Assembly (NCBI GenBank): GCA_022750435.1
Contig: JAKIVS010000003.1
Coordinates: forward strand, 1-64,000
Length of the DNA stretch: 64,000 bases
Direction of reading: 5' to 3'
Source: Thermoplasmata archaeon
GTDB taxonomy: Archaea; Thermoplasmatota; Thermoplasmata; Lutacidiplasmatales; UBA184
Shown here: positions 1 through 64,000 of the stretch, piece after piece
Position numbering within the stretch: the stretch's first letter is position 1
Layout: each line of letters starts with the position of its first letter
Notes under the pieces: generated by a model
Seen by the model: the letters and a program-made list of their open reading frames with translations, nothing else
Database searches by the model: none
Told to the model about the DNA's origin: nothing
Position numbers and translations under genes: made by a program

Positions 1-68
1 CGTCCGTCGATCCGCTTGCCGTCCGGGCTCAGCAGGACCGGGACCTCTTTCGCTCCAACGCTTCCCAT
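1..68 (-). CDS. rrp41: Exosome RNase PH subunit Rrp41, N-terminal fragment
   Basis: Only the first 22 codons are in the window. The fragment begins MGSVGAKEVPVLLSPDGK and then R-I-D-G, matching the N-terminus of archaeal Rrp41, whose DGKRxDGR motif opens the first RNase PH domain. Rrp41 is the catalytic phosphorolytic subunit of the archaeal exosome ring. The ATG (complement of 66-68) follows an AAAGGAG ribosome-binding site at a suitable distance. It lies 39 nt downstream of the Rrp4 stop on the same strand, the order of the conserved archaeal exosome superoperon. The rest of the gene is off the left edge, so completeness cannot be judged. Confidence 0.85.
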   Translation of the reverse strand, partial: MGSVGAKEVPVLLSPDGKRIDG

Positions 69-107
69 CTCGTGCTCCTTTCTGTATGGAATGGTAAATC
101 GAGGACT

Positions 108-944
108 CTAGAACGGCGCCGGACCGGCGTCGTCGTCCGAGTCGTCGCCGTCGTCGATCGGGCTCGGGGGCTCGAACGGGGGTCGGGTCGGCATCGGGCC
201 GGGGCTGCCGTCGGCGTTGCGGGGCGTCGATTCGCCGAGGTAGCCGGCGACCCGCTCGGTCAAGCCCGAGCGTTGTCCCTCCTCCTCGATCAGTCGAATG
301 GCCTCGCGCACGCGGACCATGCCCTCGGCGGGGCCGTCCACCCAGATCCGGCCGTTCTGGCCGACGGCGATCCGGCAGCCGGTCTGTTGGGTGAGCATCT
401 GAATCATGGACCCGCCCCGGCCGATCAGCCGCGGGACCTTGGCGGGGGAGAGTGGGATGACGGTGCCGCCGTCGACCTTTCCCAAGTCGTCGCCCAGCAT
501 AGTGACCCCAATGCGTCCGGTCGGGTCGAGGCTCTCGATCGCCACGACGACGGTGTCGCCGACGTGGAGGTACTGGCCGCACTCGCCGACGTCGATCTTC
601 CAGGGGGTACCGGTCATGTGGAGGGGGGCCCAGCGCGGCGCGCCGATGTCAAGGAGCCAGAACGTCGTCTGGACGTCGGTGACGGTCCCGACGACGACGT
701 CCTTCGGCTTCGGAATGTAGCGGCCGGAGAGCGGGATGACGCGGACAACTGGGGGTCGCCGCGAGAGGAGACCCAAAACGCTCGCGTACGTGCGCCCATC
801 GACGCGATACGTGCCCGGGCCCGGCTGGAGCCCGTGAACGTCGATCTCCTCACCTGGGAGTACTAACGTCCGTTCCCCGTCCGATCGGCCGGGAACGTCT
901 GTGCGGCCACGGCCTCGGTGGCCGCCGCGATGTCCATGACGCAT
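108..944 (-). CDS. rrp4: Exosome cap subunit Rrp4 (S1 and KH domains)
   Basis: Rrp4 forms the RNA-binding cap of the archaeal exosome and feeds RNA into the Rrp41/Rrp42 ring. The protein has an N-terminal exosome domain (LVLPGEEI near residue 27), an S1 fold (about 75-150, VGTVTDVQTTFWLLDIGAP) and a KH domain with the GxxG loop in PRLIGRGGSMIQML (about 165-230). An acidic tail of about 35 residues rich in D, G and P follows. The ATG at 944 is the only usable start in frame, but the first 20 codons (Arg/Gly/His-rich) are not conserved-looking and no ribosome-binding site is evident, so the true N-terminus is uncertain. It sits between SBDS and rrp41 on the same strand. Confidence 0.93.
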   Translation of the reverse strand: MRHGHRGGHRGRGRTDVPGRSDGERTLVLPGEEIDVHGLQPGPGTYRVDGRTYASVLGLLSRRPPVVRVIPLSGRYIPKPKDVVVGTVTDVQTTFWLLDIGAPRWAPLHMTGTPWKIDVGECGQYLHVGDTVVVAIESLDPTGRIGVTMLGDDLGKVDGGTVIPLSPAKVPRLIGRGGSMIQMLTQQTGCRIAVGQNGRIWVDGPAEGMVRVREAIRLIEEEGQRSGLTERVAGYLGESTPRNADGSPGPMPTRPPFEPPSPIDDGDDSDDDAGPAPF

Positions 945-980
945 TGCTGCTCGTGCACCGGGTCGCGCGACCGAGCCTGC

Positions 981-1676
981 TTATTTAACAAGCGCGGTCT
1001 CGGCGGACCCCTTCGTGCGCGCGTTGAGTTTCTCGTAGAGTTCGGTCTGCACTCCGGCGGGAATTTCGAGCATCGCGCTCCACGCGCCGTCGGGGAGCCA
1101 CTGCTCGTCCCGGAGCGGTCCGTACGCCTTCAATTCGCCGATCACGCGCGGGTAGTGCTGGGCGGGGACCTTCACCCGGACGCGCACGGTGTCGAGCCGG
1201 ATCGGGAGCAGTGGGCGCAACTTCGCGAGAATCTCGGGGATCTGCTGGTCGGCGGGCCGGAACGGGTCGATGTGGACCTTCGCCTCGGCCATCGCCGCCT
1301 CGATCCGGTTCGCGGGATGGGGTGCCCCGGTCTGCGGGTTCATGGCGGACCGGGCGATCGTTGTGACGATCTGGCGGTGCTTCGCCACCTGCAGCTGGTG
1401 GCGCTGCTCGGTCGTGACCTGCACTTCGCCGTTGAGGATGATCTCGCGGGCGATCTCGGCGAGATTCCGTGTGTGGAAGGTCTTCTCGAGGTGCTCGAGG
1501 GAGATCTTGTCGCCCTTCTTCGCGTCCTTGAACACCTGGTCGAGCGCGAGCTTGTCGGAGAGGTCGACGGTCCGCCCGTCGAGCAGCGCCTGAGCCGCCT
1601 CCGGGTCCACGAGGACCTCGAAGCGGGAGCCCCCCTTCTCCCAGCGTGCCACCACCGCGTTCTCGACCGTGACCAT
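981..1676 (-). CDS. Ribosome maturation protein SBDS/Sdo1 homologue
   Basis: SBDS is the archaeal orthologue of the Shwachman-Bodian-Diamond protein, which acts in release of the anti-association factor from the large ribosomal subunit. The 231-residue length and three-domain layout match the family. The FYSH domain contains GSRFEVLVDPEAA and the stretch LDQVFKDAKKGDK; the middle helical domain contains LAEIAREIILNGEVQ and NPQTGAPHPANRIE; the C-terminal ferredoxin-like domain follows. The gene lies 23 nt downstream of psmA and upstream of rrp4 on the same strand, its standard place in the archaeal proteasome/exosome superoperon. Confidence 0.95.
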   Translation of the reverse strand: MVTVENAVVARWEKGGSRFEVLVDPEAAQALLDGRTVDLSDKLALDQVFKDAKKGDKISLEHLEKTFHTRNLAEIAREIILNGEVQVTTEQRHQLQVAKHRQIVTTIARSAMNPQTGAPHPANRIEAAMAEAKVHIDPFRPADQQIPEILAKLRPLLPIRLDTVRVRVKVPAQHYPRVIGELKAYGPLRDEQWLPDGAWSAMLEIPAGVQTELYEKLNARTKGSAETALVK

Positions 1677-1699
1677 CGGTGCCCTCGAGGGCGAGTCGT

Positions 1700-2458
1700 C
1701 TACGCGCGCGATGCCTTCGCGCCCGAGCCGCCCGCGCTTGGGAGCCGGGCGACGTACTTCTGGCTTTCCTCGAGCGTCAGCCGGTGCGAGCCCTTCGTCC
1801 GGTCGAGCGTCAGCACCTCGACCTGGCCGAGCGTCGCCGACTCTTCCAGCGAGGCGCGGAGCCCTTCGAGCGCCAGCAGGATCGCCTGCTCGACGTCCAT
1901 GTGGGGCTTGTGCTTCGCCTCGAACAACTCCATCACGGGGCCCTTGTTCCCGCCAGTGGAGGTCGCCTTGAAGCTCGTGAGCGAGCCGGACGGCTCCGTC
2001 TCGTAGAGGTGCACGCCGGTGTCGTCCCAGCCGCCGACGATGAGGGCGGTCCCGAACGGCCGGACACCGCCGAACTGGGTGTACTGCTGCTTGTAATCGC
2101 AGATTCGCCGGACGAGGAGCTCGACCGAGATCGGCTCGGAGTACGTCACGCGGTTGATCTGGGCGGCGAGGCGCGAATAGTCGACGAGGACGCGGGCGTC
2201 GGCGACCAGGCCGGCCGTCGCGCAGGCGATCTGCTCGTCGATCAGGTGGATCTTCTCGAGGCTCGCGGGCTCCGCAAGCTTGGGGTTCGGAATGCGGCGG
2301 TCGGCGACCAGGACGACGCCATCCTCGTAGACGACGCCGGCGGTCGTGGCGCCACGTCGGACCGCCTCGCGCGCATACTCGACCTGGAACAGGCGGCCGT
2401 CGGGGGAAAAGACCGTGATGGCGCGGTCGTACGCCATCTGGCCGGGTTGCATCTCCAT
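1700..2458 (-). CDS. psmA: 20S proteasome alpha subunit
   Basis: Alpha subunits form the outer rings of the archaeal 20S proteasome and gate substrate entry. The protein starts MEMQPGQMAYDRAITVF and continues SPDGRLFQVEYAREAV, the invariant alpha-type N-terminal helix signature; it has no propeptide or catalytic Thr of beta type. The start at 2458 is preferred over an upstream frame reaching 2635 because the motif begins here, a GGGAG ribosome-binding site precedes the ATG, and a TATA box lies about 42 nt upstream. The 252-residue length is typical. It is the first gene of the superoperon running through SBDS and the exosome genes. Confidence 0.95.
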   Translation of the reverse strand: MEMQPGQMAYDRAITVFSPDGRLFQVEYAREAVRRGATTAGVVYEDGVVLVADRRIPNPKLAEPASLEKIHLIDEQIACATAGLVADARVLVDYSRLAAQINRVTYSEPISVELLVRRICDYKQQYTQFGGVRPFGTALIVGGWDDTGVHLYETEPSGSLTSFKATSTGGNKGPVMELFEAKHKPHMDVEQAILLALEGLRASLEESATLGQVEVLTLDRTKGSHRLTLEESQKYVARLPSAGGSGAKASRA

Positions 2459-2498
2459 CGAATCGGCTCCCGAGACGCGCGCCCCACGGATGCCCGGG

Positions 2499-2504
2499 TT
2501 ATAA
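2499..2504 (-). promoter_or_regulatory. TATA box of the psmA-SBDS-exosome operon
   Basis: On the minus strand the sequence reads GTTATAAC inside very GC-rich DNA. It is centred about 43 nt upstream of the psmA ATG, so transcription would start about 16 nt before the ATG, leaving room for the GGGAG ribosome-binding site. The intergenic region to the divergent gene at 2586 is only 127 bp. Confidence 0.6.
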
Positions 2505-2585
2505 CGGGGCGCGGGGCGATTACGTCGAGGTAGGCGGAGTTCCGGGCCGCGTCCCGCCGGCAACGGTAATGGGCGCCGCCGCGCC

Positions 2586-4709
2586 GTGGCGAACGCGATG
2601 GCGGAGACGTCGGGAACGAAGGCCGGGTCCGTCACGGCCCACCGCCTCGAGGGCGCCGCGAGCGTCTACCTCCGCAGCGCCGCCGAGCAGTCGATCGACT
2701 GGTACCCGTGGGGAACCGAACCGTTCGAGCTCGCGGAGCGCCTCCACAAGCCCGTCCTGATCGACATCGGCGCGGTCTGGTGCCACTGGTGCCACGTGAT
2801 GGACGAGGGGACCTACTCCGACCCCGAGGTCACTCGCCTCCTCGCAGAAGGGTTCGTCGCCGTCAAGGTCGACCGGGACGAGAACCCCGAGGTCGACCGG
2901 CGATTCCAGCGACAGGTCAACGCCCTCAGCGGCGAGGGCGGATGGCCCCTCACCGCGTTCGCGACCCCCGAGGGGGAAGTGTTCCTGGGCGGGACGTACT
3001 TCCCCCCGGACGACGGGATGGGGCGCCCGGGCTTCCGGCGCGTTCTCCGCGAGGTCGCCCGCCTCTACCGGGAGGAACCGGAGAAGGTGCGCCAGAACGC
3101 CTCGGCGATCCGCGGGGCAATCGAGCGCATGGCCGAGGGCCGCGCCTCGCATCCGACATCGACGGCGCACTTCGTCGATCGGATCCGCGCCGCGATGAAC
3201 GAGAGTTACGACCCGGTCCACGGCGGCTTTGGACACGCCCCCAAGTTCCCGCACGCGGCCGGGGTCGAGTTCCTTCTTCTCGACGCCTTCGCCCAGGGCG
3301 ACGCCCGCTCCGGGCCCCGCGCGCTCGAGACGCTCCACCGGATGGTCGACGGGGGCGTGTTCGACCAGGTGGGCGGGGGATTCCACCGGTACTCGGTCGA
3401 CGAGGGCTGGCACATCCCGCACTTCGAGAAGATGGGGGCCGACAACGGAGAACTCCTCGCCGCCCTCGTCGAGGCCGACCGGTACGAATCCCGGCCACGA
3501 TTCGGCGAGGCGATCCGGACGACGGTCGCGTGGGCGTCCACGGTGCTCGCCGACCCGGCCGGGGGGTTCGGAGCGAGCCAGGACGCGGACAACGCCCCCG
3601 GCGACGACGGGGGGTACTTCACGTGGAGCCGCAACGAGTTGAAGGCGGCGCTGAGTCCCGAGACGGCCAAGCTCGTCGTGCGCGCCTTCGGGGTCGGCAC
3701 CGACGGCCGAATGCCGCACGACACCGACCGCAACGTCCTGTTCCGACTCCTGAGCGACGCGGAGCTCGCGACGGACACGCACGTCTCCGAAGCCACGGTC
3801 CGACGTTCCCTGGAGGCCGCGGTGCAGACTCTCGCCGAAGTGCGAGGGCGGCGGGCCCCTCCCCTCGTCGATCGGACCCCGTACGCCGACATCAACGGCC
3901 TGTTTCTCCGGGCGTTCGCGCGGGCGTCGCGACAGGCGGGCGAGCCGAGCTGGCTCGCAACGGCGCAGCGGGCGGCCGACCGGTTCCTCCGCGAGGGATA
4001 CTCCCCCGAGGCGGGTGTTCTCCACCGATTGGGGAGCGCTGCGGTGGGAGGCCACGGACTGCTGGCCGACCAGACGCAGCTCGCGCTCGGACTCGTGGAG
4101 CTCGGCGGAGCAACGCTCGAGGCGAAGTACGTCACAGCCGCGCGCGGACTCCTCGACCTGGTCGACCGGGAATTCTCGACCGACCTCGGGCTGTACCGCG
4201 ACGTCGCACCCCGCCTGTACGACGGGCCCAAGGTCGGCGGAGTCGACAGTCCGGCCTACCCTCTCGAGGACACCCCCAACCTTTCCCCCAACGCGGCGGC
4301 GGCCATCGCCCTGATTCGTCTCTCCTCCCTCACCGGCGACGAGGCCCTTCGCGAGCGGGCGGCCCGATTGACCGGTGCGATGGCCGACCGGCTCGGGACG
4401 GCCGGTCTGTTTGCCGGTGGGGCCGCGTTCGCGGCCGCGGTTCTGGACCTCGTGCCCGCGCGGGTCGTGGTCGAGGGAACAAGCCCCGAGTCCGACGGCC
4501 TCGCCCGCGCGGCCGAACGCGCCTACCATCCGAACGTCTGGGTCTTCCGGGGGGTCCCCCCTCCGCCGTTCTCCCTCCCCGAGGAGCTCGGTGTCGGGCG
4601 CACGGGGTCGCGCGCGTTGGTCTGCTTCGGTACCCGATGCCTCGCCCCTATCACGGAGCCCGCGGCGCTCGGCGCCGCGATCCGGTCGGGGGGTCGCTCC
4701 CCGGCGTGA
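2586..4709 (+). CDS. Thioredoxin domain-containing protein, DUF255/YyaL (spermatogenesis-associated 20-like) family
   Basis: Large cytosolic protein of the DUF255 family: an N-terminal thioredoxin-like domain followed by an (alpha/alpha)6-barrel resembling N-acylglucosamine epimerases and glycosidases. The hallmark WCHWCHVM is at about residues 65-72, with cysteines 66 and 69 in thioredoxin active-site spacing, followed by FVAVKVDRDENPEVD and GGWPLTAFATPEGEVF. Later segments include FDQVGGGFHRYSVDEGWHIP and ASQDADNAPGDDGGYFTW, typical of the family. The 707-residue length fits. Its enzymatic role is not established. GTG at 2586 or ATG at 2598 could be the start. The 3' end overlaps the convergent phosphoesterase by 59 nt. 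Confidence 0.92.
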   Translation: MANAMAETSGTKAGSVTAHRLEGAASVYLRSAAEQSIDWYPWGTEPFELAERLHKPVLIDIGAVWCHWCHVMDEGTYSDPEVTRLLAEGFVAVKVDRDENPEVDRRFQRQVNALSGEGGWPLTAFATPEGEVFLGGTYFPPDDGMGRPGFRRVLREVARLYREEPEKVRQNASAIRGAIERMAEGRASHPTSTAHFVDRIRAAMNESYDPVHGGFGHAPKFPHAAGVEFLLLDAFAQGDARSGPRALETLHRMVDGGVFDQVGGGFHRYSVDEGWHIPHFEKMGADNGELLAALVEADRYESRPRFGEAIRTTVAWASTVLADPAGGFGASQDADNAPGDDGGYFTWSRNELKAALSPETAKLVVRAFGVGTDGRMPHDTDRNVLFRLLSDAELATDTHVSEATVRRSLEAAVQTLAEVRGRRAPPLVDRTPYADINGLFLRAFARASRQAGEPSWLATAQRAADRFLREGYSPEAGVLHRLGSAAVGGHGLLADQTQLALGLVELGGATLEAKYVTAARGLLDLVDREFSTDLGLYRDVAPRLYDGPKVGGVDSPAYPLEDTPNLSPNAAAAIALIRLSSLTGDEALRERAARLTGAMADRLGTAGLFAGGAAFAAAVLDLVPARVVVEGTSPESDGLARAAERAYHPNVWVFRGVPPPPFSLPEELGVGRTGSRALVCFGTRCLAPITEPAALGAAIRSGGRSPA

Positions 4710-5469
4710 CAATGGGACCCACGTCGGTCCCGTCCAGCAAGTACGCCCGGGCCGTGCCCTGACCCAGAAAGCGGTGGAACAGGAAGGAGCGGCTCCGCCG
4801 CGGTTTCTGACGGTTGAGCGCCTCCCTCCCCGCCAACGGATGGAAGGCGGGAAGCACGACCAGCTCGCGGGCGGCGAACTTCCTCGGCGGAGACTTCGCC
4901 GGCAGCGGGGGGAACTCGGCCCGGATCCAGCAGGCGAGCTTCCCGGAGGGGCTCGTTCCGGACGGGGCGAACCGATAGCCCGGATGAAGATGACCGGCCA
5001 CGATCCGTTCGCAGTCGAGGACCTCCTCCGACGGCCACCGATGGCCGTGGAACACGCCGACCCCGTCCCGGACCATCCCCCGGGCGGGGTGCACGACTAC
5101 CTCGCGCGGAAGATGAGGAACGAGTCCGACGTCGTGGTTGCCGAGCACGACCTCGGTGGAGATCCCCTCGGAGAGGAGCTTCGCGAAGAACTCGAAGACG
5201 ACCGGGCGCAGCGCCTTCGGCGTGCCCACGATCGGGTGCTTGACGTCCCCTGCCACGACGACCCGGTGTGCCTCGACGGATCGCACGATGCCCACCAGGG
5301 ATGCGGCGAGCCGGCGGGGGTCCGCCTCGGGTGGGGGCGGGAGGGAGCGAGCCCCCTCGGCGAGACCGAGGTGGAGGTCCGCGATCACGACCCAACGGTC
5401 GCGCGGGTCGGTCGGGTTCACCGACAGGGCCGCGGCACCCGGAATGGGGCGGATCGCCGCGGTCGCCAC
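4651..5469 (-). CDS. Metallophosphoesterase (COG1407, ICC-like)
   Basis: Predicted dinuclear-metal phosphoesterase of the calcineurin-like fold. The metal-binding signatures appear in order: VIADLHLG (DxH), VVAGDVKHP (GD), VVLGNHDVG (GNHD), FHGHRWPS and VAGHLHPGY (GHxH). The substrate is unknown; in other genomes COG1407 genes often neighbour lhr helicases, and an lhr-like gene lies 26 kb away here. GTG at 5469 is chosen because a GGTGGAG ribosome-binding site precedes it and the family's N-terminal strand starts soon after; the frame is open to 5661, and that upstream part is Arg/Pro-rich and unlike coding sequence. The tail of about 20 residues overlaps the convergent DUF255 gene. Confidence 0.85.
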   Translation of the reverse strand: MATAAIRPIPGAAALSVNPTDPRDRWVVIADLHLGLAEGARSLPPPPEADPRRLAASLVGIVRSVEAHRVVVAGDVKHPIVGTPKALRPVVFEFFAKLLSEGISTEVVLGNHDVGLVPHLPREVVVHPARGMVRDGVGVFHGHRWPSEEVLDCERIVAGHLHPGYRFAPSGTSPSGKLACWIRAEFPPLPAKSPPRKFAARELVVLPAFHPLAGREALNRQKPRRSRSFLFHRFLGQGTARAYLLDGTDVGPIVTPGSDPPTGSRRRAPRAP

Positions 5470-5664
5470 GACGCTCCACCCCGAGCCGGGACTAAGCGAT
5501 TCCTCCGCTGCGTACGGGCGAGACCGGCGAGCGACATCGCTTCCGACTCGGGAGTCCTCGCGAACCCCGCTCACGGCGGACCACTCCCCTTCCGGCCCCG
5601 AGGATCGGTTCGATGGCCGGCGTCGTCCCGGGGCGAGGGAGCCGGGGAAGGAGTGTGCCAAAGG

Positions 5665-5675
5665 TATTTCTTTTC
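5665..5675 (+). promoter_or_regulatory. Putative TATA region of the first surface-protein operon
   Basis: A T-rich run (TATTTCTTTTC) in GC-rich DNA is centred about 26 nt upstream of the ATG at 5695. This spacing predicts a leaderless or nearly leaderless transcript. A similar element precedes the paralogous operon at 56959. The rest of 5470-5694 shows no gene. Confidence 0.4.
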
Positions 5676-5694
5676 AAGACGGACTACGCGCCCA

Positions 5695-8600
5695 ATGGCC
5701 GCCGTCGTCCGCCCTAGGTTTTCTCGTCGAATTCTCTTGGCCGTGCTGCTGGTCGGGCTGCTCGTTCTGAGCGGACTCGCGTCTGTTCCCTCCGGCCGGT
5801 CCACCGCGACGCTCCCGGCGGCGCCCTCGCATCTCGCGCCGGCGGCGAGCGCCACCGCCGCGCCCGCGTCGCCCCGGCCGGCCGCGACCATCAACTATTC
5901 CGCGTACCAGAATGACTCGTCGATCTCGAACATTCCGTATTCCCATTCCGATTGCTATCCCTACGCCGGCCTGACGGGCTGCTACGTCCAAGCTCAGGAC
6001 CCGACCTTGGTCCAACTTCCGAACTCCCAGGTCGGCGTCGGCTACTCCGTCCTCACGACCTTCAACACGACCAACTTCGACACCTGCCCGACGGCGAACA
6101 CCACGGTGACCCGCGTCGCGTTTGCGGTCTCCCCCGACAACGGCTCCACGTTTGGGACTCCGGTGTTTCTGCCGACGGTCGCGAAACCGTGCGATTACGT
6201 CCAACAGCTCGAGCCGACGTTCGCGGTGTCCGGCACCCAGGTCTGGGGCGCGTACGTCACCACAAACGCCACCGCCGCCCAGCTGATCCAACCCGCGTTC
6301 TCCTCGAACCCCCCGGTTCTCCAATGGTGGAACCGAACGACGGCCGGCATCGCGATCACCAACTCGAGCGACAACGGGTCCACATGGAGCAACGCGACGT
6401 TGCTGCTCAACGGCTCGAATTTTGCGAACCCGGTGCTGACGTCCTTCGGCGCCACCCTCTATCTTCTCTACCAAAACATCTCGAATGGAACGACGATCCT
6501 GCCGCTCAGCGGCCTCTCCGGGGCCGACCCGATCTCGGAGCAGCTCGTCTACTCGGCCGATGGCGGTGCCACGTGGCACGGGCCGTATACGATCCCCGGT
6601 GAAAACGCCTCCCAGAACTACACCACGATCGGCGGCTCGATCGCGGTGAGCCAGGGCGGAACGGTCGCCGTTGCCTATGCGACGAACCGATCGTGTCTCA
6701 ACTACTGCTACGCGTCGTATTACGCCGCGAGCGGGGACGACATCGTCGACGTGACTTCGACGACGAACGGGACGAGCTGGTCCCCCATCCATACGATCGC
6801 GCCCGGCCAGGGCGAAATCACGCGTCCGTACGGCCCGGCTCCGCCGTACTCCTGTTCCCAATTCAGCCCGAGCGGGACCGGACTGTGCGGCCTGTTCGAG
6901 GACTCTCCGATGACCTCGGTGACCTGGGGCACGGGAGCGCACCTCTACGTCGCGTGGGAGGCCGCTCCGTTCCGGAACGTCAGCTCGACGCCGGCCTACT
7001 ACTACAACTACAACCACGTCGCGGTCTACGCCGGGGCGTCGAACGACTCGGGCCAGACCTGGAGCTGGTCGGAGGTCTCTCCCGCGCTCAGCAATCTGAC
7101 CGACGCCCAGGACCTCATCGACGAGCAGTGGTTCAACCCCGCCATCGGCTATTCCGGCGGGGTGGTCTACCTGACCTTCTCCTACGTGAACTGGGGCGAG
7201 CTGACCGGATTCCAAGCCTACGGCAACGGCTTCGCGACCAACACCTACAGCCAGTGGGTGGCGACGAGCGCGAACGGTGTCTCCTATTCCTCCCCCACAC
7301 TCATCTACATCTCGACCCGCAGCGACGGGCTCGCGTACTATCACGACATGGGGGTCCACGCCAGCGTGGGCTTCACCGCGTCCGGTTCGCCCCTGTTCGC
7401 CTACGCGTTGGCGGACGGTTGGTTCACCAACATCTTCCCCGGCACATACGACTTCGTCGTGACCCTCTCCGTCTCCTCGGCGTGGTCCGGCGCGACGACC
7501 ACGCTCACCGTGGACGAGACCGGACTGAAGAATGGAACCGCCTGGCAGTTCGCCCTCGATGGCGGATCCGTCACCACCACCTTGTCGAGCGTGACCATCT
7601 CGGGGATCCCCATCGGCCAACAGATGGTCGTGACGTGGCCCGGGACCCCCGTCTCGATCGGCTACCGGGACCTCCTTGAGCCGGTGATCAGCACGACCAC
7701 CTTCCCGACGTTCTTCGGGCCGTCGACGGTGTGGTTCAATTTCACGAGTTTCTACGGGATCACGTTCACGCCCGGTCCGAACGACTACTACCTCGAGGTC
7801 GAGCTCTACAATTACGCGGGCATGGAGTTCGGGTACAACTTCTACTGGGAGACCAACCTCTACGCGGGCACGGTGACGTACTATTCCGGCGGGAACCCCT
7901 TCCCGTGGTATCTCCCCTCGAACACGACGTTTGAGCTCAGCACCGTACCCTCCGGAACATTCGAGGCGTACTACTACACGCAACAGTTCGTCGACTATTG
8001 GAACGGGACCGGGGCCGGCTCGTACACCGGCTCGGGAAATGCGGCGAACCTGACGGTTCGGAGCGCGTTCAACGAGACCCTCTGGGACCTCGCCGTCGGG
8101 ACGTACTCGGAGGAGTTCGTCCCGCTCGGGCTCCCGGCCAGCTCCACCTATTCGTTCGACGTCGACGGAGCCGGGTACTCCTCCGCCGGGACGACTCCGA
8201 CGGTCGTCCCCGGGCTGACGACCGGAGGGCATTCCGTCACGAACATTTCGGCCACGGCCACCGCCCCCGGCTGGTCGTACTTCGGCCACTCGACCGCGGG
8301 AAACCCCGTGCTGGTCCCCCTGGTGGTCCAGGACAACCTGTCGTTCAGCTATGTCAATACCTCGGCCGCGGCGGGGACCGTGAGCTTCCACGCGATCGGT
8401 GTGAGCACCGGGGCTCCGTGGCAGCTCAGCTTCAACGGCACGAGCTACAGTTCGAGCACGCCCTGGCTCAACCTCACCACGCGCCCGGGGGATTACGCGG
8501 TCGCCGCGAACCCTGTCGTCTCCGCGAACGGATCCGCCGCCCTCGCCCCCGAGCCGTTCGGCCCGATCCTGAGCGTGACCCCCGGCGGAAAGTACGACGT

Positions 8601-9987
8601 GAACTACACGGCAGCCTACCAGCTGTCCGTCCTTCGGTCGACCGGCGGAACGGTCACGCCCTCGGGAGCCTCCGTTTGGCTCGCCGCGAACGCGACCTCC
8701 AACCTCACCGCGACCCCGTCGAGCGGGTATTCGTGGGGCGGATGGACGGGGATCGGAGCGGGCTCGTACACCGGTCCGAACCTCACCGCCGAGGTGACGT
8801 CCCTGGGCCCAATCCAGGAGTTCGCGAGCTTCGTGCCCCAGCCGCCGAACCGGTTCAACCTCACCGTGAACGAAACCGGCCTTCCGGTCGGCTCGAGCTG
8901 GACGGTCTACCTGGACGGAACCGGCTACTCCTCCACCAGTGCGAGTTTCGTGGTACCGCACCTGTTTTCCTGTGTCGTTTCCGGGAGCCAGGGCCGGTAC
9001 GCCGTCACGGTCCCTCCGGTCGGCGGGTCGAACGGTACGGAGTACCTCCCCGCTCCTGGGACACCCACCACGGCGTGCGTCACGTCCGCCCTCGTGGTCG
9101 CCTTCGACTCCGCGTACGCGGTGACCGTCAGCCAAACGGCCGGCGGGGTCGTGCTGGGCGCGGGTTCGGGAGTGACGTGGGTCAATGACGGTTCGTCCGT
9201 CACGTTCCAGGAGGAGACGAACGCCGGCTACCTGTTCACCGGATGGGTCGGCACCGGGCCGGGGAGCGTCAGCGGCACGCTTGGCACTATCGTCGTCTCC
9301 CCGACCGGCCCGGTCGAGGAACTCGCGGAGTTCGCCCTCCCCGTCGTGGTTCCCGTGCCGACGTTCGCGGTCACTTTCACGGCGAGCTCGTCGCTGCCGA
9401 GCGGCGCCGCCTGGAACGTGGTCTTCAACGGCACAACCTACGGGGGCATCGCACCCACGATCGTGGTGCCGAACGTCCGAAACGGCACCTACGCGTACTC
9501 GGTCCCCGCGGTTGGCGGGCTCGCGACCGGCGCGCTCTACCAGACCACCGGCACGGCCACTCCGGTGAAGGTCGCGGGTGGACCCGTCAGCGTCCCGGTG
9601 ACCTTCGCGGCGAGCTATTGGGTGCAGGTCTCCGGGGTCGGCTCCGGCACGGTCTCTGGACAAGGGTGGGTCCCCTCGGGCCATTCCGTGACCCTCAATG
9701 CCACTCCGACGGGGTCCGCGTCGTTCGTCGGCTGGGTCGGGACCGGAAACGACTCGTATACCGGTTCCAACGCGGGACCCACCCTCCGGGTCTTCGCTCC
9801 CGTGGAGGAGGTCGCGTCGTTCGCCTCGACGCCTTCGGGAACCACGACTCCGACCTCGGGCTCCGGTGCTCCGTCCACGGCCCTCGAGGCCGGCCTCGCG
9901 GTCGTGGGCCTGGTCGTCGGGCTCGCGGTCGGCGTCGTCGTGGCTCGCCGCGGCCGACCTCCCGCCTCGGAGGGGAGGTCCGAATGA
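5695..9987 (+). CDS. Giant surface protein A1: Asp-box beta-propeller, repeat stalk, C-terminal membrane anchor
   Basis: Predicted secreted and anchored protein of 1430 residues; function unknown. A signal or anchor helix lies at about residues 12-30 (ILLAVLLVGLLVLSGLA), followed by an Ala/Pro/Ser linker. Residues about 60-595 hold six Asp-box-like motifs (SPDNGSTF, SSDNGSTW, SADGGATW, TTNGTSW, SNDSGQTW, a weaker SANGVSY) at about 75-residue spacing, as in a six-bladed sialidase-like propeller. From about 600 a stalk alternates 'ETGLxxGTxWxVxLDG' units with InlB-B-like units (GGWTGIGAGSYTG, GWVGTGPGSVSG). A C-terminal helix (about 1399-1418) ends in ARRGR. Many N-x-S/T sequons are present. 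No FRIP motif was found, so sialidase activity is not supported. It is coupled by ATGA overlap to the next gene. Confidence 0.85.
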   Translation: MAAVVRPRFSRRILLAVLLVGLLVLSGLASVPSGRSTATLPAAPSHLAPAASATAAPASPRPAATINYSAYQNDSSISNIPYSHSDCYPYAGLTGCYVQAQDPTLVQLPNSQVGVGYSVLTTFNTTNFDTCPTANTTVTRVAFAVSPDNGSTFGTPVFLPTVAKPCDYVQQLEPTFAVSGTQVWGAYVTTNATAAQLIQPAFSSNPPVLQWWNRTTAGIAITNSSDNGSTWSNATLLLNGSNFANPVLTSFGATLYLLYQNISNGTTILPLSGLSGADPISEQLVYSADGGATWHGPYTIPGENASQNYTTIGGSIAVSQGGTVAVAYATNRSCLNYCYASYYAASGDDIVDVTSTTNGTSWSPIHTIAPGQGEITRPYGPAPPYSCSQFSPSGTGLCGLFEDSPMTSVTWGTGAHLYVAWEAAPFRNVSSTPAYYYNYNHVAVYAGASNDSGQTWSWSEVSPALSNLTDAQDLIDEQWFNPAIGYSGGVVYLTFSYVNWGELTGFQAYGNGFATNTYSQWVATSANGVSYSSPTLIYISTRSDGLAYYHDMGVHASVGFTASGSPLFAYALADGWFTNIFPGTYDFVVTLSVSSAWSGATTTLTVDETGLKNGTAWQFALDGGSVTTTLSSVTISGIPIGQQMVVTWPGTPVSIGYRDLLEPVISTTTFPTFFGPSTVWFNFTSFYGITFTPGPNDYYLEVELYNYAGMEFGYNFYWETNLYAGTVTYYSGGNPFPWYLPSNTTFELSTVPSGTFEAYYYTQQFVDYWNGTGAGSYTGSGNAANLTVRSAFNETLWDLAVGTYSEEFVPLGLPASSTYSFDVDGAGYSSAGTTPTVVPGLTTGGHSVTNISATATAPGWSYFGHSTAGNPVLVPLVVQDNLSFSYVNTSAAAGTVSFHAIGVSTGAPWQLSFNGTSYSSSTPWLNLTTRPGDYAVAANPVVSANGSAALAPEPFGPILSVTPGGKYDVNYTAAYQLSVLRSTGGTVTPSGASVWLAANATSNLTATPSSGYSWGGWTGIGAGSYTGPNLTAEVTSLGPIQEFASFVPQPPNRFNLTVNETGLPVGSSWTVYLDGTGYSSTSASFVVPHLFSCVVSGSQGRYAVTVPPVGGSNGTEYLPAPGTPTTACVTSALVVAFDSAYAVTVSQTAGGVVLGAGSGVTWVNDGSSVTFQEETNAGYLFTGWVGTGPGSVSGTLGTIVVSPTGPVEELAEFALPVVVPVPTFAVTFTASSSLPSGAAWNVVFNGTTYGGIAPTIVVPNVRNGTYAYSVPAVGGLATGALYQTTGTATPVKVAGGPVSVPVTFAASYWVQVSGVGSGTVSGQGWVPSGHSVTLNATPTGSASFVGWVGTGNDSYTGSNAGPTLRVFAPVEEVASFASTPSGTTTPTSGSGAPSTALEAGLAVVGLVVGLAVGVVVARRGRPPASEGRSE

Positions 9988-12900
9988 CGCCGCGGCGCGC
10001 ACCGGCGGTCGGCCGGACCCTCCTCGCTCTCGCGGTCGCTGCGCTGTTCGTCCTCTCGGTGCCGTTGGCCGCCTCGACGACGGCCCGGTCGAGCGCCCCG
10101 GTCTTGGGAGCGTCGGCGATGATGATCTCCCCCGGGATGCCCAGTTCGACCCACGTCCGGCCGGCGTCCGGGCCGGTCGCCACAGGCCCTGGTGTGTTCT
10201 TCGACAACCAGGTGCTGCCGAACGCGACCGCCGGAACCGAGACGTGCTTCCCCCTCGGTTGCACGAACGTGTCGAACGACCCGTCGATCAACGTGACCTC
10301 GTACGGCACGATGGCGGTCGCGTACACCTCGTGGACCAACGCGAGCCCGTGCGCCGCGGCGATCCCGTACGCGGAGAGTGAGGTCGCGGTGGTGATTTCG
10401 ACGAACGGGGGAACGAGTTGGTCGGCCCCCACGCTCCTCGGGGCCCCCGCGTCGTGCTCGACCGCCGTAGCCCAGGCCGAGCCCGACGCCTGGGAGCCGA
10501 GCGTGACGAGCCTCGCGAACGGGACGCTCGTCCTCGTGTACGTGGCGTTCAACTCGACCACGCCTCTCTACTTGCTCGGACTCGGACCCGGGACGTTCTC
10601 GGTCAGCTCCGACCGCCTGATGCTCGCCGAAAGCTACGACAACGGCACCTCGTGGACGAGCCCCACCGCCCTCAACGTCTCCGACAATCCCCTCCTGACC
10701 AACTCCGCGTTCACCTCCGAGCGACCCTGGGTGACCGCGGTCGGGTCGACCGTCTACGTGACGTGGATGAACCTGACGGCGGCCCCCGGCCTCGTCGCCG
10801 GGGTCTCGGTCGGGTCGGCGGCGATCGAGCTCCTGGCGTCGACGAACGGCGGGGCCACCTGGCCGGCCCAGCCGACGACCCTTCCCGTCGTCGCGGGCGG
10901 GACGGGCCTCCAGGTCGCGATCAACCCCTACCCCCTCGTCCTCCCGAACGGGACGCTCGTCGTCGCGTACGCGACCAACTTCACCTTCGAGCCGCAGTTC
11001 GGCTGCCTCGGGACGTCGTGCCTCGCGAACACGTTCCAGGCGAGCGTCGTCGCCGCCATGTCGACGAACAACGGGAGCACATTCTCGCTCGCGACGGTCG
11101 CCCCGACGGTCGTCGTCGCGCCGAACGGGGCGGGAACGGCGCCCCGGGCGTTCGAGTCGTTCCAGGACCCGTCCCCCGAGCTGGCGTACGGCGCCGCGAG
11201 CGGCCAGCTGGTGGTCGCGTTCTCCGCCGGCGAGCTTCTGAGCAATTGCTCGGCGCTCCCCTGCTTCCCCTGGGTCGACTCGCAGATGATCTACGTCGAC
11301 AACTCCTCCGACGGAGGCGCGAGCTGGGCGACCGCCCACGTCGCTCTCCCGTCGACCGCCGGGTACGGCCTGTTCGGGACGTACTATCCGTCCGAAAGCT
11401 ACAACCCGGCGATCGCCATCGATGCGAACGGAACGGTGGACCTCGCGTTCACGTTCGTGAACTTCACGCTCTGCTCCCCCACCGCGTCGTACGGGACCAA
11501 CTGCGGCCCCGAGCAGGAGGTGTTCGGGCAGTCGACCGACAACGGGGCGACGTTCTCCGGCCCGATCCTTGTGGCGGAGAACTGGTCGTGGCAGTACAAC
11601 AACCCGACCGCGCCCGATGGCGAGTACGCCACCGCCGTCGTGGTGGGCGGCGAACTCTGGATGGCCTGGACCACCGCCGGGTGCCCCGGATGGGGGACCG
11701 TGAGTTTCTACGGATGCGGCTTCCCCGGAACGGCCGGCGGGAGCGAGGTCGTCGTCTCCCACGTGTTCCACGGGGCGGGCGTGAGCCTGTCGTTCACCGA
11801 ATCCGGTCTGCCGAACGGCACGACGTGGTGGGCGAGCGTCCTCGGCAACCTGCGGAGCGGACTCACTCCGGCCACGTTGTCGGTCTCCGGAATCCCCACG
11901 GGCGTCGCCGTCGGATGGACGTTCTCCGGCAACCTCTCTATCGGGTATGGAAGCCGGTACGCCGGAATCCCCTCTCTCACTGCACCCACTTTGCTCACCT
12001 CCAACACGACGGTGGCGGTCAGCTATTCCCAGGAGGTGCTCCTCCAGGTCTCGACGACGCCGGCGTTCGCTTCGGCGAGTGCCTCGGGGGGCTACTACTA
12101 CTGCCCCGGGTACCCCGCCCCCGTCTGGAACGACCCGGCGTGCCCCGGGATGAACTGGAACGTCACTCCGGGAGTCGGGGCGATGTGGGTCTCTCCCGGA
12201 ACGCCGGTCACCCTGAACGCGTCACCCATCGGGTCGGTCTATTGCGGCGTCGGCGTGACCTGCTACAACGTCCAGTACCTGAACCTCAGCTTCCTGTCGT
12301 GGACGGGGAATGGCCTTGGGTCGGTGAACACGACGGCGAACCGGACCACCGTCACCGTGACGGGTCCGGTCAACGAGACGGCGAACTTCCTGATGACCGG
12401 CTGGTGCGAGGCGTACCTGCCGCCCTACTACACGCTCTCCAACCAGTGCATTGTGAGCAACACCACGTTGACGTTCCACGAGACCGGACTCCCGAGCGGG
12501 ACGGCCTGGACCGTCTCGACGGTGTCAGCGTACGGGAACGCGACCGTGACGAACACCACCGCGTGGAATTCGGTCACCGGGGGAAGCACCGTCGGGGTCT
12601 CGAACTTCCAGGTCTGGACGGTGCCGGCGCCCGGAGGGTACTGGGTCCCGACGACGACCCCGGCGTCCCCCGTGATCCTGCCCCTGCCGCTCCTGGTGAA
12701 CGTGAACTTCACGTTCGTCACCTCGCTCGCATCCGACTCCTTTGAGGTCGACGTCGCGACCTCGGGGCTCCCGTCCGGGCTCCCGTGGTCGGTGACCCTG
12801 AACACGACCTACGGGGTCCCCACGGGCAACGTGACGAGCCTGACCGTGCCGAGCGGAACCTACACGGTGGGCGGCGGTACCGTCATCGGAACGAACGGCA

Positions 12901-14501
12901 CCGAATACGTCGTCACGGGCGTCGACTTCCGGTCGGACATCGTGAACCGGTCGGGCTGGTCGAACGGCTCGGCGCCCGGGACGATCACCCTCGTGGGCCC
13001 CGCCGAGGTCATCCTGGTCTACTCCCCCCGATACTGGCTCGACGTCGCCGCGACGAACGGCGGAAGCGCCGGTCCTTCGGACGCCTGGTTCGTCCCCTCG
13101 GCCGCGGTGACGTTGAGCGAATCGGCGGAGATGGGGTACTACTTTGCGGGCTGGGCGGGCACCGGACCCGGCGCGACCTCCGGGGCGCAGGACCAAGCCT
13201 CCTCGCCGACGATCCATATCGGTGGACCGGTCACGGAACTCGCCAATTTCGTCTCCAACGGCTCCCTCGGGGTCGTTGCCCAGGTGTCGGAAGTCGGACT
13301 CCCGACCGGCGAGGAGAACTTCTCGTTCAGCCTCGACGGCGCCGGGCACACGGCGGCGGGGACGGCGACGGTGAACGGACTCACGAACCAGTCGTACACG
13401 TTCGTCGCGGAGAACGCGACCGACCTCGGCGCCGGCGTCCTCGGGGCGGTCACCGGATGGACGACCTCCTACGTGGTCAACCCGAACGGGACGATCGAAG
13501 TCGACGGGGCGGGGACGATCCAGGTCAACTACTCCGTCCTCGACCAGGTCTCGACCACCGCGGTCGGCGACGGCCTGATCGCGCCCGGCTCCGGATGGGT
13601 TCCGAACGGCACTGTGTTCGACGTCACGGCCACGGCCGCGGGCGGTTGGGAGTTGGCGAGCCTCACAAGCAACCTTCCCTACGTCAACGTGACGAACACC
13701 ACGTTCCGGTTCGACGCCGTGGCCCCGGGGAGCATCGTCGCCGAGTTCGCGCGCATCCCGACGACGACGACCCCGACGTACGCCCTCGCGATCACCGAAA
13801 CCGGGCTCCCGAACGGCGGGAGTTGGAACGTCTCGGTCACCTCCTCGACGGGGACGGCGGCCACGGGCGGGATCGGCGCGACCCTCACGGTCGGGGGCCT
13901 TCTGGCCGGGTCGTACAACGTCACGGTCTCGATCTCGTATGGGGCCGCCGGGGTCCGGTACGTGCCGGGCTCCGTGGGCGCGGGACCCATCGATGTTCCG
14001 TCCACCGGAACCGCCGCCGTCGCCTTTGCGACCGAATACCTGTTGACCGTGGTCGCCGCGTCCGGTGGCACGGCGTCCCCCGGAACCGAGTGGAAATCGG
14101 CGGGTTCCGCGCAGATCCTCTCGGAGAGCCCGAGCTCCGGCCAGGCGTTCGAGGGTTGGAACGGCACCGGGACCGGCTCCTACACCGGGAACGCCACCGC
14201 TCCGAACGTGACCGTGAGCGGACCGGTGACCGAGACCGCGGCATTCGGGCCGGCCCCGACCCACTCGAGCCCGACGAACAGCTCCGGGTCGTCGTTCCCC
14301 ACCCTCGGGGTCGGACTGCTCGTCCTCCTCCTCGTCGTCGGTGCGGTCGTCGGGATCCTCCTCGGGCGGCGCGGCGGAGGCTCGGCGAGCCCGGCCGAGC
14401 CCACCGAGGAGACGCCGGGGGCCCCGGCGGAAGAGACGCTCTACGGACAATCGGCCCCGGACGCTGGGCCGGACGGCGAAACCGAAGGCTCGGAGACGTA
14501 G
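9984..14501 (+). CDS. Giant surface protein B1: Asp-box beta-propeller, repeat stalk, C-terminal membrane anchor
   Basis: Second member of the surface operon, 1505 residues, starting at an ATG that overlaps the TGA of A1 and follows a GGAGGGGAGG ribosome-binding site. It has an N-terminal hydrophobic helix (LLALAVAALFVLSVPL) and a head of about 600 residues with six Asp-boxes (STNGGTSW, SYDNGTSW, STNGGATW, STNNGSTF, SSDGGASW, STDNGATF). The stalk begins FTESGLPNGTTWWASV near 603 and includes FHETGLPSGTAWTVS, ITETGLPNGGSWNVSV and GWNGTGTGSYTG. The anchor helix is VGLLVLLLVVGAVVGILLG, then about 45 acidic residues, presumably cytoplasmic. The head resembles that of 61305 (shared SERPWV/PERPWI and cysteine spacing) more than that of its operon partner. 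No function is assigned. Confidence 0.85.
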   Translation: MTPRRAPAVGRTLLALAVAALFVLSVPLAASTTARSSAPVLGASAMMISPGMPSSTHVRPASGPVATGPGVFFDNQVLPNATAGTETCFPLGCTNVSNDPSINVTSYGTMAVAYTSWTNASPCAAAIPYAESEVAVVISTNGGTSWSAPTLLGAPASCSTAVAQAEPDAWEPSVTSLANGTLVLVYVAFNSTTPLYLLGLGPGTFSVSSDRLMLAESYDNGTSWTSPTALNVSDNPLLTNSAFTSERPWVTAVGSTVYVTWMNLTAAPGLVAGVSVGSAAIELLASTNGGATWPAQPTTLPVVAGGTGLQVAINPYPLVLPNGTLVVAYATNFTFEPQFGCLGTSCLANTFQASVVAAMSTNNGSTFSLATVAPTVVVAPNGAGTAPRAFESFQDPSPELAYGAASGQLVVAFSAGELLSNCSALPCFPWVDSQMIYVDNSSDGGASWATAHVALPSTAGYGLFGTYYPSESYNPAIAIDANGTVDLAFTFVNFTLCSPTASYGTNCGPEQEVFGQSTDNGATFSGPILVAENWSWQYNNPTAPDGEYATAVVVGGELWMAWTTAGCPGWGTVSFYGCGFPGTAGGSEVVVSHVFHGAGVSLSFTESGLPNGTTWWASVLGNLRSGLTPATLSVSGIPTGVAVGWTFSGNLSIGYGSRYAGIPSLTAPTLLTSNTTVAVSYSQEVLLQVSTTPAFASASASGGYYYCPGYPAPVWNDPACPGMNWNVTPGVGAMWVSPGTPVTLNASPIGSVYCGVGVTCYNVQYLNLSFLSWTGNGLGSVNTTANRTTVTVTGPVNETANFLMTGWCEAYLPPYYTLSNQCIVSNTTLTFHETGLPSGTAWTVSTVSAYGNATVTNTTAWNSVTGGSTVGVSNFQVWTVPAPGGYWVPTTTPASPVILPLPLLVNVNFTFVTSLASDSFEVDVATSGLPSGLPWSVTLNTTYGVPTGNVTSLTVPSGTYTVGGGTVIGTNGTEYVVTGVDFRSDIVNRSGWSNGSAPGTITLVGPAEVILVYSPRYWLDVAATNGGSAGPSDAWFVPSAAVTLSESAEMGYYFAGWAGTGPGATSGAQDQASSPTIHIGGPVTELANFVSNGSLGVVAQVSEVGLPTGEENFSFSLDGAGHTAAGTATVNGLTNQSYTFVAENATDLGAGVLGAVTGWTTSYVVNPNGTIEVDGAGTIQVNYSVLDQVSTTAVGDGLIAPGSGWVPNGTVFDVTATAAGGWELASLTSNLPYVNVTNTTFRFDAVAPGSIVAEFARIPTTTTPTYALAITETGLPNGGSWNVSVTSSTGTAATGGIGATLTVGGLLAGSYNVTVSISYGAAGVRYVPGSVGAGPIDVPSTGTAAVAFATEYLLTVVAASGGTASPGTEWKSAGSAQILSESPSSGQAFEGWNGTGTGSYTGNATAPNVTVSGPVTETAAFGPAPTHSSPTNSSGSSFPTLGVGLLVLLLVVGAVVGILLGRRGGGSASPAEPTEETPGAPAEETLYGQSAPDAGPDGETEGSET

Positions 14502-14703
14502 GCGCCACGACTCCGCCGCGCGGTGGTCCGGCGGGGAAACGTCCGACGGGCCCGTGGGCCCCGGCGCGCCGGGGGTCCGGAGGGGTCTCCCCGGCGATCC
14601 CCCCCCTCGCGGAGACGGGACCGCCCGGGCCCGGCGGGCGGGCGAAGGCCGGGCGCTGCGTCCATCGGGGAACGCGTCGGCCCGGCGAGGCCAACCAGCC
14701 GCT

Positions 14704-14711
14704 TTTATATA
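14704..14711 (+). promoter_or_regulatory. TATA box upstream of the COG1395-type regulator
   Basis: TTTATATA is the strongest TATA-like element in the GC-rich 257-bp gap 14502-14758, which otherwise shows only G/C-rich inverted repeats and no gene. It is about 50 nt upstream of the ATG at 14759, predicting a leader of roughly 20-25 nt that includes a G-rich stretch before the ATG. Confidence 0.65.
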
Positions 14712-14758
14712 CAAGCGTCGGGCAATACGACTCGCCGGACCTCGAGGGGGGCCCGTCA

Positions 14759-15769
14759 ATGGCAACCGTGGGACCGAGAGACCGATCGATCGAGCAGGTG
14801 CGTCACCTGCTCGAGAGCGCGGGATTCTTCGTGTCCGACGCCCACCACATCCGGCCGACGACGTTCGACCTGATGGCCCGGCGCGATTCGGAGCTGCTCA
14901 TCGTCAAGATTCTCAAGAACATCGACGCCCTCGACCCCCAGGAGGCCCACCGGATCGCCGAGCTGGGCCGCTTGTTCCCGGCGAAGGTGCTCGTCGTCGG
15001 CCAGACCTCCGGGGCCAACGAGCTCGAGCCCGGAGTCGTCTACAGCCGCTACGGCATCCCGATCGTCGTGGAGGAGAGCCTCCGGGAGTACCTCCAGAAG
15101 GGGATTCCCCCGTTCCTCTTCTCCGGCCCGGGAGGGATCTTCGCCCGCGTGGACGGAGTTCGCCTCCGGGAGCTCCGCGAGGAGCGCCGCATCAGCCTCG
15201 GCGCGCTCGCGAGCGTCGCGGGGGTTTCCCGGCGGACCATCCAACTCTACGAGGACGGAGCCGGGGCGGAGGTCGAGATCATCGAGCGCCTCGAGCGCTA
15301 CCTCGCCGAACCGATCGCCCGGCCGCTCGACCTGTTCGCGGACGACCGCGCCGTCGCGCCGCCCGACCCGGCCGCCAAGACCGACTCCGGCGAACAACCT
15401 CCGGCGCCGCGCCGGCGGAAGACGACCGGAGACCCGCTGCGCGACGGAGTCCTGCGTCAGTTGGACGGCATGGGCTGGGAGGTCACCGTCACCATCCGCT
15501 GCCCGTTCGATTCGCTCTCCCACGGCGACACCCGCGGCGAGGAACGGACGCTGCTCACGTCGGTGGGCACCCTCCGAACGGCGCAGAGCCGGGCCGACCT
15601 CCTGCTCGAGCTCGCCCGGGTCGCCGAGGGACACGCGATGTTCATCGTCCGCGAGGCGACGGGGCGGCGCGATGTGGAGGGCCTTCCCATCCTGTCCGTC
15701 CGCGAGTTGCAGCGCCACCGCGACCGGGACGAACTGCTCGACGCCATCGAAGAGCGGGGCTCCGGGTGA
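14759..15769 (+). CDS. Archaeal HTH-type transcriptional regulator (COG1395-like)
   Basis: Protein of 336 residues matching the layout of a conserved archaeal regulator family. The N-terminal part (about 1-125) resembles a nuclease-like fold without an evident active site (TTFDLMARRDSELLIVKILK). A Xre-like helix-turn-helix follows at about 135-168 (LRELREERRISLGALASVAG, then VSRRTIQLYE). The C-terminal region (about 210-336) repeats the same kind of alpha/beta fold (LDGMGWEVTVTIRCPFD, ADLLLELARVAEGHAMFIV). DNA targets are unknown. The ATG at 14759 is preferred for its upstream TATA box. It overlaps the next gene by 4 nt (GTGA), indicating co-expression. Confidence 0.8.
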   Translation: MATVGPRDRSIEQVRHLLESAGFFVSDAHHIRPTTFDLMARRDSELLIVKILKNIDALDPQEAHRIAELGRLFPAKVLVVGQTSGANELEPGVVYSRYGIPIVVEESLREYLQKGIPPFLFSGPGGIFARVDGVRLRELREERRISLGALASVAGVSRRTIQLYEDGAGAEVEIIERLERYLAEPIARPLDLFADDRAVAPPDPAAKTDSGEQPPAPRRRKTTGDPLRDGVLRQLDGMGWEVTVTIRCPFDSLSHGDTRGEERTLLTSVGTLRTAQSRADLLLELARVAEGHAMFIVREATGRRDVEGLPILSVRELQRHRDRDELLDAIEERGSG

Positions 15770-16437
15770 TCGAGCGAGCCCTCGACGGTCTGACGGTCCT
15801 CGGAGCGGTCCGGGGGCTCGTCGCCGAGGGCGAGCGCGTCCGAGGACGCTTGGAGGCCCTGCATCCCCAGGCGGTCGGGATCGCCATCTCTTCCGACGAA
15901 CTCCAGGGGCTCCGGGACTACTTCGTGGGCGGGGGTGCCGAGCCCGTCGTGCCGCTCGCGACGACGGAGGCCGCCGAGGTGCGCGGGCTCGCCCGCTACG
16001 GCGACGTCTCCGTTCCGAACCCGTCGGTCCTCGAAGCGATCCGCTGGTCGGATGCCGCCGGCGTCCCGGTCGAGCCTCTCGACCCGTCCGACGAGCGGTA
16101 CGCCTCCCTGTTCGCGAATTCGATCGGCTATTTCGAGCTCGTCCGCCGGACGCTCCGCGAGCGGCGCGTGGTCAAGCGCGCTCCGGAGGCGACGACCGCC
16201 GACGAGTTCGTGCGGACCTGGAGCGACACGATCGAGCACGGCGCCGGTTCCCGGCGCCTCCGGCAGCGACGCGATGCGGCCGTCGTCGAGGCGGCGGCGC
16301 CGATGCGCCAACGGTACCGTCCCTTCGTCGTCGTCGTCGTAGACCGCGAACGGTTCGAGGGTCTCGTTTCCCGCTTCGAGGAACCGGGCGCCGCCGTCCG
16401 GACGCGTACGGAGGAACCGGGGGAGGCGAGCCGTTAA
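15766..16437 (+). CDS. Uncharacterised protein, possibly TraB-like
   Basis: Protein of 223 residues with a GTG start overlapping the stop of the upstream regulator. No confident family is recognised. The N-terminal part reads LEALHPQAVGIAISSDELQG, then a region with many short helices, and near the C-terminus a strongly hydrophobic strand FVVVVVDRERFEGLV. The pattern of an N-terminal 'xPxxVGIxxSxxEL' strand and a C-terminal 'VVVVVDxxR' strand is reminiscent of TraB/PrgY-like proteins, but this is a weak inference. There are no membrane segments. Tight coupling to the COG1395-type gene suggests a linked role. Confidence 0.6.
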   Translation: MIERALDGLTVLGAVRGLVAEGERVRGRLEALHPQAVGIAISSDELQGLRDYFVGGGAEPVVPLATTEAAEVRGLARYGDVSVPNPSVLEAIRWSDAAGVPVEPLDPSDERYASLFANSIGYFELVRRTLRERRVVKRAPEATTADEFVRTWSDTIEHGAGSRRLRQRRDAAVVEAAAPMRQRYRPFVVVVVDRERFEGLVSRFEEPGAAVRTRTEEPGEASR

Positions 16438-16477
16438 GACCGACCTCGGGCCCGGGGATTCCGACAGGTCCCGTTCG

Positions 16478-18007
16478 ATGGCCTCTGCAGGGTCCGGGCT
16501 TCGGGACAGTCGACCGTACGCCGTCGTTGACGTCGGCTCGAACACCGCGCGTCTCGCCGTCTTCGAGGTGACAAGCGCAGGGGGCCTTCGCGCGTCGTTC
16601 GAGTCGAAAGAGGTCCCGCGCCTCGGCGAGGGCGTGGACAAGGACCGCTCGCTGTCGGACGCGGCGATGCGCCGCGGCATCGATTCGCTCGCCCGGTTTC
16701 GACGCCGCCTCGCCGCCGCGGGGGATCCCCCGGCGATCGCGGTCGCGACGAGCGCGGTACGCGATGCGCCGAACGGCGCGGAGTTCGTGGCACGGGTTCG
16801 GACGACGACCGGATTCAACCTGCGGATCCTCTCGGGCGAGGAGGAGGCGCGGTACGCCTACCTGGGCGTCGCCGGCTCCTGGGACCTCCGCTCCGACACG
16901 ATCGTCGACTTGGGCGGCGGCTCGCTCCAGGCCGTCCGGACGAAGTCCGGAGCCGTCGACTCCGCCGGCACAGCCCCCCTCGGTGCGCTGCGGCTGACGC
17001 AGGCGTACCTCGAGCACGATCCGCCGAAGCGCCGCGAGCTCGAAGACCTCCGGCGCCATGCGCGGGACCAGCTCCGCCGGCTCCCGGGCACGAGCGGGGT
17101 CCGCGGACGGCTGTACGGGGTGGGCGGCACCATCCGGTGCCTCGCACGCGTCTCCGTGGACCTGACGAACTACCCCCTCGAGCGCGTGCACGGCTACCCC
17201 CTGACGCGGCGCGGGCTCGCGCGCGTCGCCCGGCTCCTCCTCCCCCTGGACGCCGACGAGCGCCGACGGATTCCGGGCATCGGGGGACACCGCGCCGACG
17301 TCATCGTCGCCGGACTCGTCGTCGTCGACGAGCTCATGCGACGCAGCGGCGCCGAATCGATCATCGTGAGCGCGACCGGGATCCGGGAGGGAATCGCGAT
17401 CGAACACGCCGGAGTCCGCGTCCCGGCCCCGTCCGAGACGCTCGCCTGGCGGTCGGTGACGGCCGAGGCGGGCGCCCTCGGCCTGTCCCTCCCACACGGA
17501 GAAGCGGTCCGCGCCGTCGCGCTGGAGCTGTTCGACGCCCTCGCCCCACGGTTCGCGTGGGGGACGAGCGAGCGCCTGGCCTTGAGCGTGGGAGCGTGGA
17601 TGCACGACGTCGGGTGGACCATCGACCCGTGGCGCCACGCCAAGCACTCCGCGTATGTCCTGCGGCATGCCGCCATCCACGGACTGACCCACCGGGAAGT
17701 TGCGTTGGCCAGCATCGTCGCCTACCTCCACGAGGGGGACCCGTTCCCGCCGCAGTGGAACGAGACGTTCCGGGCGATCCTCGATGAGGAAGACCTGGAG
17801 ACCGCCCGCCGACTCGGGGCGTTGGTGTTCTTCGCCGAGGCGCTCGACGGAGCCCGCCCGGGGATCTGGATCCCGCGCGGGAGCGACCGGCTCGTGCTCA
17901 AGCCGGAAAGCGGTCGGGGTGCACGACCGTCCGATCAAACGGTCCAGCGTCTGCGGAAGCCGACCCGGCGCGCGCTCGGGCTGGAGGTCGAGCTGGATGG
18001 CCGGTAG
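16478..18007 (+). CDS. Ppx/GppA family phosphatase (exopolyphosphatase-like)
   Basis: Member of the ASKHA-fold exopolyphosphatase/guanosine-pentaphosphate phosphatase family, 509 residues. The phosphate-binding motifs are visible: VVDVGSNTARLAVFE (about 16-30), the ATSAVRDAPNG segment (near 90), SGEEEARYAYLG (about 119), the DLGGGSLQ loop (about 148) and GVGGTIRCLA. The C-terminal third contains an HD-type domain (AWMHDVGWTID, AKHSAYVLRHA, IVAYLHEGD), as in long-form Ppx/GppA proteins. It likely removes terminal phosphates from polyphosphate or acts on (p)ppGpp-like substrates; which one cannot be told from sequence. It overlaps the following kinase gene by 11 nt. Confidence 0.9.
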   Translation: MASAGSGLRDSRPYAVVDVGSNTARLAVFEVTSAGGLRASFESKEVPRLGEGVDKDRSLSDAAMRRGIDSLARFRRRLAAAGDPPAIAVATSAVRDAPNGAEFVARVRTTTGFNLRILSGEEEARYAYLGVAGSWDLRSDTIVDLGGGSLQAVRTKSGAVDSAGTAPLGALRLTQAYLEHDPPKRRELEDLRRHARDQLRRLPGTSGVRGRLYGVGGTIRCLARVSVDLTNYPLERVHGYPLTRRGLARVARLLLPLDADERRRIPGIGGHRADVIVAGLVVVDELMRRSGAESIIVSATGIREGIAIEHAGVRVPAPSETLAWRSVTAEAGALGLSLPHGEAVRAVALELFDALAPRFAWGTSERLALSVGAWMHDVGWTIDPWRHAKHSAYVLRHAAIHGLTHREVALASIVAYLHEGDPFPPQWNETFRAILDEEDLETARRLGALVFFAEALDGARPGIWIPRGSDRLVLKPESGRGARPSDQTVQRLRKPTRRALGLEVELDGR

Positions 18008-18728
18008 TCTGCCTCCCCCGTCCCCGACCCCGAAGCCGTCGCCGACCGCCGCGAAGTTCGCGGGCCGGTTGATCATCTTCGAGGGGCTCGACGGATCCGG
18101 GAAGTCGACCCAGGCCCGTTTGCTCGTCAAGTGGCTGCAGGCGCGCGGCTACCGGGTGTTCTTCACCGAGTGGAACTCCTCGGAGCTGATCAGCGACACG
18201 ATCCGACGCGGCAAAAAGAAGAACCTGCTCACCCCGACGACGTTCTCCTTGCTCCACGCCACCGACTTCGCCGACCGTCTCGAGCAGCACATCCTCCCCC
18301 CGCTCCGCGCCGGCTACGTGGTCATCTGCGACCGGTACGCCTACACGGCGTTCGTGCGCGACGCGGCGCGTGGGTGCGACCCGGACTGGGTCCGGAGCCT
18401 CTACGGGTTCGCGCCGACCCCGGACAAGGTGTTCTACTTCCGGGTCCCGGTGGCGACCTCCCTCGCCCGAAAGGTCGCGAGCCGGCAGAAGATCTCCTAC
18501 TACGAGGCCGGCATGGACCTCGGGCTCGCCGACGACGTGATCGCGAGCTACGAGAAGTTCCAGTCGCGGTTGAAGCGGGAGTACGAGCGGCTCGTCACGA
18601 TCGACCGGTTCGTCGTCATCGACGCGGACCGGCCCGTGGAGACCGTCCTCAATCAGGTCCGTCGGGAAGTCCGGCCGCTGCTCACCGGGTTCCCGAAGGC
18701 GGAGTCGTTGGTGCATGCCGAAGGCTAG
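17997..18728 (+). CDS. Thymidylate kinase-like protein, paralogue 1
   Basis: P-loop kinase of the dTMP kinase superfamily, 243 residues. The Walker A motif is FEGLDGSGKST (catalytic Lys about residue 36) and the DRY-type motif is VVICDRYAYTAFVRDAARG. After the P-loop, dTMP kinases usually carry a Pro/Arg-rich PGGTxxGExIR segment; here it is FTEWNSSELISDTI, so substrate identity is uncertain. A Pro-rich extension of about 20 residues precedes the fold. The gene begins inside the 3' end of ppx and overlaps the next paralogue by 14 nt, so all three are likely co-translated. Confidence 0.82.
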   Translation: MAGSLPPPSPTPKPSPTAAKFAGRLIIFEGLDGSGKSTQARLLVKWLQARGYRVFFTEWNSSELISDTIRRGKKKNLLTPTTFSLLHATDFADRLEQHILPPLRAGYVVICDRYAYTAFVRDAARGCDPDWVRSLYGFAPTPDKVFYFRVPVATSLARKVASRQKISYYEAGMDLGLADDVIASYEKFQSRLKREYERLVTIDRFVVIDADRPVETVLNQVRREVRPLLTGFPKAESLVHAEG

Positions 18729-19422
18729 GACCTACGGCACCCCGCTTCCGGGAATGCCCCGGGAGACGTTGCACGGCCGACTCATCGTGCTGGAAGGGGC
18801 CGACGGTTCGGGGCGCACGACCGAGGTCGAGCTGTTGAAGGAGTGGCTCGAAGTGGAGGGCCACCCGGTCGTCGACACAGGACTCCGACGCTCCACGCTC
18901 CTGAGCCAGGAGATCGAGGAGGCGAAGAAAGGGAACACGCTCAGCGCGACGACGCTCGCGCTCCTCTACTCGGCGGACTTCGCCGACCAGCTCGAGAACA
19001 AGATCATCCCGTCGCTCGCGGCCGGGAGCACGGTCCTCGCCGACCGGTACATCTACACGCTGATGGCCCGCGCCATCGTGCGCGGGGCGAGCCGCGCGTG
19101 GGCGGAGAAGCTCTACGGCTTCGCCCTCGTGCCGGACCTCACCATCTTCCTCGACGCGAAGACCGACATCCTGCTGCACCGCGCGATCGCGAAGTACGGG
19201 AGCCTCGACTACTGGGAGAGCGGGATGGACCTCTGCCTCTCGCGCGACCGGTTCGAGAGCTTCTACCGGTACCAGGCGCTGCTCCGCGAGGAGTTCGGGT
19301 TCATGGAGAGCCGCTACGGATTCCACCGCGTCGACGCGAACCGCCCGCCGGCGGCGGTCCATCGCGAGACCCGCGACCTGGTCGCGCCGCTCTTCCGGTC
19401 CGAGGCGCGCCGCCGGCGCTAA
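18715..19422 (+). CDS. Thymidylate kinase-like protein, paralogue 2, with altered P-loop
   Basis: Paralogue of the preceding gene, 235 residues. Shared segments include YSADFADQLENKIIPSL (partner: HATDFADRLEQHILPPL), VLADRYIYTLMARAIVRGAS, and a matching 'YYEAGMDLGL'/'YWESGMDLCL' block. The P-loop reads EGADGSGRTTEVELL: the invariant Walker A lysine is replaced by arginine (about residue 34). It may be a low-activity or regulatory subunit, or use a rearranged site. Its tail meets a minus-strand gene with a 4-nt overlap. Confidence 0.8.
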   Translation: MPKARTYGTPLPGMPRETLHGRLIVLEGADGSGRTTEVELLKEWLEVEGHPVVDTGLRRSTLLSQEIEEAKKGNTLSATTLALLYSADFADQLENKIIPSLAAGSTVLADRYIYTLMARAIVRGASRAWAEKLYGFALVPDLTIFLDAKTDILLHRAIAKYGSLDYWESGMDLCLSRDRFESFYRYQALLREEFGFMESRYGFHRVDANRPPAAVHRETRDLVAPLFRSEARRRR

Positions 19423-19859
19423 GCCGACGCCGAGACGTTCACCGAGACCGCCAGGGGCCCGAGGATGCCCGGTAGGTTCGGCTCGTAGCCGACGACGATC
19501 TCGAGGACGGCCGACGATCCGGTCCCGACCGAGAAGGGAGCGTCGGAGGCATCGAGCAGGAACACGGTCGGCTGGAGGCTGAGGTTCTCGACCTCGCAGG
19601 AGGCGGACCCCGCGGGAGGAAGCGTGACCGAGGCATGGAACGGGGTCGCGCTCGAGACCGGACCGGGCCCGGTCGTGGTGATCGGCGCCCAACACGCGGA
19701 GAACGTCCACTCGATCGAAGCGACCTGCGAGCGGGGGATCGGTTGCTCCCCCGTCCGGCCGAGCGCCGTGAACCAGAGCACCCCCGTCACGGTCAGGAAA
19801 AGTACCGCGAACACGAGCCAAGGGATTTCCCGCGAACGATCCGGAGGCGGAAGCGACAT
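19419..19859 (-). CDS. Membrane-anchored exported protein of unknown function
   Basis: Protein of 146 residues with a short basic/Pro-rich N-terminus (MSLPPPDRSREI), one hydrophobic helix (about 13-31, LVFAVLFLTVTGVLWFTAL) and an extracytoplasmic domain predicted to be mainly beta. Two cysteines (in FSACWAP and ASCEVENLS) could form a disulfide. No family is recognised. It is the last gene of a minus-strand run that starts with the amidohydrolase at 24276, and it converges on the second kinase paralogue. Confidence 0.6.
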   Translation of the reverse strand: MSLPPPDRSREIPWLVFAVLFLTVTGVLWFTALGRTGEQPIPRSQVASIEWTFSACWAPITTTGPGPVSSATPFHASVTLPPAGSASCEVENLSLQPTVFLLDASDAPFSVGTGSSAVLEIVVGYEPNLPGILGPLAVSVNVSASA

Positions 19860-19888
19860 CGGGTGCCGCCGGCCCTACGGCGTCCCTT

Positions 19889-20395
19889 CTACTTGCCCAG
19901 TCGGGCGAGGTCCCGCCGGTCGAGGCGCCAATCGAGGGTGGCCGCGCCGGCCCGGATCGCCTTTGGGAACGTGAACGCGGCGGCTCCCGCCCGCGCGAGC
20001 CGGGTGACGGAGACGGCGTCGCCGGTGAGGGCGAGACCTACGAGCTCGCCGAGCTGCGGTTCGTGACCCACGAGAATCACGGTCTCACCGGGCGCATGAT
20101 GGTGGGCCAGTCGCTCCAGGAGCCCGGCCGCTGGCGCCCCGGGCTCGAGCGCGCGCCACTCGGCGGGGATCGGCGCGGAATCGAGCGCCTCGCGGAGGAT
20201 CAGGGCCGTCGACCGGGCGCGCGTGGCGGGGCTGGTGACGATGGTGCGCGCCTTGGGCTCGAGCCGGGCGATGCCGGTCGCCGCCTCCCGGGTCGACTCG
20301 CGGCCCTCACGGGAGAGCGGGCGACGGTCGTCGTCCGGCCATTTCGAGGGATCCCGGGATTCCGCGGGGCCGTGGCGAACGACAACGAGCCGCAT
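19889..20395 (-). CDS. Histidine phosphatase, SixA-like
   Basis: Histidine phosphatase superfamily member of 168 residues. The nucleophile motif is VVVRHGPAE at residues 5-13 and the second catalytic histidine lies in ILVGHEPQLGELV; SPATRARSTA supplies the conserved phosphate-binding Arg. The compact length and GHEPQL motif match SixA-type phosphohistidine phosphatases; the natural substrate in archaea is unknown. ATG at 20395 places the RHG motif at the very N-terminus as usual. It starts 5 nt downstream of the UPF0200 gene, so the two are probably co-transcribed. Confidence 0.85.
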   Translation of the reverse strand: MRLVVVRHGPAESRDPSKWPDDDRRPLSREGRESTREAATGIARLEPKARTIVTSPATRARSTALILREALDSAPIPAEWRALEPGAPAAGLLERLAHHHAPGETVILVGHEPQLGELVGLALTGDAVSVTRLARAGAAAFTFPKAIRAGAATLDWRLDRRDLARLGK

Positions 20396-20400
20396 CGGCC

Positions 20401-20943
20401 TCAGTCGTCGGAGTCGAGGATCTTCTCGAGCTTGGCGCGCGCGGCGCGGCGGAACTCGTCGAGCGAGCCTTCGTTGCTGAGCATTCCGTCGGCGAGGGCG
20501 AAGGCACTGCCGATCCCCCACTTCAGCTCCCGACGGTCGCGGTCGAAGAACTCCTGGAGGTTCGCGCCGTCGTCGCCGCGGCCGCGTTGCATGAGGCGCT
20601 CGTACCGGCTCTCCGGGGAGGCGAAGATGCCGAGGACGAACAGGTCGCCGAAGTTGTGGCGGAAGATGCCGACCTCGCTGTCGGAGCGGCATCCGTCGAC
20701 GAGCATCCGGGTTTCGATGAGCTTCGGCACGGCGCGTTGCGCCCAGATGCCGGGTCCGTGCTTCTCGCGCTCCTCGTTCGCGATGCGGGCGACGTTGGCG
20801 TTGTTGATCGGAAGCCCCCGCCGACGCGTCTCGTCGCGCACCAGGTCGCCCATCTTCAGGGTCGCGAGGCCCATCCCGCGCGCGACCTCGACGAGCTCGT
20901 CCTTGCCGGAGCCCGGCATGCCGACGGTGACAATGAGTTTCAT
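20401..20943 (-). CDS. UPF0200-type P-loop nucleotide kinase-like protein
   Basis: Archaeal P-loop protein of 180 residues resembling adenylate and dephospho-CoA kinases. The Walker A motif is VGMPGSGKDE (about 8-17), followed by KMGDLVRDETRRRG, and the DRDRREL segment near 134-140 looks like a lid or base-binding region. VDGCRSDSEVGIFR corresponds to the conserved 'DGxRxxxE' of the UPF0200 family. A precise substrate is not established. Its ATG overlaps the stop of the upstream coiled-coil gene (ATGA), indicating translational coupling. Confidence 0.82.
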   Translation of the reverse strand: MKLIVTVGMPGSGKDELVEVARGMGLATLKMGDLVRDETRRRGLPINNANVARIANEEREKHGPGIWAQRAVPKLIETRMLVDGCRSDSEVGIFRHNFGDLFVLGIFASPESRYERLMQRGRGDDGANLQEFFDRDRRELKWGIGSAFALADGMLSNEGSLDEFRRAARAKLEKILDSDD

Positions 20944-21560
20944 AGTCCTTCCGGAGGAGGAGGGGGAGTCAGGGATCCCCCCGGCGTTCCGAGCCGCGCC
21001 GCGACCTCGCCCTCGGTCGCCGCCTGCAGCCGGTCCGCGCGCTGGCGGTAGCTCAGCGCCTCCTGCTCCTCGAGCTTCGACTGCTCGAGGTACCGGTCGG
21101 ACTTGATCTTCAACTCGGCGGTCTTCTGCGTGCGCATGGCGGCCCGGTGGTCGTACGTCCGCGCCTTGTGCTGCAGGTCGACGACCTTCTGCTGGAGCTT
21201 GCGGACGCGGTAGTGGAGATTGGTGACGTCGGAGCCGATGGGCGCCCCGCCCGTCCGGGCGGTGGCCGCCTGGATGTCGCGGTCGTGCTGGGCGATCTCG
21301 GATTCGATGTCCGGGATGGTGCCGAGGACCCGCTGCGCCTTCTCCCGGAGGACAGCGGCCACGTGGCGAAGCTTCTCGATCCGAGTGTTGATCCGCGCGG
21401 CCCTCTGCTGGTTGCGGGTCGACAGCCGCTCGTGCTTCGCCGCGATCTCGCGCAATTTCGTGATGTCCGCGTACCCCTGACCGAGCCAGCGGGACTCCCG
21501 ATGGACCGTGGCGCTTCCGGCGCTCAGAGGCGTGCCGGTAGGTGCTGGGCCGCCCGACAT
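20940..21560 (-). CDS. Coiled-coil protein of unknown function
   Basis: Protein of 206 residues, predicted to be almost wholly helical from about residue 30 to 185, with heptad-like runs such as HYRVRKLQQKVVDLQHKA and KHERLSTRNQQRAARINTRI. A low-complexity N-terminus and a Pro-rich C-terminus (TPPPPPEGL) flank the coiled coil. There is no membrane segment or enzymatic motif. It may be a structural or scaffolding protein. It is coupled to the UPF0200 kinase and lies 80 nt downstream of glyS. Confidence 0.7.
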   Translation of the reverse strand: MSGGPAPTGTPLSAGSATVHRESRWLGQGYADITKLREIAAKHERLSTRNQQRAARINTRIEKLRHVAAVLREKAQRVLGTIPDIESEIAQHDRDIQAATARTGGAPIGSDVTNLHYRVRKLQQKVVDLQHKARTYDHRAAMRTQKTAELKIKSDRYLEQSKLEEQEALSYRQRADRLQAATEGEVAARLGTPGGSLTPPPPPEGL

Positions 21561-21640
21561 TCGAATACCGACCGAAGGCGAGGACGGTCGCCCGGGTCCA
21601 TAATGGTTTCAGCGGTGCCGAATCCAGCGGGAGTGGGCCC

Positions 21641-23185
21641 CTACTCGGGCGCCGGGACCGCGGGAGCAGGTCGCTCCACCGGGGGAGGGCGCAGGGGGTG
21701 CTGGGCGACCCGGAGCACCGCGACGAGCTCCTCCGGCCGAACCCGTCGTTGCGCCTTCGAGTCGCGTTCGCGGAGCGTGACGGTCCCATGGTCCGGGGAG
21801 GCTGGGTCGACCGTGGTCCCGTCCACGGTGACGCAGTACGGCGTACCGGCCTCGTCCGCCCGGGCGTACCGCTTTCCGATCGTTCCTGCCGTGTCCAGGT
21901 CCACGCGGATCCCCTCGTTCACGAGGGTCGACGCCAGCGACCGGGCGAACTCCGTGTGGAGCTTGCGAATCAACGGGAAGACCCCCACCGTGAACGGCGC
22001 GAGGGGACTCGGGAGGCGCCAGAGGGTCCTCTCCCCGTCGGTCGCGAGCTCCACGTCGGCGAGCGCCCAGAGGGCGCGGTCGGGGCCGAAGGTCAGCTCC
22101 AGCACATGGGGGACGAGCCGGCCGCTCCCGTCGGGCTTCGCGATCGAGAGGTCCTTTCCCGACCCCGCCCCGTGCCGGGTGAGGTCGTAGTCGCCCCGGT
22201 AGTGGACCGCCCCGATCTCCTTGAAGCCGCCGAGGCTGTCGAGCCGGACCTCCACGTCGAACTGGATGCGGTTGTAGAAGGCCCGCTCCTCGTTCGACTT
22301 CTCCCAGAGGCGGATCCGGTCGGCGGGAATCCCCAGGACCTCCCGATAGAACCGGTAGGTGTGGGCGAGGTGGTAGGCGTAGAACTCGGGAAGTCCCCCG
22401 TGGGAGACCAGGTCCGCCACGGAGGTGAGCACCGCGGTCTCGTTCCCCGCCAACCGGGGTCCCGCGCGGACGACCGGGAGGTCGAGGGTGGCGACCGAAT
22501 CGAGCGGGACGGGGAACGAGGCCGGGTCGAAGAAGATCTGCAGCTCGGCCTGGGTGAAGGCCCGCATCCGGAACAGCAGCTGCCGCGGGGCGATCTCGTT
22601 CCGGTAGGCTCGGCCGATGACCGCGATGCCGAGGGGGAGCGCCTTGCGGCCGACCTCCCACATCCGGGCGAAGGCGAGGTAGCTCGACTGGGCGGTCTCG
22701 GGGCGGAGGTAGGCCCGCTCCCCGTCCCCGACGCCGAGGGAGACGGCGAACATCATGTTGAACGGTCGGGGGACCGAGAGCTCCGTCGAGCCGCAGTTGG
22801 GGCATCGGGCGTGCGCGGAGACCAGCAGCTCGCCGATCTGCGCGGGCGAGAGTCCATCGACCCCGTCGGGCCGGGCCGCTTCGAGGACCGTGTCCGCCCG
22901 GAACGACTTCTGGCACTTCGCGCAGGTGACCTCCGGGTCGGTAAAGTTCTCGAGATGGCCCGACGCCCGCACGACCGCCTCTGGCACGATTTCGGCCGGG
23001 TCGATCCAGTAGTAGTCCTCGGAGAGGCCGACGAACCAGGCGCGCCACGCTTCCTCGATCCGCCGCTTCAGCTCGGCGCCGAGCGGCCCGTAGTCGTAGA
23101 GTCCTTGGGTGCCGCCGTAGATCTCCGCGGTGGGCCAGAGGACCCCGCGTCGACGAAGGATCGCGTAGAGTTCGTCGATCTTCAC
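21641..23185 (-). CDS. glyS: Glycyl-tRNA synthetase, alpha2 type
   Basis: Class II aminoacyl-tRNA synthetase charging tRNA-Gly, of the single-chain archaeal/eukaryotic type, 514 residues. It begins VKIDELYAILRRRG. Catalytic-core segments include GGTQGLYDYGPLGAELKRRI, a zinc-like pair CAKC...CPNC in the insertion, FNMMFAVSLG, the motif 2 region RAYRNEIAPRQLLFRMRAF and GNLxxQ-like active-site strands. The anticodon-binding domain starts near PLAPFTVGVFPL. The GTG start at 23185 overlaps the amidohydrolase stop (GTGA), and its position fits the family N-terminus. It is likely transcribed with the downstream coiled-coil, UPF0200 and SixA genes. Confidence 0.95.
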   Translation of the reverse strand: MKIDELYAILRRRGVLWPTAEIYGGTQGLYDYGPLGAELKRRIEEAWRAWFVGLSEDYYWIDPAEIVPEAVVRASGHLENFTDPEVTCAKCQKSFRADTVLEAARPDGVDGLSPAQIGELLVSAHARCPNCGSTELSVPRPFNMMFAVSLGVGDGERAYLRPETAQSSYLAFARMWEVGRKALPLGIAVIGRAYRNEIAPRQLLFRMRAFTQAELQIFFDPASFPVPLDSVATLDLPVVRAGPRLAGNETAVLTSVADLVSHGGLPEFYAYHLAHTYRFYREVLGIPADRIRLWEKSNEERAFYNRIQFDVEVRLDSLGGFKEIGAVHYRGDYDLTRHGAGSGKDLSIAKPDGSGRLVPHVLELTFGPDRALWALADVELATDGERTLWRLPSPLAPFTVGVFPLIRKLHTEFARSLASTLVNEGIRVDLDTAGTIGKRYARADEAGTPYCVTVDGTTVDPASPDHGTVTLRERDSKAQRRVRPEELVAVLRVAQHPLRPPPVERPAPAVPAPE

Positions 23186-24276
23186 GGCCCCGGCTCCCGA
23201 CGACCGAGGCTCCCCGGACGCACGATAAGGTGTTCGGTGGCGCGGGTGACGAGCTGGTACGCCGGATCCTCCGGCGGGAGCCGGACCACGATCGGGCGCG
23301 CGTCGGTCCCGGGCGCAATCCGCGCGAACGACGGTCGGCCGAGCCATCGCCATGGTTCCACGAACGCAGCCCGGGCGAGGAATTCGGCGGGGACCGGGGC
23401 GCCCGCCAGCCTGGAGGAGACGTAGTCGAACTCGAGCTCGCGCCAGATCGACGGGGCGTGCAACATCGCGTTGTCCGTCCCGAGGATGGTCGGCACGCCG
23501 ATGCGGGAGAATTCCGCCAAGTTCGGGCGGCGTCCGAACAGGGCATTCGAGCGGGCGCACACCGCGACCGTCGTCCCGGAGTCCCGAACCTCCTGCAGGT
23601 CCGCGGGGGTGGCGCACGTGAGGTGCACCAGCAAGTCCGGCTTGGTCCGGAGGTAGGTCGACGGCTCCTCGCGCTCCGCTTCGCTCGCGTGCATGGCAAG
23701 TCGTTTGCCCGCAGCCCGGCAGGCGGCGGCGATCGTATCGAGGTCGCCCGCCGATTCGTCCCGGGCGGCGGAGAGGCCAATCCCGTCCGCCTCGCTCAGG
23801 AGGGCAGCGAGCTCGGTCGATTCGAGCGGTCGGGCCAACGGTCGACCGAAGATCTGGACCTCCAGTCCCGCCGACGTTGCGGCCCGCCGGAGCAATCGGA
23901 CGCCGGGCAATCCTTCCTCCCGGAAGTCGACCGCGAGCGCGATCCCCTCTCGACGCATCCGGGTCATCGCCCGTCGCATCGCCGCCGCCTTGCGGGAGGG
24001 AGAAGTATCGCGGAGCAGTCGGAACTTGAACCCGTTCGGCGGCTCGACCATCTCCGCGACCGTCGCATTGGGCGGTTCGACGGTCGCGCTCGCGTCTCCG
24101 AGATGGGTGTGACCGTTCACGGGAGGGGGCACGACGATCCCCCGGATCCGTCGCTCCCCCGGCTGGCGGGAGGCGGTCCCGGGCGACCCGACCTCGACGA
24201 CCGCACCGCCCTCGAAGCGGACGTACCCCGCCCGGATCCCATCGAGGTCGACGATCGCGCCTTCGACCCGCACCAC
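23182..24276 (-). CDS. Amidohydrolase family protein (cytosine-deaminase/chlorohydrolase-like)
   Basis: Predicted metal-dependent deaminase or hydrolase of the amidohydrolase superfamily, 364 residues. After a small beta-sandwich N-terminus come the metal ligands VNGHTHLGD (HxH, near 55), MHASEAE (near 198), VHLTCAT (near 222) and LGTDNAML (metal-binding Asp, near 272). The order and spacing match the subtype-III layout of chlorohydrolases and S-adenosylhomocysteine or cytosine deaminases. The substrate cannot be assigned. It is the first gene of the minus-strand run, begins with GTG and is translationally coupled to glyS. Confidence 0.85.
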   Translation of the reverse strand: MVRVEGAIVDLDGIRAGYVRFEGGAVVEVGSPGTASRQPGERRIRGIVVPPPVNGHTHLGDASATVEPPNATVAEMVEPPNGFKFRLLRDTSPSRKAAAMRRAMTRMRREGIALAVDFREEGLPGVRLLRRAATSAGLEVQIFGRPLARPLESTELAALLSEADGIGLSAARDESAGDLDTIAAACRAAGKRLAMHASEAEREEPSTYLRTKPDLLVHLTCATPADLQEVRDSGTTVAVCARSNALFGRRPNLAEFSRIGVPTILGTDNAMLHAPSIWRELEFDYVSSRLAGAPVPAEFLARAAFVEPWRWLGRPSFARIAPGTDARPIVVRLPPEDPAYQLVTRATEHLIVRPGSLGRREPGP

Positions 24277-24308
24277 GCCCGCCTCGCCTCGGTCCGAGTA
24301 CGGGTTGG

Positions 24309-24317
24309 TCTATGTAA
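24309..24317 (-). promoter_or_regulatory. Putative TATA box for the amidohydrolase-glyS operon
   Basis: On the minus strand the short AT-rich element TTACATAGA lies about 33-41 nt upstream of the GTG at 24276. It is the only AT-rich stretch facing this operon in the 90-bp divergent gap 24277-24366. For the plus-strand gene, TCGCTAAACG near 24338-24347 is a weaker candidate, about 25 nt upstream of the GTG at 24367. Confidence 0.4.
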
Positions 24318-24366
24318 CTCGGGCGGGCACCCAGAGAATCGCTAAACGGCCGGGACCGTCCCGTCG

Positions 24367-25266
24367 GTGGTGCCGGGCACGTCGAGCGCGACCTCCGGCG
24401 ATCTTCTCGTCGTGGGCCACACGGTCATCGACCGGTACTGGCACGTTCCCTCCCTGCCCGTCCGAGATCGGACGGTCCCCGTCGACCAGGTCCGCGTCGT
24501 GCTCGGTGGCACGGCCGCGAACATCGCCCGCGCTGCGGCGGCCCGAGGGATTCGGACCGGCCTGGTGAGCCGCGTCGGCGACGAATTCCCCAAGGAGTTC
24601 CGGTCCGAACTCGCTCGGGCTGGGATCGACCTCCGGGGCCTCGAGACGGTTCGGGGATCGGCTTCCCCCACCTGCCTGATCGTGGAGGACGGGCGAGGAG
24701 GACAGATGACGCTCATCGACCAGGGGCCGATGGGGGACGAATCCTCGGCCGTCCTTCCCGTGCGCCTCCTCCCCTCGTACCCCTGGGTGCACCTCACGAC
24801 CGGAGACCCGGCGTTCCAGCTCCGCGTCCTTCGAGCTGCGCGGGCGGTGGGGGCCCGGGTGGCCGCGGACCCTGCCCAGGAGATCCACTACCGGTGGAAA
24901 TCCGGACCTCTGCGCCAGTTCTTGACCGGGTCGGAGATCTTCTTCGGGAACGAGTCCGAGACCGCGGCCGCCGTGCGCCTCACGAGGTCGGGCCGGGTCG
25001 GGAACCTGACCCGACTCGTCCCGCTGGTCGTTGTGACCCGCGGTCGCCGGGGCGCAAGGGCGTACAGCCGTTCGGGAACGACGGACGTGCCGGGCCGCCT
25101 CCCGCGGCCTCTTCGGCAGGTCACCGGCGCGGGCGACTCGTTCCGCGGGGGGTTCTACGGAGCGTGGCTGCGCGGGGCGCCGCTCGCCGATGCGCTCTCC
25201 GACGGGGTCGCGGCCGCGACCGCCTGGATCGAGACCGCGGAGTACCCGAAGGGGAGACGTCGATGA
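24367..25266 (+). CDS. PfkB-family carbohydrate or nucleoside kinase
   Basis: Ribokinase-fold kinase of 299 residues. The N-terminal signature is VGHTVIDRYWHVPSLPVRDR, the substrate-binding glycine motif is VVLGGTAANIARAAAARG, and the C-terminal PfkB signature with catalytic base is QVTGAGDSFRGGFYGAWLRG. A FFGNESETAAAV segment matches the family's NExE motif. The substrate (ribose, fructose, nucleoside or other) cannot be chosen from sequence. It overlaps moeA by 4 nt. Confidence 0.9.
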   Translation: MVPGTSSATSGDLLVVGHTVIDRYWHVPSLPVRDRTVPVDQVRVVLGGTAANIARAAAARGIRTGLVSRVGDEFPKEFRSELARAGIDLRGLETVRGSASPTCLIVEDGRGGQMTLIDQGPMGDESSAVLPVRLLPSYPWVHLTTGDPAFQLRVLRAARAVGARVAADPAQEIHYRWKSGPLRQFLTGSEIFFGNESETAAAVRLTRSGRVGNLTRLVPLVVVTRGRRGARAYSRSGTTDVPGRLPRPLRQVTGAGDSFRGGFYGAWLRGAPLADALSDGVAAATAWIETAEYPKGRRR

Positions 25267-26543
25267 AGATCCGTCCGTTCGACCACCTGATCCCGACCGG
25301 CGTGGCGCTGTCCCGCCTGCTCGCGGCCACGCGACCGGTCCCGCGCCGAGAGACTCTGCCCGTCGAGAGTGCGATGGGACGGCGAAGCGCGCGCGCAGTC
25401 CGGTCGCGCCGCGCGGTCCCTCCGTTCCGCCGCGGTTCGTGGGACGGGTTTGCGGTGGTGGCCCGCTCCACGAACGGTGCGACGCCGGGGCGCCCGGTCC
25501 GGCTTCGATTGGTCGGGGACATCTTTGCGGAGACGAGTTCGCGCCGCCCGCTCGGCGCTTCGGACGCCGCGCCGATCGCCACAGGGGGCCCGCTTCCCCC
25601 CGGGGCCGACGCCGTGGTCATCTTCGAGGACGTGCAGCTGGAGGACGGCGAGGTGGTTCTCACCCGTCCGGCGCGCCCGGGGGACCGGATCGCCGACGCC
25701 GGGGAGGACTTCCCGGTCGGCGCCCACCTCCTGGAGACGGGCGACCTGCTCACCCCAGCCCGACTCGGGGCCCTGGCCGCCGCCGGCGAAGCGACGGTCG
25801 AGGTATGGGAACGACCGCGGGTCGCGATCGTCCCGAACGGCAACGAGCTCCGTCGCCCGGGGGAGCGACTCTCGTTCGGCCAGATCCACGAATCCAACAA
25901 CGCCTCGCTCGCGGCCCTCGCGACGGGATTTGGCGCGTCGGTGACAACGTCCGCTCCCGTGCCCGACCGGGAGGCGGCCATCGAGACGGTGCTTCGCCGA
26001 GCCGCGGCGCGCTCGGACCTCGTCCTCGCCACGGGAGGCAGTTCGGTGGGAGAGCGCGACTTCCTCCCGTCGATCTTCCCGCGTCTCGGCCGGATGCTCT
26101 TCCACGGCATCGCCGTCCGACCGGGGAAGCCGACGCTCGCCGTCCGTTGCGGAGGATGCCTGGTCATCGGCATGCCCGGCCATCCAACCTCCTGCCTCAC
26201 GAACGGCCTGTGGCTCGTCGCCCCGGTTCTCGCCCGCCTGTCCCACGCCGACTCCGTGCCGTGGACCGACCATCCGGTCGTGCTGTCCGAGGCGTACGAC
26301 GTCCCGAGTTCGTCGTTCGCGACGGTCGTTCCGCTCGAAGTGCGCGACGGTCGGGCACGGCCGACGTTCCGCACGTCGGCGTCGCTCACCTCCCTCGTCC
26401 CCGCGAACGCCTACGTGATCGTTCCCCCGCACCGCCCCGGCCTGCGGCGGGGAGACGTGGTCGTGGCCCGCTTGCTGCCACCACCGTTCGGCCCGGCGGG
26501 GGCCCCGGTGCGACCCGGACCCGGCCGCCGAAAGGCTAAGTGA
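25263..26543 (+). CDS. moeA: Molybdopterin molybdenumtransferase MoeA
   Basis: MoeA inserts molybdate (or tungstate) into adenylated molybdopterin. The 426-residue protein has family landmarks: FRRGSWDGFAVVA (normally S/PxMDGYA, here W-D-G-F), IATGGPLPPGADAVV, AGEDFPVGAHLLETGDLL, the MPT-binding domain ATGGSSVGERDFLPSI, and MPGHPTSCLTNGLWLV. The C-terminal domain follows, with a basic Pro/Arg-rich tail. The ATG at 25263 overlaps the pfkB-like stop (ATGA). With moaA directly downstream, this is a molybdenum-cofactor block. Confidence 0.93.
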   Translation: MKIRPFDHLIPTGVALSRLLAATRPVPRRETLPVESAMGRRSARAVRSRRAVPPFRRGSWDGFAVVARSTNGATPGRPVRLRLVGDIFAETSSRRPLGASDAAPIATGGPLPPGADAVVIFEDVQLEDGEVVLTRPARPGDRIADAGEDFPVGAHLLETGDLLTPARLGALAAAGEATVEVWERPRVAIVPNGNELRRPGERLSFGQIHESNNASLAALATGFGASVTTSAPVPDREAAIETVLRRAAARSDLVLATGGSSVGERDFLPSIFPRLGRMLFHGIAVRPGKPTLAVRCGGCLVIGMPGHPTSCLTNGLWLVAPVLARLSHADSVPWTDHPVVLSEAYDVPSSSFATVVPLEVRDGRARPTFRTSASLTSLVPANAYVIVPPHRPGLRRGDVVVARLLPPPFGPAGAPVRPGPGRRKAK

Positions 26544-26564
26544 CGTCCGGACGATAGCCGGAAC

Positions 26565-27566
26565 GTGCGGGACCGCTACGGCCGCGCGTTCACGGACCTT
26601 CGCGTCTCCCTGACGCAGCGCTGCAACCTTCGGTGCGTGTTCTGCCACATGGAGGGCCAGCTGGTCTCCCAGGCGGAGCTCCCGCCCGAGCAGATCGAAC
26701 ACGTGGTGCGCGCCGCCGTCCGCGCCGGGGTCGAACGGGTCAAGCTGACGGGAGGCGAGCCGACCCTCCGGTCCGACATCGTCGAGATCGTCCGGCGGAT
26801 CGCGGCCCTCGGGGTGGAAGTCTCGATGACGACGAACGGGCTCCGGTTGGCGAACCTCGCCGAACCGCTCCGGGCGGCGGGACTGAGTCGGGTCAACGTA
26901 AGCCTCCCGAGCCTCAACGCCGCCACGTACCGGGAACTCACCGGCGTCGATGGCCTCGACCGGGCCGTCGCCGGGATTCGGGCCGCCGTGGCCGCGGGGA
27001 TGGGTCCGGTCAAGCTCAACGTCGTCGCCCTCGCCGGCACCAACGCGGACCCCGACGCCTTCGAGCGCCTCATCGGCTTCGCACGGGAGGTCGGGGCCTG
27101 GATCCAAGTGATCGAGTTCGAGAACGTCCGCGGCCGCGTGGACCCGGAGGTCTATCGCTCGCTCCACTCCGAGCTGGGACGCCTGACGCAAGACGCCGTG
27201 CGCTCGGCGTTCCCGACCGGGTTCAACCCCCTTCACCACCGGCCGCGGTACAGTGTCTCCGACGGGGGACCTCCGGTGACGCTGGAGGTTGTCCAGCCCG
27301 TCGAGAATCCGTCGTTCTGCATGGCGTGCGAGCGACTCCGGCTCACGAGCGACGGCCACCTCAAGGGGTGCCTGATGACGAACGACGGGCTCGTCGACCT
27401 CCGCCCGATCCTCTCCGAACCGCACCCGGAGAAGGCGCTCGACCGGGCGTTCGCCCTCGCGGTCGACCGGCGCCGACCGTTCTTCGTCGGTCCCGAGACT
27501 CCGGTCCCCGAACGCTCGCTGTTCGGCGAAGGCGACCCCCTCCCCATGGTCGGGGCCCACCCGTAG
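26565..27566 (+). CDS. moaA: GTP 3',8-cyclase MoaA
   Basis: Radical-SAM enzyme catalysing the first step of molybdenum-cofactor synthesis. The SAM-binding [4Fe-4S] motif is CNLRCVFC at residues 20-27, preceded by the family's RDxxGRxxTDLRVSLTxRCN. KLTGGEPTLRSD and VSMTTNGLRLANLAEPL follow. The C-terminal cluster is CMACERLRLTSDGHLKGCLM, the second [4Fe-4S] site that binds GTP. The usual C-terminal GG is not present (the end is ...MVGAHP), as in a number of archaeal homologues. GTG start, 21 nt after moeA. Confidence 0.93.
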   Translation: MRDRYGRAFTDLRVSLTQRCNLRCVFCHMEGQLVSQAELPPEQIEHVVRAAVRAGVERVKLTGGEPTLRSDIVEIVRRIAALGVEVSMTTNGLRLANLAEPLRAAGLSRVNVSLPSLNAATYRELTGVDGLDRAVAGIRAAVAAGMGPVKLNVVALAGTNADPDAFERLIGFAREVGAWIQVIEFENVRGRVDPEVYRSLHSELGRLTQDAVRSAFPTGFNPLHHRPRYSVSDGGPPVTLEVVQPVENPSFCMACERLRLTSDGHLKGCLMTNDGLVDLRPILSEPHPEKALDRAFALAVDRRRPFFVGPETPVPERSLFGEGDPLPMVGAHP

Positions 27567-27597
27567 TCCGGGACGATTTTCCGGAGGAGGACGCACC

Positions 27598-28428
27598 GTG
27601 CGCCGCGGAGAGTTGCGGATCGGGTTGATCTCCATCGAGGGGAGCAACTGCGATGAGGAGCTGTACGTCGCCCTCAAGTCGCTCGGCGCGCGGCCCGAGA
27701 TCGTTCACCTGAAGCAGTTCGAGCAGCGCGACGTGGAGCGGGCTCGTTTCCGCAACCTCGACGACTTCCAGGCGCTGTTCCTCCCCGGCGGCTTCTCCGG
27801 CGGCGATTACGTCCGGGCCGGGGCGATCTTCGCCGCCCGGATCCGCGCGGGGATCGGCCCGCAGCTCGAGGCGTACCTCCAGAGCGGCCGGATCCTCGGC
27901 GGCGTCTGCAACGGATTCCAGGTGCTCACCGAGCTCGGCCTCCTCCCCGGTCGGCCGGGGGGCCATCTCGGGCCCCCCGAGGCGGCGCTCCACGCGAACG
28001 CCTCGGGTCACTTCGAGTGCCGCCCGACGTTCGTCGCCTGGGACGGGGGCAAGTTCCCGGCGCTGCAGCACCTCGCCAAGGGGCAACGGTTCCTGTTCCC
28101 CTCCGCCCACGCCGAGGGGCAACTCGTCCTCGGCGGACCGCCGGGGGAACGGCTCGCCGAGCTCGAAGCGAACGGGCAAGTCCTGTTCCGGTGGGTCGCC
28201 CCCGACGGAGGGCGGGCGGTCTACCCGTGGAACCCGAACGGGTCCGTGGGCGACGTCGCCGGCCTCACGAACCCCGAGGGGAACGTCTTCGGGCTGATGC
28301 CGCACCCGGAGCGGAACTTCTTCCGCGCCCAGATGCCGGACTGGACGCGCGGGGGCGGGGCGGAAGGTCCCTCGGACGGGCAGAGGTTCCTCGACGCCGT
28401 GCTCCGTCAGGCCGAGAGGACCGGCTGA
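27598..28428 (+). CDS. purQ: Phosphoribosylformylglycinamidine synthase glutaminase subunit PurQ
   Basis: Class I glutamine amidotransferase subunit supplying ammonia to PurL in purine synthesis. The 276-residue length fits archaeal PurQ. It has GLISIEGSNCDEELYVAL at the start, LFLPGGFSGGDYVRAGAI, the nucleophile Cys104 in GGVCNGFQVL, and the His of the catalytic dyad in FGLMPHPERNFF near the C-terminus. The GTG start is preceded by GGAGGAGGA. It follows moaA by 31 nt. PurL and PurS are not in the window. The last 164 nt overlap the 3' end of the convergent methyltransferase. Confidence 0.93.
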   Translation: MRRGELRIGLISIEGSNCDEELYVALKSLGARPEIVHLKQFEQRDVERARFRNLDDFQALFLPGGFSGGDYVRAGAIFAARIRAGIGPQLEAYLQSGRILGGVCNGFQVLTELGLLPGRPGGHLGPPEAALHANASGHFECRPTFVAWDGGKFPALQHLAKGQRFLFPSAHAEGQLVLGGPPGERLAELEANGQVLFRWVAPDGGRAVYPWNPNGSVGDVAGLTNPEGNVFGLMPHPERNFFRAQMPDWTRGGGAEGPSDGQRFLDAVLRQAERTG

Positions 28429-29065
28429 GCCGCCACACCCAGAGGGTCTCCCCTCCGAGGCGGCGACGGGCGACCTCCTCGCAGGAGCCGCCGTGCTTCT
28501 TCCAGCCCCGCTGGAGCGCTTCCCGGCGGTTCCACGGTTGCAACGACGAGGTGAGGAGGAATGCGATGCCCTCCGGCATGAGGTGCTCGGGGAGCGACCG
28601 GAGGAGCCGTCGGGTCGGGCCGAGACCGTCGGCCCCGCCGTCGAGGGCGAGGTTCACCCAGGGGTCCGGGTCCCGCTGCGCCGGCACGGTCGGGAGGTAC
28701 GGTGGGTTGACCATCACCCGGTCGAAGCGCCGCACGCCGGCCAGGAGGTCGGTCCGAACGACCTGGACCGGCAGGCGCTCAGCCCGCGCCGCCTCGGCGA
28801 GCCCCCGCAGTGCGCGCGGGTTCCGGTCGGTCGCGACGACCGACCACCCGGCCCGGGCCGCCGCCAGGCTCAACGCCCCGTTCCCGCACCCGACGTCGAG
28901 GAGGCGTCCCGAGCCCCGCTCCTCCGCGAACGGGAGGAGCAGGAGCGTGTCCTCGCGGACCGGGTAGACGGGCCCCCCGAGGGGATCGACCGCCGGTCTG
29001 TGTGGACGTAGCACGCCGGTCCGGACGACCCCCGAGCCTTTTTCTTTGTCTCCGCCCTTCGCCAT
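28265..29065 (-). CDS. HemK/PrmC-like methyltransferase (archaeal release-factor glutamine methylase type)
   Basis: Rossmann-fold SAM-dependent methyltransferase. The family N-terminus VYPVREDTLLLL (cf. VYxPxEDTxLL), motif I LLDVGCGNGALSLAAARAG and the catalytic NPPY in VMVNPPYLP are all present, consistent with archaeal Mtq2/HemK proteins that methylate the Gln of aRF1. The fold ends near GGETLWVWRLSR; about 50 further residues, Arg/Pro/Ser-rich, are encoded antisense to purQ and are probably an unconstrained tail. ATG at 29065 is preceded by GAAGGA. It is divergent from THEP1, with 21 nt between the starts. Confidence 0.82.
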   Translation of the reverse strand: MAKGGDKEKGSGVVRTGVLRPHRPAVDPLGGPVYPVREDTLLLLPFAEERGSGRLLDVGCGNGALSLAAARAGWSVVATDRNPRALRGLAEAARAERLPVQVVRTDLLAGVRRFDRVMVNPPYLPTVPAQRDPDPWVNLALDGGADGLGPTRRLLRSLPEHLMPEGIAFLLTSSLQPWNRREALQRGWKKHGGSCEEVARRRLGGETLWVWRLSRSSRPDGARRRGTSARPRDLPPRPRASSPASGRGRSSAPGAASARRRSPRGS

Positions 29066-29086
29066 TTCCTTCGGAGTTTCTGGATC

Positions 29087-29644
29087 GTGTCCCGTCGACT
29101 CGCCGCCCCCGTCAAGATTGGCATCACCGGGCTCCCCGGCTCGGGCAAGACGCAGACCCTTCTGCGCATCATCCAGCTCCTCGAGCAGGAGGGTGTCAAG
29201 GTCGGCGGCATGGTCACCGAACCGATCATCGAGAAGCAGCGTCGATCGGGCTTCCAGATCACCAACTGGCTGACGAAGGAGCACGAGGTGTTCGCCCACG
29301 AGGGGCTCAAGTCCCGGGTGCGGAGCGGCCGCTACGGCGTCAATCTCGCGGCCCTCGACGGGCTCGGGACCCGGTCGCTCGCCGAAGCCCGCGAGTCGGC
29401 CGATGTCATCGTCATCGACGAGGTCGGTAAGATGGAGGTCGAGAGCGAGACGTTCACCCAGGCGGTCGTCGAGACGCTGGACGCGAACAAGTCGATCGTG
29501 ATGACGCTTCATAAGAAGTCGCGCAATCCTCTCCTCCAGGACATCCGGCGGAGGGACGAACTACGACTGCTCGAGGTGACGCCGGTGAACAAGAACCTGC
29601 TCGCGTTCAAGATCGTCCGCCTCCTGACCGGGAAGTCCCACTAG
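29087..29644 (+). CDS. THEP1-family nucleoside-triphosphatase
   Basis: Small P-loop NTPase of the THEP1 family, 185 residues. Walker A is GLPGSGKT (about 15-22), Walker B is VIVIDEVGKMEVES, and GGMVTEPIIEKQRRSGFQI matches the family's 'GFxTxEVRExGxRxGF' region. These enzymes hydrolyse NTPs slowly in vitro; the cellular role is unclear. GTG start at 29087. The stop at 29644 is followed, without any canonical start codon, by sequence that looks like the N-terminus of Trm1. Confidence 0.9.
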   Translation: MSRRLAAPVKIGITGLPGSGKTQTLLRIIQLLEQEGVKVGGMVTEPIIEKQRRSGFQITNWLTKEHEVFAHEGLKSRVRSGRYGVNLAALDGLGTRSLAEARESADVIVIDEVGKMEVESETFTQAVVETLDANKSIVMTLHKKSRNPLLQDIRRRDELRLLEVTPVNKNLLAFKIVRLLTGKSH

Positions 29645-29730
29645 ACCCGGTCCGCCCGTCGACCGAGGGCCGCACGACCCTCGACCTGCCCGTCCCGGGC
29701 GGGGTCCGGGGCCCGGCGAAGCGGCGTCCG

Positions 29731-30789
29731 GTGTTCTACAACGGCGCCATGGCGCTCGACCGCGACCTGCACGTCGCCGTCGCAGCCCGATGGGCGGCGA
29801 CGACCGGCCGCCGCGGCTCCGCGTGGGAGATGCTGGGGGCCACGGGGGTCCGCGGCCTCCGGGTCCTCGTGGAGTCCGGCGCGCTCGACCGGCTCCTCTG
29901 CACCGATGCCGGGGGACCGGCCGCGCAGGTCCTGCGGGCCAACTGTGCGCGGTACGCCTCCCTCGGCGCGACCTCCCTCCAATGGGACGCACGACGCGCG
30001 ATCCCGGACGGCCGGTTCGACGCGGTCGACGTGGACCCGTTTGGTTCTCCGCTGCCGTTCCTCGACGCCGCCTTCGGCTCCCTCGCCCCGAACGGGCTCT
30101 TGTCGGTGACGGCCACGGACATGGTGGTCCTCGCCGGCGCCGATGCCCCCGCGACGCGACGACGGTACCTCGCGGAGCCGGTCCAAGGCCGCCTCGGACC
30201 GGAGTCCGGTCTCCGCATCCTGCTGCGCACGCTGTCGGACCGTGGCGAGGCGAGCGGCCGCGCGATCCACCCGCTCGTGTCGTACGTGCGCGACCACTAC
30301 GTCCGCGTCTACGTGCTCGTGGCCCCCTCGACCGGGCCGGCGCCGGTCGGCCCGATTGATTCCACCTCCTGGGACGGCCCGCCCCTTCGGACCCAGGGAA
30401 TCGCCGGACCGATGTGGCTCGGTCCGCTGTTCGACGCGACGTTCCTCGCCGGCCTTGGCGTCCCCGAGGGAGCGGCCCAAGCGGCGACCCTCGGGCGGCT
30501 CCTCGAGCGATTCACCGAGGAACAGCCGGCCGACGTTCCGTTCTACTACGAGCCGAACACGATCGCGAAGGACGCGGGGTTGTCCGCACCCCCCGCAACC
30601 GATCTCCTCGTGAACGCCCTCCGAACGATGGGTTGGCCGACGGGCCGCACCCACGCCCGGGACGGAGGATTCCGAACGCGCGCCGGGCGCACCGAGGTCT
30701 ACCGGGCCGCCAGATCGCTGTCGGCGGCGCATCCCGACCGAGGTTCTCCTATGCCCGGCTCCCTTCCAGGTCCCGCGGAGCGGGCGTGA
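29731..30789 (+). CDS. trm1: tRNA (guanine26-N2)-dimethyltransferase Trm1, N-terminus unresolved
   Basis: Trm1 makes N2,N2-dimethylguanosine at position 26 of tRNA. Family landmarks are VFYNGAMALDRDLHVAVAA, SAM-binding AWEMLGATGVRGLRVL, DAVDVDPFGSPLPFLDAA (DPFG catalytic motif), SVTATDMVVLAG and ISYVRDHYVRVYV-like VSYVRDHYVRVYVLVA. The first canonical start in frame is GTG 29731, but the frame is open back to 29629 and translates to typical Trm1 N-terminal sequence (STEGRTTLDLPVPGGVRGP). No ATG, GTG or TTG exists there in any frame, so a non-canonical start or a sequence error is possible. It overlaps the cupin gene by 4 nt. Confidence 0.88.
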   Translation: MFYNGAMALDRDLHVAVAARWAATTGRRGSAWEMLGATGVRGLRVLVESGALDRLLCTDAGGPAAQVLRANCARYASLGATSLQWDARRAIPDGRFDAVDVDPFGSPLPFLDAAFGSLAPNGLLSVTATDMVVLAGADAPATRRRYLAEPVQGRLGPESGLRILLRTLSDRGEASGRAIHPLVSYVRDHYVRVYVLVAPSTGPAPVGPIDSTSWDGPPLRTQGIAGPMWLGPLFDATFLAGLGVPEGAAQAATLGRLLERFTEEQPADVPFYYEPNTIAKDAGLSAPPATDLLVNALRTMGWPTGRTHARDGGFRTRAGRTEVYRAARSLSAAHPDRGSPMPGSLPGPAERA

Positions 30790-31217
30790 GCGACCGGCCG
30801 ACCCGCCCGGCGGCACCGAAGCGAGCGCCGGCGCTTCGAGAAACGCCGGTCGGGTCGTACTCGAGCACCTTCGCCATCGCCGAGTACGTCGAGCCGCCCG
30901 GAGTCGAACGCAAGGCCCGCACGATCGCCCCTCTTCACCGCCACCTCGACGAGGACGAAGTTTGGTACGTCCTCGAGGGGGAGCTGGCGGTCCGGCTGGA
31001 CGGGCGGGAGGTGCGTGCGACGCCCGGCCGCGCGGTGTGGAGCCCTCCGAACGTCGTGCACACGTTCTGGAACCCGTCCAAGGCGCCCGTGCGGTATCTG
31101 CTCATCATGGGCCCGAAGACCCACGAATTCGTGGAGACCCTCCACCGTCGCCCCCCCGCCGGGTCGGACGGAGTCCGGCGCCTCTCCGAGCGCTGCGGGA
31201 TCGAGCTGATGGAATGA
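30786..31217 (+). CDS. Cupin-domain protein
   Basis: Single-domain cupin of 143 residues. The first cupin motif is APLHRHLDEDEVWYVLEGEL, with two His and a Glu as potential metal ligands, followed by VRLDGREVRATPGRAVWSPP and the second motif PPNVVHTFWNPS with the remaining His. Such proteins can be sugar isomerases, dioxygenases or regulatory domains; the substrate is unknown. The GTG start overlaps the trm1 stop (GTGA). It ends 6 nt before the convergent helicase gene. Confidence 0.85.
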   Translation: MSDRPTRPAAPKRAPALRETPVGSYSSTFAIAEYVEPPGVERKARTIAPLHRHLDEDEVWYVLEGELAVRLDGREVRATPGRAVWSPPNVVHTFWNPSKAPVRYLLIMGPKTHEFVETLHRRPPAGSDGVRRLSERCGIELME

Positions 31218-31223
31218 GCGACG

Positions 31224-34043
31224 CTACCAGAACGCCCGGTTCTTGGCGTAATTCCGCTCCGCCTTGACGATCTCCGCGACGAGCTCGCTCGTCTGGCGGT
31301 ACGGTCGCGAGAGAAGTCGCCGCGCGGTCTCCGGTCCCACACCGCGCGCAGCGAGGGCGAGCAGGGCCCGCTCGCCAAAGTTGGCGACCAGCTCGGCCGA
31401 GGTGTACCCGGCCCGGACGAGCGGCGGGAGCGAGACGGGGACGCTGCGGGGCGCCTTCCGTCCCTTCCACTTCCTTTTCGCGTAGGCGACCAGCGTCTGG
31501 ATCTCCTCCGTTCGGCGCGGAGACATCACGGCGGAGAGGGCGCCGTGGCAGAGTCCGCACCGGCTCCCCCCTTCCGTCGCGTACCGGGCCGGCGTGGTGG
31601 TTCGCTGGAAGCCACACCGGAGACAGACGAGCGTGAGCGGCTCCGCCCGCAGGCGCTCCTCGACGGCGCGCAGCAGGGTCGGCGGCGGGACGTCGGGGAG
31701 CTCCCGCCACTTGAGGCGAGCCAGCGGAAGGTCGGTCCAGTCGGACCGGGGTGCGGGAACGACCGCGATCGCGCCGTCCCGGATCCGCTCGAGCACGAGA
31801 CGCGCGTGCTCCACGTCGAACCGGTCGTGGAGGGTCTTGTCGAGCGCCTCGTCGCCGAGCGGGTTCGTCTGGGACGCGTCGAGGAGCGGCTCCAGTCGAC
31901 GAGAGTCCCGCGGGTCGATCGACGCCGGCAAGGCGCCCAGCTTGCGGGCGATGTTGAGGAACACCCAGCGGTACTCGAGCCCTCCGGGGACCAGGCGGTG
32001 GAGGATCCCATCCAAGTCCTCGGGGGGCACCCGGATCGCCTGGATCATCGCGTCCGCGTCGATGGCGACGGGAAGTCCGAGGACGATCCACGTTGGTTCG
32101 ACCGAGACGACCTCCACGCGGGCTCCCAGCCGTTCGGTCAGCACCCCGGAGATCGCGACGGCGAGCGTCTCGTTCGTCCGGGTCCCAAACGCGGCGCCGT
32201 AGACGACGAGTCGTCCCTGGGGGACGACGGTCACCGTCCGGTCGTCCGGGACCGGCCCGGTCGCGCGACCGGCCGCGAATCGCGTTTCCAGGCGGGCGCG
32301 GGCGTCGGCGTCGACCGGGTACGGCCCGACGTCCATCTCGCGACGGAGCCGACCGATCTCCTGCGCGACCTCGAACGGGACGGGGAGGTCCTCCCCGACC
32401 CACCGGGGCTCCTGGCCGATCTCCTGGACCGTCTCGACCAGGAGCTCGTTGTCGCGGAATTCCACGACCCGCCACGTCCGGCCGTGCAGCAGGAAGATCT
32501 GCTTCGGCTCGGCGAGCACCTGGGTCAGGACGAACCGCTCGTCGAGCGTGCCGATCGGGCGGCGGGTCGCCATGTCGCGGAGCCGGTAGGTCCGCTGGTC
32601 CGGGATCAGCGAGAGCGTCGAATAGAACCGCTCCAGGGTTCCGCGTCCGGCCTGGAGCCGGAGACCGTCGCGGCGGAGCGAGCCCAGTCCTTCCAGGTAC
32701 TGGACCAGCGCGTCCCAGTCGGCGTCCGAAAGTTCGCTCGTCGGCTCGGCGGCCCGGATCGTCCGGGCGACCTCGGCGAGGTCGACCGACCGGTCGGCAC
32801 GGAGGGTCGACACGAGCTGCTGGGCGGCCGCGAGGCGGTTCCCGCGCCGCCACGTCGTCGGCTCGATCTCCCCGTGCACGGCGCGCCGTGCGAGCACCGC
32901 GGCCTCCTCGAGGTCCTCGTCGTCGAGCGCGAGGACGACGCCGCTCACCTCCCGATCCAGACGGTGACCAGAGCGACCGACGCGCTGGAGCAGGCGTCCT
33001 GCCTGATGCGGGGAGCCGAACTGGATGACGTGGTCGACGAAGCCGACGTCGATCCCGAGCTCCAGCGAAGAGGTGGCGACCAGCCCCCGGAGCCGACCCT
33101 CGCGAAAGGCGATCTCGGCCTCCTCACGGACCTCGCGGGAGAGGGAGCCGTGGTGGACGGAGACCGGAAGGTCCGGGGCCAGCCGGTTGAGACGAGCACA
33201 CAGTCCCTCGGCGGTGGGCCGCGTGTTCACGAAGATCAGCGTGGTTCGATGGGCGCGGATCGACTCCTCGAGGTTTCTGAGGGCGGCCAACTGGATCGGG
33301 TCGGCGCGGAGTTCCTCTACGAGGGCCGGGGAGAGGGGAGGTCGGTCGTCCCGCGGAACCTCCGCGGTGATGGTGATGCGGCGCGGTCGCTCGACCTTCC
33401 GGACCACGACCTGGCGCGGCGCGGGAGACAGGTAGCGCGCGACCGCCTCCGGGTTCCCGATCGTTGCCGAGAGTCCGATGCGGCGCACCGGACGTCCGAC
33501 CAGCGCGTCGAGTCGCTCCAGCGTCACCATCAGCTGCGCCCCGCGGTCGGAGGGGGCGAGCTCGTGGAGCTCGTCGACGATTACCGCGCGGACCTCTTTC
33601 AGCCCCAGACGGAGGCGAGCGCCGACGAGGAGGAGTTGGAGGGTTTCCGGCGTCGTGAGCAGCAGGTCGGGCGGATGCTTCGACATCCGCGTGCGCTGGC
33701 TCTGGGAAGTGTCCCCGTGCCGAACCGCCGCCGTGAGCCCCACCTCGCCCGTCAGACTGACCAGTCGTTGCTCGAGGTCGCGGTTGAGGGCCCGCAGCGG
33801 CGTCACGTAGAGGATGGCGATCGCCGGCGACGGCCGGGCGAGCCGCTGGGACAGGAGTGGAAGCACGGCCGCTTCGGTCTTGCCCGAGCCCGTCGGCGAG
33901 ACGAGGAGGGCGTCCTTGGTCCCGCCGAGGATCTGGAAGGCGAGCCGCTGGATCTCGGTGGGGGAGTGGATGTCGCGCTTCCCGAGGGCCGCGATCAACC
34001 GGGGGTCGAGGGGCCCGAACCCGGAACTCTCCGCCTTGGTCAT
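31224..34043 (-). CDS. Lhr-type superfamily 2 helicase
   Basis: Large helicase-related protein of the archaeal Lhr/Hel308-adjacent group, 939 residues. It has the Q-motif region SPTEIQRLAFQIL, Walker A VSPTGSGKTEAA, TPLRALNRDL (Ia), motif II VIVDELHELAPSDRG, SATIGNPEAVARYL (III), and the RecA2 motifs TLIFVNTRPTAEGL and HRLDREVSGVV with QRVGRSGHR (VI). A winged-helix and Lhr-core domain follow. The C-terminal region has a CxxC...CxxC zinc ribbon (CLRCGF and CGLCHG) and a helix-hairpin-helix-like end (ALAARGVGPETARRLL). Lhr proteins act in DNA repair or nucleic-acid remodelling. Confidence 0.92.
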   Translation of the reverse strand: MTKAESSGFGPLDPRLIAALGKRDIHSPTEIQRLAFQILGGTKDALLVSPTGSGKTEAAVLPLLSQRLARPSPAIAILYVTPLRALNRDLEQRLVSLTGEVGLTAAVRHGDTSQSQRTRMSKHPPDLLLTTPETLQLLLVGARLRLGLKEVRAVIVDELHELAPSDRGAQLMVTLERLDALVGRPVRRIGLSATIGNPEAVARYLSPAPRQVVVRKVERPRRITITAEVPRDDRPPLSPALVEELRADPIQLAALRNLEESIRAHRTTLIFVNTRPTAEGLCARLNRLAPDLPVSVHHGSLSREVREEAEIAFREGRLRGLVATSSLELGIDVGFVDHVIQFGSPHQAGRLLQRVGRSGHRLDREVSGVVLALDDEDLEEAAVLARRAVHGEIEPTTWRRGNRLAAAQQLVSTLRADRSVDLAEVARTIRAAEPTSELSDADWDALVQYLEGLGSLRRDGLRLQAGRGTLERFYSTLSLIPDQRTYRLRDMATRRPIGTLDERFVLTQVLAEPKQIFLLHGRTWRVVEFRDNELLVETVQEIGQEPRWVGEDLPVPFEVAQEIGRLRREMDVGPYPVDADARARLETRFAAGRATGPVPDDRTVTVVPQGRLVVYGAAFGTRTNETLAVAISGVLTERLGARVEVVSVEPTWIVLGLPVAIDADAMIQAIRVPPEDLDGILHRLVPGGLEYRWVFLNIARKLGALPASIDPRDSRRLEPLLDASQTNPLGDEALDKTLHDRFDVEHARLVLERIRDGAIAVVPAPRSDWTDLPLARLKWRELPDVPPPTLLRAVEERLRAEPLTLVCLRCGFQRTTTPARYATEGGSRCGLCHGALSAVMSPRRTEEIQTLVAYAKRKWKGRKAPRSVPVSLPPLVRAGYTSAELVANFGERALLALAARGVGPETARRLLSRPYRQTSELVAEIVKAERNYAKNRAFW

Positions 34044-34102
34044 CGGTCCATTCCGGGGGGCTTCGGGCGGGTCACGGAACTACGAAGCGGTTGCGCCCGA
34101 GG

Positions 34103-34534
34103 TCAGGTCGGAGGCTCCAGGTCGAGGCGCCGGACGCCCAACGCCTCGTCGAAGGGCCGTGAGAACCGTCGGTCCGGGAACGTTTCGACCAGCATCTCGA
34201 CGAGGAGGCCGACGTTGCCCGAGAGGAGGTGGCCCGCGACCGCCCCGTGGTCCGCGGTACCAAGGACCGCGTGGAGGTGGATCGACGGCTCGCCGTCGGC
34301 TTCGGCGATGGAACCCGAGAGGGAGACGAGCTCGACAGGGGTCTCCAGGTGGCGCGGGACGTACTCCGAGCCGTTCCAGAAGGCGATCGTGGCCTCCTTG
34401 AGTTGGCCAATCCCCATCGCGACGGCGCCGGCCTTCACGCCGTGCCGCCGGGCGAACTCGACGAGGGCGTCCGGGAGCCGTTCGGCGGGGAGCAGCTTCA
34501 GCATCCACCGCGAGCCGTCGGCGACCGCTTGCAT
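34103..34534 (-). CDS. PPC/DUF296 domain protein
   Basis: Stand-alone PPC (DUF296) domain of 143 residues. The conserved layout is visible: LKLLPAERLPDALVEFARRH, then GVKAGAVAMGIGQLKEATIAFWN, VELVSLSGSIAEADGEPSIHLHAVLG and GAVAGHLLSGNVGLLVEMLV. The H-x-H in SIHLHAVLG is the family's metal-binding or trimer-interface motif. Prokaryotic members are small trimeric proteins of unknown role; in plants the domain joins AT-hook DNA-binding proteins. ATG 34534 is chosen as the start just before the first strand. The 59-bp gap to the helicase start contains no other gene. Confidence 0.82.
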   Translation of the reverse strand: MQAVADGSRWMLKLLPAERLPDALVEFARRHGVKAGAVAMGIGQLKEATIAFWNGSEYVPRHLETPVELVSLSGSIAEADGEPSIHLHAVLGTADHGAVAGHLLSGNVGLLVEMLVETFPDRRFSRPFDEALGVRRLDLEPPT

Positions 34535-34616
34535 CCCGTGGCCGAGGGTCGTCCGGGGCAAAAGGGGCCGGGTGGGCCCGGAAACGGTATCCCCGCTCGG
34601 CGTCCTGCGAGGCGCT

Positions 34617-35438
34617 TTGCCGACCGTCTCGGACCGCCGCACGGACGTCCCGCCACGTACCGAGGAGGAGATCCTCGGGCGGCTACGGACCTCCGGCCCG
34701 AGCGTGGTGGCGCTGTCGGGCGGCGTCGACTCGGCGGTCGTCGCGACCCTCGCCGTTCGCGCCCTGCACGAGCAGGCGCATGCCGTGACGTTCACCGGCG
34801 CGGCCGTGAGCCGCGAGGAAGTCGAACGGGCCGTCGAGGTCGCCCGGTCGATCGGCATTGACCACGCGCTCGTCCCGGTGAACCCTCTCGGGGAGGAGGG
34901 GTACCGGACGAATCCGTCCAACCGATGCTACTTCTGCCGCCGGGTCGAAAGCGGCGCGCTCCGAGCCTGGGGGTCCGAGCGCGGGATCCGGACGTTCCTT
35001 GACGGGGTCCAGCTCGACGACCTCGGCGACGACCGACCCGGGATCCGCGCGATGGACGAAGCGGGATTCTTCCACCCGCTTCTCTGGGCGGCGTGGAGGA
35101 AGGCCGACGTGCGCGCCTTCGCCCATTCCGCCGGGCTCCCCAACTGGGACGCCCCGTCCGACGCCTGCCTCGCCTCGCGGATTCGGCACGGTGAGGAGGT
35201 GACGATCCCGCTGCTCACCCAGGTCGACGCGTCGGAACGCCTGGTCCGGTCCCACGGGTTCCGTCGAGTCCGCGTTCGCATCGCCGCGGCCCGCGCCACG
35301 GTGGAGGTGGATCCCGAGGAGGTCGACCGACTCCGCGCCGAGCCTTTGGCCTCCACCGTCCGCGCCGGACTCCTCGCTCTCGGATTCGGGGACGTCGTCC
35401 TCGACGAACACGGCTACCACGGACGCCCGAGGGCCTGA
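34617..35438 (+). CDS. larE: LarE-type ATP-dependent sacrificial sulfur transferase
   Basis: PP-loop ATP pyrophosphatase of the LarE family, 273 residues from the TTG. The PP-loop is VVALSGGVDSAVVATLA. NPSNRCYFCRRVESGAL carries the CxxC typical of LarE, and PSDACLASRIRHGEEVT holds the third conserved cysteine in the ACLASR motif. LarE donates sulfur when building the nickel-pincer nucleotide cofactor of lactate racemase-type enzymes; LarB, LarC and LarA are not in the window, so the target cofactor here is inferred. TTG 34617 gives a family-like N-terminus; GTG 34572 is an alternative. It is 12 nt upstream of uvrB. Confidence 0.88.
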   Translation: MPTVSDRRTDVPPRTEEEILGRLRTSGPSVVALSGGVDSAVVATLAVRALHEQAHAVTFTGAAVSREEVERAVEVARSIGIDHALVPVNPLGEEGYRTNPSNRCYFCRRVESGALRAWGSERGIRTFLDGVQLDDLGDDRPGIRAMDEAGFFHPLLWAAWRKADVRAFAHSAGLPNWDAPSDACLASRIRHGEEVTIPLLTQVDASERLVRSHGFRRVRVRIAAARATVEVDPEEVDRLRAEPLASTVRAGLLALGFGDVVLDEHGYHGRPRA

Positions 35439-35450
35439 GAGGAACGCTCG

Positions 35451-37505
35451 ATGGTGACCGCACGTCCTGTTCCATCGTCGGCCAAGGCCGGGCCGCTCCC
35501 GGGCCGATTCGCCCTCGAGACCGAGCTCATGCCCCAGGGGGACCAGCCGAAGGCGATCGAGGAGATCGTCCGCCGCGTCGGGAGCGACGAGCGCTACGTC
35601 ACCCTGCTCGGCGTGACCGGCTCCGGCAAGACGTTCACGATGGCCCACGTCGTGCAGCAGCTCCAGCGGCCGACGCTCGTCATCTCCCCGAACAAGACCC
35701 TCGCCGCTCAGCTCGTGAGCGAGTTCCGCGCCCTGTTCCCGTCGAACGCGGTCGAGTACTTCGTGAGCTACTACGACTACTACCAGCCCGAGGCGTACGT
35801 CCCGCAGATCGACCTGTACGTCGAGAAGGACGCCTCCATCAACGAGGAGATCGACCGACTCCGCCACCGCGCGACCCAAGCCCTGCTGACTCGACGCGAT
35901 GTCCTGATCGTCGCCTCGGTGAGCTGCATCTACGGCCTCGGTTCCCCCGAGGACTACCGGGCCTCCGTCGTCGAACTCTCGGTCGGGGCGGCCGTCCAAC
36001 GGCAGGTGCTCCTCGACCAGCTCGTCCGGATGAAGTACCAGCGCAACGACATGGAGCTGAAGCGCGGCCGCTTCCGCGTCCGCGGCGGGACGATCGACGT
36101 CATGGGGGCCGGGGAGGCCGTCCACCGGATCGAGCTCGACGGCAGCCTCGTCGCCCGGATCTCCGAGCTCAGCCCGGTCACGTTCGAGGAGATCCGCACC
36201 CTCGACCAGCTCTCGATCTTCCCGGCGACCCACTTCCTGACGATCGACGAACGCCTGAAGACGATCCTGGGGGAAGTGGAGAAGGAGCGGGACGAGCGGG
36301 TCGCCGAGCTGCTCCACCAGGAGAAGATCGTCGAGGCCCAGCGGCTCCGGGGCCGGGTCAACTACGACCTCGAGATGATCCGGGAGACGGGCTACTGCTC
36401 CGGGATCGAGAACTACGCGCGGTACTTCGCCGGACGGAAGCCGGGCGAGCCGCCGTACACCCTCCTTGACTTCTTCCCGGACGACGCGCTCGTCTTCCTC
36501 GACGAGTCCCACGTCACCCTCCCTCAGCTCGAGGGGATGTACAAGGGCGACCGGAGCCGCAAGGACAACCTGGTCGAGTTCGGCTGGCGCCTCCCGTCGG
36601 CGCGCGACAACCGCCCACTGAAGTTCCCGGAGTTCCTCGCAAAGATGCGCCAGCTCGTCTTCGTCTCCGCGACGCCCGGTCCCTTCGAGCGGAAGATCTC
36701 GAGCGCGATCGTCGAGCAGGTGATCCGGCCGACGGGCCTCGTGGACCCGGTCATCGAGGTCCGTCCCCTCAAGGGTCACATCGCGAACCTGATCGAGGAG
36801 CTCCACGCCTGCATCGGCCGGGGCGAGCGGGCCCTCGTGACCACGCTGACGAAGCGGACGAGCGAGGAGCTGTCGACCTATCTCGCGAACGCCGGCTTCA
36901 AGGTTCGCTACCTCCACAGCGAGGTCGAGACGATGAAGCGGATCGAGATCCTCCGCGACCTCCGACTCGGAAGGTTCGACGTCCTCGTCGGGATCAACCT
37001 CCTCCGGGAGGGGCTCGACCTGCCGGAAGTGAGCCTGGTGGCGATCCTCGACGCCGACAAGGAGGGGTACCTCCGCAGCGAGACGTCGATCATCCAGACG
37101 GCAGGCCGCGCCTCGCGGAATGTGATGGGTCGGGTGATCCTCTACGCCGACAAGCGGACCGGGTCGATGGAGCGCGCGATCGCCGAGATGCACCGGCGCC
37201 GGACCGTCCAGCTTGAGTTCAACGAGGAACACGGGATCGTCCCCGAGTCGATCCGCAAGGAGGTCCGGACCCTGCTCGCCCCTGCCGAAGACGCCGAGAG
37301 CGGGGAGTTGAGCGTCTCCGGCCTCGGCCCGAAGTGGAAGGAGCGGCTTCCGATGTTGTTCGCGAACCTGGAGGAGGAGATGCACATCGCCTCCGAGCGG
37401 CTCGACTTCGAGGAGGCGGCGCGCATCCGCGACCGGATCCGCGAACTCGAGCGGGCCACCGGCGGTGGCCGGGCCAAGTCCCCCCGTCGCAAGGCGAACG
37501 CCTAG
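35451..37505 (+). CDS. uvrB: Excinuclease ABC subunit UvrB
   Basis: Damage-verification helicase of bacterial-type nucleotide excision repair, 684 residues. It has Walker A LLGVTGSGKTFTMAHV, VISPNKTLAAQL, the beta-hairpin signature FVSYYDYYQPEAYVPQIDLY, LVFLDESHVTLPQL (motif II), SATPGPFERK, LTKRTSEELSTYL, GINLLREGLDLPEVSLVAIL and the C-terminal UVR domain (MHIASERLDFEEAARIRDRI). All helicase and UvrA/UvrC-contact regions appear intact. UvrA and UvrC are not in the window. In Archaea, UvrABC has a patchy distribution and is generally attributed to transfer from bacteria. Confidence 0.97.
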   Translation: MVTARPVPSSAKAGPLPGRFALETELMPQGDQPKAIEEIVRRVGSDERYVTLLGVTGSGKTFTMAHVVQQLQRPTLVISPNKTLAAQLVSEFRALFPSNAVEYFVSYYDYYQPEAYVPQIDLYVEKDASINEEIDRLRHRATQALLTRRDVLIVASVSCIYGLGSPEDYRASVVELSVGAAVQRQVLLDQLVRMKYQRNDMELKRGRFRVRGGTIDVMGAGEAVHRIELDGSLVARISELSPVTFEEIRTLDQLSIFPATHFLTIDERLKTILGEVEKERDERVAELLHQEKIVEAQRLRGRVNYDLEMIRETGYCSGIENYARYFAGRKPGEPPYTLLDFFPDDALVFLDESHVTLPQLEGMYKGDRSRKDNLVEFGWRLPSARDNRPLKFPEFLAKMRQLVFVSATPGPFERKISSAIVEQVIRPTGLVDPVIEVRPLKGHIANLIEELHACIGRGERALVTTLTKRTSEELSTYLANAGFKVRYLHSEVETMKRIEILRDLRLGRFDVLVGINLLREGLDLPEVSLVAILDADKEGYLRSETSIIQTAGRASRNVMGRVILYADKRTGSMERAIAEMHRRRTVQLEFNEEHGIVPESIRKEVRTLLAPAEDAESGELSVSGLGPKWKERLPMLFANLEEEMHIASERLDFEEAARIRDRIRELERATGGGRAKSPRRKANA

Positions 37506-37518
37506 CGCTTCCGGGACT

Positions 37519-37525
37519 GTTTTAC
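37519..37525 (+). promoter_or_regulatory. TATA-like element of the winged-helix regulator
   Basis: GTTTTAC is centred about 27 nt upstream of the ATG at 37549, predicting that transcription starts at or next to the start codon (leaderless). It is the only AT-rich element in the 43-bp gap after uvrB. Confidence 0.45.
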
Positions 37526-37548
37526 CCCGGCCGTCCTCATCGGTCGCG

Positions 37549-38394
37549 ATGGCGAAGCCGGCGGCCGTCCCGCACACGGGCGGCCTCGGCAGCCTGCGTC
37601 GCCGCGGCGCCGTCACGGAGCTCCTGCTCCTCTACGACTGCGACACGCGCGAGGTGCCCCATCTCAAGGGGATCGCCGAGCGGCTTGGCGTGACGGTCCA
37701 GGCCGTCTCGCACTCCTTCCGCCAGCTGCGCCGCCGCGGCCTCATCGAGGTCCGCCGGGGACTCTACCGGCCGACCGTGGCCGGCACGGCGTGGCTCCAC
37801 ACCTCCCTCGGCGACCTTCGACGGGACGTCGACCGCCATCTCGACCGGCTCCCCGTGGTCCGGTCGGCCCGCGCGGTCGCCGCCGGCGCGATCGAGGCCG
37901 GCGAGGCGGTCTCGCTCGCGATCGTCGATGGGACCCTGACGGCTCGGGCCGGAGGCGACGGTCCGTCCCACGGGACGGCCGCCGGGGCGGCGCGCCCGGG
38001 CGGCCTCGTTCGCGTCACCGACCTCGAAGGAGTTGTCCCAATCTCCCGGGGTCACATCCGGGTTGTCACCCTGTCGGCCGAATCGGCCGGCTCCGCCGGC
38101 ACGCTCCGGGAGCTTCGACGAACCCTCCGGGCGTCTCCGAGCGGCCTTCTCGCCGCGCACGGGGGCGAAGCCGCGCACCTCGCCCGCCAGGCGTCGGAAC
38201 GACCGGTCGTCCGGTTTGGCGCGGCGGCGGCCGCGCAGGAGGCGTCGGCGGTCGGCGTCGATGCGACGGTCGTGGTCCTCGACGAGGAGCTACCGAGATT
38301 CCTCGAGCCGTTCCAGGGGCCGGACCCGCCCCCGATCAGCGTCGTGCGCGTCGGCGCCGGTCGACGGCGTCGGAGCCGCGAGGGCGCGCAGTAA
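37549..38394 (+). CDS. Winged-helix transcriptional regulator with C-terminal domain
   Basis: Archaeal regulator of 281 residues. An N-terminal MarR/IclR-like winged helix-turn-helix spans about 15-85: AVTELLLLYDCDTREVPHLK, AERLGVTVQAVSHSFRQLRR and the wing RGLIEVRRGLYRPTVAGTAWL. The C-terminal part (about 100-281) is Ala/Val/Gly-rich with alpha/beta character and may sense a ligand; it has no recognised motif. The last 105 nt overlap the convergent BtuD gene. The position next to a tetrapyrrole/siderophore importer makes regulation of that importer possible, but the two are convergent and this is only inference. Confidence 0.75.
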   Translation: MAKPAAVPHTGGLGSLRRRGAVTELLLLYDCDTREVPHLKGIAERLGVTVQAVSHSFRQLRRRGLIEVRRGLYRPTVAGTAWLHTSLGDLRRDVDRHLDRLPVVRSARAVAAGAIEAGEAVSLAIVDGTLTARAGGDGPSHGTAAGAARPGGLVRVTDLEGVVPISRGHIRVVTLSAESAGSAGTLRELRRTLRASPSGLLAAHGGEAAHLARQASERPVVRFGAAAAAQEASAVGVDATVVVLDEELPRFLEPFQGPDPPPISVVRVGAGRRRRSREGAQ

Positions 38395-39639
38395 TTCGCG
38401 TTCGTTCGCGATGACCCGGGAGAGCGGGCGGAGCGCGGCCAGGCGGCTCGCGCCGAGACCGCCCGTGAAGTCCCGCGCGCTCGGGGTGGGGCTCTCCACG
38501 AGATAGGTCGGGACCCGTCCGGCGACGTCGAGCACATCCTCGAGGACCGGGAGGTTCCCCGGGCCGATGGGGAACGGAGCGACGACGATCACCTCGGCCT
38601 CATTGAGGAGGTCCCGGTTCTTCGCCCGCGCCTCCTCGCCCAGCGGTGCGAACGGGATCTCCGCCACCACGGGCACGTCGAGCTCCGCCGCGGTCTCGGC
38701 ATCGGAGTCGAAGAGGGCGACGACGCCGAGCGTGACCCGGTGGCCCTCGGCGGTGAGCGCTCGCAGGATGGGGGTCGCCGAGCCCCCGCCACCGACCACA
38801 TGGACGCGCCGGAACGGCGGCGACGCCGACGGTCGAAGGTCGGCGGGGATGAGCCTGGGGATGAGGTAGGGGAGTCCGGTCCTCGGGTCCGTGCGGAGGT
38901 CCGCCGTGACTCCCCAGACGTCCCGCAGCAGCGCCGGGGAGAGCACGGTCGACGGGAGGCCGTCCGCGACGATCCGGCCCCGCTGGAGGACAACGACCCT
39001 GTCGGCGTAGCGGGCCGCGAGATTGAGGTCGTGCAGGGCGGCGACGACCGCCCGGCCCTCGACGTGGGCGAGGCGCCGCACCCGTTCGAGGAGGTCGAGC
39101 TGGTGGCCCATGTCGAGGTGGGCCGTGGGTTCGTCCAGCAACAGCACCGGGGTCTCTTGCGCCAGCACACGGCCCAGTCGCACGCGCTGGCGTTCCCCGC
39201 CGCTCAGCTCCTGGATCCCCACGTGGGCCCGGTCGGAGAATCCGAGCTCGGTGAGCAGCCGGTCCGCGATGACCCGGTCCTGCTCGCGCACCGGCGCGAA
39301 CCGCGGGGAGTGCGGATACCGGCCGTAGAGGACGTACTCCCGCAGGGGGACGTTGTCACCGACGGGCTCCTCTTGGGGCATCCAGGCGATCGTCCGCGCC
39401 CGCTCTTCGAGCGAAAGGGAGGCGAGGGCGCGTCCGCCGAACTCGACCCGGCCCTCGGCGACCGGGGCGAGGCCGACGACGGCCCGGACGAAGCTGGTCT
39501 TTCCCGAACCGTTCGGACCGGCGAGGGCCAGCACCTCTCCGGGCCGAACGCCGAGGGAGATTCCGTGCAGCGCCGTGAGGGTCCGGTACCGAACCGTGAG
39601 GCCGGTCACGGTGAGCCCGGGCGCGCCAGGATCGGTCAC
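38290..39639 (-). CDS. ABC transporter ATPase, BtuD/FepC type, with C-terminal extension
   Basis: ATPase of a cobalamin/iron-chelate importer. The nucleotide-binding domain (about 1-250) has Walker A LAGPNGSGKTSFVRA, the signature QELSGGERQRVRLGR, Walker B VLLLDEPTAHLD and AALHDLNLAARYADRV, diagnostic of this importer class. An extra domain of about 190 residues follows (FRRVHVVGGGGSATPIL, VPVVAEIPFAPLG, VIVVAPFPIGPGN), Rossmann-like in appearance. Similar extensions are known in some archaeal BtuD proteins. It overlaps the permease stop by 4 nt (ATGA) and extends 105 nt into the convergent regulator gene. Confidence 0.9.
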   Translation of the reverse strand: MTDPGAPGLTVTGLTVRYRTLTALHGISLGVRPGEVLALAGPNGSGKTSFVRAVVGLAPVAEGRVEFGGRALASLSLEERARTIAWMPQEEPVGDNVPLREYVLYGRYPHSPRFAPVREQDRVIADRLLTELGFSDRAHVGIQELSGGERQRVRLGRVLAQETPVLLLDEPTAHLDMGHQLDLLERVRRLAHVEGRAVVAALHDLNLAARYADRVVVLQRGRIVADGLPSTVLSPALLRDVWGVTADLRTDPRTGLPYLIPRLIPADLRPSASPPFRRVHVVGGGGSATPILRALTAEGHRVTLGVVALFDSDAETAAELDVPVVAEIPFAPLGEEARAKNRDLLNEAEVIVVAPFPIGPGNLPVLEDVLDVAGRVPTYLVESPTPSARDFTGGLGASRLAALRPLSRVIANERELLRALAAPTPSTGADAHDADRGRVRPLERLEESR

Positions 39640-40730
39640 ACGGAGGCTCCCGGGACGGCCCGCCGGCGAAGGAGGAGATACAGGAAGAACGGCGCCCCGA
39701 CAAACGACGTCGGGATGCCCACGGGAAGCACGATCGGTGGCAGCGCCGTCTGGGCAATGTCCCAGGCGAGGAGGAGGAATCCGGCGCCGACCAGGCCGGC
39801 GAGCGGGACGACGAGCCGGTAGTCCGGACCGACGACCCGCCGGACGATGTGCGGCGAGACGAGGCCGACGAAGCCGATCACCCCCGTGAAGGCGACGGCC
39901 GCGGCGGTCGCGACCGTGGTGAGCAGGACGAGCGTCAGCGTCACCCGTTGGACGGGCACGCCGACGCTCTGCGCCACGTCCTCGCCGAGCTGGAGGAGGT
40001 TGAGCTCACGTCCGAGGAGGCTCAGGACGCCGCCCACGGCGAGCAGCACCCCGAAGAGCAGCGCATCGTGCGTCCAGGTCGCGTCGCTCATCCCTCCGAG
40101 GAGCCAGAAGCTGACCTGCAAGTCGGCGATCGGATTGTACAGAAGGAACGTCGCGAGGAGGGAGGCGAACACCGCCCCCAGTGCGACGCCCGTCAGGACG
40201 AGGGTCTCCGCGGACCGGCGCGCCACCCGACCGACGATGAAGATGACCAGTCCGGGGATCAGGCCTCCGAGGAAGGCGAACGCCGGTAGGGCGAACGCCG
40301 CCTGGGCGACGTCGACGTCGAAGACGAACAGAATCGCGGCGCCCATCGCCGCCCCGGTGGAGAGGCCGAGCAGGTAGGGGTCGGCGAGCGAATTGCGGAA
40401 CACGCCCTGCAACGTCGCGCCCGAGAGTCCGAGGATCGCTCCCGCGGCGAGGGCGAGCAGCATCGCGGGGATCCGTGCCTGCCAGACGATCTCCGCCCAG
40501 ATGCGGCACTGGTTCGCGGAAACGTGGATCCCGGGACAAGCTCCCGGCGAGGAGACGGGACCCGGGCCGTGCGCGAGGATTCCCAGGCTCGACTCGACGG
40601 GGATCGGGACGGGGCCGATCAGCGGAGAGACGAGGACCAGGGCCACGCCGCCGAGCAGGAGCAGCGCGCCCAGCCACCGCCTCCGGGAACCCCCGGCCGG
40701 GGCGGCGCCCCCGGCACGCCCCCGGGGCAT
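39636..40730 (-). CDS. ABC transporter permease, BtuC/FecCD type
   Basis: Integral membrane permease of the FecCD family, 364 residues with about ten predicted helices. Family signatures include RIPAMLLALAAGAILGLSGA, LQGVFRNSLADPYLLGLSTG and the C-terminal IGFVGLVSPHIVRRVVGPD, which contacts the ATPase. An external loop after the first helix holds a disulfide-capable pair (GACPG and NQCRIW). It lies between the ATPase (overlapping by 4 nt) and the substrate-binding protein (adjacent, no gap) in one minus-strand operon. Confidence 0.92.
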   Translation of the reverse strand: MPRGRAGGAAPAGGSRRRWLGALLLLGGVALVLVSPLIGPVPIPVESSLGILAHGPGPVSSPGACPGIHVSANQCRIWAEIVWQARIPAMLLALAAGAILGLSGATLQGVFRNSLADPYLLGLSTGAAMGAAILFVFDVDVAQAAFALPAFAFLGGLIPGLVIFIVGRVARRSAETLVLTGVALGAVFASLLATFLLYNPIADLQVSFWLLGGMSDATWTHDALLFGVLLAVGGVLSLLGRELNLLQLGEDVAQSVGVPVQRVTLTLVLLTTVATAAAVAFTGVIGFVGLVSPHIVRRVVGPDYRLVVPLAGLVGAGFLLLAWDIAQTALPPIVLPVGIPTSFVGAPFFLYLLLRRRAVPGASV

Positions 40731-41816
40731 CTACGGGGAGGTCTGGAGCGTCGGCTGGAGCCAGTACTCAAGCAACGGCAAGGTGAGGATCATCGACGGA
40801 TCCGCCTCCGTGATCGCCGTCACGTCGATGGCGTGGACCGAACCGTTCAACTGGCTCCAGTACGGCGCCGCCGTCCAGTTCTGGACCGTCTCACCACTCA
40901 CGAGTTGGGGGTCGTTCCAACTGGTCCCGTAGATCACCACGGCCGGCTCATCGTTGAGGACCACCGTCGCGTTCATCTCGAAATAGGTGAGGGGGGCGCT
41001 GCCGGCGACGTTGGAACCGCCGGCGAGCTCGATCAGCGACTCGCCGAAGGTCCCCGGACCGTAGGTGTAGTACCCGCCGGTGTCGAAGTAGTAGGTCAGG
41101 AGCGCGCTCGGGACCGGGTCGCCGTTGTCCGAGAGATTCGTGTCGAGGTTGGAGGCGTTCGTGAGCGCGCCATCGAGCGAAACCTCGAGGGGGAGCGCCA
41201 TCGTGTTCCCGGGGTACATGGACGCCACGAGCGCGACGTCCCCGACGATGCCCTGGAGGCCGTTCGGTGCGAGAATCACGACCGGGAGCCCGTAGGTCGC
41301 CGTGAGCATCGTCACGTCGGCCGCGGAGGTGATCGTGCTCGCGAGGACGAGCCCGGGCGTATCGTTGGCCACGGCCTGGCCGTCGAGGGTCGGGTAGTCG
41401 TTGATGCACAAGCCGGGCGTGAGGTCCCAGAGCGAGGTCTGGTTCGGGGAGTAGGCGCTGAGCAGGCCATACTCCGTCGGTGCGCACCCGAGTCCCACCA
41501 CGTCGGCCCGGAGGCCGAGGCGATAGACAATGTCGAGAATGCTGGGGGCGAGCACGACGATCCGTGAAGCGTTCAGCGGCACGGTGACGCGGCGGCCGAG
41601 GTCGTCGACGATCGTCTCGGTGGTCGGACCCGTCGACTTGGGGTTGGTCGTGTTGTTCTGGGCGATGTGGGCCGCGGGGGTCGTCCGGATCGGATGGAAC
41701 TCGAAGTACGCCGCGGTGCCGGCGATTGCGACGCCCGCGACGACCAGCATCGCCACGACGAAGACGGCGGGCGCGACGCGGGCCGCCGGGGGGGCGGACG
41801 ACGGATTCAACGTCAT
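40731..41816 (-). CDS. ABC transporter substrate-binding protein, BtuF type, membrane-anchored
   Basis: Class III periplasmic-binding-like protein of 361 residues, anchored by an N-terminal helix (about 16-38, AVFVVAMLVVAGVAIAGTA) with no lipobox cysteine. The family entry is VDDLGRRVTVPLNASRIVVL, followed by APSILDIVYRLGLRADVVGL, with GESLIELAGGSNVAG and VVIYGTSW in the C-lobe. Ligand candidates are cobalamin, heme or ferric chelates; the sequence does not decide between them. Sequons (NNTTN, NAS, NWT) suggest extracellular glycosylation. It is the promoter-proximal gene of the importer operon. Confidence 0.9.
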   Translation of the reverse strand: MTLNPSSAPPAARVAPAVFVVAMLVVAGVAIAGTAAYFEFHPIRTTPAAHIAQNNTTNPKSTGPTTETIVDDLGRRVTVPLNASRIVVLAPSILDIVYRLGLRADVVGLGCAPTEYGLLSAYSPNQTSLWDLTPGLCINDYPTLDGQAVANDTPGLVLASTITSAADVTMLTATYGLPVVILAPNGLQGIVGDVALVASMYPGNTMALPLEVSLDGALTNASNLDTNLSDNGDPVPSALLTYYFDTGGYYTYGPGTFGESLIELAGGSNVAGSAPLTYFEMNATVVLNDEPAVVIYGTSWNDPQLVSGETVQNWTAAPYWSQLNGSVHAIDVTAITEADPSMILTLPLLEYWLQPTLQTSP

Positions 41817-41836
41817 TAGATTCGAGACAAACAGCG

Positions 41837-41845
41837 TTTACATAA
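41837..41845 (-). promoter_or_regulatory. TATA box of the BtuFCD-type importer operon
   Basis: On the minus strand TTATGTAAA lies 21-29 nt upstream of the ATG at 41816, so the transcript is predicted to be leaderless. It stands out in a GC-rich 117-bp gap shared with the divergent tRNA gene. Confidence 0.6.
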
Positions 41846-41895
41846 GGGTTGTGCGAGCGGCGCGCGCCGACCACGGCGCGGGCGTCCGCCCGACG

Positions 41896-41906
41896 AAAAA
41901 GGATAT
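41896..41906 (+). promoter_or_regulatory. TATA-like promoter element of tRNA-Trp
   Basis: AAAAAGGATAT ends 27 nt before the first base of the tRNA, the expected position for an archaeal TATA box. Confidence 0.5.
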
Positions 41907-41933
41907 CTGCCCGACCCCTCCGGGGGAGTCGGA

Positions 41934-42093
41934 GGGAGCATAGGCTAACTTGGCAGACCAGCGGGCTCCAGTCAGGGCTGCGACCTCGCGGCCCTGGAGA
42001 TAGGGTCTGCGGAGGGGCGCTTGCGCCCCGATGACGAGTGACTGGAGCGCGCGGAGAGACCCGCATATGGGGGTTCAAATCCCCCTGCTCCCA
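41934..42093 (+). tRNA. trnW: tRNA-Trp(CCA) with an 87-nt intron
   Basis: The acceptor stem GGGAGCA (41934-41940) pairs with TGCTCCC (42086-42092); discriminator A at 42093; CCA is not encoded. The D arm has G18G19 at 41952-41953 with a C12/A23 mismatch and a G-U pair. The anticodon stem GCGGG (41961-41965) pairs with CCCGC (42060-42064), giving the loop C-T-C-C-A-G-A with anticodon CCA at 41968-41970. The T arm is GGGGG-TTCAAAT-CCCCC (42069-42085). The intron sits at the canonical 37/38 position (41972-42058). CTCC (41966-41969) pairs with GGAG (42053-42056), leaving 3-nt bulges AGT and AGA, a bulge-helix with the outer helix intact but no convincing inner helix. Confidence 0.95.
41972..42058 (+). 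ncRNA. tRNA-Trp intron with candidate box C/D-type guide
   Basis: The intron contains a 9-bp hairpin (41975-41994) and a 7-bp hairpin with TT loop (42014-42029). Next come ATGACGA at 42031-42037, one mismatch from a C box (RUGAUGA), and TGACTGGAGC at 42039-42048, perfectly complementary to the anticodon-loop/junction sequence 41965-41974. Euryarchaeal tRNA-Trp introns are known to act as box C/D RNAs guiding 2'-O-methylation of C34. Here the base opposite C34 is the fifth before 42050, where a D' box should start, but that tetranucleotide (CGCG) is degenerate. No convincing terminal D box is seen. Confidence 0.5.
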
Positions 42094-42172
42094 CCCCCTT
42101 CCCCACCGACCCACCGACGGGGACCACCCTTCCCCCCCGGCGTCCGCCCGACGGGTTTTGTTCCGAAGGTCG

Positions 42173-42178
42173 TATAGA
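42173..42178 (+). promoter_or_regulatory. TATA box upstream of the VOC-flippase pair
   Basis: TATAGA is centred about 26 nt upstream of the GTG at 42201, predicting a leaderless or very short-leader transcript. The preceding 42094-42170 shows no gene. Confidence 0.5.
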
Positions 42179-42200
42179 GTGGCTTGCGTGGGGAACGGAG

Positions 42201-42602
42201 GTGCTCGAGTACACCGGGATCCGCGTCCGCGACCTCGAGCGGTCCCGGCGGTTCTACACCGCCGGACTCGGCCTCGTGGCGGGCCGGACCGGTCGCATGG
42301 CGGCGGGCGGCGTGTGGCTGGAGCTCACCGACCCGCAGAGCCGGGCAGTCCTCGAATTGAACCTCTACCCCGACCAACCACCGTATCGGGAGGGGGACGA
42401 GCTCGACCACCTGGGCTTCCTGGTCCCGAATCTCGATGAGTCCGTCCGAACTTTGACCGAGCTGGGCGCCCGGGTCCGGATTCCGGCGTTTCGCGAGGGG
42501 CAACATCGACTCGCGTTCCTCTCCGACCCCGACGGGGTCTGGATCGAGCTCTCCGAGCAGATCTCCTCCGATGAGCCCCCGACCTCCCAAGCGGTGGAGT
42601 AA
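42201..42602 (+). CDS. VOC (glyoxalase/bleomycin-resistance) superfamily protein
   Basis: Single VOC-fold protein of 133 residues built of two beta-alpha-beta-beta-beta units. It begins LEYTGIRVRDLERSRRFYTA; the metal-ligand positions of the fold correspond to GIRV (usually His), AVLELNLYP (Glu), DHLGFLV (His) and GVWIELSEQ (Glu). The first His position appears substituted (Gly-Ile), so activity as a glyoxalase I is uncertain. It may be a methylmalonyl-CoA epimerase-like or dioxygenase-like enzyme. GTG start, preceded by GGGGAACGGAG. It overlaps the downstream membrane gene by 32 nt. Confidence 0.85.
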   Translation: MLEYTGIRVRDLERSRRFYTAGLGLVAGRTGRMAAGGVWLELTDPQSRAVLELNLYPDQPPYREGDELDHLGFLVPNLDESVRTLTELGARVRIPAFREGQHRLAFLSDPDGVWIELSEQISSDEPPTSQAVE

Positions 42603-44295
42603 GTCCGCGGCCGTGCCGGATCCCCCTCTCGCTTCCGGCCCGCCCTCGTCGCCCGGCCCCGAGGGCAACGGAGGGTACCAACCCTCCGCGAGGTTCTCCC
42701 GAATCTTTGGGAAACCGGCGGCGCCCCCGCCGACCCAGCACGAGCCGCCGGTCCACAAGGGGCTCGGCCGCTCGTCGTTCGGCGTCTTCTTCCTCACGAC
42801 GCTCATCCAGGTGCTGGGGGTCCTTTCGACCCTCATCGTCGCGAAGACCTTCCTCATGCGAGGGGTCTCGCCCGGGACGCCGGCCGGACTCACGATCTGG
42901 GGGGAGATCGTCTTCTTCCTGCTGATCGCGTCGTCGATCAATTGGCTCGGCGACCTCCGCGTGGGGTCGGCCTACACGTACTATGTCTCCCGAGGCCAGC
43001 CCGCCCGCGAACTGACCGGGACCTACCTGGCGCTTCGCCTCATCCTCGTCGGGGCCATCGGCCTCGCGATCCTGCCGGCCACGTACTTCCTTGGGGGGAG
43101 CCTGGGATTCTCGTACTCGGGCACGACCTACCTGTCCCTCGGGCTGTTCCTGCTGCTCCCGGTCCTCTGGACCCCGTGGATGGTCGTTTCCCAATTGCGC
43201 ATCGCGCGCGGCCATTCCATCGAGGCCCAGTACCCGCAATTGGTCGAGGTCCTCGTCCGAACCGTCGCGATCATCGCCATCGTGTTCCTCAACCCCGGTC
43301 TGCTCGGGTTCACCATCGCGTTCGCGATCGGGGGCGTCGCGTCCTTCGCGTACTGTCTCCCCGAGACGTGGCGCGAGATGAGCGCCCCCGCCCGAGCGCG
43401 CGCGGTGCAACTGTTGCGCTACTCCTGGCCCCTGATGGGGAGCCTGATGTTCCAGTTCCTCGCGTCGAATGCGCCGCCCTTCTTCGTGACGGGTCTGCTC
43501 CGGGACCCCCGGCTCTTCGCCGTCTTCTCGTGGGACAATGGGTGGCGCATCCTATTGCTCTCGGTTCCGAGCGCGGTCGTCCTCCCGTTGTTCCCGTATC
43601 TGGCCAGTTTCCACGCCCGCGGCGACTACGCCCTCGTCCAGCGAAAGACGTGGGAGGCCCTTCGGTTCACGGCGATGATCGTCCTTCCGGTCGCCCTCGC
43701 TATCGTCACCTACCGTGTCCCCATCCCGAACCTGCTGACCACGGCCCAAATCGCCCAGTTGGGATCGACGACGCTCGCCCTCCTCGCCATCTCGGCGATT
43801 CCCCTCGGCCTCAGTCAGGTGATCGGCACATCGCTCAACTCCATCGGCTACCAGCGACTCGAGCTGTACATCTCGGCGACCATCGTCGGGGCGATGGTCG
43901 CCTCGACGGTCGTCCTGTACGAGATCTTCCCGGTCCTGGCCTCGGTGGCCGCCGGCGTCCTCGTCGGGTCCTGCGCGGCGCTCGCTCTGAACACGTACTT
44001 CATGGAACACCTCCTGAAAGTCCGCATTCGCGTGGTGCCGATCGCCCGGATCTCCGCGGCGGCCGTCGCCGCGTTCCTGATCATGTCGTCCCTGAATCGG
44101 TTCGTCGACCCGAACCACTGGTGGATCCTCGGAACATTCCTCGTACTCGGGTTCGTCGTGTACGGCCTGGTCCTCTCGGCCATCGGGGAACTCACGAAGG
44201 CGGACCTGCTCACCATCACCGGAGCCATGGGCCTCCCCGACCGACTGGCCCAGTTCCTCGGCCACCTATGCTGGCGCGACGCCCCCCCGCCGTAA
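42571..44295 (+). CDS. Polysaccharide flippase-like membrane protein (Wzx/MATE-like)
   Basis: Integral membrane protein of 574 residues with about 12-14 predicted helices, resembling lipid-linked oligosaccharide flippases of the MOP superfamily. A Pro/Ser-rich cytoplasmic extension of about 70 residues precedes the first helix (FFLTTLIQVLGVLSTLIVA). Others include GAIGLAILPATYFLGG and TVAIIAIVFLNPGLLGFTIA. PSAVVLPLFPYLASFH and the later GTSLNSIGYQRLELYI resemble the polysaccharide-synthesis C-terminal region. It may export lipid-linked glycans for the heavily sequon-bearing surface proteins; that link is inference. ATG 42571 overlaps the VOC gene. Confidence 0.8.
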   Translation: MSPRPPKRWSKSAAVPDPPLASGPPSSPGPEGNGGYQPSARFSRIFGKPAAPPPTQHEPPVHKGLGRSSFGVFFLTTLIQVLGVLSTLIVAKTFLMRGVSPGTPAGLTIWGEIVFFLLIASSINWLGDLRVGSAYTYYVSRGQPARELTGTYLALRLILVGAIGLAILPATYFLGGSLGFSYSGTTYLSLGLFLLLPVLWTPWMVVSQLRIARGHSIEAQYPQLVEVLVRTVAIIAIVFLNPGLLGFTIAFAIGGVASFAYCLPETWREMSAPARARAVQLLRYSWPLMGSLMFQFLASNAPPFFVTGLLRDPRLFAVFSWDNGWRILLLSVPSAVVLPLFPYLASFHARGDYALVQRKTWEALRFTAMIVLPVALAIVTYRVPIPNLLTTAQIAQLGSTTLALLAISAIPLGLSQVIGTSLNSIGYQRLELYISATIVGAMVASTVVLYEIFPVLASVAAGVLVGSCAALALNTYFMEHLLKVRIRVVPIARISAAAVAAFLIMSSLNRFVDPNHWWILGTFLVLGFVVYGLVLSAIGELTKADLLTITGAMGLPDRLAQFLGHLCWRDAPPP

Positions 44296-44298
44296 GGG

Positions 44299-45237
44299 CT
44301 ACGGTGGCGGCCGACCCGGGGCGCGCAGAGCCCGGACGGCGACCGCGACCAGGGCGTCGATCAGCTTCGGGTCGGCGTTCGGCTCCGGGACCCTCCGGTA
44401 GACGAGGCCGAGGTCCTCGGCGAACCTCCGGACGACGACGTCCAAGTCGTAGAGCACCTCCAAATGGTCGAACACGAACCCGAAGCTCGCGACGACGTGG
44501 GTCCTCGCCCCCTTCGCCTTCCACCGCCGCATCTGCTCGGTGATGTCCGGTCCGAGCCAGGGCTCCGTGTCGTTGCCGGCGCTTTGGAAGGTGAATTCCC
44601 AACGCGCGAGCGACGCCGCCCCCGCGATCGCGTCCGCGGTCGCGCGGACGATCCCGGGGTACGGGTCGCCCTGGTCGGCATGCGTCTTCGGAAGGCTGTG
44701 CGCCGATAGGTGCACCACGGCGGTCGGGTCGGCCGCCTCGGCGAGTGCCGTCCGGATCGCCCCGGCCCAGAACTCGATGAGCGACGGTTCGAGATTCCAT
44801 CCCGGCGCCAGCTCGACCGAGATCGGTCGGGGGGCCGCCGCCGCGCCGGCCGCTAGGGCTGTGCGGTACGGCTCCAGGACCCAGGTAGAGGCGTACGGGG
44901 AGAGCGGGACGGCGACGAGGCGGGTGACGCCGTCCCGGCTCGCGTGGGGAATCACCTCCGAAACGTTCGGGTGCCAGTGTTTCGTTCCGAGGTAGACCGG
45001 GACGCCGGGCGCCTCCCGGGCCAATCGTCCCGCCACGCCGTCCCGGACCTTCGCGAGAATGGCGGCCTGCGGCGAACCCCCGATGAGCGCGTACCGACGC
45101 TCGTACTCGCGAACCAGCTCCGTCGTCGGGGGGTGATGGAGAATCTCGGCGAGGTACCCGGGCAGGTCCGCCGGCCCCGCCGGGCTGCCGTACCCCATCA
45201 GAAGCACTCCGGTGGCCCCGGCCCCGTTCGTGCTCAC
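44299..45237 (-). CDS. hemH: Ferrochelatase (probably coproporphyrin type, CpfC-like)
   Basis: Inserts Fe2+ into a porphyrin, 312 residues. The N-terminus GVLLMGYGSPAGPADLPGYL resembles the AYGTP motif of coproporphyrin ferrochelatases rather than the N-L-G-x-P of protoporphyrin enzymes. The catalytic His lies in VVHLSAHSLPKTH, and FTFQSAGNDTEPWLGPDITE carries the conserved Glu region. PLSPYAS, PGWN and HVVASFGFVFDHLEVLYDLD also match. It is the last gene of the heme operon. The GTG start overlaps the hemE stop (GTGA). The companion hemQ in the same operon supports the coproporphyrin-dependent pathway. Confidence 0.92.
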   Translation of the reverse strand: MSTNGAGATGVLLMGYGSPAGPADLPGYLAEILHHPPTTELVREYERRYALIGGSPQAAILAKVRDGVAGRLAREAPGVPVYLGTKHWHPNVSEVIPHASRDGVTRLVAVPLSPYASTWVLEPYRTALAAGAAAAPRPISVELAPGWNLEPSLIEFWAGAIRTALAEAADPTAVVHLSAHSLPKTHADQGDPYPGIVRATADAIAGAASLARWEFTFQSAGNDTEPWLGPDITEQMRRWKAKGARTHVVASFGFVFDHLEVLYDLDVVVRRFAEDLGLVYRRVPEPNADPKLIDALVAVAVRALRAPGRPPP

Positions 45238-46265
45238 GCCCGCGCTTCCCCTTCCCGATGCACGAGCTCGACGAGCGCCTCGATGCGGCCGGGTTCGGTC
45301 TGAGGCAGGACGCCGTGCCCTAAGTTGAAGACGTGGGAACGACGGTCCGGAATCTCGGCGAGGACCTCCCGCGCCTCGCGGGCGACCGTCGCCGGGTCCG
45401 CGAGGAGGGCGGCCGGATCGAGGTTCCCTTGCAGGGCGACACGGTCGCCGACCTCGCGACGGACCCGGGAGAGCGGCAGGCGGTGGTCGACCCCAAGCGC
45501 GGTGGACCCCAAGGAGCCGAGGGACGGCACCAGGTGGGCGGAGCTGGTGGAGAAGTAGATCGTCGGGAGATGCGTGTCGCCGAGGGCGTCGAACACCGAC
45601 CGGACGACGGGAGCGACGTGCCGCTCGAACTGCCGGACCGACAGCGCTCCGGCCCACGAGTCGAACAGCTGGAGGGCGTGCGCCCCGGCCCTCGCCTGCA
45701 TTCGGAGGTACGCGATCGTGACGTCCCCGAGCACGGCGAGGAGCCGGTCGAACGTCGCGGGATCGGTCTGGAGGAGGCGTCGGGTCTCGAGGAACTCCTT
45801 GGAGGGGGCTCCCTCGATCAGGTACGCGGCGAGCGTGAACGGGGCCCCGGCGAAGCCCAGGATCGGCCGGTCCGGACAGAGCTCGCGGAACCGACGGATC
45901 GCCTCGCCGACGTACCCGACGTCCCGCTCCGGGTCGAACGGGCGCAACCGCTCGACGTCGGCGGGCGAGCGAACCGGACTCGGGACCACCGGCCCGACCC
46001 CGGGGTCGATGCGGAAGTCGACCCCGAGCCCCCCGAACGGGAGCGTAATGTCGGCGAACACCACCCCCGCGTCGACGTCGTACCTCCGGACCGGCTCCAG
46101 CGTCACCTCGGCGGCGAGCGCGGGGGTCCGGGCGATCTCGAGGATGCCGTGCTGGGCCCGCAGGGCGCGGTAGCCCGGGAGGTGTCGACCCGCCTGCCGC
46201 ATGAGCCAGATCGGGGTCGTGTCGACGGGTTCTCCCCGCAAGGCCCGCAGGAGCCGGTCGCGCAT
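45234..46265 (-). CDS. hemE: Uroporphyrinogen III decarboxylase
   Basis: Converts uroporphyrinogen III to coproporphyrinogen III, 343 residues. The N-terminal signature PIWLMRQAGRHLPGYRALR includes the conserved Arg residues that bind substrate carboxylates. FADITLPFGGLGVDF contains the catalytic Asp region. GFAGAPFTLAAYLIEG, GAHALQLFDSWAGAL and HVFNLGHGVLPQTEP are standard HemE blocks. The ATG at 46265 shares one base with the hemL stop (TGATG). Its presence is significant in an archaeon because the siroheme-based heme route does not use HemE. Confidence 0.96.
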   Translation of the reverse strand: MRDRLLRALRGEPVDTTPIWLMRQAGRHLPGYRALRAQHGILEIARTPALAAEVTLEPVRRYDVDAGVVFADITLPFGGLGVDFRIDPGVGPVVPSPVRSPADVERLRPFDPERDVGYVGEAIRRFRELCPDRPILGFAGAPFTLAAYLIEGAPSKEFLETRRLLQTDPATFDRLLAVLGDVTIAYLRMQARAGAHALQLFDSWAGALSVRQFERHVAPVVRSVFDALGDTHLPTIYFSTSSAHLVPSLGSLGSTALGVDHRLPLSRVRREVGDRVALQGNLDPAALLADPATVAREAREVLAEIPDRRSHVFNLGHGVLPQTEPGRIEALVELVHREGEARA

Positions 46266-47575
46266 CACCGCCCTCGCGCCCGGGCGGCCGCGAACCCCCG
46301 ACGCGCGGCCGTGCGGAGCGTTGCGACGTCCCGGGGGCCCATGGCGGCGGAGGCAAACGACGTTTCGAGAGCGGACGGGGGAAGGTAGACGCCGGCCCCC
46401 AGCATCGCGTGGAAGTACCGGGCGTACGCGGCCCGGTCGGTCCGGTTCGCCTCGGCGAGGTTCCGGACCGGGCCGTTCGTGAAGAAGACCGTCAGCATGG
46501 AGCCGACGCGCTGAACGCACCACCTCGGGATCCCCGCGGCCTCGGCCTCCTCCGCCAGGGCCCGTTCCATCGCGGCGGCCGTCCGCTCCAGGCTCGAGAA
46601 GACCCGCGGGACCAGCGCGTCGAGCGTCGTGGCCCCGGCCGCCATGGTGACCGGGTTCCCCGCGAGCGTACCCGCCTGGTAGACCGGGCCGTCGGGGGCC
46701 AGGACGGCCATCACCGTCGAGCTCCCGCCGACCGCCCCGACCGGAAGACCGCCCCCGATCACCTTCCCGAGGGTCACGAGGTCGGCACGCCCCCCGAGTC
46801 GCTCGTGGACGGTCCCGTTGCGGAGCCGGAATCCCGTGATCACCTCGTCCTGGATCGTCAAGGCGCCGGAGGAGCGGGCGATCTTCGAGAGCCCGGCGAG
46901 GAACCCGGGCGCCGGCGGGACGACGCCCATGTTCCCCGCGACGGGTTCGACCACGACGGCGGCGACGTCCTCTCCATGGATCTCGAACAGCCGGCGGACC
47001 GAGTCGAGGTCGTTGTAGGCGGCGACGAGGGTCTCCCCGACGATGGCCGCCGGGACGCCGGCCGAGTCCGGGAGCGAGTGGGTCGCGGCGCCCGAGCCGG
47101 CCTTGGCGAGGAGCCCGTCGGAGTGGCCGTGGTAGCCGCCCTCGAACTTCACGACCTTCCGCCGTCCCGTGAAGCCCCGGGCGACCCGGACGGCGGTCAT
47201 CACGGCCTCCGTGCCGGAGTTCACGAACCGGATCCGCTCGATCGCGGGGCACGCCGCCAGGATCCGCTCCCCGAGTTCGTGCTCCGCCTCGGTCGGGGCG
47301 CCATACGTCAGACCCCGGGTGGCCGCCGCCCGGACCGCCCGCACCACGGCGGGGGGGGCGTGGCCGAGGATCGTCGCCCCCCACGAGTTGACGAGGTCGA
47401 GGTAGCGTCGACCGTCGACGTCGGTGAGGTGGGCCCCGCGACCGGAACGGACGAAGACCGGCGTCCCGCCCACCGCTTGAAACGAACGGACGGGACTATC
47501 GACGCCGCCGACCAGGGTCCGTCGGGCCCGCCGGAACGCCTTCGCCGAGCGCGGCCCAGAGGCGCCGTCGTTCAC
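46265..47575 (-). CDS. hemL: Glutamate-1-semialdehyde 2,1-aminomutase
   Basis: PLP enzyme converting glutamate-1-semialdehyde to 5-aminolevulinate, 436 residues. Landmarks: the N-terminal GGVDSPVRSFQAVGGTP, VNSGTEAVMTAVRVARG, KFEGGYHGHSDGLLAKAGSG, LTIQDEVITGFR, and the PLP lysine (about 271) in VTLGKVIGGGLPVGAVGG. The GTG start at 47575 is chosen because it overlaps the hemQ stop (GTGA) and places the family N-terminus correctly; the frame is open further upstream inside hemQ. Confidence 0.96.
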   Translation of the reverse strand: MNDGASGPRSAKAFRRARRTLVGGVDSPVRSFQAVGGTPVFVRSGRGAHLTDVDGRRYLDLVNSWGATILGHAPPAVVRAVRAAATRGLTYGAPTEAEHELGERILAACPAIERIRFVNSGTEAVMTAVRVARGFTGRRKVVKFEGGYHGHSDGLLAKAGSGAATHSLPDSAGVPAAIVGETLVAAYNDLDSVRRLFEIHGEDVAAVVVEPVAGNMGVVPPAPGFLAGLSKIARSSGALTIQDEVITGFRLRNGTVHERLGGRADLVTLGKVIGGGLPVGAVGGSSTVMAVLAPDGPVYQAGTLAGNPVTMAAGATTLDALVPRVFSSLERTAAAMERALAEEAEAAGIPRWCVQRVGSMLTVFFTNGPVRNLAEANRTDRAAYARYFHAMLGAGVYLPPSALETSFASAAMGPRDVATLRTAARRGFAAARARGR

Positions 47576-48291
47576 GGAAGCCCGTCGGCCAGGTCGAGCA
47601 TCCGCCGAGGGCTCGCGGCGAGGCATGTGAAGATGGGGGTTTCGAGCTCCGTGTACCGACTGACCTCGGACCCGCGGAGGTCGTGGACGAGGTCAAGGAA
47701 CCGCCCTGGGTCGTCCGCCTCGAATCCGAGGATGAACTCCGGGTCGTCGAGGCCGAAACTGTAACCGGTGTGGATCGCGATGTCTGGGTACTGGTGGCCG
47801 ATTCGGAAATGCTCGCCCATCATCTTCTGGCGCTCGGCGAACGGCAGCCCGTACCAGCTCCGCTTCTTGACGAACGGGTAGACGAACAGGTACGGTCGGT
47901 CGACCGGCCTCCGGGTCCCCTCCTCCTGCCCCTCGTGGGCGTGCTCGCCGAGGTACTCCGAGCGCTTGGCCATCCCGAGGTAGCTGTGCGTGGTCTCCAA
48001 GTACGGGCCGAGGGGGGTCCCGAGCAGACGCGCGTGGAGCTCCTGCACCGGTTCGAGGTTCGGCGCGATGGCCCAGAGGAGCATCTCCGGTCCGGCCTTC
48101 GTCCCGACGAGCGAATAGGTCCGGACGATCGTGCCCTCCGGAGGCGACTCCAGCAGCCGGAGCGCGGCCGACTTGGCCGGCTCCCGCTCCTCCCGCGGCC
48201 GCAGCCGCCACTCCGGTCGGAGACGGAGGAACGTGTACTTCAGTACGTCGCGCCGTTCCTCGGGCCCCCCGGTCGGCGGACCGGCGCTCAA
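47572..48291 (-). CDS. hemQ: HemQ/ChdC-like chlorite-dismutase-family protein (coproheme decarboxylase)
   Basis: Chlorite-dismutase-fold protein of 239 residues, expected to decarboxylate coproheme to heme b. Family blocks are PYLFVYPFVKKRSWYGLPF, with the Tyr of the WY-LP motif, and RQKMMGEHFRIGHQYPDI, with the proximal heme ligand His at about 161. HTGYSFGLDDPEFILGFEAD, FLDLVHDLRGSEVSRYTE and the end TPIFTCLA also match archaeal members. The start is inferred to be TTG 48291, overlapping the hemB stop (TTGA); the upstream frame lies inside hemB. Its place among hemB, hemL, hemE and hemH strongly supports a heme role rather than chlorite dismutation. Confidence 0.9.
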   Translation of the reverse strand: MSAGPPTGGPEERRDVLKYTFLRLRPEWRLRPREEREPAKSAALRLLESPPEGTIVRTYSLVGTKAGPEMLLWAIAPNLEPVQELHARLLGTPLGPYLETTHSYLGMAKRSEYLGEHAHEGQEEGTRRPVDRPYLFVYPFVKKRSWYGLPFAERQKMMGEHFRIGHQYPDIAIHTGYSFGLDDPEFILGFEADDPGRFLDLVHDLRGSEVSRYTELETPIFTCLAASPRRMLDLADGLP

Positions 48292-49301
48292 TCGACCCGC
48301 TCCTGTTCCCAGCGGGCGAGGGAGAGGGCGAAGTACGTCACGATCAGGTCGGCCCCGGCCCGGTGGATCGCCGTGAGGGTCTCCAGCGCCGCGGCGCGGG
48401 CGTCGAGCCATCCCCGGTCGGCGGCGGCGTGAATCATGGCGTACTCCCCGCTGACCTGGTAGGCGACGATCGGGACGTGGACGCGCTCCCGGGCCTTGGC
48501 GAGGACGTCGAGCGAGGAGAGGGCGGGCTTGATGAGAACCAGGTCGGCCCCCTCCGCGACGTCGTGCTCGATCTCCCGCAGAGCTTCCCGGGCGTTCCGG
48601 GGGTCGAGTTGGTATCCGCGACGGTCCCCCTCCGACGGCGTGGAGTCGGCGGCCTCCCGGAACGGACCGTAGAACGCCGAGGCGAACTTCGCGGAGTAGC
48701 CGATGATACCGGTCTCGGGGTAGCCGGCCCGGTCGAGGGCGGCGCGGAGCCGGGCGACCTGGTGGTCCATCATCGCGCTAGGGGCGACAAAGTCCGCGCC
48801 CGCCGCGGCGTGGGCGACAGCGACCTTCTCGAGGATGGGGAGCGTTGCGTCGTTGTCCACCTGGCCGTTCGACCAGACGCCGCAGTGGCCGTGGTCGGTG
48901 TAGGCGCAGAGACAGACGTCGGTGATCACGACCAGGGTCGGCCGCTGCCGCTTGATCGCTCGAACGCACCTCGCCACCGGGCCATCCCGGTTGTACGCCT
49001 CCTTTCCCCGCGGGTCCTTGTGGTGCGAAAGTCCGAACAGGAGGACGGCCGGCACCCCCGCGTCGTGCGCCTCGCACGCGTGGCGCGCTCCGTCCTCGGC
49101 CGAATATCGAAAGAAGCCGGGAAGGGAAGCGATCGTCTCCCGCGAGCCGGTCCCCGGGCGGACGAAGATCGGGTAGATGGTCCGGCCGGAGTCGAACCGG
49201 CTCTCCGCGAGCCACTCCCGCATCCCCGGAGAGCGACGGAGCCGCCGCAGCCGAGTCGCCGGGGCGACGCGACGCGGCTCAGTCGGAGGTGGCGCGACCA
49301 T
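48288..49301 (-). CDS. hemB: Porphobilinogen synthase (delta-aminolevulinate dehydratase)
   Basis: Condenses two 5-aminolevulinates to porphobilinogen, 337 residues. The zinc-binding cysteines are in TDVCLCAYTDHGHCGV (C130, C132, C140), so this is a zinc-type enzyme. The Schiff-base lysines are K205 in YSAKFASAFYGPF and K258 in LVLIKPALSSLD. PIFVRPGTG and FVAPSAMMDHQV also match. ATG 49301 lies inside the 3' end of hemD (23-nt overlap). Its stop overlaps the hemQ TTG start. Confidence 0.97.
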   Translation of the reverse strand: MVAPPPTEPRRVAPATRLRRLRRSPGMREWLAESRFDSGRTIYPIFVRPGTGSRETIASLPGFFRYSAEDGARHACEAHDAGVPAVLLFGLSHHKDPRGKEAYNRDGPVARCVRAIKRQRPTLVVITDVCLCAYTDHGHCGVWSNGQVDNDATLPILEKVAVAHAAAGADFVAPSAMMDHQVARLRAALDRAGYPETGIIGYSAKFASAFYGPFREAADSTPSEGDRRGYQLDPRNAREALREIEHDVAEGADLVLIKPALSSLDVLAKARERVHVPIVAYQVSGEYAMIHAAADRGWLDARAAALETLTAIHRAGADLIVTYFALSLARWEQERVD

Positions 49302-50067
49302 CGAGGAGGGAACCTACCGTGGCGGGGGTAAATCGTTGTCCCGGACCCGGATCGAGCACCGCGACGTCGCGCACGCCGGCGCGCCGGACCGCGCCCTCCG
49401 TCGAGGGCCCGAGCCCACGGAACGCCACCGTCCGCGCGAGCGTGCGGAACGCCCGGGGGCCCAGGTGGCTCCGCAAGGAACGGAACGCCGACGGGCTCGA
49501 GACGACGACCACCTCGGCGCGAAGGAGTCCGGCCCGGACGCGCCCGGGCATGGACGGCGCGGTCATGGTTCGGAACGCCACGACGTCGACGACTGTGTGT
49601 CCGGCCGAGCGGAGGGCCCGGGCGAGCCCGGGGCCGGCGACGTCCGAGCGAGGATGGAGGAGACGGAGCGGCGTGCCCCCGGGGACCGCTCGAAGGATCC
49701 CCCCGGACCCGGTCGCGTCGCTGGGTCGGACGACCGTATACCCAAGTCGCTCGGCCTCGACCGCCGTCGACTCTCCCGCGACGTACGCAACCATGCGGCG
49801 CGTCTTCGGGGAGGCACGTCCGAACACCGGCCGCAGGAACAGTGGGACCCCCCTCGGGCTGGAGAGGACGATCCCATCCCAGGGGGCGCGTCGGAGCCGC
49901 CGACAACGATCGGCCGGAAGGACAGGCTCGAAGAGAATCGCGTCGAAGCGGACGACCGTCCGGCCGCTCTGTCGGAGGGCGTCCTCGAGGTCGGTGAAGG
50001 TGCCGACGGCCGCCACGAGTCCGACCGGGCGCGGTCGGGCGGCCGTCACGGCCCGGAACGTGGCCAA
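49279..50067 (-). CDS. hemD: Uroporphyrinogen-III synthase
   Basis: Cyclises hydroxymethylbilane to uroporphyrinogen III. HemD proteins are poorly conserved; the assignment rests on a two-domain alpha/beta layout, typical short motifs (GIVLSSPRGVPLFL, VAYVAGESTAVEAERLG, LLHPRSDVAGPGLARAL, VVVVSSPSAFRSL and VAFRGLGPSTEGAVR), the 262-residue length, and its place between hemC and hemB. The start codon is TTG (50067), giving a 22-nt overlap with hemC. Later TTG/GTG codons are possible alternative starts. Confidence 0.85.
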   Translation of the reverse strand: MATFRAVTAARPRPVGLVAAVGTFTDLEDALRQSGRTVVRFDAILFEPVLPADRCRRLRRAPWDGIVLSSPRGVPLFLRPVFGRASPKTRRMVAYVAGESTAVEAERLGYTVVRPSDATGSGGILRAVPGGTPLRLLHPRSDVAGPGLARALRSAGHTVVDVVAFRTMTAPSMPGRVRAGLLRAEVVVVSSPSAFRSLRSHLGPRAFRTLARTVAFRGLGPSTEGAVRRAGVRDVAVLDPGPGQRFTPATVGSLLDGRATSD

Positions 50068-50951
50068 GGGGACTCCGTCGCCCGCACGATCTCGGCCGCC
50101 ACGAGACGCCCGAGGGAGGCGGCCGTCCCCACCCCGGCGGCACGTTCGACCCGCACGGACCGGCGGCCCCCGGGCTCCAGCAGCTCGGCGTGAAGGGAGA
50201 GCACCTCCCCCCGGACGCGACCGAGGACGCCCAAGGGAAAGTTGCAGTCCGCGCCGAACGCGGCGGCGCAGCTCCGCTCCGCGGTCACGGCGGCCCGGGT
50301 CGGGGGATGGTCGATCGCCCGGACGATCCGGTCGAGGGTCCGGTCCCGGGGCCGTATCTCGACCGCCAGGGCGCCCTGGCCCGGGGCGGGGACGAATCGG
50401 CGGATCGAAAGGCGCCGTCCGATCCGGTCGGCCGACCCGAGGCGGCGCAAGCCGGCGACGGCCAGCACGACGGCGTCGACGCTCCCCCGGTCGACCATGT
50501 CGAGCCGGGTGCCGACGTTCCCACGGACCTCAACGACCGTGACCCTCGGCCACTCCCGGAGTAGCTGGGCCCTCCGACGGACCGAGCTCGACCCGATCCG
50601 GGTGCCGTCGGGGATCGCGATGAGGTCGAGGTCGCGCCGGCCGACCAGGGCGTCGGACGGGTCGCCGCGCCGGGGGAACGCCGCGACGCGAACGTCCCGC
50701 TCGGGTCGGGTCGGCAGGTCCTTCGCCGAATGGACCGCGAGGTCGACCTCGCCGGACTCCACAGCGGCGCTGATCCGGTCGGTGAAGTCCGGGGAGCTCC
50801 CAACGCTCCGGTTTCGGTCTCCGGCGGTGGTGATCGGGACGATCACGAACTCGGACTCCGGGGCCGCCCGCCGCAGCGAACGGACGACGAGTCCCGTCTG
50901 GGCGAGGGCGAGGGGACTTCGCCGGCTCCCGACCCGGAACGCTACCGTCAC
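50046..50951 (-). CDS. hemC: Hydroxymethylbilane synthase (porphobilinogen deaminase)
   Basis: Polymerises four porphobilinogens on a covalently bound dipyrromethane cofactor, 301 residues. The start FRVGSRRSPLALAQTG is diagnostic. AVHSAKDLPTRP, GTRIGSSSVRRRAQL and VEVRGNVGTRLD hold the substrate-binding Arg residues. FVPAPGQGALAVEIR precedes the cofactor-attachment Cys236 in AAFGADCNFPLG. The GTG start at 50951 overlaps the hemA stop (GTGA). The C-terminal domain is short but present. Confidence 0.96.
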   Translation of the reverse strand: MTVAFRVGSRRSPLALAQTGLVVRSLRRAAPESEFVIVPITTAGDRNRSVGSSPDFTDRISAAVESGEVDLAVHSAKDLPTRPERDVRVAAFPRRGDPSDALVGRRDLDLIAIPDGTRIGSSSVRRRAQLLREWPRVTVVEVRGNVGTRLDMVDRGSVDAVVLAVAGLRRLGSADRIGRRLSIRRFVPAPGQGALAVEIRPRDRTLDRIVRAIDHPPTRAAVTAERSCAAAFGADCNFPLGVLGRVRGEVLSLHAELLEPGGRRSVRVERAAGVGTAASLGRLVAAEIVRATESPWPRSGP

Positions 50952-52222
50952 GGGGGGCCGGAGGGGGGGGTGAACAGGCGGATCGCGAGCTCGCGTACGG
51001 TCGCCTCCGTCTCGTCCTCCGTGAGTTCGCGCAGGCGCTCGGTGGGAACGGCCAGCAGGCGGCGGACGAGTCGCTCGGTCAACCTGTCGACCGAGGCGCG
51101 CTCGGCGGGTCCGAGGCCCGAAAGGTGCGGCGCCGCCCGTTCGAGCTCCGAGAGGCGGAGCCGCTCCGCCGCCCGCCAGAACGTCGCCAGCATCGGCTCG
51201 AGCGAGGTGCGACGGAAGCCTGCGAACGCCCGATCGGCGGCGGCGTCGAGCGCGTCCGACCTCCCCCGGTCGTTCGGGAGCCCGGGACCCCGCAGCCGTT
51301 CGAGGTCGATCAGACGGACTCCGGGGTCGCGGGCGATCTCCGGGTCGACGTTCCGGGGGAGCCCGAGGTCGACGACCGTGAGGGGGCGCCCAGAATCGCG
51401 GCGGGCAAGTTCGGCACGGCCCACAAGCCGTCCGGCCGATTTGAGGGCGGTGACGAGGCCGTCGGAGACGGCGAGCTCCGCCGCGAGGTCGGAGAGCGGG
51501 GCGGCCCGGGCTCCCGTCGTCCGAAGGAACGCCTCCTCGGGCGGGTGGCTCCGGTAGAGCAGGGTGACCCGGGCGCACGGGGCGAGGGCCTCCGTCACCT
51601 GACGGCCGACGACTCCCGACCCCGCCACGACAACGCGGGGGAACGGCGGTCCGACCTCCACGAGCATCCGGGCCGCGGCGACCCGGGCGATCGAGGTCGC
51701 GTCGGAATTCGAGCCCCCGAGGGCGTCGGCGGCAGCGACGGCGGAGTCGAACAACGTCCGGAGGCCCCCGGTCGGGAGGCGCGAGATCGACCGGTGCCCG
51801 GCCCGGTGGACCTGGACCCGGACCTCCCGCTCCCCGACGGCGAGCGATTCGAGGCCCGCGGCGACGTGGAACAGGTGGCGCACGGCGGCCCCACCATCCC
51901 GGCGATGCCAGCCGGGCCGCGGCCGAGGAAGGAGCGCCTCGAGCCGGGCGATCGCCGTCGGAGCGGAGACGACGGCGTACACCTCGAGCCGGTGGCACGT
52001 CTTCAGGACCACGACCTCCCGAAGGTCCGGGTCGAGGTCGAACGCCGCGCGCGCCCGCTCGTCCGCCCACTCCTCGGAGGAGCGCTCGAGCCGTTCGAGG
52101 GATCCGGTCGAGAGGCTCCGCTCGAACGCCACGAGCTGCAGCGGACGAAGCGACGACCCAGCGAACGCGGCGTCCGCGCCGGCCGATCGGAGAACGTCCG
52201 TCGCCGAGATGGAGCGCGCCAT
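50948..52222 (-). CDS. hemA: Glutamyl-tRNA reductase
   Basis: Reduces glutamyl-tRNA to glutamate-1-semialdehyde, the committed step of the C5 pathway, 424 residues. The catalytic Cys75 is in VVLKTCHRLEVY. AAGLESLAVGEREVRVQV is the conserved substrate-domain block (usually GE-x-Q-I; here GE-R-E-V). The NADPH-binding domain has VVVAGSGVVGRQVTEAL, and a helical dimerisation domain follows. A notable change is the normally invariant Gln of GExQI replaced by Glu. It is the first gene of the eight-gene heme operon, with its own TATA box. Confidence 0.95.
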   Translation of the reverse strand: MARSISATDVLRSAGADAAFAGSSLRPLQLVAFERSLSTGSLERLERSSEEWADERARAAFDLDPDLREVVVLKTCHRLEVYAVVSAPTAIARLEALLPRPRPGWHRRDGGAAVRHLFHVAAGLESLAVGEREVRVQVHRAGHRSISRLPTGGLRTLFDSAVAAADALGGSNSDATSIARVAAARMLVEVGPPFPRVVVAGSGVVGRQVTEALAPCARVTLLYRSHPPEEAFLRTTGARAAPLSDLAAELAVSDGLVTALKSAGRLVGRAELARRDSGRPLTVVDLGLPRNVDPEIARDPGVRLIDLERLRGPGLPNDRGRSDALDAAADRAFAGFRRTSLEPMLATFWRAAERLRLSELERAAPHLSGLGPAERASVDRLTERLVRRLLAVPTERLRELTEDETEATVRELAIRLFTPPSGPP

Positions 52223-52255
52223 GCTTGTCCGCCGAGACCGCCGAGCCCGTCGCGG

Positions 52256-52263
52256 CTTTATCC
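52256..52263 (-). promoter_or_regulatory. TATA box of the heme operon (hemA promoter)
   Basis: GGATAAAG on the minus strand lies 34-41 nt upstream of the hemA ATG, predicting a leader of roughly 10 nt. It is in the 177-bp divergent region shared with the A-type Fe-S carrier gene. Confidence 0.5.
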
Positions 52264-52356
52264 CCGGACCGTACGGATTGTCCGGTTCGGGGACACCCTC
52301 GGGAGGTGGAGTGGCATCGATGCCACCGGAGTTCGTTGGCGTTCTCGAACGAAAGA

Positions 52357-52364
52357 CCTTAAGC
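52357..52364 (+). promoter_or_regulatory. TATA-like element upstream of the A-type carrier
   Basis: CCTTAAGC lies 36-43 nt upstream of the ATG at 52400, leaving about 15 nt of leader with GAGGG as a ribosome-binding site. A second AT-rich stretch, TATTCTATAC (52379-52388), is too close to the ATG for a TATA box and may be the initiator region. Confidence 0.4.
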
Positions 52365-52399
52365 GGCCCTGCGGGCGTATTCTATACGAGGGAACGACA

Positions 52400-52795
52400 A
52401 TGGTCTCAATTCAGGTCGAGGTCCGCCCGTCCGCGCTGGACCAGGTTCGCCGCCTGATGGCCGGTCAGACCAACGGTGTTGCGGTCCGCATCTACGCCCA
52501 ACCGGGCGGGGGCGGATGCTGCGGCGGCGGGAGCGCCGTCCAGTTCGGCATGGCGTTCGCTAAGCCGCGGCGCGACGACGAGGTCGTCAAGATCGACGGC
52601 TTCTCGGTCATCGTCGACCCCTCGAGCATCCCGTTCGTGAACGGGGCCGTAGTCGACTACGTCGAGTCGCTCGAGGAATCGGGCTTCAAGATCACCAACC
52701 CGACGCTCCCGGAACCCGACACGGCCGGATTGGCCGGGGGTTGCGGGTCCTGCGGCTCCAGCGCCGAGAAAGGCGGCGGCTGCGGGTGCGGCTAG
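52400..52795 (+). CDS. A-type iron-sulfur carrier (IscA/HesB-like) with Cys-rich tail
   Basis: Small Fe-S cluster carrier of 131 residues. The fold matches the HesB/IscA family: VRIYAQPGGGGCCGGGSAVQFG carries the first cysteine position (here a CC pair), then VDPSSIPFVNGAVVDYVESL and ESGFKITNPT. The canonical C-terminal CGC motif is replaced by a longer Gly/Cys-rich tail (GGCGSCGSS, then GGGCGCG), giving four tail cysteines. It is divergent from hemA, fitting coordinated Fe-S and heme supply. ATG 52400 has a GAGGG ribosome-binding site. Confidence 0.85.
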   Translation: MVSIQVEVRPSALDQVRRLMAGQTNGVAVRIYAQPGGGGCCGGGSAVQFGMAFAKPRRDDEVVKIDGFSVIVDPSSIPFVNGAVVDYVESLEESGFKITNPTLPEPDTAGLAGGCGSCGSSAEKGGGCGCG

Positions 52796-52821
52796 GCCGA
52801 ACGGGCAGCGCCGGTCGGCCG

Positions 52822-52840
52822 GCCCCCCCCATCGGGGGGC
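52822..52840 (+). repeat. GC inverted repeat between the Fe-S carrier and the ABC operon
   Basis: GCCCCCC (52822-52828) pairs with GGGGGGC (52834-52840) across a 5-nt loop. It lies 27 nt after the carrier stop. No T-run follows, and archaeal termination relies on T-runs, so a terminator role is doubtful. Confidence 0.4.
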
Positions 52841-52855
52841 ACCTCGCTCGGAGCG

Positions 52856-52862
52856 TTAAATA
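52856..52862 (+). promoter_or_regulatory. TATA box of the ABC exporter operon
   Basis: TTAAATA is centred about 28 nt upstream of the ATG at 52887, predicting a leaderless transcript; no ribosome-binding site precedes the ATG, in agreement. Confidence 0.6.
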
Positions 52863-52886
52863 CCGGACCTCCGGTCGCGCCGCGCC

Positions 52887-53816
52887 ATGACGACGGAGGC
52901 GCTCCTCGCCCGCGAGGTACGGAAGACGTACAAGTCGCGCGGCGCCCCGAACGTGGACGCGCTCTCGGGAGTCTCGCTCGTAGTCCATCCGGGAGAGCGG
53001 GTCGCGCTCCTCGGTCGGAATGGCGCCGGCAAGACGACGTTCCTGAAGATCGCCTCGACCCTTCTGGCCCCGACCGCCGGGACGGTCGAAGTGTTCGGCC
53101 ACGACGCCGGTGCCCGCCCCGACGAGGTCCGACCGATGATCGCGGTGGTCCCGCAGGAAGGAAAGCCGTTCTTCCACCTGACCCCGCGCGAGCAGGTGTC
53201 CACCTACCTTCGCGCCCGCGGCTACGACAGGGCCGAGGCGAAGTCTCGGACCGAGGACGCCCTTGGGCAAATGGGCCTCCTCGAAGTCGCCGGTCGGCTT
53301 TCCATCACCCTCTCGGGGGGGCAGCGGCAACGGACAATGGTGGCGACGGTCATCGCGACCGAGGCCCCCCTCCTCTTCCTCGATGAACCGACGATCGGGA
53401 TGGACCCGTTCGCCCGCCGGGCGGTCTGGGAATCGCTCCGCACCCTCACCCGGCGTGGTTCGACGATCCTGCTCACCACCCACTACCTGGATGAGGCCGA
53501 GGCGCTGAGCCAGCGACTCTACATCATCGAACGCGGCCGCGTTCTCGTGGACGGGACGGCGGCGACCCTGAAGCAGGAGGTCGGTGGCTCGCTCCGCGTT
53601 TCGATCCCCGGCGGGGAGAGGCTCACCGAGTCGGTCCGCTCCTTCGGCTCGGTGATGACGGACGGGGACGTCCTCCACGTGATCACGACCCCCGAACGCC
53701 TCACCGAGCTGATGGGCATCGCCGTCCGCGAACACCTCACGGCGACCGTCGGCCCGGTCACCCTCGAGGAGGCGTTCCTCCGGGTCGTCGGTCGGTCCAT
53801 CGACACCGAGGAGTGA
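52887..53816 (+). CDS. ABC transporter ATP-binding protein (DrrA/NatA-like)
   Basis: ATPase of an ABC-2-type exporter, 309 residues. Walker A is ALLGRNGAGKTTFLKIAS, the Q-loop is VVPQEGKPFFHLTPREQ, the signature is SITLSGGQRQRTMVA, Walker B is LLFLDEPTIGMDP and the switch His is in LLTTHYLDEAEAL. A C-terminal extension after residue 230 (LRVSIPGGERLTESV, TATVGPVTLEEAFLRVV) is typical of the DrrA/CcmA class. Two permease genes follow at once. The substrate (lipid, drug or polysaccharide) is unknown. Confidence 0.93.
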   Translation: MTTEALLAREVRKTYKSRGAPNVDALSGVSLVVHPGERVALLGRNGAGKTTFLKIASTLLAPTAGTVEVFGHDAGARPDEVRPMIAVVPQEGKPFFHLTPREQVSTYLRARGYDRAEAKSRTEDALGQMGLLEVAGRLSITLSGGQRQRTMVATVIATEAPLLFLDEPTIGMDPFARRAVWESLRTLTRRGSTILLTTHYLDEAEALSQRLYIIERGRVLVDGTAATLKQEVGGSLRVSIPGGERLTESVRSFGSVMTDGDVLHVITTPERLTELMGIAVREHLTATVGPVTLEEAFLRVVGRSIDTEE

Positions 53817-53817
53817 G

Positions 53818-54576
53818 ATGGCCGTCGTTCACCGTCGCGTCCCGTTCCGCGGGCTCGTGGCGTTCTCCCTCACCGAGCTGCGGGTCCAGCTGCACGAGTC
53901 GACCGCGATCGTCACGAGCCTGATCATCCAGGTCGTCCTGCTGCTGTTCGTCTTCATCCTCGACCGGAGCCTGCTGCCGGTCGCGCTGTTCGGCGCCATC
54001 CTGTTCTCGATGTTCGCCCTCGGCCAGAGGGTCCAGAACGAGGCGGCGTTCGTCCGGATCGACCACAAGCTCAACGAGCTGTACCTCGCGGGACCGCTCA
54101 CCCCGGAAGCGTACTTCCTGGGCATGTCCCTCGGCGTCCTCGGCGGCTACCTCGTTCCCATCCTTGTCCTCGTAGGCGCCACCGTCTACCTGGTGGGCAT
54201 CAGCCTCGTCACCGCGGTGGTCCTCCTCGCGGCGGCGACCGGGGTCTGGCTGTTCGCCTGCTCGTTCGGCTACTTCGTCTCGACGCTGTTCCGCGACATG
54301 CGGACGATCTGGCCGTACGCCTCGATCTTCTACAACTTGTTCGGGGTGCTTCCGCCGGTGTTCTACCCGCTGTCCTACTGGTCCGGGCCGCTCATTCCGA
54401 TCGCCCTCGTCATGCCGCCGAGCGCCGCCGCGGCGCTCGTCCAGTCGACGATCGGTTGGGCGACGCTCTCCCCCTGGGAGCTCGCCCTGGCGGCGGGCTC
54501 GCTCGCCCTCGAGGGATTGGGGACGTTCGCCTTCGCCGTCTACTGGGCTCGTCGGACCGTCCGGGAGGACGCATGA
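53818..54576 (+). CDS. ABC-2 type permease, subunit 1
   Basis: Integral membrane permease of 252 residues with six predicted helices, including AIVTSLIIQVVLLLFVFIL, LGVLGGYLVPILVLVGATVY, LVTAVVLLAAATGVWLFACS and the ABC-2 signature region PYASIFYNLFGVLPPVFYPL. It begins 2 nt after the ATPase stop and overlaps the second permease by 4 nt (ATGA). The heteromeric pairing of two short permeases with one ATPase matches DrrBC-like exporters. Confidence 0.88.
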   Translation: MAVVHRRVPFRGLVAFSLTELRVQLHESTAIVTSLIIQVVLLLFVFILDRSLLPVALFGAILFSMFALGQRVQNEAAFVRIDHKLNELYLAGPLTPEAYFLGMSLGVLGGYLVPILVLVGATVYLVGISLVTAVVLLAAATGVWLFACSFGYFVSTLFRDMRTIWPYASIFYNLFGVLPPVFYPLSYWSGPLIPIALVMPPSAAAALVQSTIGWATLSPWELALAAGSLALEGLGTFAFAVYWARRTVREDA

Positions 54577-55352
54577 GCACCCCTCTCCCCTCGGCGCCGA
54601 CGAAGTCGCTCCCGCAGACCGGCCGGATCCTGCCGGCGTTCGGGATCATGGGGTGGCGGTGGATCAGCCGCAATCCGGCGTCGACGATCGCCCCGATCCT
54701 CCTGCCGTTCATCTTCCTCTACTTCCTCCACCTGATTTCACCGGCGAGCTATTTTCCGCTCGAAGTCCTCGGCGCGATGCTGTTCACGACCCAGAACATC
54801 GGCAACTGGGTCCTCGGTGACTCCGCCACGTGGCGGATCGAGTCGTCCCTCCAGGACCTGTTCGTGGCGTCCCCGATGGGGAAGTTCCGCTACCTGATCG
54901 GCATCGCGGTCTCCAACCTGATTCCGGCGGCCCCGGCGCTCGCGGTCCTTGCCGGGATCCTCCTCTACGTGGACCCCGCGAGCCACGCCATCGGCCCGTG
55001 GATCGTGCTTCTGGGAGCGTTGATCGTTCTGTGGGTCCTCTTCAGCGCCATCGGCATCGCGGTCTCGAGCCGGGTGAAGTCCCAGCGCGAGATCTGGCCG
55101 CTCGGCAATCTCGCGTTCACCGTCATCGGCATGCTGACGCCGCTGTACTACCCGCTCTCCGTCCTCCCGGGTCCGTGGCAGGTCGCCTGCCACTTCGTCC
55201 CGTCCACCTACGCTGCCCTGCTCGTCCAGGGGGCGTTTGGGCTCACGCCGGCCGCCCCCCTAGTCCTGATGGAATATGCGATCCTCCTCGTCGTCCTCGC
55301 CACGGTGGTCACCCTCGTGGCCCTCCGCATCTACGTGTGGGGAGATCGATGA
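54573..55352 (+). CDS. ABC-2 type permease, subunit 2
   Basis: Paralogue of the preceding permease, 259 residues and six predicted helices: NPASTIAPILLPFIFLYFLH, AAPALAVLAGILLYVD, PWIVLLGALIVLWVLFSAI and the re-entrant LAFTVIGMLTPLYYPLSVL, parallel to FGVLPPVFYPL in subunit 1. SLQDLFVASPMGKFRYLIG corresponds to LNELYLAGPLTPEAYFLG of its partner. It ends the exporter operon. The following gap (55353-55527) shows no gene and no clear terminator. Confidence 0.88.
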   Translation: MSTPLPSAPTKSLPQTGRILPAFGIMGWRWISRNPASTIAPILLPFIFLYFLHLISPASYFPLEVLGAMLFTTQNIGNWVLGDSATWRIESSLQDLFVASPMGKFRYLIGIAVSNLIPAAPALAVLAGILLYVDPASHAIGPWIVLLGALIVLWVLFSAIGIAVSSRVKSQREIWPLGNLAFTVIGMLTPLYYPLSVLPGPWQVACHFVPSTYAALLVQGAFGLTPAAPLVLMEYAILLVVLATVVTLVALRIYVWGDR

Positions 55353-55527
55353 ACGGGGTTCGGACCCGCGAAACGTTCATCCCTTCCGTCGTCATGGATT
55401 CGCTGGTGCCTCACGCCTCGCTCGATCGAACTCCCGCATCGCCCCGACGCCGGCCGCCGTCGATTTCTCTCCTCCGTTTCTCGTTCCACCCACGCCTGAC
55501 CGAGGGGTGGTAGGAAGCACCGCACCG

Positions 55528-55845
55528 ATGGGGAACAACGAATTCGACGAGATCCTCTCCGCCCTGGACCGCGAGAGCGCCCGCATCCGCGTCCGGGCCG
55601 AGCCGCGCCGGTACAACAAGCCGGCGACCGTCATCTCGGGCTTCCCGCCGGGGGTCGACCTCGCCGAGACGACCCGGTCGCTGAAGAACCGGCTCGCCAC
55701 CGGCGGCTCTGTCGTCGACGGCGAAGTGTACCTGCAAGGGGACCACCGACTGAGGATCCGGGACGAGCTCGCGCGGCTCGGCTTCGACCCCGAGACGGTC
55801 GAGGTGTCGAACGCGCAGCTTCCGAAACGGGGCCGGCGCGGATAG
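55528..55845 (+). CDS. Translation initiation factor aIF1 (SUI1 family)
   Basis: Archaeal homologue of eIF1, which promotes start-codon selection on the small ribosomal subunit, 105 residues. The SUI1 fold is recognised by IRVRAEPRRYNKPATVISGF, then PGVDLAETTRSLKNRLATGG, SVVDGEVYLQGDHRLRIRDEL and the end GFDPETVEVSNAQLP. A short N-terminal helix (FDEILSALDRES) precedes it, as in archaeal members. ATG 55528 has GGTAGGAAG upstream. Confidence 0.93.
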   Translation: MGNNEFDEILSALDRESARIRVRAEPRRYNKPATVISGFPPGVDLAETTRSLKNRLATGGSVVDGEVYLQGDHRLRIRDELARLGFDPETVEVSNAQLPKRGRRG

Positions 55846-55912
55846 GGCCCGGATTCGCGCCGTACTGGCACCCATTCGGCGTCCCACGGCGCCGAATGCG
55901 CGCGCCGCTTCC

Positions 55913-55920
55913 GATATATC
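55913..55920 (+). promoter_or_regulatory. TATA box of the sulfurtransferase
   Basis: GATATATC lies 34-41 nt upstream of the ATG at 55954, predicting a leader of about 10-12 nt. It is the clear AT-rich element in the 108-bp gap after aIF1. Confidence 0.6.
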
Positions 55921-55953
55921 GACGGGAGCCTCCGACCGACCGTAGGCAGTGCC

Positions 55954-56811
55954 ATGAGTTCGTACGCCCACCCCGAAGCGCTGGTCGAGACGTCCTGGGT
56001 CGCGGAGCACGTCCACGACTCGAACGTTCGGATCGCCGAAGTCGACTACGACGCGTCGGCGAACTACGCCCTGGGGCACATCCCGGGCTCCGTGTTGATC
56101 GACTGGAAGGCCGACATCAACGACCCGGTCGCGCGCGACCTGCTCTCCCAGGAGGCGCTCTCCAAGCTGTACCACCGGGCCGGCGTCAACTCGGACACGA
56201 CCCTCATCCTGTACGGGGACTTCAACAACTGGTTCGCAGCGTTCGCGTTCTGGGTCCTGAAGTACTACGGTTTCAAGGATCTCCGGATCATGAACGGCGG
56301 CCGCAAGAAGTGGATCGCTGAGGACCGTCCGATGACGAAGGACGTCCCGACGGTGGCGGGAGGGACCGCCCAGGCGCACCCGGCCGATGAGAAGCTGCGG
56401 GCGTACTACGACACTGTCAAGGCGGCGCTGCCGCAGGTGAAGGCGTCGGAGCTCGGACTCGTCGACGTCCGCGGCCCGAAGGAGTTCACCGGGGAGGTCA
56501 CCGCTCCCCCCGAGTACCCCAACGAGCACGCCCAGCGGGGTGGCCATGTTCCGGGCGCAAAGAACATCCCCTGGGCGCAGGCGGTCAACGAGGACGGGAC
56601 GTTCAAGAACTTCGCCGAGCTCCAGCAACTGTACCAGTCGAAGGGGATCGTCCCGTCGAAACCGGTGATCACGTACTGCCGGATCGGGGAGCGGTCCAGT
56701 CACACCTGGTTCGTTCTGAAGTACCTTCTCGGATACCCCGACGTCCGGAACTACGACGGTTCCTGGACCGAGTGGGGGAACCAGATCCGCAGCCCCATCG
56801 AGAAGCCGTAG
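55954..56811 (+). CDS. Tandem-rhodanese thiosulfate sulfurtransferase
   Basis: Two-domain rhodanese of 285 residues. The N-terminal domain (VETSWVAEHVHDSNVRIAEV, ALGHIPGSVLIDW) has Asp instead of Cys at the active-site loop (LILYGDFNNW), as in inactive N-terminal domains. The C-terminal domain has LGLVDVRGPKEFTGE, GGHVPGAKNIPWAQAV and the catalytic Cys in ITYCRIGERSSHTWFVL, whose loop C-R-I-G-E-R fits thiosulfate rather than mercaptopyruvate sulfurtransferases. It likely moves sulfane sulfur in the cytoplasm, perhaps for Fe-S or thiosulfate metabolism. Monocistronic with its own TATA box. Confidence 0.93.
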   Translation: MSSYAHPEALVETSWVAEHVHDSNVRIAEVDYDASANYALGHIPGSVLIDWKADINDPVARDLLSQEALSKLYHRAGVNSDTTLILYGDFNNWFAAFAFWVLKYYGFKDLRIMNGGRKKWIAEDRPMTKDVPTVAGGTAQAHPADEKLRAYYDTVKAALPQVKASELGLVDVRGPKEFTGEVTAPPEYPNEHAQRGGHVPGAKNIPWAQAVNEDGTFKNFAELQQLYQSKGIVPSKPVITYCRIGERSSHTWFVLKYLLGYPDVRNYDGSWTEWGNQIRSPIEKP

Positions 56812-56930
56812 GTTCCTCTCGCGGGGCCCCCGGCGGGGGGGCGGAAGGGTTCCCGGCCTGGACCGCCTCCACGGCGATGCCCGGGGTCCGAAGCCGGTGA
56901 ACCCCTCGGCACGGGACTCCCGCAAAGATA

Positions 56931-56937
56931 CTTTTAG
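56931..56937 (+). promoter_or_regulatory. TATA-like element of the second surface-protein operon
   Basis: CTTTTAG within AAAGATACTTTTAGC is centred about 25 nt upstream of the ATG at 56959, so the transcript should be leaderless. The context resembles that of the paralogous operon at 5695 (AAAGGTATTTCTTTTC). The rest of 56812-56958 shows no gene. Confidence 0.5.
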
Positions 56938-56958
56938 CGGGCGCAGGTCCCAACGGCC

Positions 56959-59900
56959 ATGCCCAGCCTGCCTTCTCGCCCGGCGCCCCACCCGAATCGC
57001 TCCACCGTCGTACTCGTCGTGGCGGCGTTGACTCTTCTGAGCGGCCTCGCGCTTCCGGGCCTCGTGCCGGCCTCCGCGGCTGTCCCGACGCCTCCCGCCG
57101 CCGAGGCGACTCCCGCCGCGGTCGTCCCGGCCCCTGCCTCCCCAGCCCCGCAGAGTTCCCCTTCCGCGCTCGCAAATTATCACCTGACCCCGGACATCGC
57201 CGCCCAGTCGCCGTCCCGTGTATTCTGCTCCTTCTCCTCCTCCCCCGGTTCGGTAAGCCGCTACTGCTTCCCCCAGGCCCAGAACCCCTCGGCACTCCAC
57301 CTCGCAAATGGAAACATCGCCGTCGCCTACTCCATCCTCACGAACGACACGACCTCCACATGCGCCGTGCCCGCGAACCTGACGAATAGCCGAATCGGAT
57401 TCTCCGTCTCCACCGACGGCGGACTCTCGTTCGGGAACATCACGTACCTCGGCAACGACACCTGCCCGTACGTCAACGCGATCGAGCCGTCGTTCGCGGT
57501 CTCGAACGCCGGACCGATTTACGGCGCGTTCGTGGAGGAAAACTTCTCCAACGCCTCGAATGCCGAAGACCCCGGCTTGCCGCCGGACTACGGCAATCGC
57601 ACGGGGGATGCGCTCGGCTTCGTCACCTCGACGGACAACGGGACGACGTTCTCGACCGTCCGCACCGTCGTCACGGGAGGGAACATTGCGCGTCCGGCGG
57701 TCGCGGCGATCGGCGAGACGGTTTACGTGACCTACACCGACACGGCGAACGGCACGACACCGATGGGACAGGGCACGGGGATCACCCGGCCGAGCCCGCT
57801 CCCGGAAGATGTTCGCATGGTCGTCTCCACCGACGGTGGCCAGACGTGGGGAACTCCCATCATCCTCCCCGGTGAGAACTCCTCGAGCCAATACACGGCG
57901 TTCGGCGCCTCGATCGCGGTGAGTCACTCTGGAACGGTGGCGGTCGCCTACGCGACCGACCGGAGCTGCCTCTCCTCCTTCGGCCCGTGCGCCACCGCCT
58001 TCTCGTCGGTGTACGGGGAAAATGTCGTCGTCGTCAGCTCGGACAGCAACGGCTCGACGTGGCGCGGACCCGTCACGGTCGGTGGACCGGCCGCTGAGGC
58101 TGGCTGCTACGGCTACGACAACGGCACCCCGGCGAGTTCCTTCTACACCGACCCGTGCCTGCAATACCTGTTCGAGCTCACGCCCCAGACCTCGGTGACG
58201 TTCGGAGCGACGAATCAGACCCTCTACGTCGCCTATTCCGGCGGCCATCCGGACTATTACTACTATTACGAGAACTCGAACGTCTCCGTCTCGGTTTCGA
58301 CGAACGGAGGCAAGAGCTGGACCGCGACGACCATCGAGGACCCGGCGCTCAACAACATGTTCACGCAGGAGGAGTACTCCACTCCGGCCCTGGGGTACTC
58401 CAACGGTACGGTGTACCTCTCCTATCTGGAGAAGAACGGGACGTCCTGCGATAACCTGGAGCCATTGTTCTCCATCTACTGCTCTCTGCTCCTCGGCTCC
58501 TACATCGAGTGGGTCACCTCAAGCCACAACGGGCTGACTTGGACCACCCCCTATTTCGTCGCCATCCAGACCTCGGCCGAGTACACCCCTCGCTGGATTC
58601 AGAGTTTCTCTGGGTACACCGACTCGGTGACGTTCAACTCGGCCGGCCAGCCCGTGTTCGCCTTCGCCATCGACCAACGACCGGATTCGGCGGCGGGGTC
58701 GATCGGTGGAACCAACTATCAGACGATCGACTTCGGCACCCTGCTCGACGTCGCCGTCGGGGGGGCCGGCTCCACCGTCGACCTGACGTTCCAGATCCAG
58801 GGAAACCCTGGGACGGTTCCCTGGAGTTTCAGCGTCAACGGTCAGAACTTCACGGGGGCTGCCGGCACGACCACCTATGTCGTGACCGGCGTTCCGGCGA
58901 ATCAGACGGTCAAGATTGAGGGCCCGACGGCGATCCCCAACGGTTTCTGGAAAGAGCGGGTGTTCCGGGCAAGCGTGCCGGAACTCTCTCAATTCGCGGC
59001 GAATGCGACGGTGGACTTCAATGGAACGGCCGATCTCGGGATCTCCTTCTCGTACCAGCCCCCGAATCTGCTCGACTGGTGCCTCTGTCTGTACCTGGAC
59101 GGGGCCTACTACATCTACATCCCATACGTCGGCGCCGGCTTCGGCGGGATCTCCGAGCCCGCGTTTCCCTGGTACTTCCCGGCCGGCACCAAGCTCCTGG
59201 TTCAGCCCCAACTCAACTCCGGATCGGACCCAACACTCTACTACACCGGCACCGGGAATGGGTCGTACACCGGTCCGGGCACCTGGGCCAATCTCACGAT
59301 GAACGCTCCCATCAACGAGACCGTTTGGAACGGACTGATTGGGAACGGCTCGATCAACGTCAACGCGGTCGGATTGCCCTCGGGCACTCCCTACTCCTTC
59401 CAGGTCGACGGGGTCAGCGCGACGGGCGTCGCCGGCACCACGACGTACGTTGCGAACCTTCCCGTCGGGCCGCACGTGGTCACCGGCGCGCAGGCGAACG
59501 GAACTGGCGGGTTCGAGTGGTTCGGCTCGCCGGCGTCCACCACCGTCGTCGTTCCGTTCGAGAGCAACGTAACTCTCGACTTCGCCAGCGTCAACTTGTC
59601 CTCGGCGCTCGGCACCGTCGCCTTCCAGGCCTCCGGGCTGACCGCCGGTTCGGAGTGGACGATCTCGTTCAACGGGACCCTCTACTCCACGACGGGGGGT
59701 ACGATCAACGTCACGAGTCGCTCCGGAATCTACCCGTTCGCCAGCTACTCGGCCGTTGCCCTCGGCGGGACGGCCGGGTACGCTCCGACGACGGTCGGCC
59801 CGAGCGCCTCGGTGCAGAGCGGGTCGACGTTCCTCGTGAACTACACGAGCGCCTACCTGGTCCGTATCGCCCCGGGCGTCGGCGGCACCGACAGTTCGCC

Positions 59901-61308
59901 CCTCACCGGCTGGTCCGCCCCTGGCACGGTCCTTCCCCTGAGCGCCACCCCGTCGTCGGGCTACACGTTCGTCGAGTGGGCGGGAACCGGGAACGGCTCC
60001 TACTCCGGTCCTCTCGCATCGACCAACGTGACGGTCCAGGGTCCGATCGAAGAGACGGCCGTCTTCGCGGCCCTTCCCGGGGCGCGGTTCAACCTGACCT
60101 TTACGGAGGCGGGCGTGCCCTCCGGAAGCTTCTGGAGCGTCAATCTCGACGGTCGCAACTACGCCGCCGCCACCTCGGGGCTCCAGGTTTCCAACTTGTA
60201 CCCGTGCTCGGTCGGGGCGAAGGGACTCTACACCCTCTCCCTGCCCTACGCGACCGACGCGACGCAGAGCGGGATCCGCTACGTGCCGAACTCGTTGAAC
60301 GGGACGGTCTGCACGACCGGCTCGACGGTGGTCCCCGTTCAGTACTCGACGGAATACCTCGTCAACACCACCACGAACCTTCCGGCGGCGACGGTCAGCG
60401 CCACCTGCGGCCTTTCGGTCGGGACCGCCGTGTGGTGCAGCGCCGGAGCGCCCACGGACCTCGCGGCTCCCGCCGTCGCCGGCTACAGCTTCCTGGGGTG
60501 GATCGGCACGGGCGCCGGGAGCTATACCGGGAATCTTTCGAACGCGAACTTTGACGCGAACGGTCCCGTGTCCGAGTTGGCCAACTACGCGCCGGCGGCT
60601 CCGCCTCCGACCTACACGGTCACCTTCTCCGCGAGTCCCGCGTTCCTAGTTGGGACGACCTGGTCGGTCAGCCTCGGCGGCCATGCGTACTCCTCCTCGG
60701 GCAGCACCCTCCTCGTGCCAGGGGTACCGGCGGGAACGGCCCAGTTCACTCTCTCCACCGCCTACTCCCCGACGGCGACGACGAAGTACACCCCGCTTCT
60801 GCTGACGGTCGGCGTGGCCGTGAGCGGCAACACCGCGAAGACGGTCCGCTACGGGGTCGACTTCGCCGGGACGATCTCGGGCAGTAGTGGCGGAACCGTC
60901 GGACCGGCGGGCGGTTGGTTCGCCGCGAACGCCTCCGTCCCGCTGAGCGCCGTCCCGAACGCGGGCCAGCAGTTCGTCTCCTGGACCGGGACCGGGGGGG
61001 CGTACTCCGGGACCGACCCCAACGGCTCGTTCTCCGTCACGGCGCCGTTCACCGAGATCGCCACCTTCGCCCCGGTCGGTTCCGTGCCGTCGACGACCAG
61101 CACCACCTCCTCGCCGTGGAACTCTCCGCCCCTCTGGGCCGGTCTCGCCGTGGTCGGGCTCCTCGTTGGCCTGGCGGTTGGCCTGCTCCTCCTCCGCCGC
61201 GGCCGACCCCCCGCCGGCGAGGAGCCGGCGTCGAGCGCTGCCGAGCCCACACCGGAGGAGTCGGCCTCGCCCCCCGCGGATGACCCACCGGCTCCGGAGG
61301 TCGCATGA
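56959..61308 (+). CDS. Giant surface protein A2: Asp-box beta-propeller, repeat stalk, C-terminal membrane anchor
   Basis: Paralogue of A1 (5695-9987), 1449 residues, function unknown. The signal/anchor helix is VVLVVAALTLLSGLALPGLV. Six Asp-box-like motifs (STDGGLSF, STDNGTTF, STDGGQTW, SDSNGSTW, STNGGKSW, SSHNGLTW) are spaced about 70-85 residues apart in a head of about 600 residues. The stalk from about 605 includes QGNPGTVPWSFSVNGQNF, VGLPSGTPYSFQVDG, FTEAGVPSGSFWSVNLDG, GWIGTGAGSYTG and SWTGTGGAYSG. The C-terminal helix (about 1393-1413, LAVVGLLVGLAVGLLLLRRG) is nearly identical to that of A1, followed by an acidic Pro-rich tail. Its TGA overlaps the ATG of the next gene. Confidence 0.85.
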   Translation: MPSLPSRPAPHPNRSTVVLVVAALTLLSGLALPGLVPASAAVPTPPAAEATPAAVVPAPASPAPQSSPSALANYHLTPDIAAQSPSRVFCSFSSSPGSVSRYCFPQAQNPSALHLANGNIAVAYSILTNDTTSTCAVPANLTNSRIGFSVSTDGGLSFGNITYLGNDTCPYVNAIEPSFAVSNAGPIYGAFVEENFSNASNAEDPGLPPDYGNRTGDALGFVTSTDNGTTFSTVRTVVTGGNIARPAVAAIGETVYVTYTDTANGTTPMGQGTGITRPSPLPEDVRMVVSTDGGQTWGTPIILPGENSSSQYTAFGASIAVSHSGTVAVAYATDRSCLSSFGPCATAFSSVYGENVVVVSSDSNGSTWRGPVTVGGPAAEAGCYGYDNGTPASSFYTDPCLQYLFELTPQTSVTFGATNQTLYVAYSGGHPDYYYYYENSNVSVSVSTNGGKSWTATTIEDPALNNMFTQEEYSTPALGYSNGTVYLSYLEKNGTSCDNLEPLFSIYCSLLLGSYIEWVTSSHNGLTWTTPYFVAIQTSAEYTPRWIQSFSGYTDSVTFNSAGQPVFAFAIDQRPDSAAGSIGGTNYQTIDFGTLLDVAVGGAGSTVDLTFQIQGNPGTVPWSFSVNGQNFTGAAGTTTYVVTGVPANQTVKIEGPTAIPNGFWKERVFRASVPELSQFAANATVDFNGTADLGISFSYQPPNLLDWCLCLYLDGAYYIYIPYVGAGFGGISEPAFPWYFPAGTKLLVQPQLNSGSDPTLYYTGTGNGSYTGPGTWANLTMNAPINETVWNGLIGNGSINVNAVGLPSGTPYSFQVDGVSATGVAGTTTYVANLPVGPHVVTGAQANGTGGFEWFGSPASTTVVVPFESNVTLDFASVNLSSALGTVAFQASGLTAGSEWTISFNGTLYSTTGGTINVTSRSGIYPFASYSAVALGGTAGYAPTTVGPSASVQSGSTFLVNYTSAYLVRIAPGVGGTDSSPLTGWSAPGTVLPLSATPSSGYTFVEWAGTGNGSYSGPLASTNVTVQGPIEETAVFAALPGARFNLTFTEAGVPSGSFWSVNLDGRNYAAATSGLQVSNLYPCSVGAKGLYTLSLPYATDATQSGIRYVPNSLNGTVCTTGSTVVPVQYSTEYLVNTTTNLPAATVSATCGLSVGTAVWCSAGAPTDLAAPAVAGYSFLGWIGTGAGSYTGNLSNANFDANGPVSELANYAPAAPPPTYTVTFSASPAFLVGTTWSVSLGGHAYSSSGSTLLVPGVPAGTAQFTLSTAYSPTATTKYTPLLLTVGVAVSGNTAKTVRYGVDFAGTISGSSGGTVGPAGGWFAANASVPLSAVPNAGQQFVSWTGTGGAYSGTDPNGSFSVTAPFTEIATFAPVGSVPSTTSTTSSPWNSPPLWAGLAVVGLLVGLAVGLLLLRRGRPPAGEEPASSAAEPTPEESASPPADDPPAPEVA

Positions 61309-64000
61309 CGGCGGTCCCGGGCCCGGGACGCCGCCGTATCGCGGCCGCGCTCGCGGTGGCCGTCGTCGCCTTGATGGCACTCCCGGCAGGCTCGTTCGCG
61401 TTCGGGTATTCTGCTCTCCCGACCGCGAGCGACCACGCCTCGGGCGACCTCCTCGTTCCGTCGAACCCCGCCGCCCGCTTCGTGGCGCCCTCCGTCCACC
61501 CGGGGGTCACGGGGTCGAACACGACGTTCTTCACGAACACCCCGATGCCGCTCCCGACGAAGCAAGTCTGTTACGGCGGACCCGCCTCGGGCGCGTGCGC
61601 GAACATCACCAACGAGCCCTCGATCAACTACACGTCGACCGGTGTCCTCGCAATGGCGTACACCGCCATCACAAACGCGAGCCCGTGCCCCAACGTCTCC
61701 GCCAGCGCGCAGTCGGAGATCGGCTTTGTCAGTTCGACGAATCTGGGCGCGAGTTGGTCGTCCCCGGTCTATCTCGGAAACCCCGTGTGTTCGGACGGCC
61801 CCGCGTACGCGAGCGCGTGGGAGCCGAGCCTCACTTCCCTCGGGAACGGAACGCTGGCGCTCGTGTACATTGAGTACAACATGTCGGGGACGCTCGGCGC
61901 CGCCCCGTTCGTTCCGTACTCCTCGGAGGTGAACACCCCGTACGCCCGGCTCGTGTTCACGGAGAGCTACGACGGGGGAAGCACGTGGACGACCCCGACC
62001 GTTCTGAACTCCTCGGCGCTGAACGCCTCGGGGAGCCTGAGGCTTTGGACCCCCGAACGGCCGTGGATCTCCGCGCAGGGCAACTCGGTCTACGTGACCT
62101 GGGAGAACTTCACGCAGTCCACGTTGTACCCTCAGTCCTACAACCTGAACTGGGCCGGCGGTGCCTCGATCGGGTCCCATCTGGTCGTCTCAACGAATGG
62201 CGGCTCGACGTGGGGCACGCCGATCGACCTCCCCGTCACGACGGGGCTGTACTATCCGTTCTACGAGCACGTCGCGATGAACCCGACCGTCCTCGCCGCG
62301 CCCAACGGCTCCGTGTACGTCTCGTTCACGACGAACGTCTCCTACGGCCTGCCGTGCGCGACGATCTGCCTCCAAGCTCCGACTGTGGTCGGGAACGTCG
62401 TGGTGGGCGAATCGCGGGACAACGGGAGCACGTTCCGGTGGTCGACGATCGCCGCCGACGTCGCGCTGAACCCCCTGTGGGGTGCGTTCTACGACCCGTC
62501 CCCGCAACTCGCGGTGAACCCGACGACGGGCCAGCTCTATGCGACGTACTCGGCGGCCCTTCCCGGGACCTATTGCTTCCCCTCCGTGCCGGTGTTCTGC
62601 GGCGTGGAAGCCGCGTCGTCCGCCGTCTTCTTCGCGAACTCGTCCGACGGCGGCGCAACCTGGTCGACGGCGCACCTCGTGGACCCGAGCCTGATCGACA
62701 ACAATGGGGGACCCCAGAGCGAGACGTACAACCCGTCGCTCGTCGTCGACAACCAGGGCGTGGTTCACGTCGAGATGTCCTACGCGCAGTACGTGCCCTG
62801 TGCGAGCTACTGTGTCCGCCAGGAGCAGCTGTACTACAACAGCACCGACAACGGCACGACGTTCGCGGGCGGGTACATCCTCTCGGGGAATTACACGTTC
62901 AATCCCAACCAATGGGACGGCGAGTACGACACGATGGCGAGCGCGGGGGGTCACCTGTGGATCGCCTACGTCCAGGACCTCTGCCCGGCGTGGGTCACCC
63001 AGAGCTGCTACATGTACAGCAGCACGACCGGCCGCGCCCAGGTGACCGTCGCCGAGCCGTTCCGGGGCACCGGCGTGACGCTGACCTTCACGGAGACCGG
63101 AGTCCCCAGGGGGTCCTCGTGGTCGGTGGACGTCCTCGGCAACGTGCGTTCGGCCACCGCTCCGGCGAGCATCGCGGTGGGAGGCGTACCGACCGGCCAG
63201 AGGCTAAACTGGAGCCTGCCTTGGGAGAACGTCAGCTACGGGGACTCCTACCAAGGAACCGTCCCGACGTCGACGCCGTGGGTCTTCTCGGCGAACGCGA
63301 CGATCCCGGTGACGTACGCGCAGTTCGTCCGGGTCCAGATCACCACGCTGCCGAACTTCAACGACTGCTACGGCCAGTGCCTGAACTGGAACTTCCCGAC
63401 GCCGGGGGTGACGTGGCTCCCGGTCGGCTCCGGCTTGACGGAATCCGTGACCTACGCGGCGCCGAACTGCGCGACGGCGTACTGCGACTATCTCAACGTC
63501 ACGTGGCTCGGATGGGCCGGGGTGGGCAACGGGAGCGTTAGCGGCAACCAGACCACCATCAGCTTCACGGCGAACGGACCGATCAACGAGACGGCCCAGT
63601 TCCTGCCGATCGGTGTCTGCTACGGTCAGATCCCGTACCTGACGTGCTCGGGGAACGGGACGGAGCTCGTGCAGTTCAACGAGTCCGGGCTCCCGACCGG
63701 GACGTCCTGGTCGGTGACGGCGGACGGGGTTACGGGAAGTTCGACGAACGGGACGCTCGAGCTGAACGTGCCGAACGGCACGGTCTCCTGGAGCGCCTGG
63801 ACGGTCCCGTCGGGGGCGACGAACCTGTGGGTCCCCACCTCCAACCAGCCGTTGGTGATCGAGGTCCCGTACACGCAGTACGTCGACCTCACCTACACCA
63901 AGTCCGCCCTGACGGGACAAGCGTTCTCGGTGCAGTTCAACGCCGCCGGGCTCCCCTCGGGAACGAACTGGGCGGCGAATCTTTCCGGAACCCTCGACGC
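61305..64000 (+). CDS. Giant surface protein B2 (partial): Asp-box beta-propeller and start of the repeat stalk
   Basis: Frame open from ATG 61305 (ATGA overlap with A2) to the window edge, about 898 codons, so the C-terminus is missing. N-terminal helix: AAALAVAVVALMALPAGSFA. Six Asp-box-like motifs (TNLGASW, SYDGGSTW, STNGGSTW, SRDNGSTF, SSDGGATW, STDNGTTF) fill the first 590 residues. It matches B1 (9984-14501) position by position, for example NEPSINYTSTGVLAMAYTA against NDPSINVTSYGTMAVAYTS, PERPWI against SERPWV, and the stalk start FTETGVPRGSSWSVDVLGN against FTESGLPNGTTWWASVLGN. By analogy about 600 more residues and an anchor are expected beyond the edge. Confidence 0.85.
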   Translation, partial: MTAVPGPGRRRIAAALAVAVVALMALPAGSFAFGYSALPTASDHASGDLLVPSNPAARFVAPSVHPGVTGSNTTFFTNTPMPLPTKQVCYGGPASGACANITNEPSINYTSTGVLAMAYTAITNASPCPNVSASAQSEIGFVSSTNLGASWSSPVYLGNPVCSDGPAYASAWEPSLTSLGNGTLALVYIEYNMSGTLGAAPFVPYSSEVNTPYARLVFTESYDGGSTWTTPTVLNSSALNASGSLRLWTPERPWISAQGNSVYVTWENFTQSTLYPQSYNLNWAGGASIGSHLVVSTNGGSTWGTPIDLPVTTGLYYPFYEHVAMNPTVLAAPNGSVYVSFTTNVSYGLPCATICLQAPTVVGNVVVGESRDNGSTFRWSTIAADVALNPLWGAFYDPSPQLAVNPTTGQLYATYSAALPGTYCFPSVPVFCGVEAASSAVFFANSSDGGATWSTAHLVDPSLIDNNGGPQSETYNPSLVVDNQGVVHVEMSYAQYVPCASYCVRQEQLYYNSTDNGTTFAGGYILSGNYTFNPNQWDGEYDTMASAGGHLWIAYVQDLCPAWVTQSCYMYSSTTGRAQVTVAEPFRGTGVTLTFTETGVPRGSSWSVDVLGNVRSATAPASIAVGGVPTGQRLNWSLPWENVSYGDSYQGTVPTSTPWVFSANATIPVTYAQFVRVQITTLPNFNDCYGQCLNWNFPTPGVTWLPVGSGLTESVTYAAPNCATAYCDYLNVTWLGWAGVGNGSVSGNQTTISFTANGPINETAQFLPIGVCYGQIPYLTCSGNGTELVQFNESGLPTGTSWSVTADGVTGSSTNGTLELNVPNGTVSWSAWTVPSGATNLWVPTSNQPLVIEVPYTQYVDLTYTKSALTGQAFSVQFNAAGLPSGTNWAANLSGTLD

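Follow-up and report, generated by a model that had tools for sequence, protein, structure and literature searches.

What do two giant overlapping genes of an acid-soil Thermoplasmata archaeon encode, and do their products work as one surface machine? The surface biology of the uncultured acid-soil Thermoplasmata is almost unknown. The source genome is a Thermoplasmata MAG of 1.9 Mb in 28 contigs, and its relatives are mostly MAGs of acid-soil Thermoplasmata, including Candidatus Lutacidiplasma silvani. The window is the whole stretch of DNA that was analysed, 64,000 nucleotides long, and the genes, here called A and B, and their parts are laid out in it as follows.

5695..9987, + strand: gene A, 1430 aa, with signal helix, predicted propeller head, stalk, C-terminal TM helix and 13-aa tail
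5872..7485, + strand: A head, predicted Asp-box propeller, about residues 60-597, with seven A-B strand hairpins and six Asp-box-type turns
7486..9870, + strand: A stalk, ~810 aa of ETGL-type and InlB-B-type beta units
9984..9987, + strand: A/B overlap, ATGA, with the B start ATG at 9984 and the A stop TGA at 9985-9987
9984..14501, + strand: gene B, 1505 aa, with signal helix, predicted propeller head, stalk, C-terminal TM helix and 46-aa acidic tail
10161..11783, + strand: B head, predicted Asp-box propeller, about residues 60-600, with seven A-B strand hairpins and six Asp-boxes
11784..14310, + strand: B stalk, ~837 aa of ETGL-type and InlB-B-type beta units
56959..61308, + strand: second A-type gene, A', 1449 aa, which keeps all six pocket residues of its family
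61305..64000, + strand: second B-type gene, B', with a 4-nt overlap with A', running past the window to contig position ~65669

Both frames translate without a stop and reproduce the sizes and the ATGA link given by a sequence-only reading of this DNA, and the architecture that it described (signal helix, Asp-box head, stalk, C-terminal helix and tail) is present in both proteins. The anatomy recurs in dozens of homologues and so is not a matter of chance. The second pair, A'/B', had been overlooked in that reading. Beyond the window, the same genome carries a third A-B pair on contig C15, and its contig C6 ends in a truncated A gene.

The heads, ~540 residues in both proteins, carry Asp-boxes. 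A has four canonical ones (146, 224, 287, 449) and two degenerate ones (~355, ~523), and B has six (139, 217, 286, 360, 441, 517). The Pfam profile BNR_2 (PF13088; cut-off 31.4 bits) matches the head of A with 37.2 bits (E 2.8e-9) and that of B with 46.8 bits (E 3.4e-12), and its matches among the homologues at E<=0.01 are 19/26 and 20/22. A sequence search of the PDB gave no real match. AlphaFold2, supplied with alignments of natural homologues, modelled A residues 60-700 with pLDDT 74.6 and pTM 0.81 and B residues 60-1099 with pLDDT 76.6 and pTM 0.64.

The proposal of a propeller head, which a non-propeller model was to have overturned, is borne out by the predicted models of both proteins as well as by the profile search against propeller families. 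The strand inventory of these models, counted against the sequence, has seven A-B hairpins per head, six of them followed by an Asp-box-type turn. From this hairpin count we read both predicted heads as seven-bladed propellers. In Foldseek searches of the PDB, the best matches of both heads are overwhelmingly GH33 sialidases (E ~1e-11, 10-15% identity), and the high rmsd to these six-bladed proteins fits the seven-bladed reading.

The stalks are built of two kinds of motif. ETGL-type motifs occur three times in A and five times in B, and InlB-B cores of the GWxGxG type three times in A and twice in B, which has one variant in addition. The divergent InlB-B repeat PF18998 (cut-off 23.6 bits) scores 37.9 bits in the A stalk and 28.3 bits in the B stalk. 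The C-terminal hydrophobic helix that follows leads in both proteins into the tail, which in B is acidic and ~46 residues long. A has 43 N-x-S/T sequons and B has 50, and an STT3-type oligosaccharyltransferase is encoded in the same genome.

Stalks of the same type carry different heads in other proteins of the genus, namely a thermopsin protease, a YncE-type propeller and an unassigned enzyme-like head (L131:3200-6286 in G000:C11, L172:580-4389, L146:376-2712 and L171:13028-16000). No B-type partner was seen for these other stalked proteins. The ETGL/InlB-B stalk looks like a shared display platform in the genus.

Whether A and B belong together is best asked of their homologues. Head searches in 78 genomes of the genus found A in 25. 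B turned up in 27, the surplus being two contig-edge cases (G098 is cut inside B, and in G080 an A-like stalk lies upstream, the head of which would be off the contig). The profiles of A and B cross-match, so the agreement of the genome lists is partly automatic and the junction-by-junction survey is the real test. Every A gene whose 3' end is visible (42/42) has B next and an in-frame ATG or GTG that overlaps the A stop by 4 nt, although common descent means that these 42 pairs do not count as independent. Conversely, an A-like gene precedes 50/50 B genes that have at least 450 nt upstream. Hence the visible junctions hold no exception to adjacent pairing, and the single, unlinked homologues that would have spoken against it were not found.

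Under a stricter signal-helix rule, the 4-nt start stands at 33/37 junctions. At four junctions the hydrophobic helix is farther than usual from the 4-nt-overlap start, so a later B start is possible there. The tandem arrays, with four pairs in G024:C44 and two each in G005 and G085, provide an internal control for the A-to-B overlap, as their B-to-A junctions are gaps of ~70-200 nt and never overlap. Mean head identity is only ~36-38% within A and within B, so the 4-nt overlap has outlasted a long period of divergence.

A and B heads form separate clades in a FastTree tree with midpoint root (support 1.0 for A and 0.81 for B). The A-head distances correlate with the B-head distances (r=0.79 over 34 pairs), and the true partners beat all of 5000 within-genome re-pairings (mean r 0.43, max 0.76). 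The pairs are thus inherited as units. Such co-divergence is explicable by linkage alone and does not in itself show contact.

Some loci have the two genes in a changed arrangement. At seven loci, A and B parts are in one open frame. Full fusions with both heads are found in G024:C3 (3193 aa), in G198:C2 (3208 aa) and, cut by contig ends, in G198:C61 and G198:C107; G198:C74 has the same junction with the A head cut off. In G027:C63 and G023:C122, a headless B stands behind A in one frame, and G078:C36 has its headless B as a gene of its own that overlaps A by 4 nt. The linker of the full fusions consists of the A C-terminal helix, a charged loop and the B N-terminal helix. The three headless copies keep most or all of the stalk, which means that the B head can be lost while the B stalk stays next to A.

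In G198, a genome of the sister genus (loci L222-L227), all four readable A-B junctions are in-frame fusions. A single indel at the 4-nt overlap can join the frames, so we weighed an origin of the fusions by chance or assembly error. The evidence is against it, because 4/4 junctions are fused in that genome, because the full fusions fall within one clade with full support in each of the A and B subtrees and because five examined full-fusion junctions have no obvious leftover 4-nt overlap, the exceptions being one out-of-phase GTGA and one ATGA-like codon past the junction. The 640-kb contig G024:C11 lies inside the full-fusion clade and is unfused, which implies more than one gain or loss of fusion.

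The stalks also match in length. Across 32 pairs the A stalk measures 820±17 aa and the B stalk 820±19 aa, and partners differ by 14.5 aa on average (r=0.58, permutation p=0.0006). These equal lengths could be inherited from an ancestor of A and B.

Taken together, co-translation, the fusions, the headless partner and the equal stalks make a twin-stalk heterodimer a concrete hypothesis. We think it reasonably probable that A and B, which are co-translated, assemble into an obligate recognition complex at the cell surface, with two heads and probably a 1:1 ratio of subunits. The tight coupling and the heteromeric complex suggested by the sequence-only reading are strengthened by the 4-nt overlaps, the fusions, the headless B and the stalk lengths.

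The strongest rival is simple co-expression, where A and B would be independent surface proteins of one operon, equally expressed and displayed side by side with no complex. Selection for equal expression may be enough to account for translational coupling, common descent makes linked genes co-diverge, and neither protein lacks export or anchor parts of its own. However, contact is the better fit to the full fusions in two genomes (G024, G198), to the A plus headless-B fusions in two genomes (G023, G027), to the retention of most or all of the stalk by headless B and to the stalk-length match within pairs. We regard independent display as unlikely.

In the two-headed complex that we prefer, coupled translation would yield equal amounts of A and B. 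A signal helix would export each protein and the C-terminal helix would anchor it. The two propellers would then be raised on beta-domain stalks of equal height, probably side by side.

Loops B-C and D-A form the active-site face in sialidases. Here these loops have a mean length of 15.3 aa in A and 17.0 aa in B (mean SD 2.8 and 3.0), against 6.3 and 6.2 aa (mean SD 0.26 and 0.20) for the turns A-B and C-D, a contrast with Mann-Whitney p ~1e-5 for each head. One propeller face of both heads thus has long, length-variable loops and the opposite face rigid turns. Such asymmetry is common among propellers of many functions.

Six charged residues of the A family (E173, R214, D217, R245, R332 and E374) are conserved in ~77-95% of 45 heads and map to strand ends on the loop face. 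Two of them are replaced in the A of the window (D217 by A and R245 by N). Heads of the B family show another charged set, which is less conserved.

Another reading takes one or both heads as active glycosidases of the sialidase superfamily, harvesting soil or biofilm polysaccharide. The best structural matches are nearly all sialidases and the six charged A-family residues sit on what would be the catalytic face. The GH33 sialidases, such as those of Micromonospora viridifaciens (1eur/1eut) and NanI, share the Asp-box propeller fold with the A and B heads, but they are six-bladed and have the FRIP arginine and the Arg-triad/Tyr-Glu site, whereas the A and B heads have seven predicted hairpins and neither of these. 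The FRIP motif is absent from A and B, as the sequence-only reading had it, and strand A at the start of blade 1, where the arginine of R-I-P belongs, reads DPTLVQL in A and DPSINVT in B with no conserved Arg. No Arg triad, Asp acid/base or Tyr/Glu nucleophile pair of GH33 was found, the charged residues being at other blade positions in the A family and weakly conserved in the B family.

GH33 membership is ruled out by these motif, active-site and blade-count tests. As modelled, the heads are propellers of the sialidase superfamily without the GH33 active site. With two of the six residues missing in the window's own A, and with a different and less conserved set in B, activity as a glycosidase seems quite improbable. 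For the two-headed complex, the variable-loop face would instead recognise a ligand outside the cell, a glycan or a surface glycoprotein of a neighbouring cell being the most likely kinds. The pair would then serve as an adhesin or receptor with two heads, whose specificity would diversify as whole pairs are duplicated.

The distribution of the family is patchy. Among 350 Thermoplasmata genomes (97 genera), it is in only 26, which belong to one GTDB family and three genera, and the pairs per genome range from one to at least seven. In about ten genomes, the A-B pair is divergent from genes that we take to be homologues of isopentenyl phosphate kinase, type-2 IPP isomerase, Elp3 and MetK (loci L130, L132-L134, L140, L143, L145, L147, L153, L154, L170 and L144). 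This site is likely the ancestral A-B locus.

Near B in most of 11 genomes lies a multi-helix membrane protein of 138-175 aa (L172:13533-13967 and ten other loci), for which no Pfam match was found. The A gene and a flanking propeller gene are nearly identical between L151 (G077:C5) and L159 (G079:C26), which are in different species bins; this suggests recent transfer or bin contamination, and G079 is listed with 8% contamination. PHROGs and PADLOC searches gave zero matches to phage or defence families, and a phage or defence origin of A and B was dropped.

An S-layer-like coat, one of the roles first proposed, is weakened by this patchiness (25/78 genomes of the genus) and by the one to several pairs per genome. 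As large, sequon-rich, co-encoded components in a genome with STT3, A and B might make up the main lattice of a two-component S-layer, in the manner of SlaA/SlaB. This is highly improbable, as about two thirds of the sampled genomes of the genus, including the near-complete G028, lack the family, its copy number varies, and A and B each have their own anchor.

In the two-component S-layer of Sulfolobus, SlaB is the membrane-anchored part (PMC10903991). SlaA/SlaB of the Sulfolobales and A/B are alike as two co-operating surface proteins with a stalk-like reach and many N-glycosylation sites, but in the former a soluble SlaA is combined with SlaB as the only anchored component, held by a trimeric coiled coil (PMC10903991). 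A and B both carry a C-terminal hydrophobic helix, unlike the soluble SlaA; both are headed, their stalks are of beta domains, and the pair is patchy and multicopy rather than a cell wall throughout the clade.

Archaeal surface proteins with propellers and PKD/CARDB domains (Jing et al. 2002; ARMAN Mia14) are described in PMC5498576. These too set propellers on beta-sandwich domains with a proposed role in adhesion. Their propellers are of Kelch/YVTN type and, unlike A/B, they are not described as obligate partners with overlapping genes. The text of the main Lutacidiplasmatales paper (PMC9287336) has no match to S-layer, BNR, sialidase or adhesin, and a search of mainly open-access literature found no description of the A-B pair.

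In summary, the A-B family is a large surface system, multicopy and confined to one lineage, and its genes are paired with unusual strictness. More tentatively, it may represent a new class of surface machine, an obligate heterodimer with equal twin stalks and variable-face heads that is held together by the universal 4-nt overlap or by natural fusion and forms a repertoire of recognition receptors in tandem arrays. If true, these archaea would use such a tandem-array receptor repertoire for cell-cell or kin/prey recognition.
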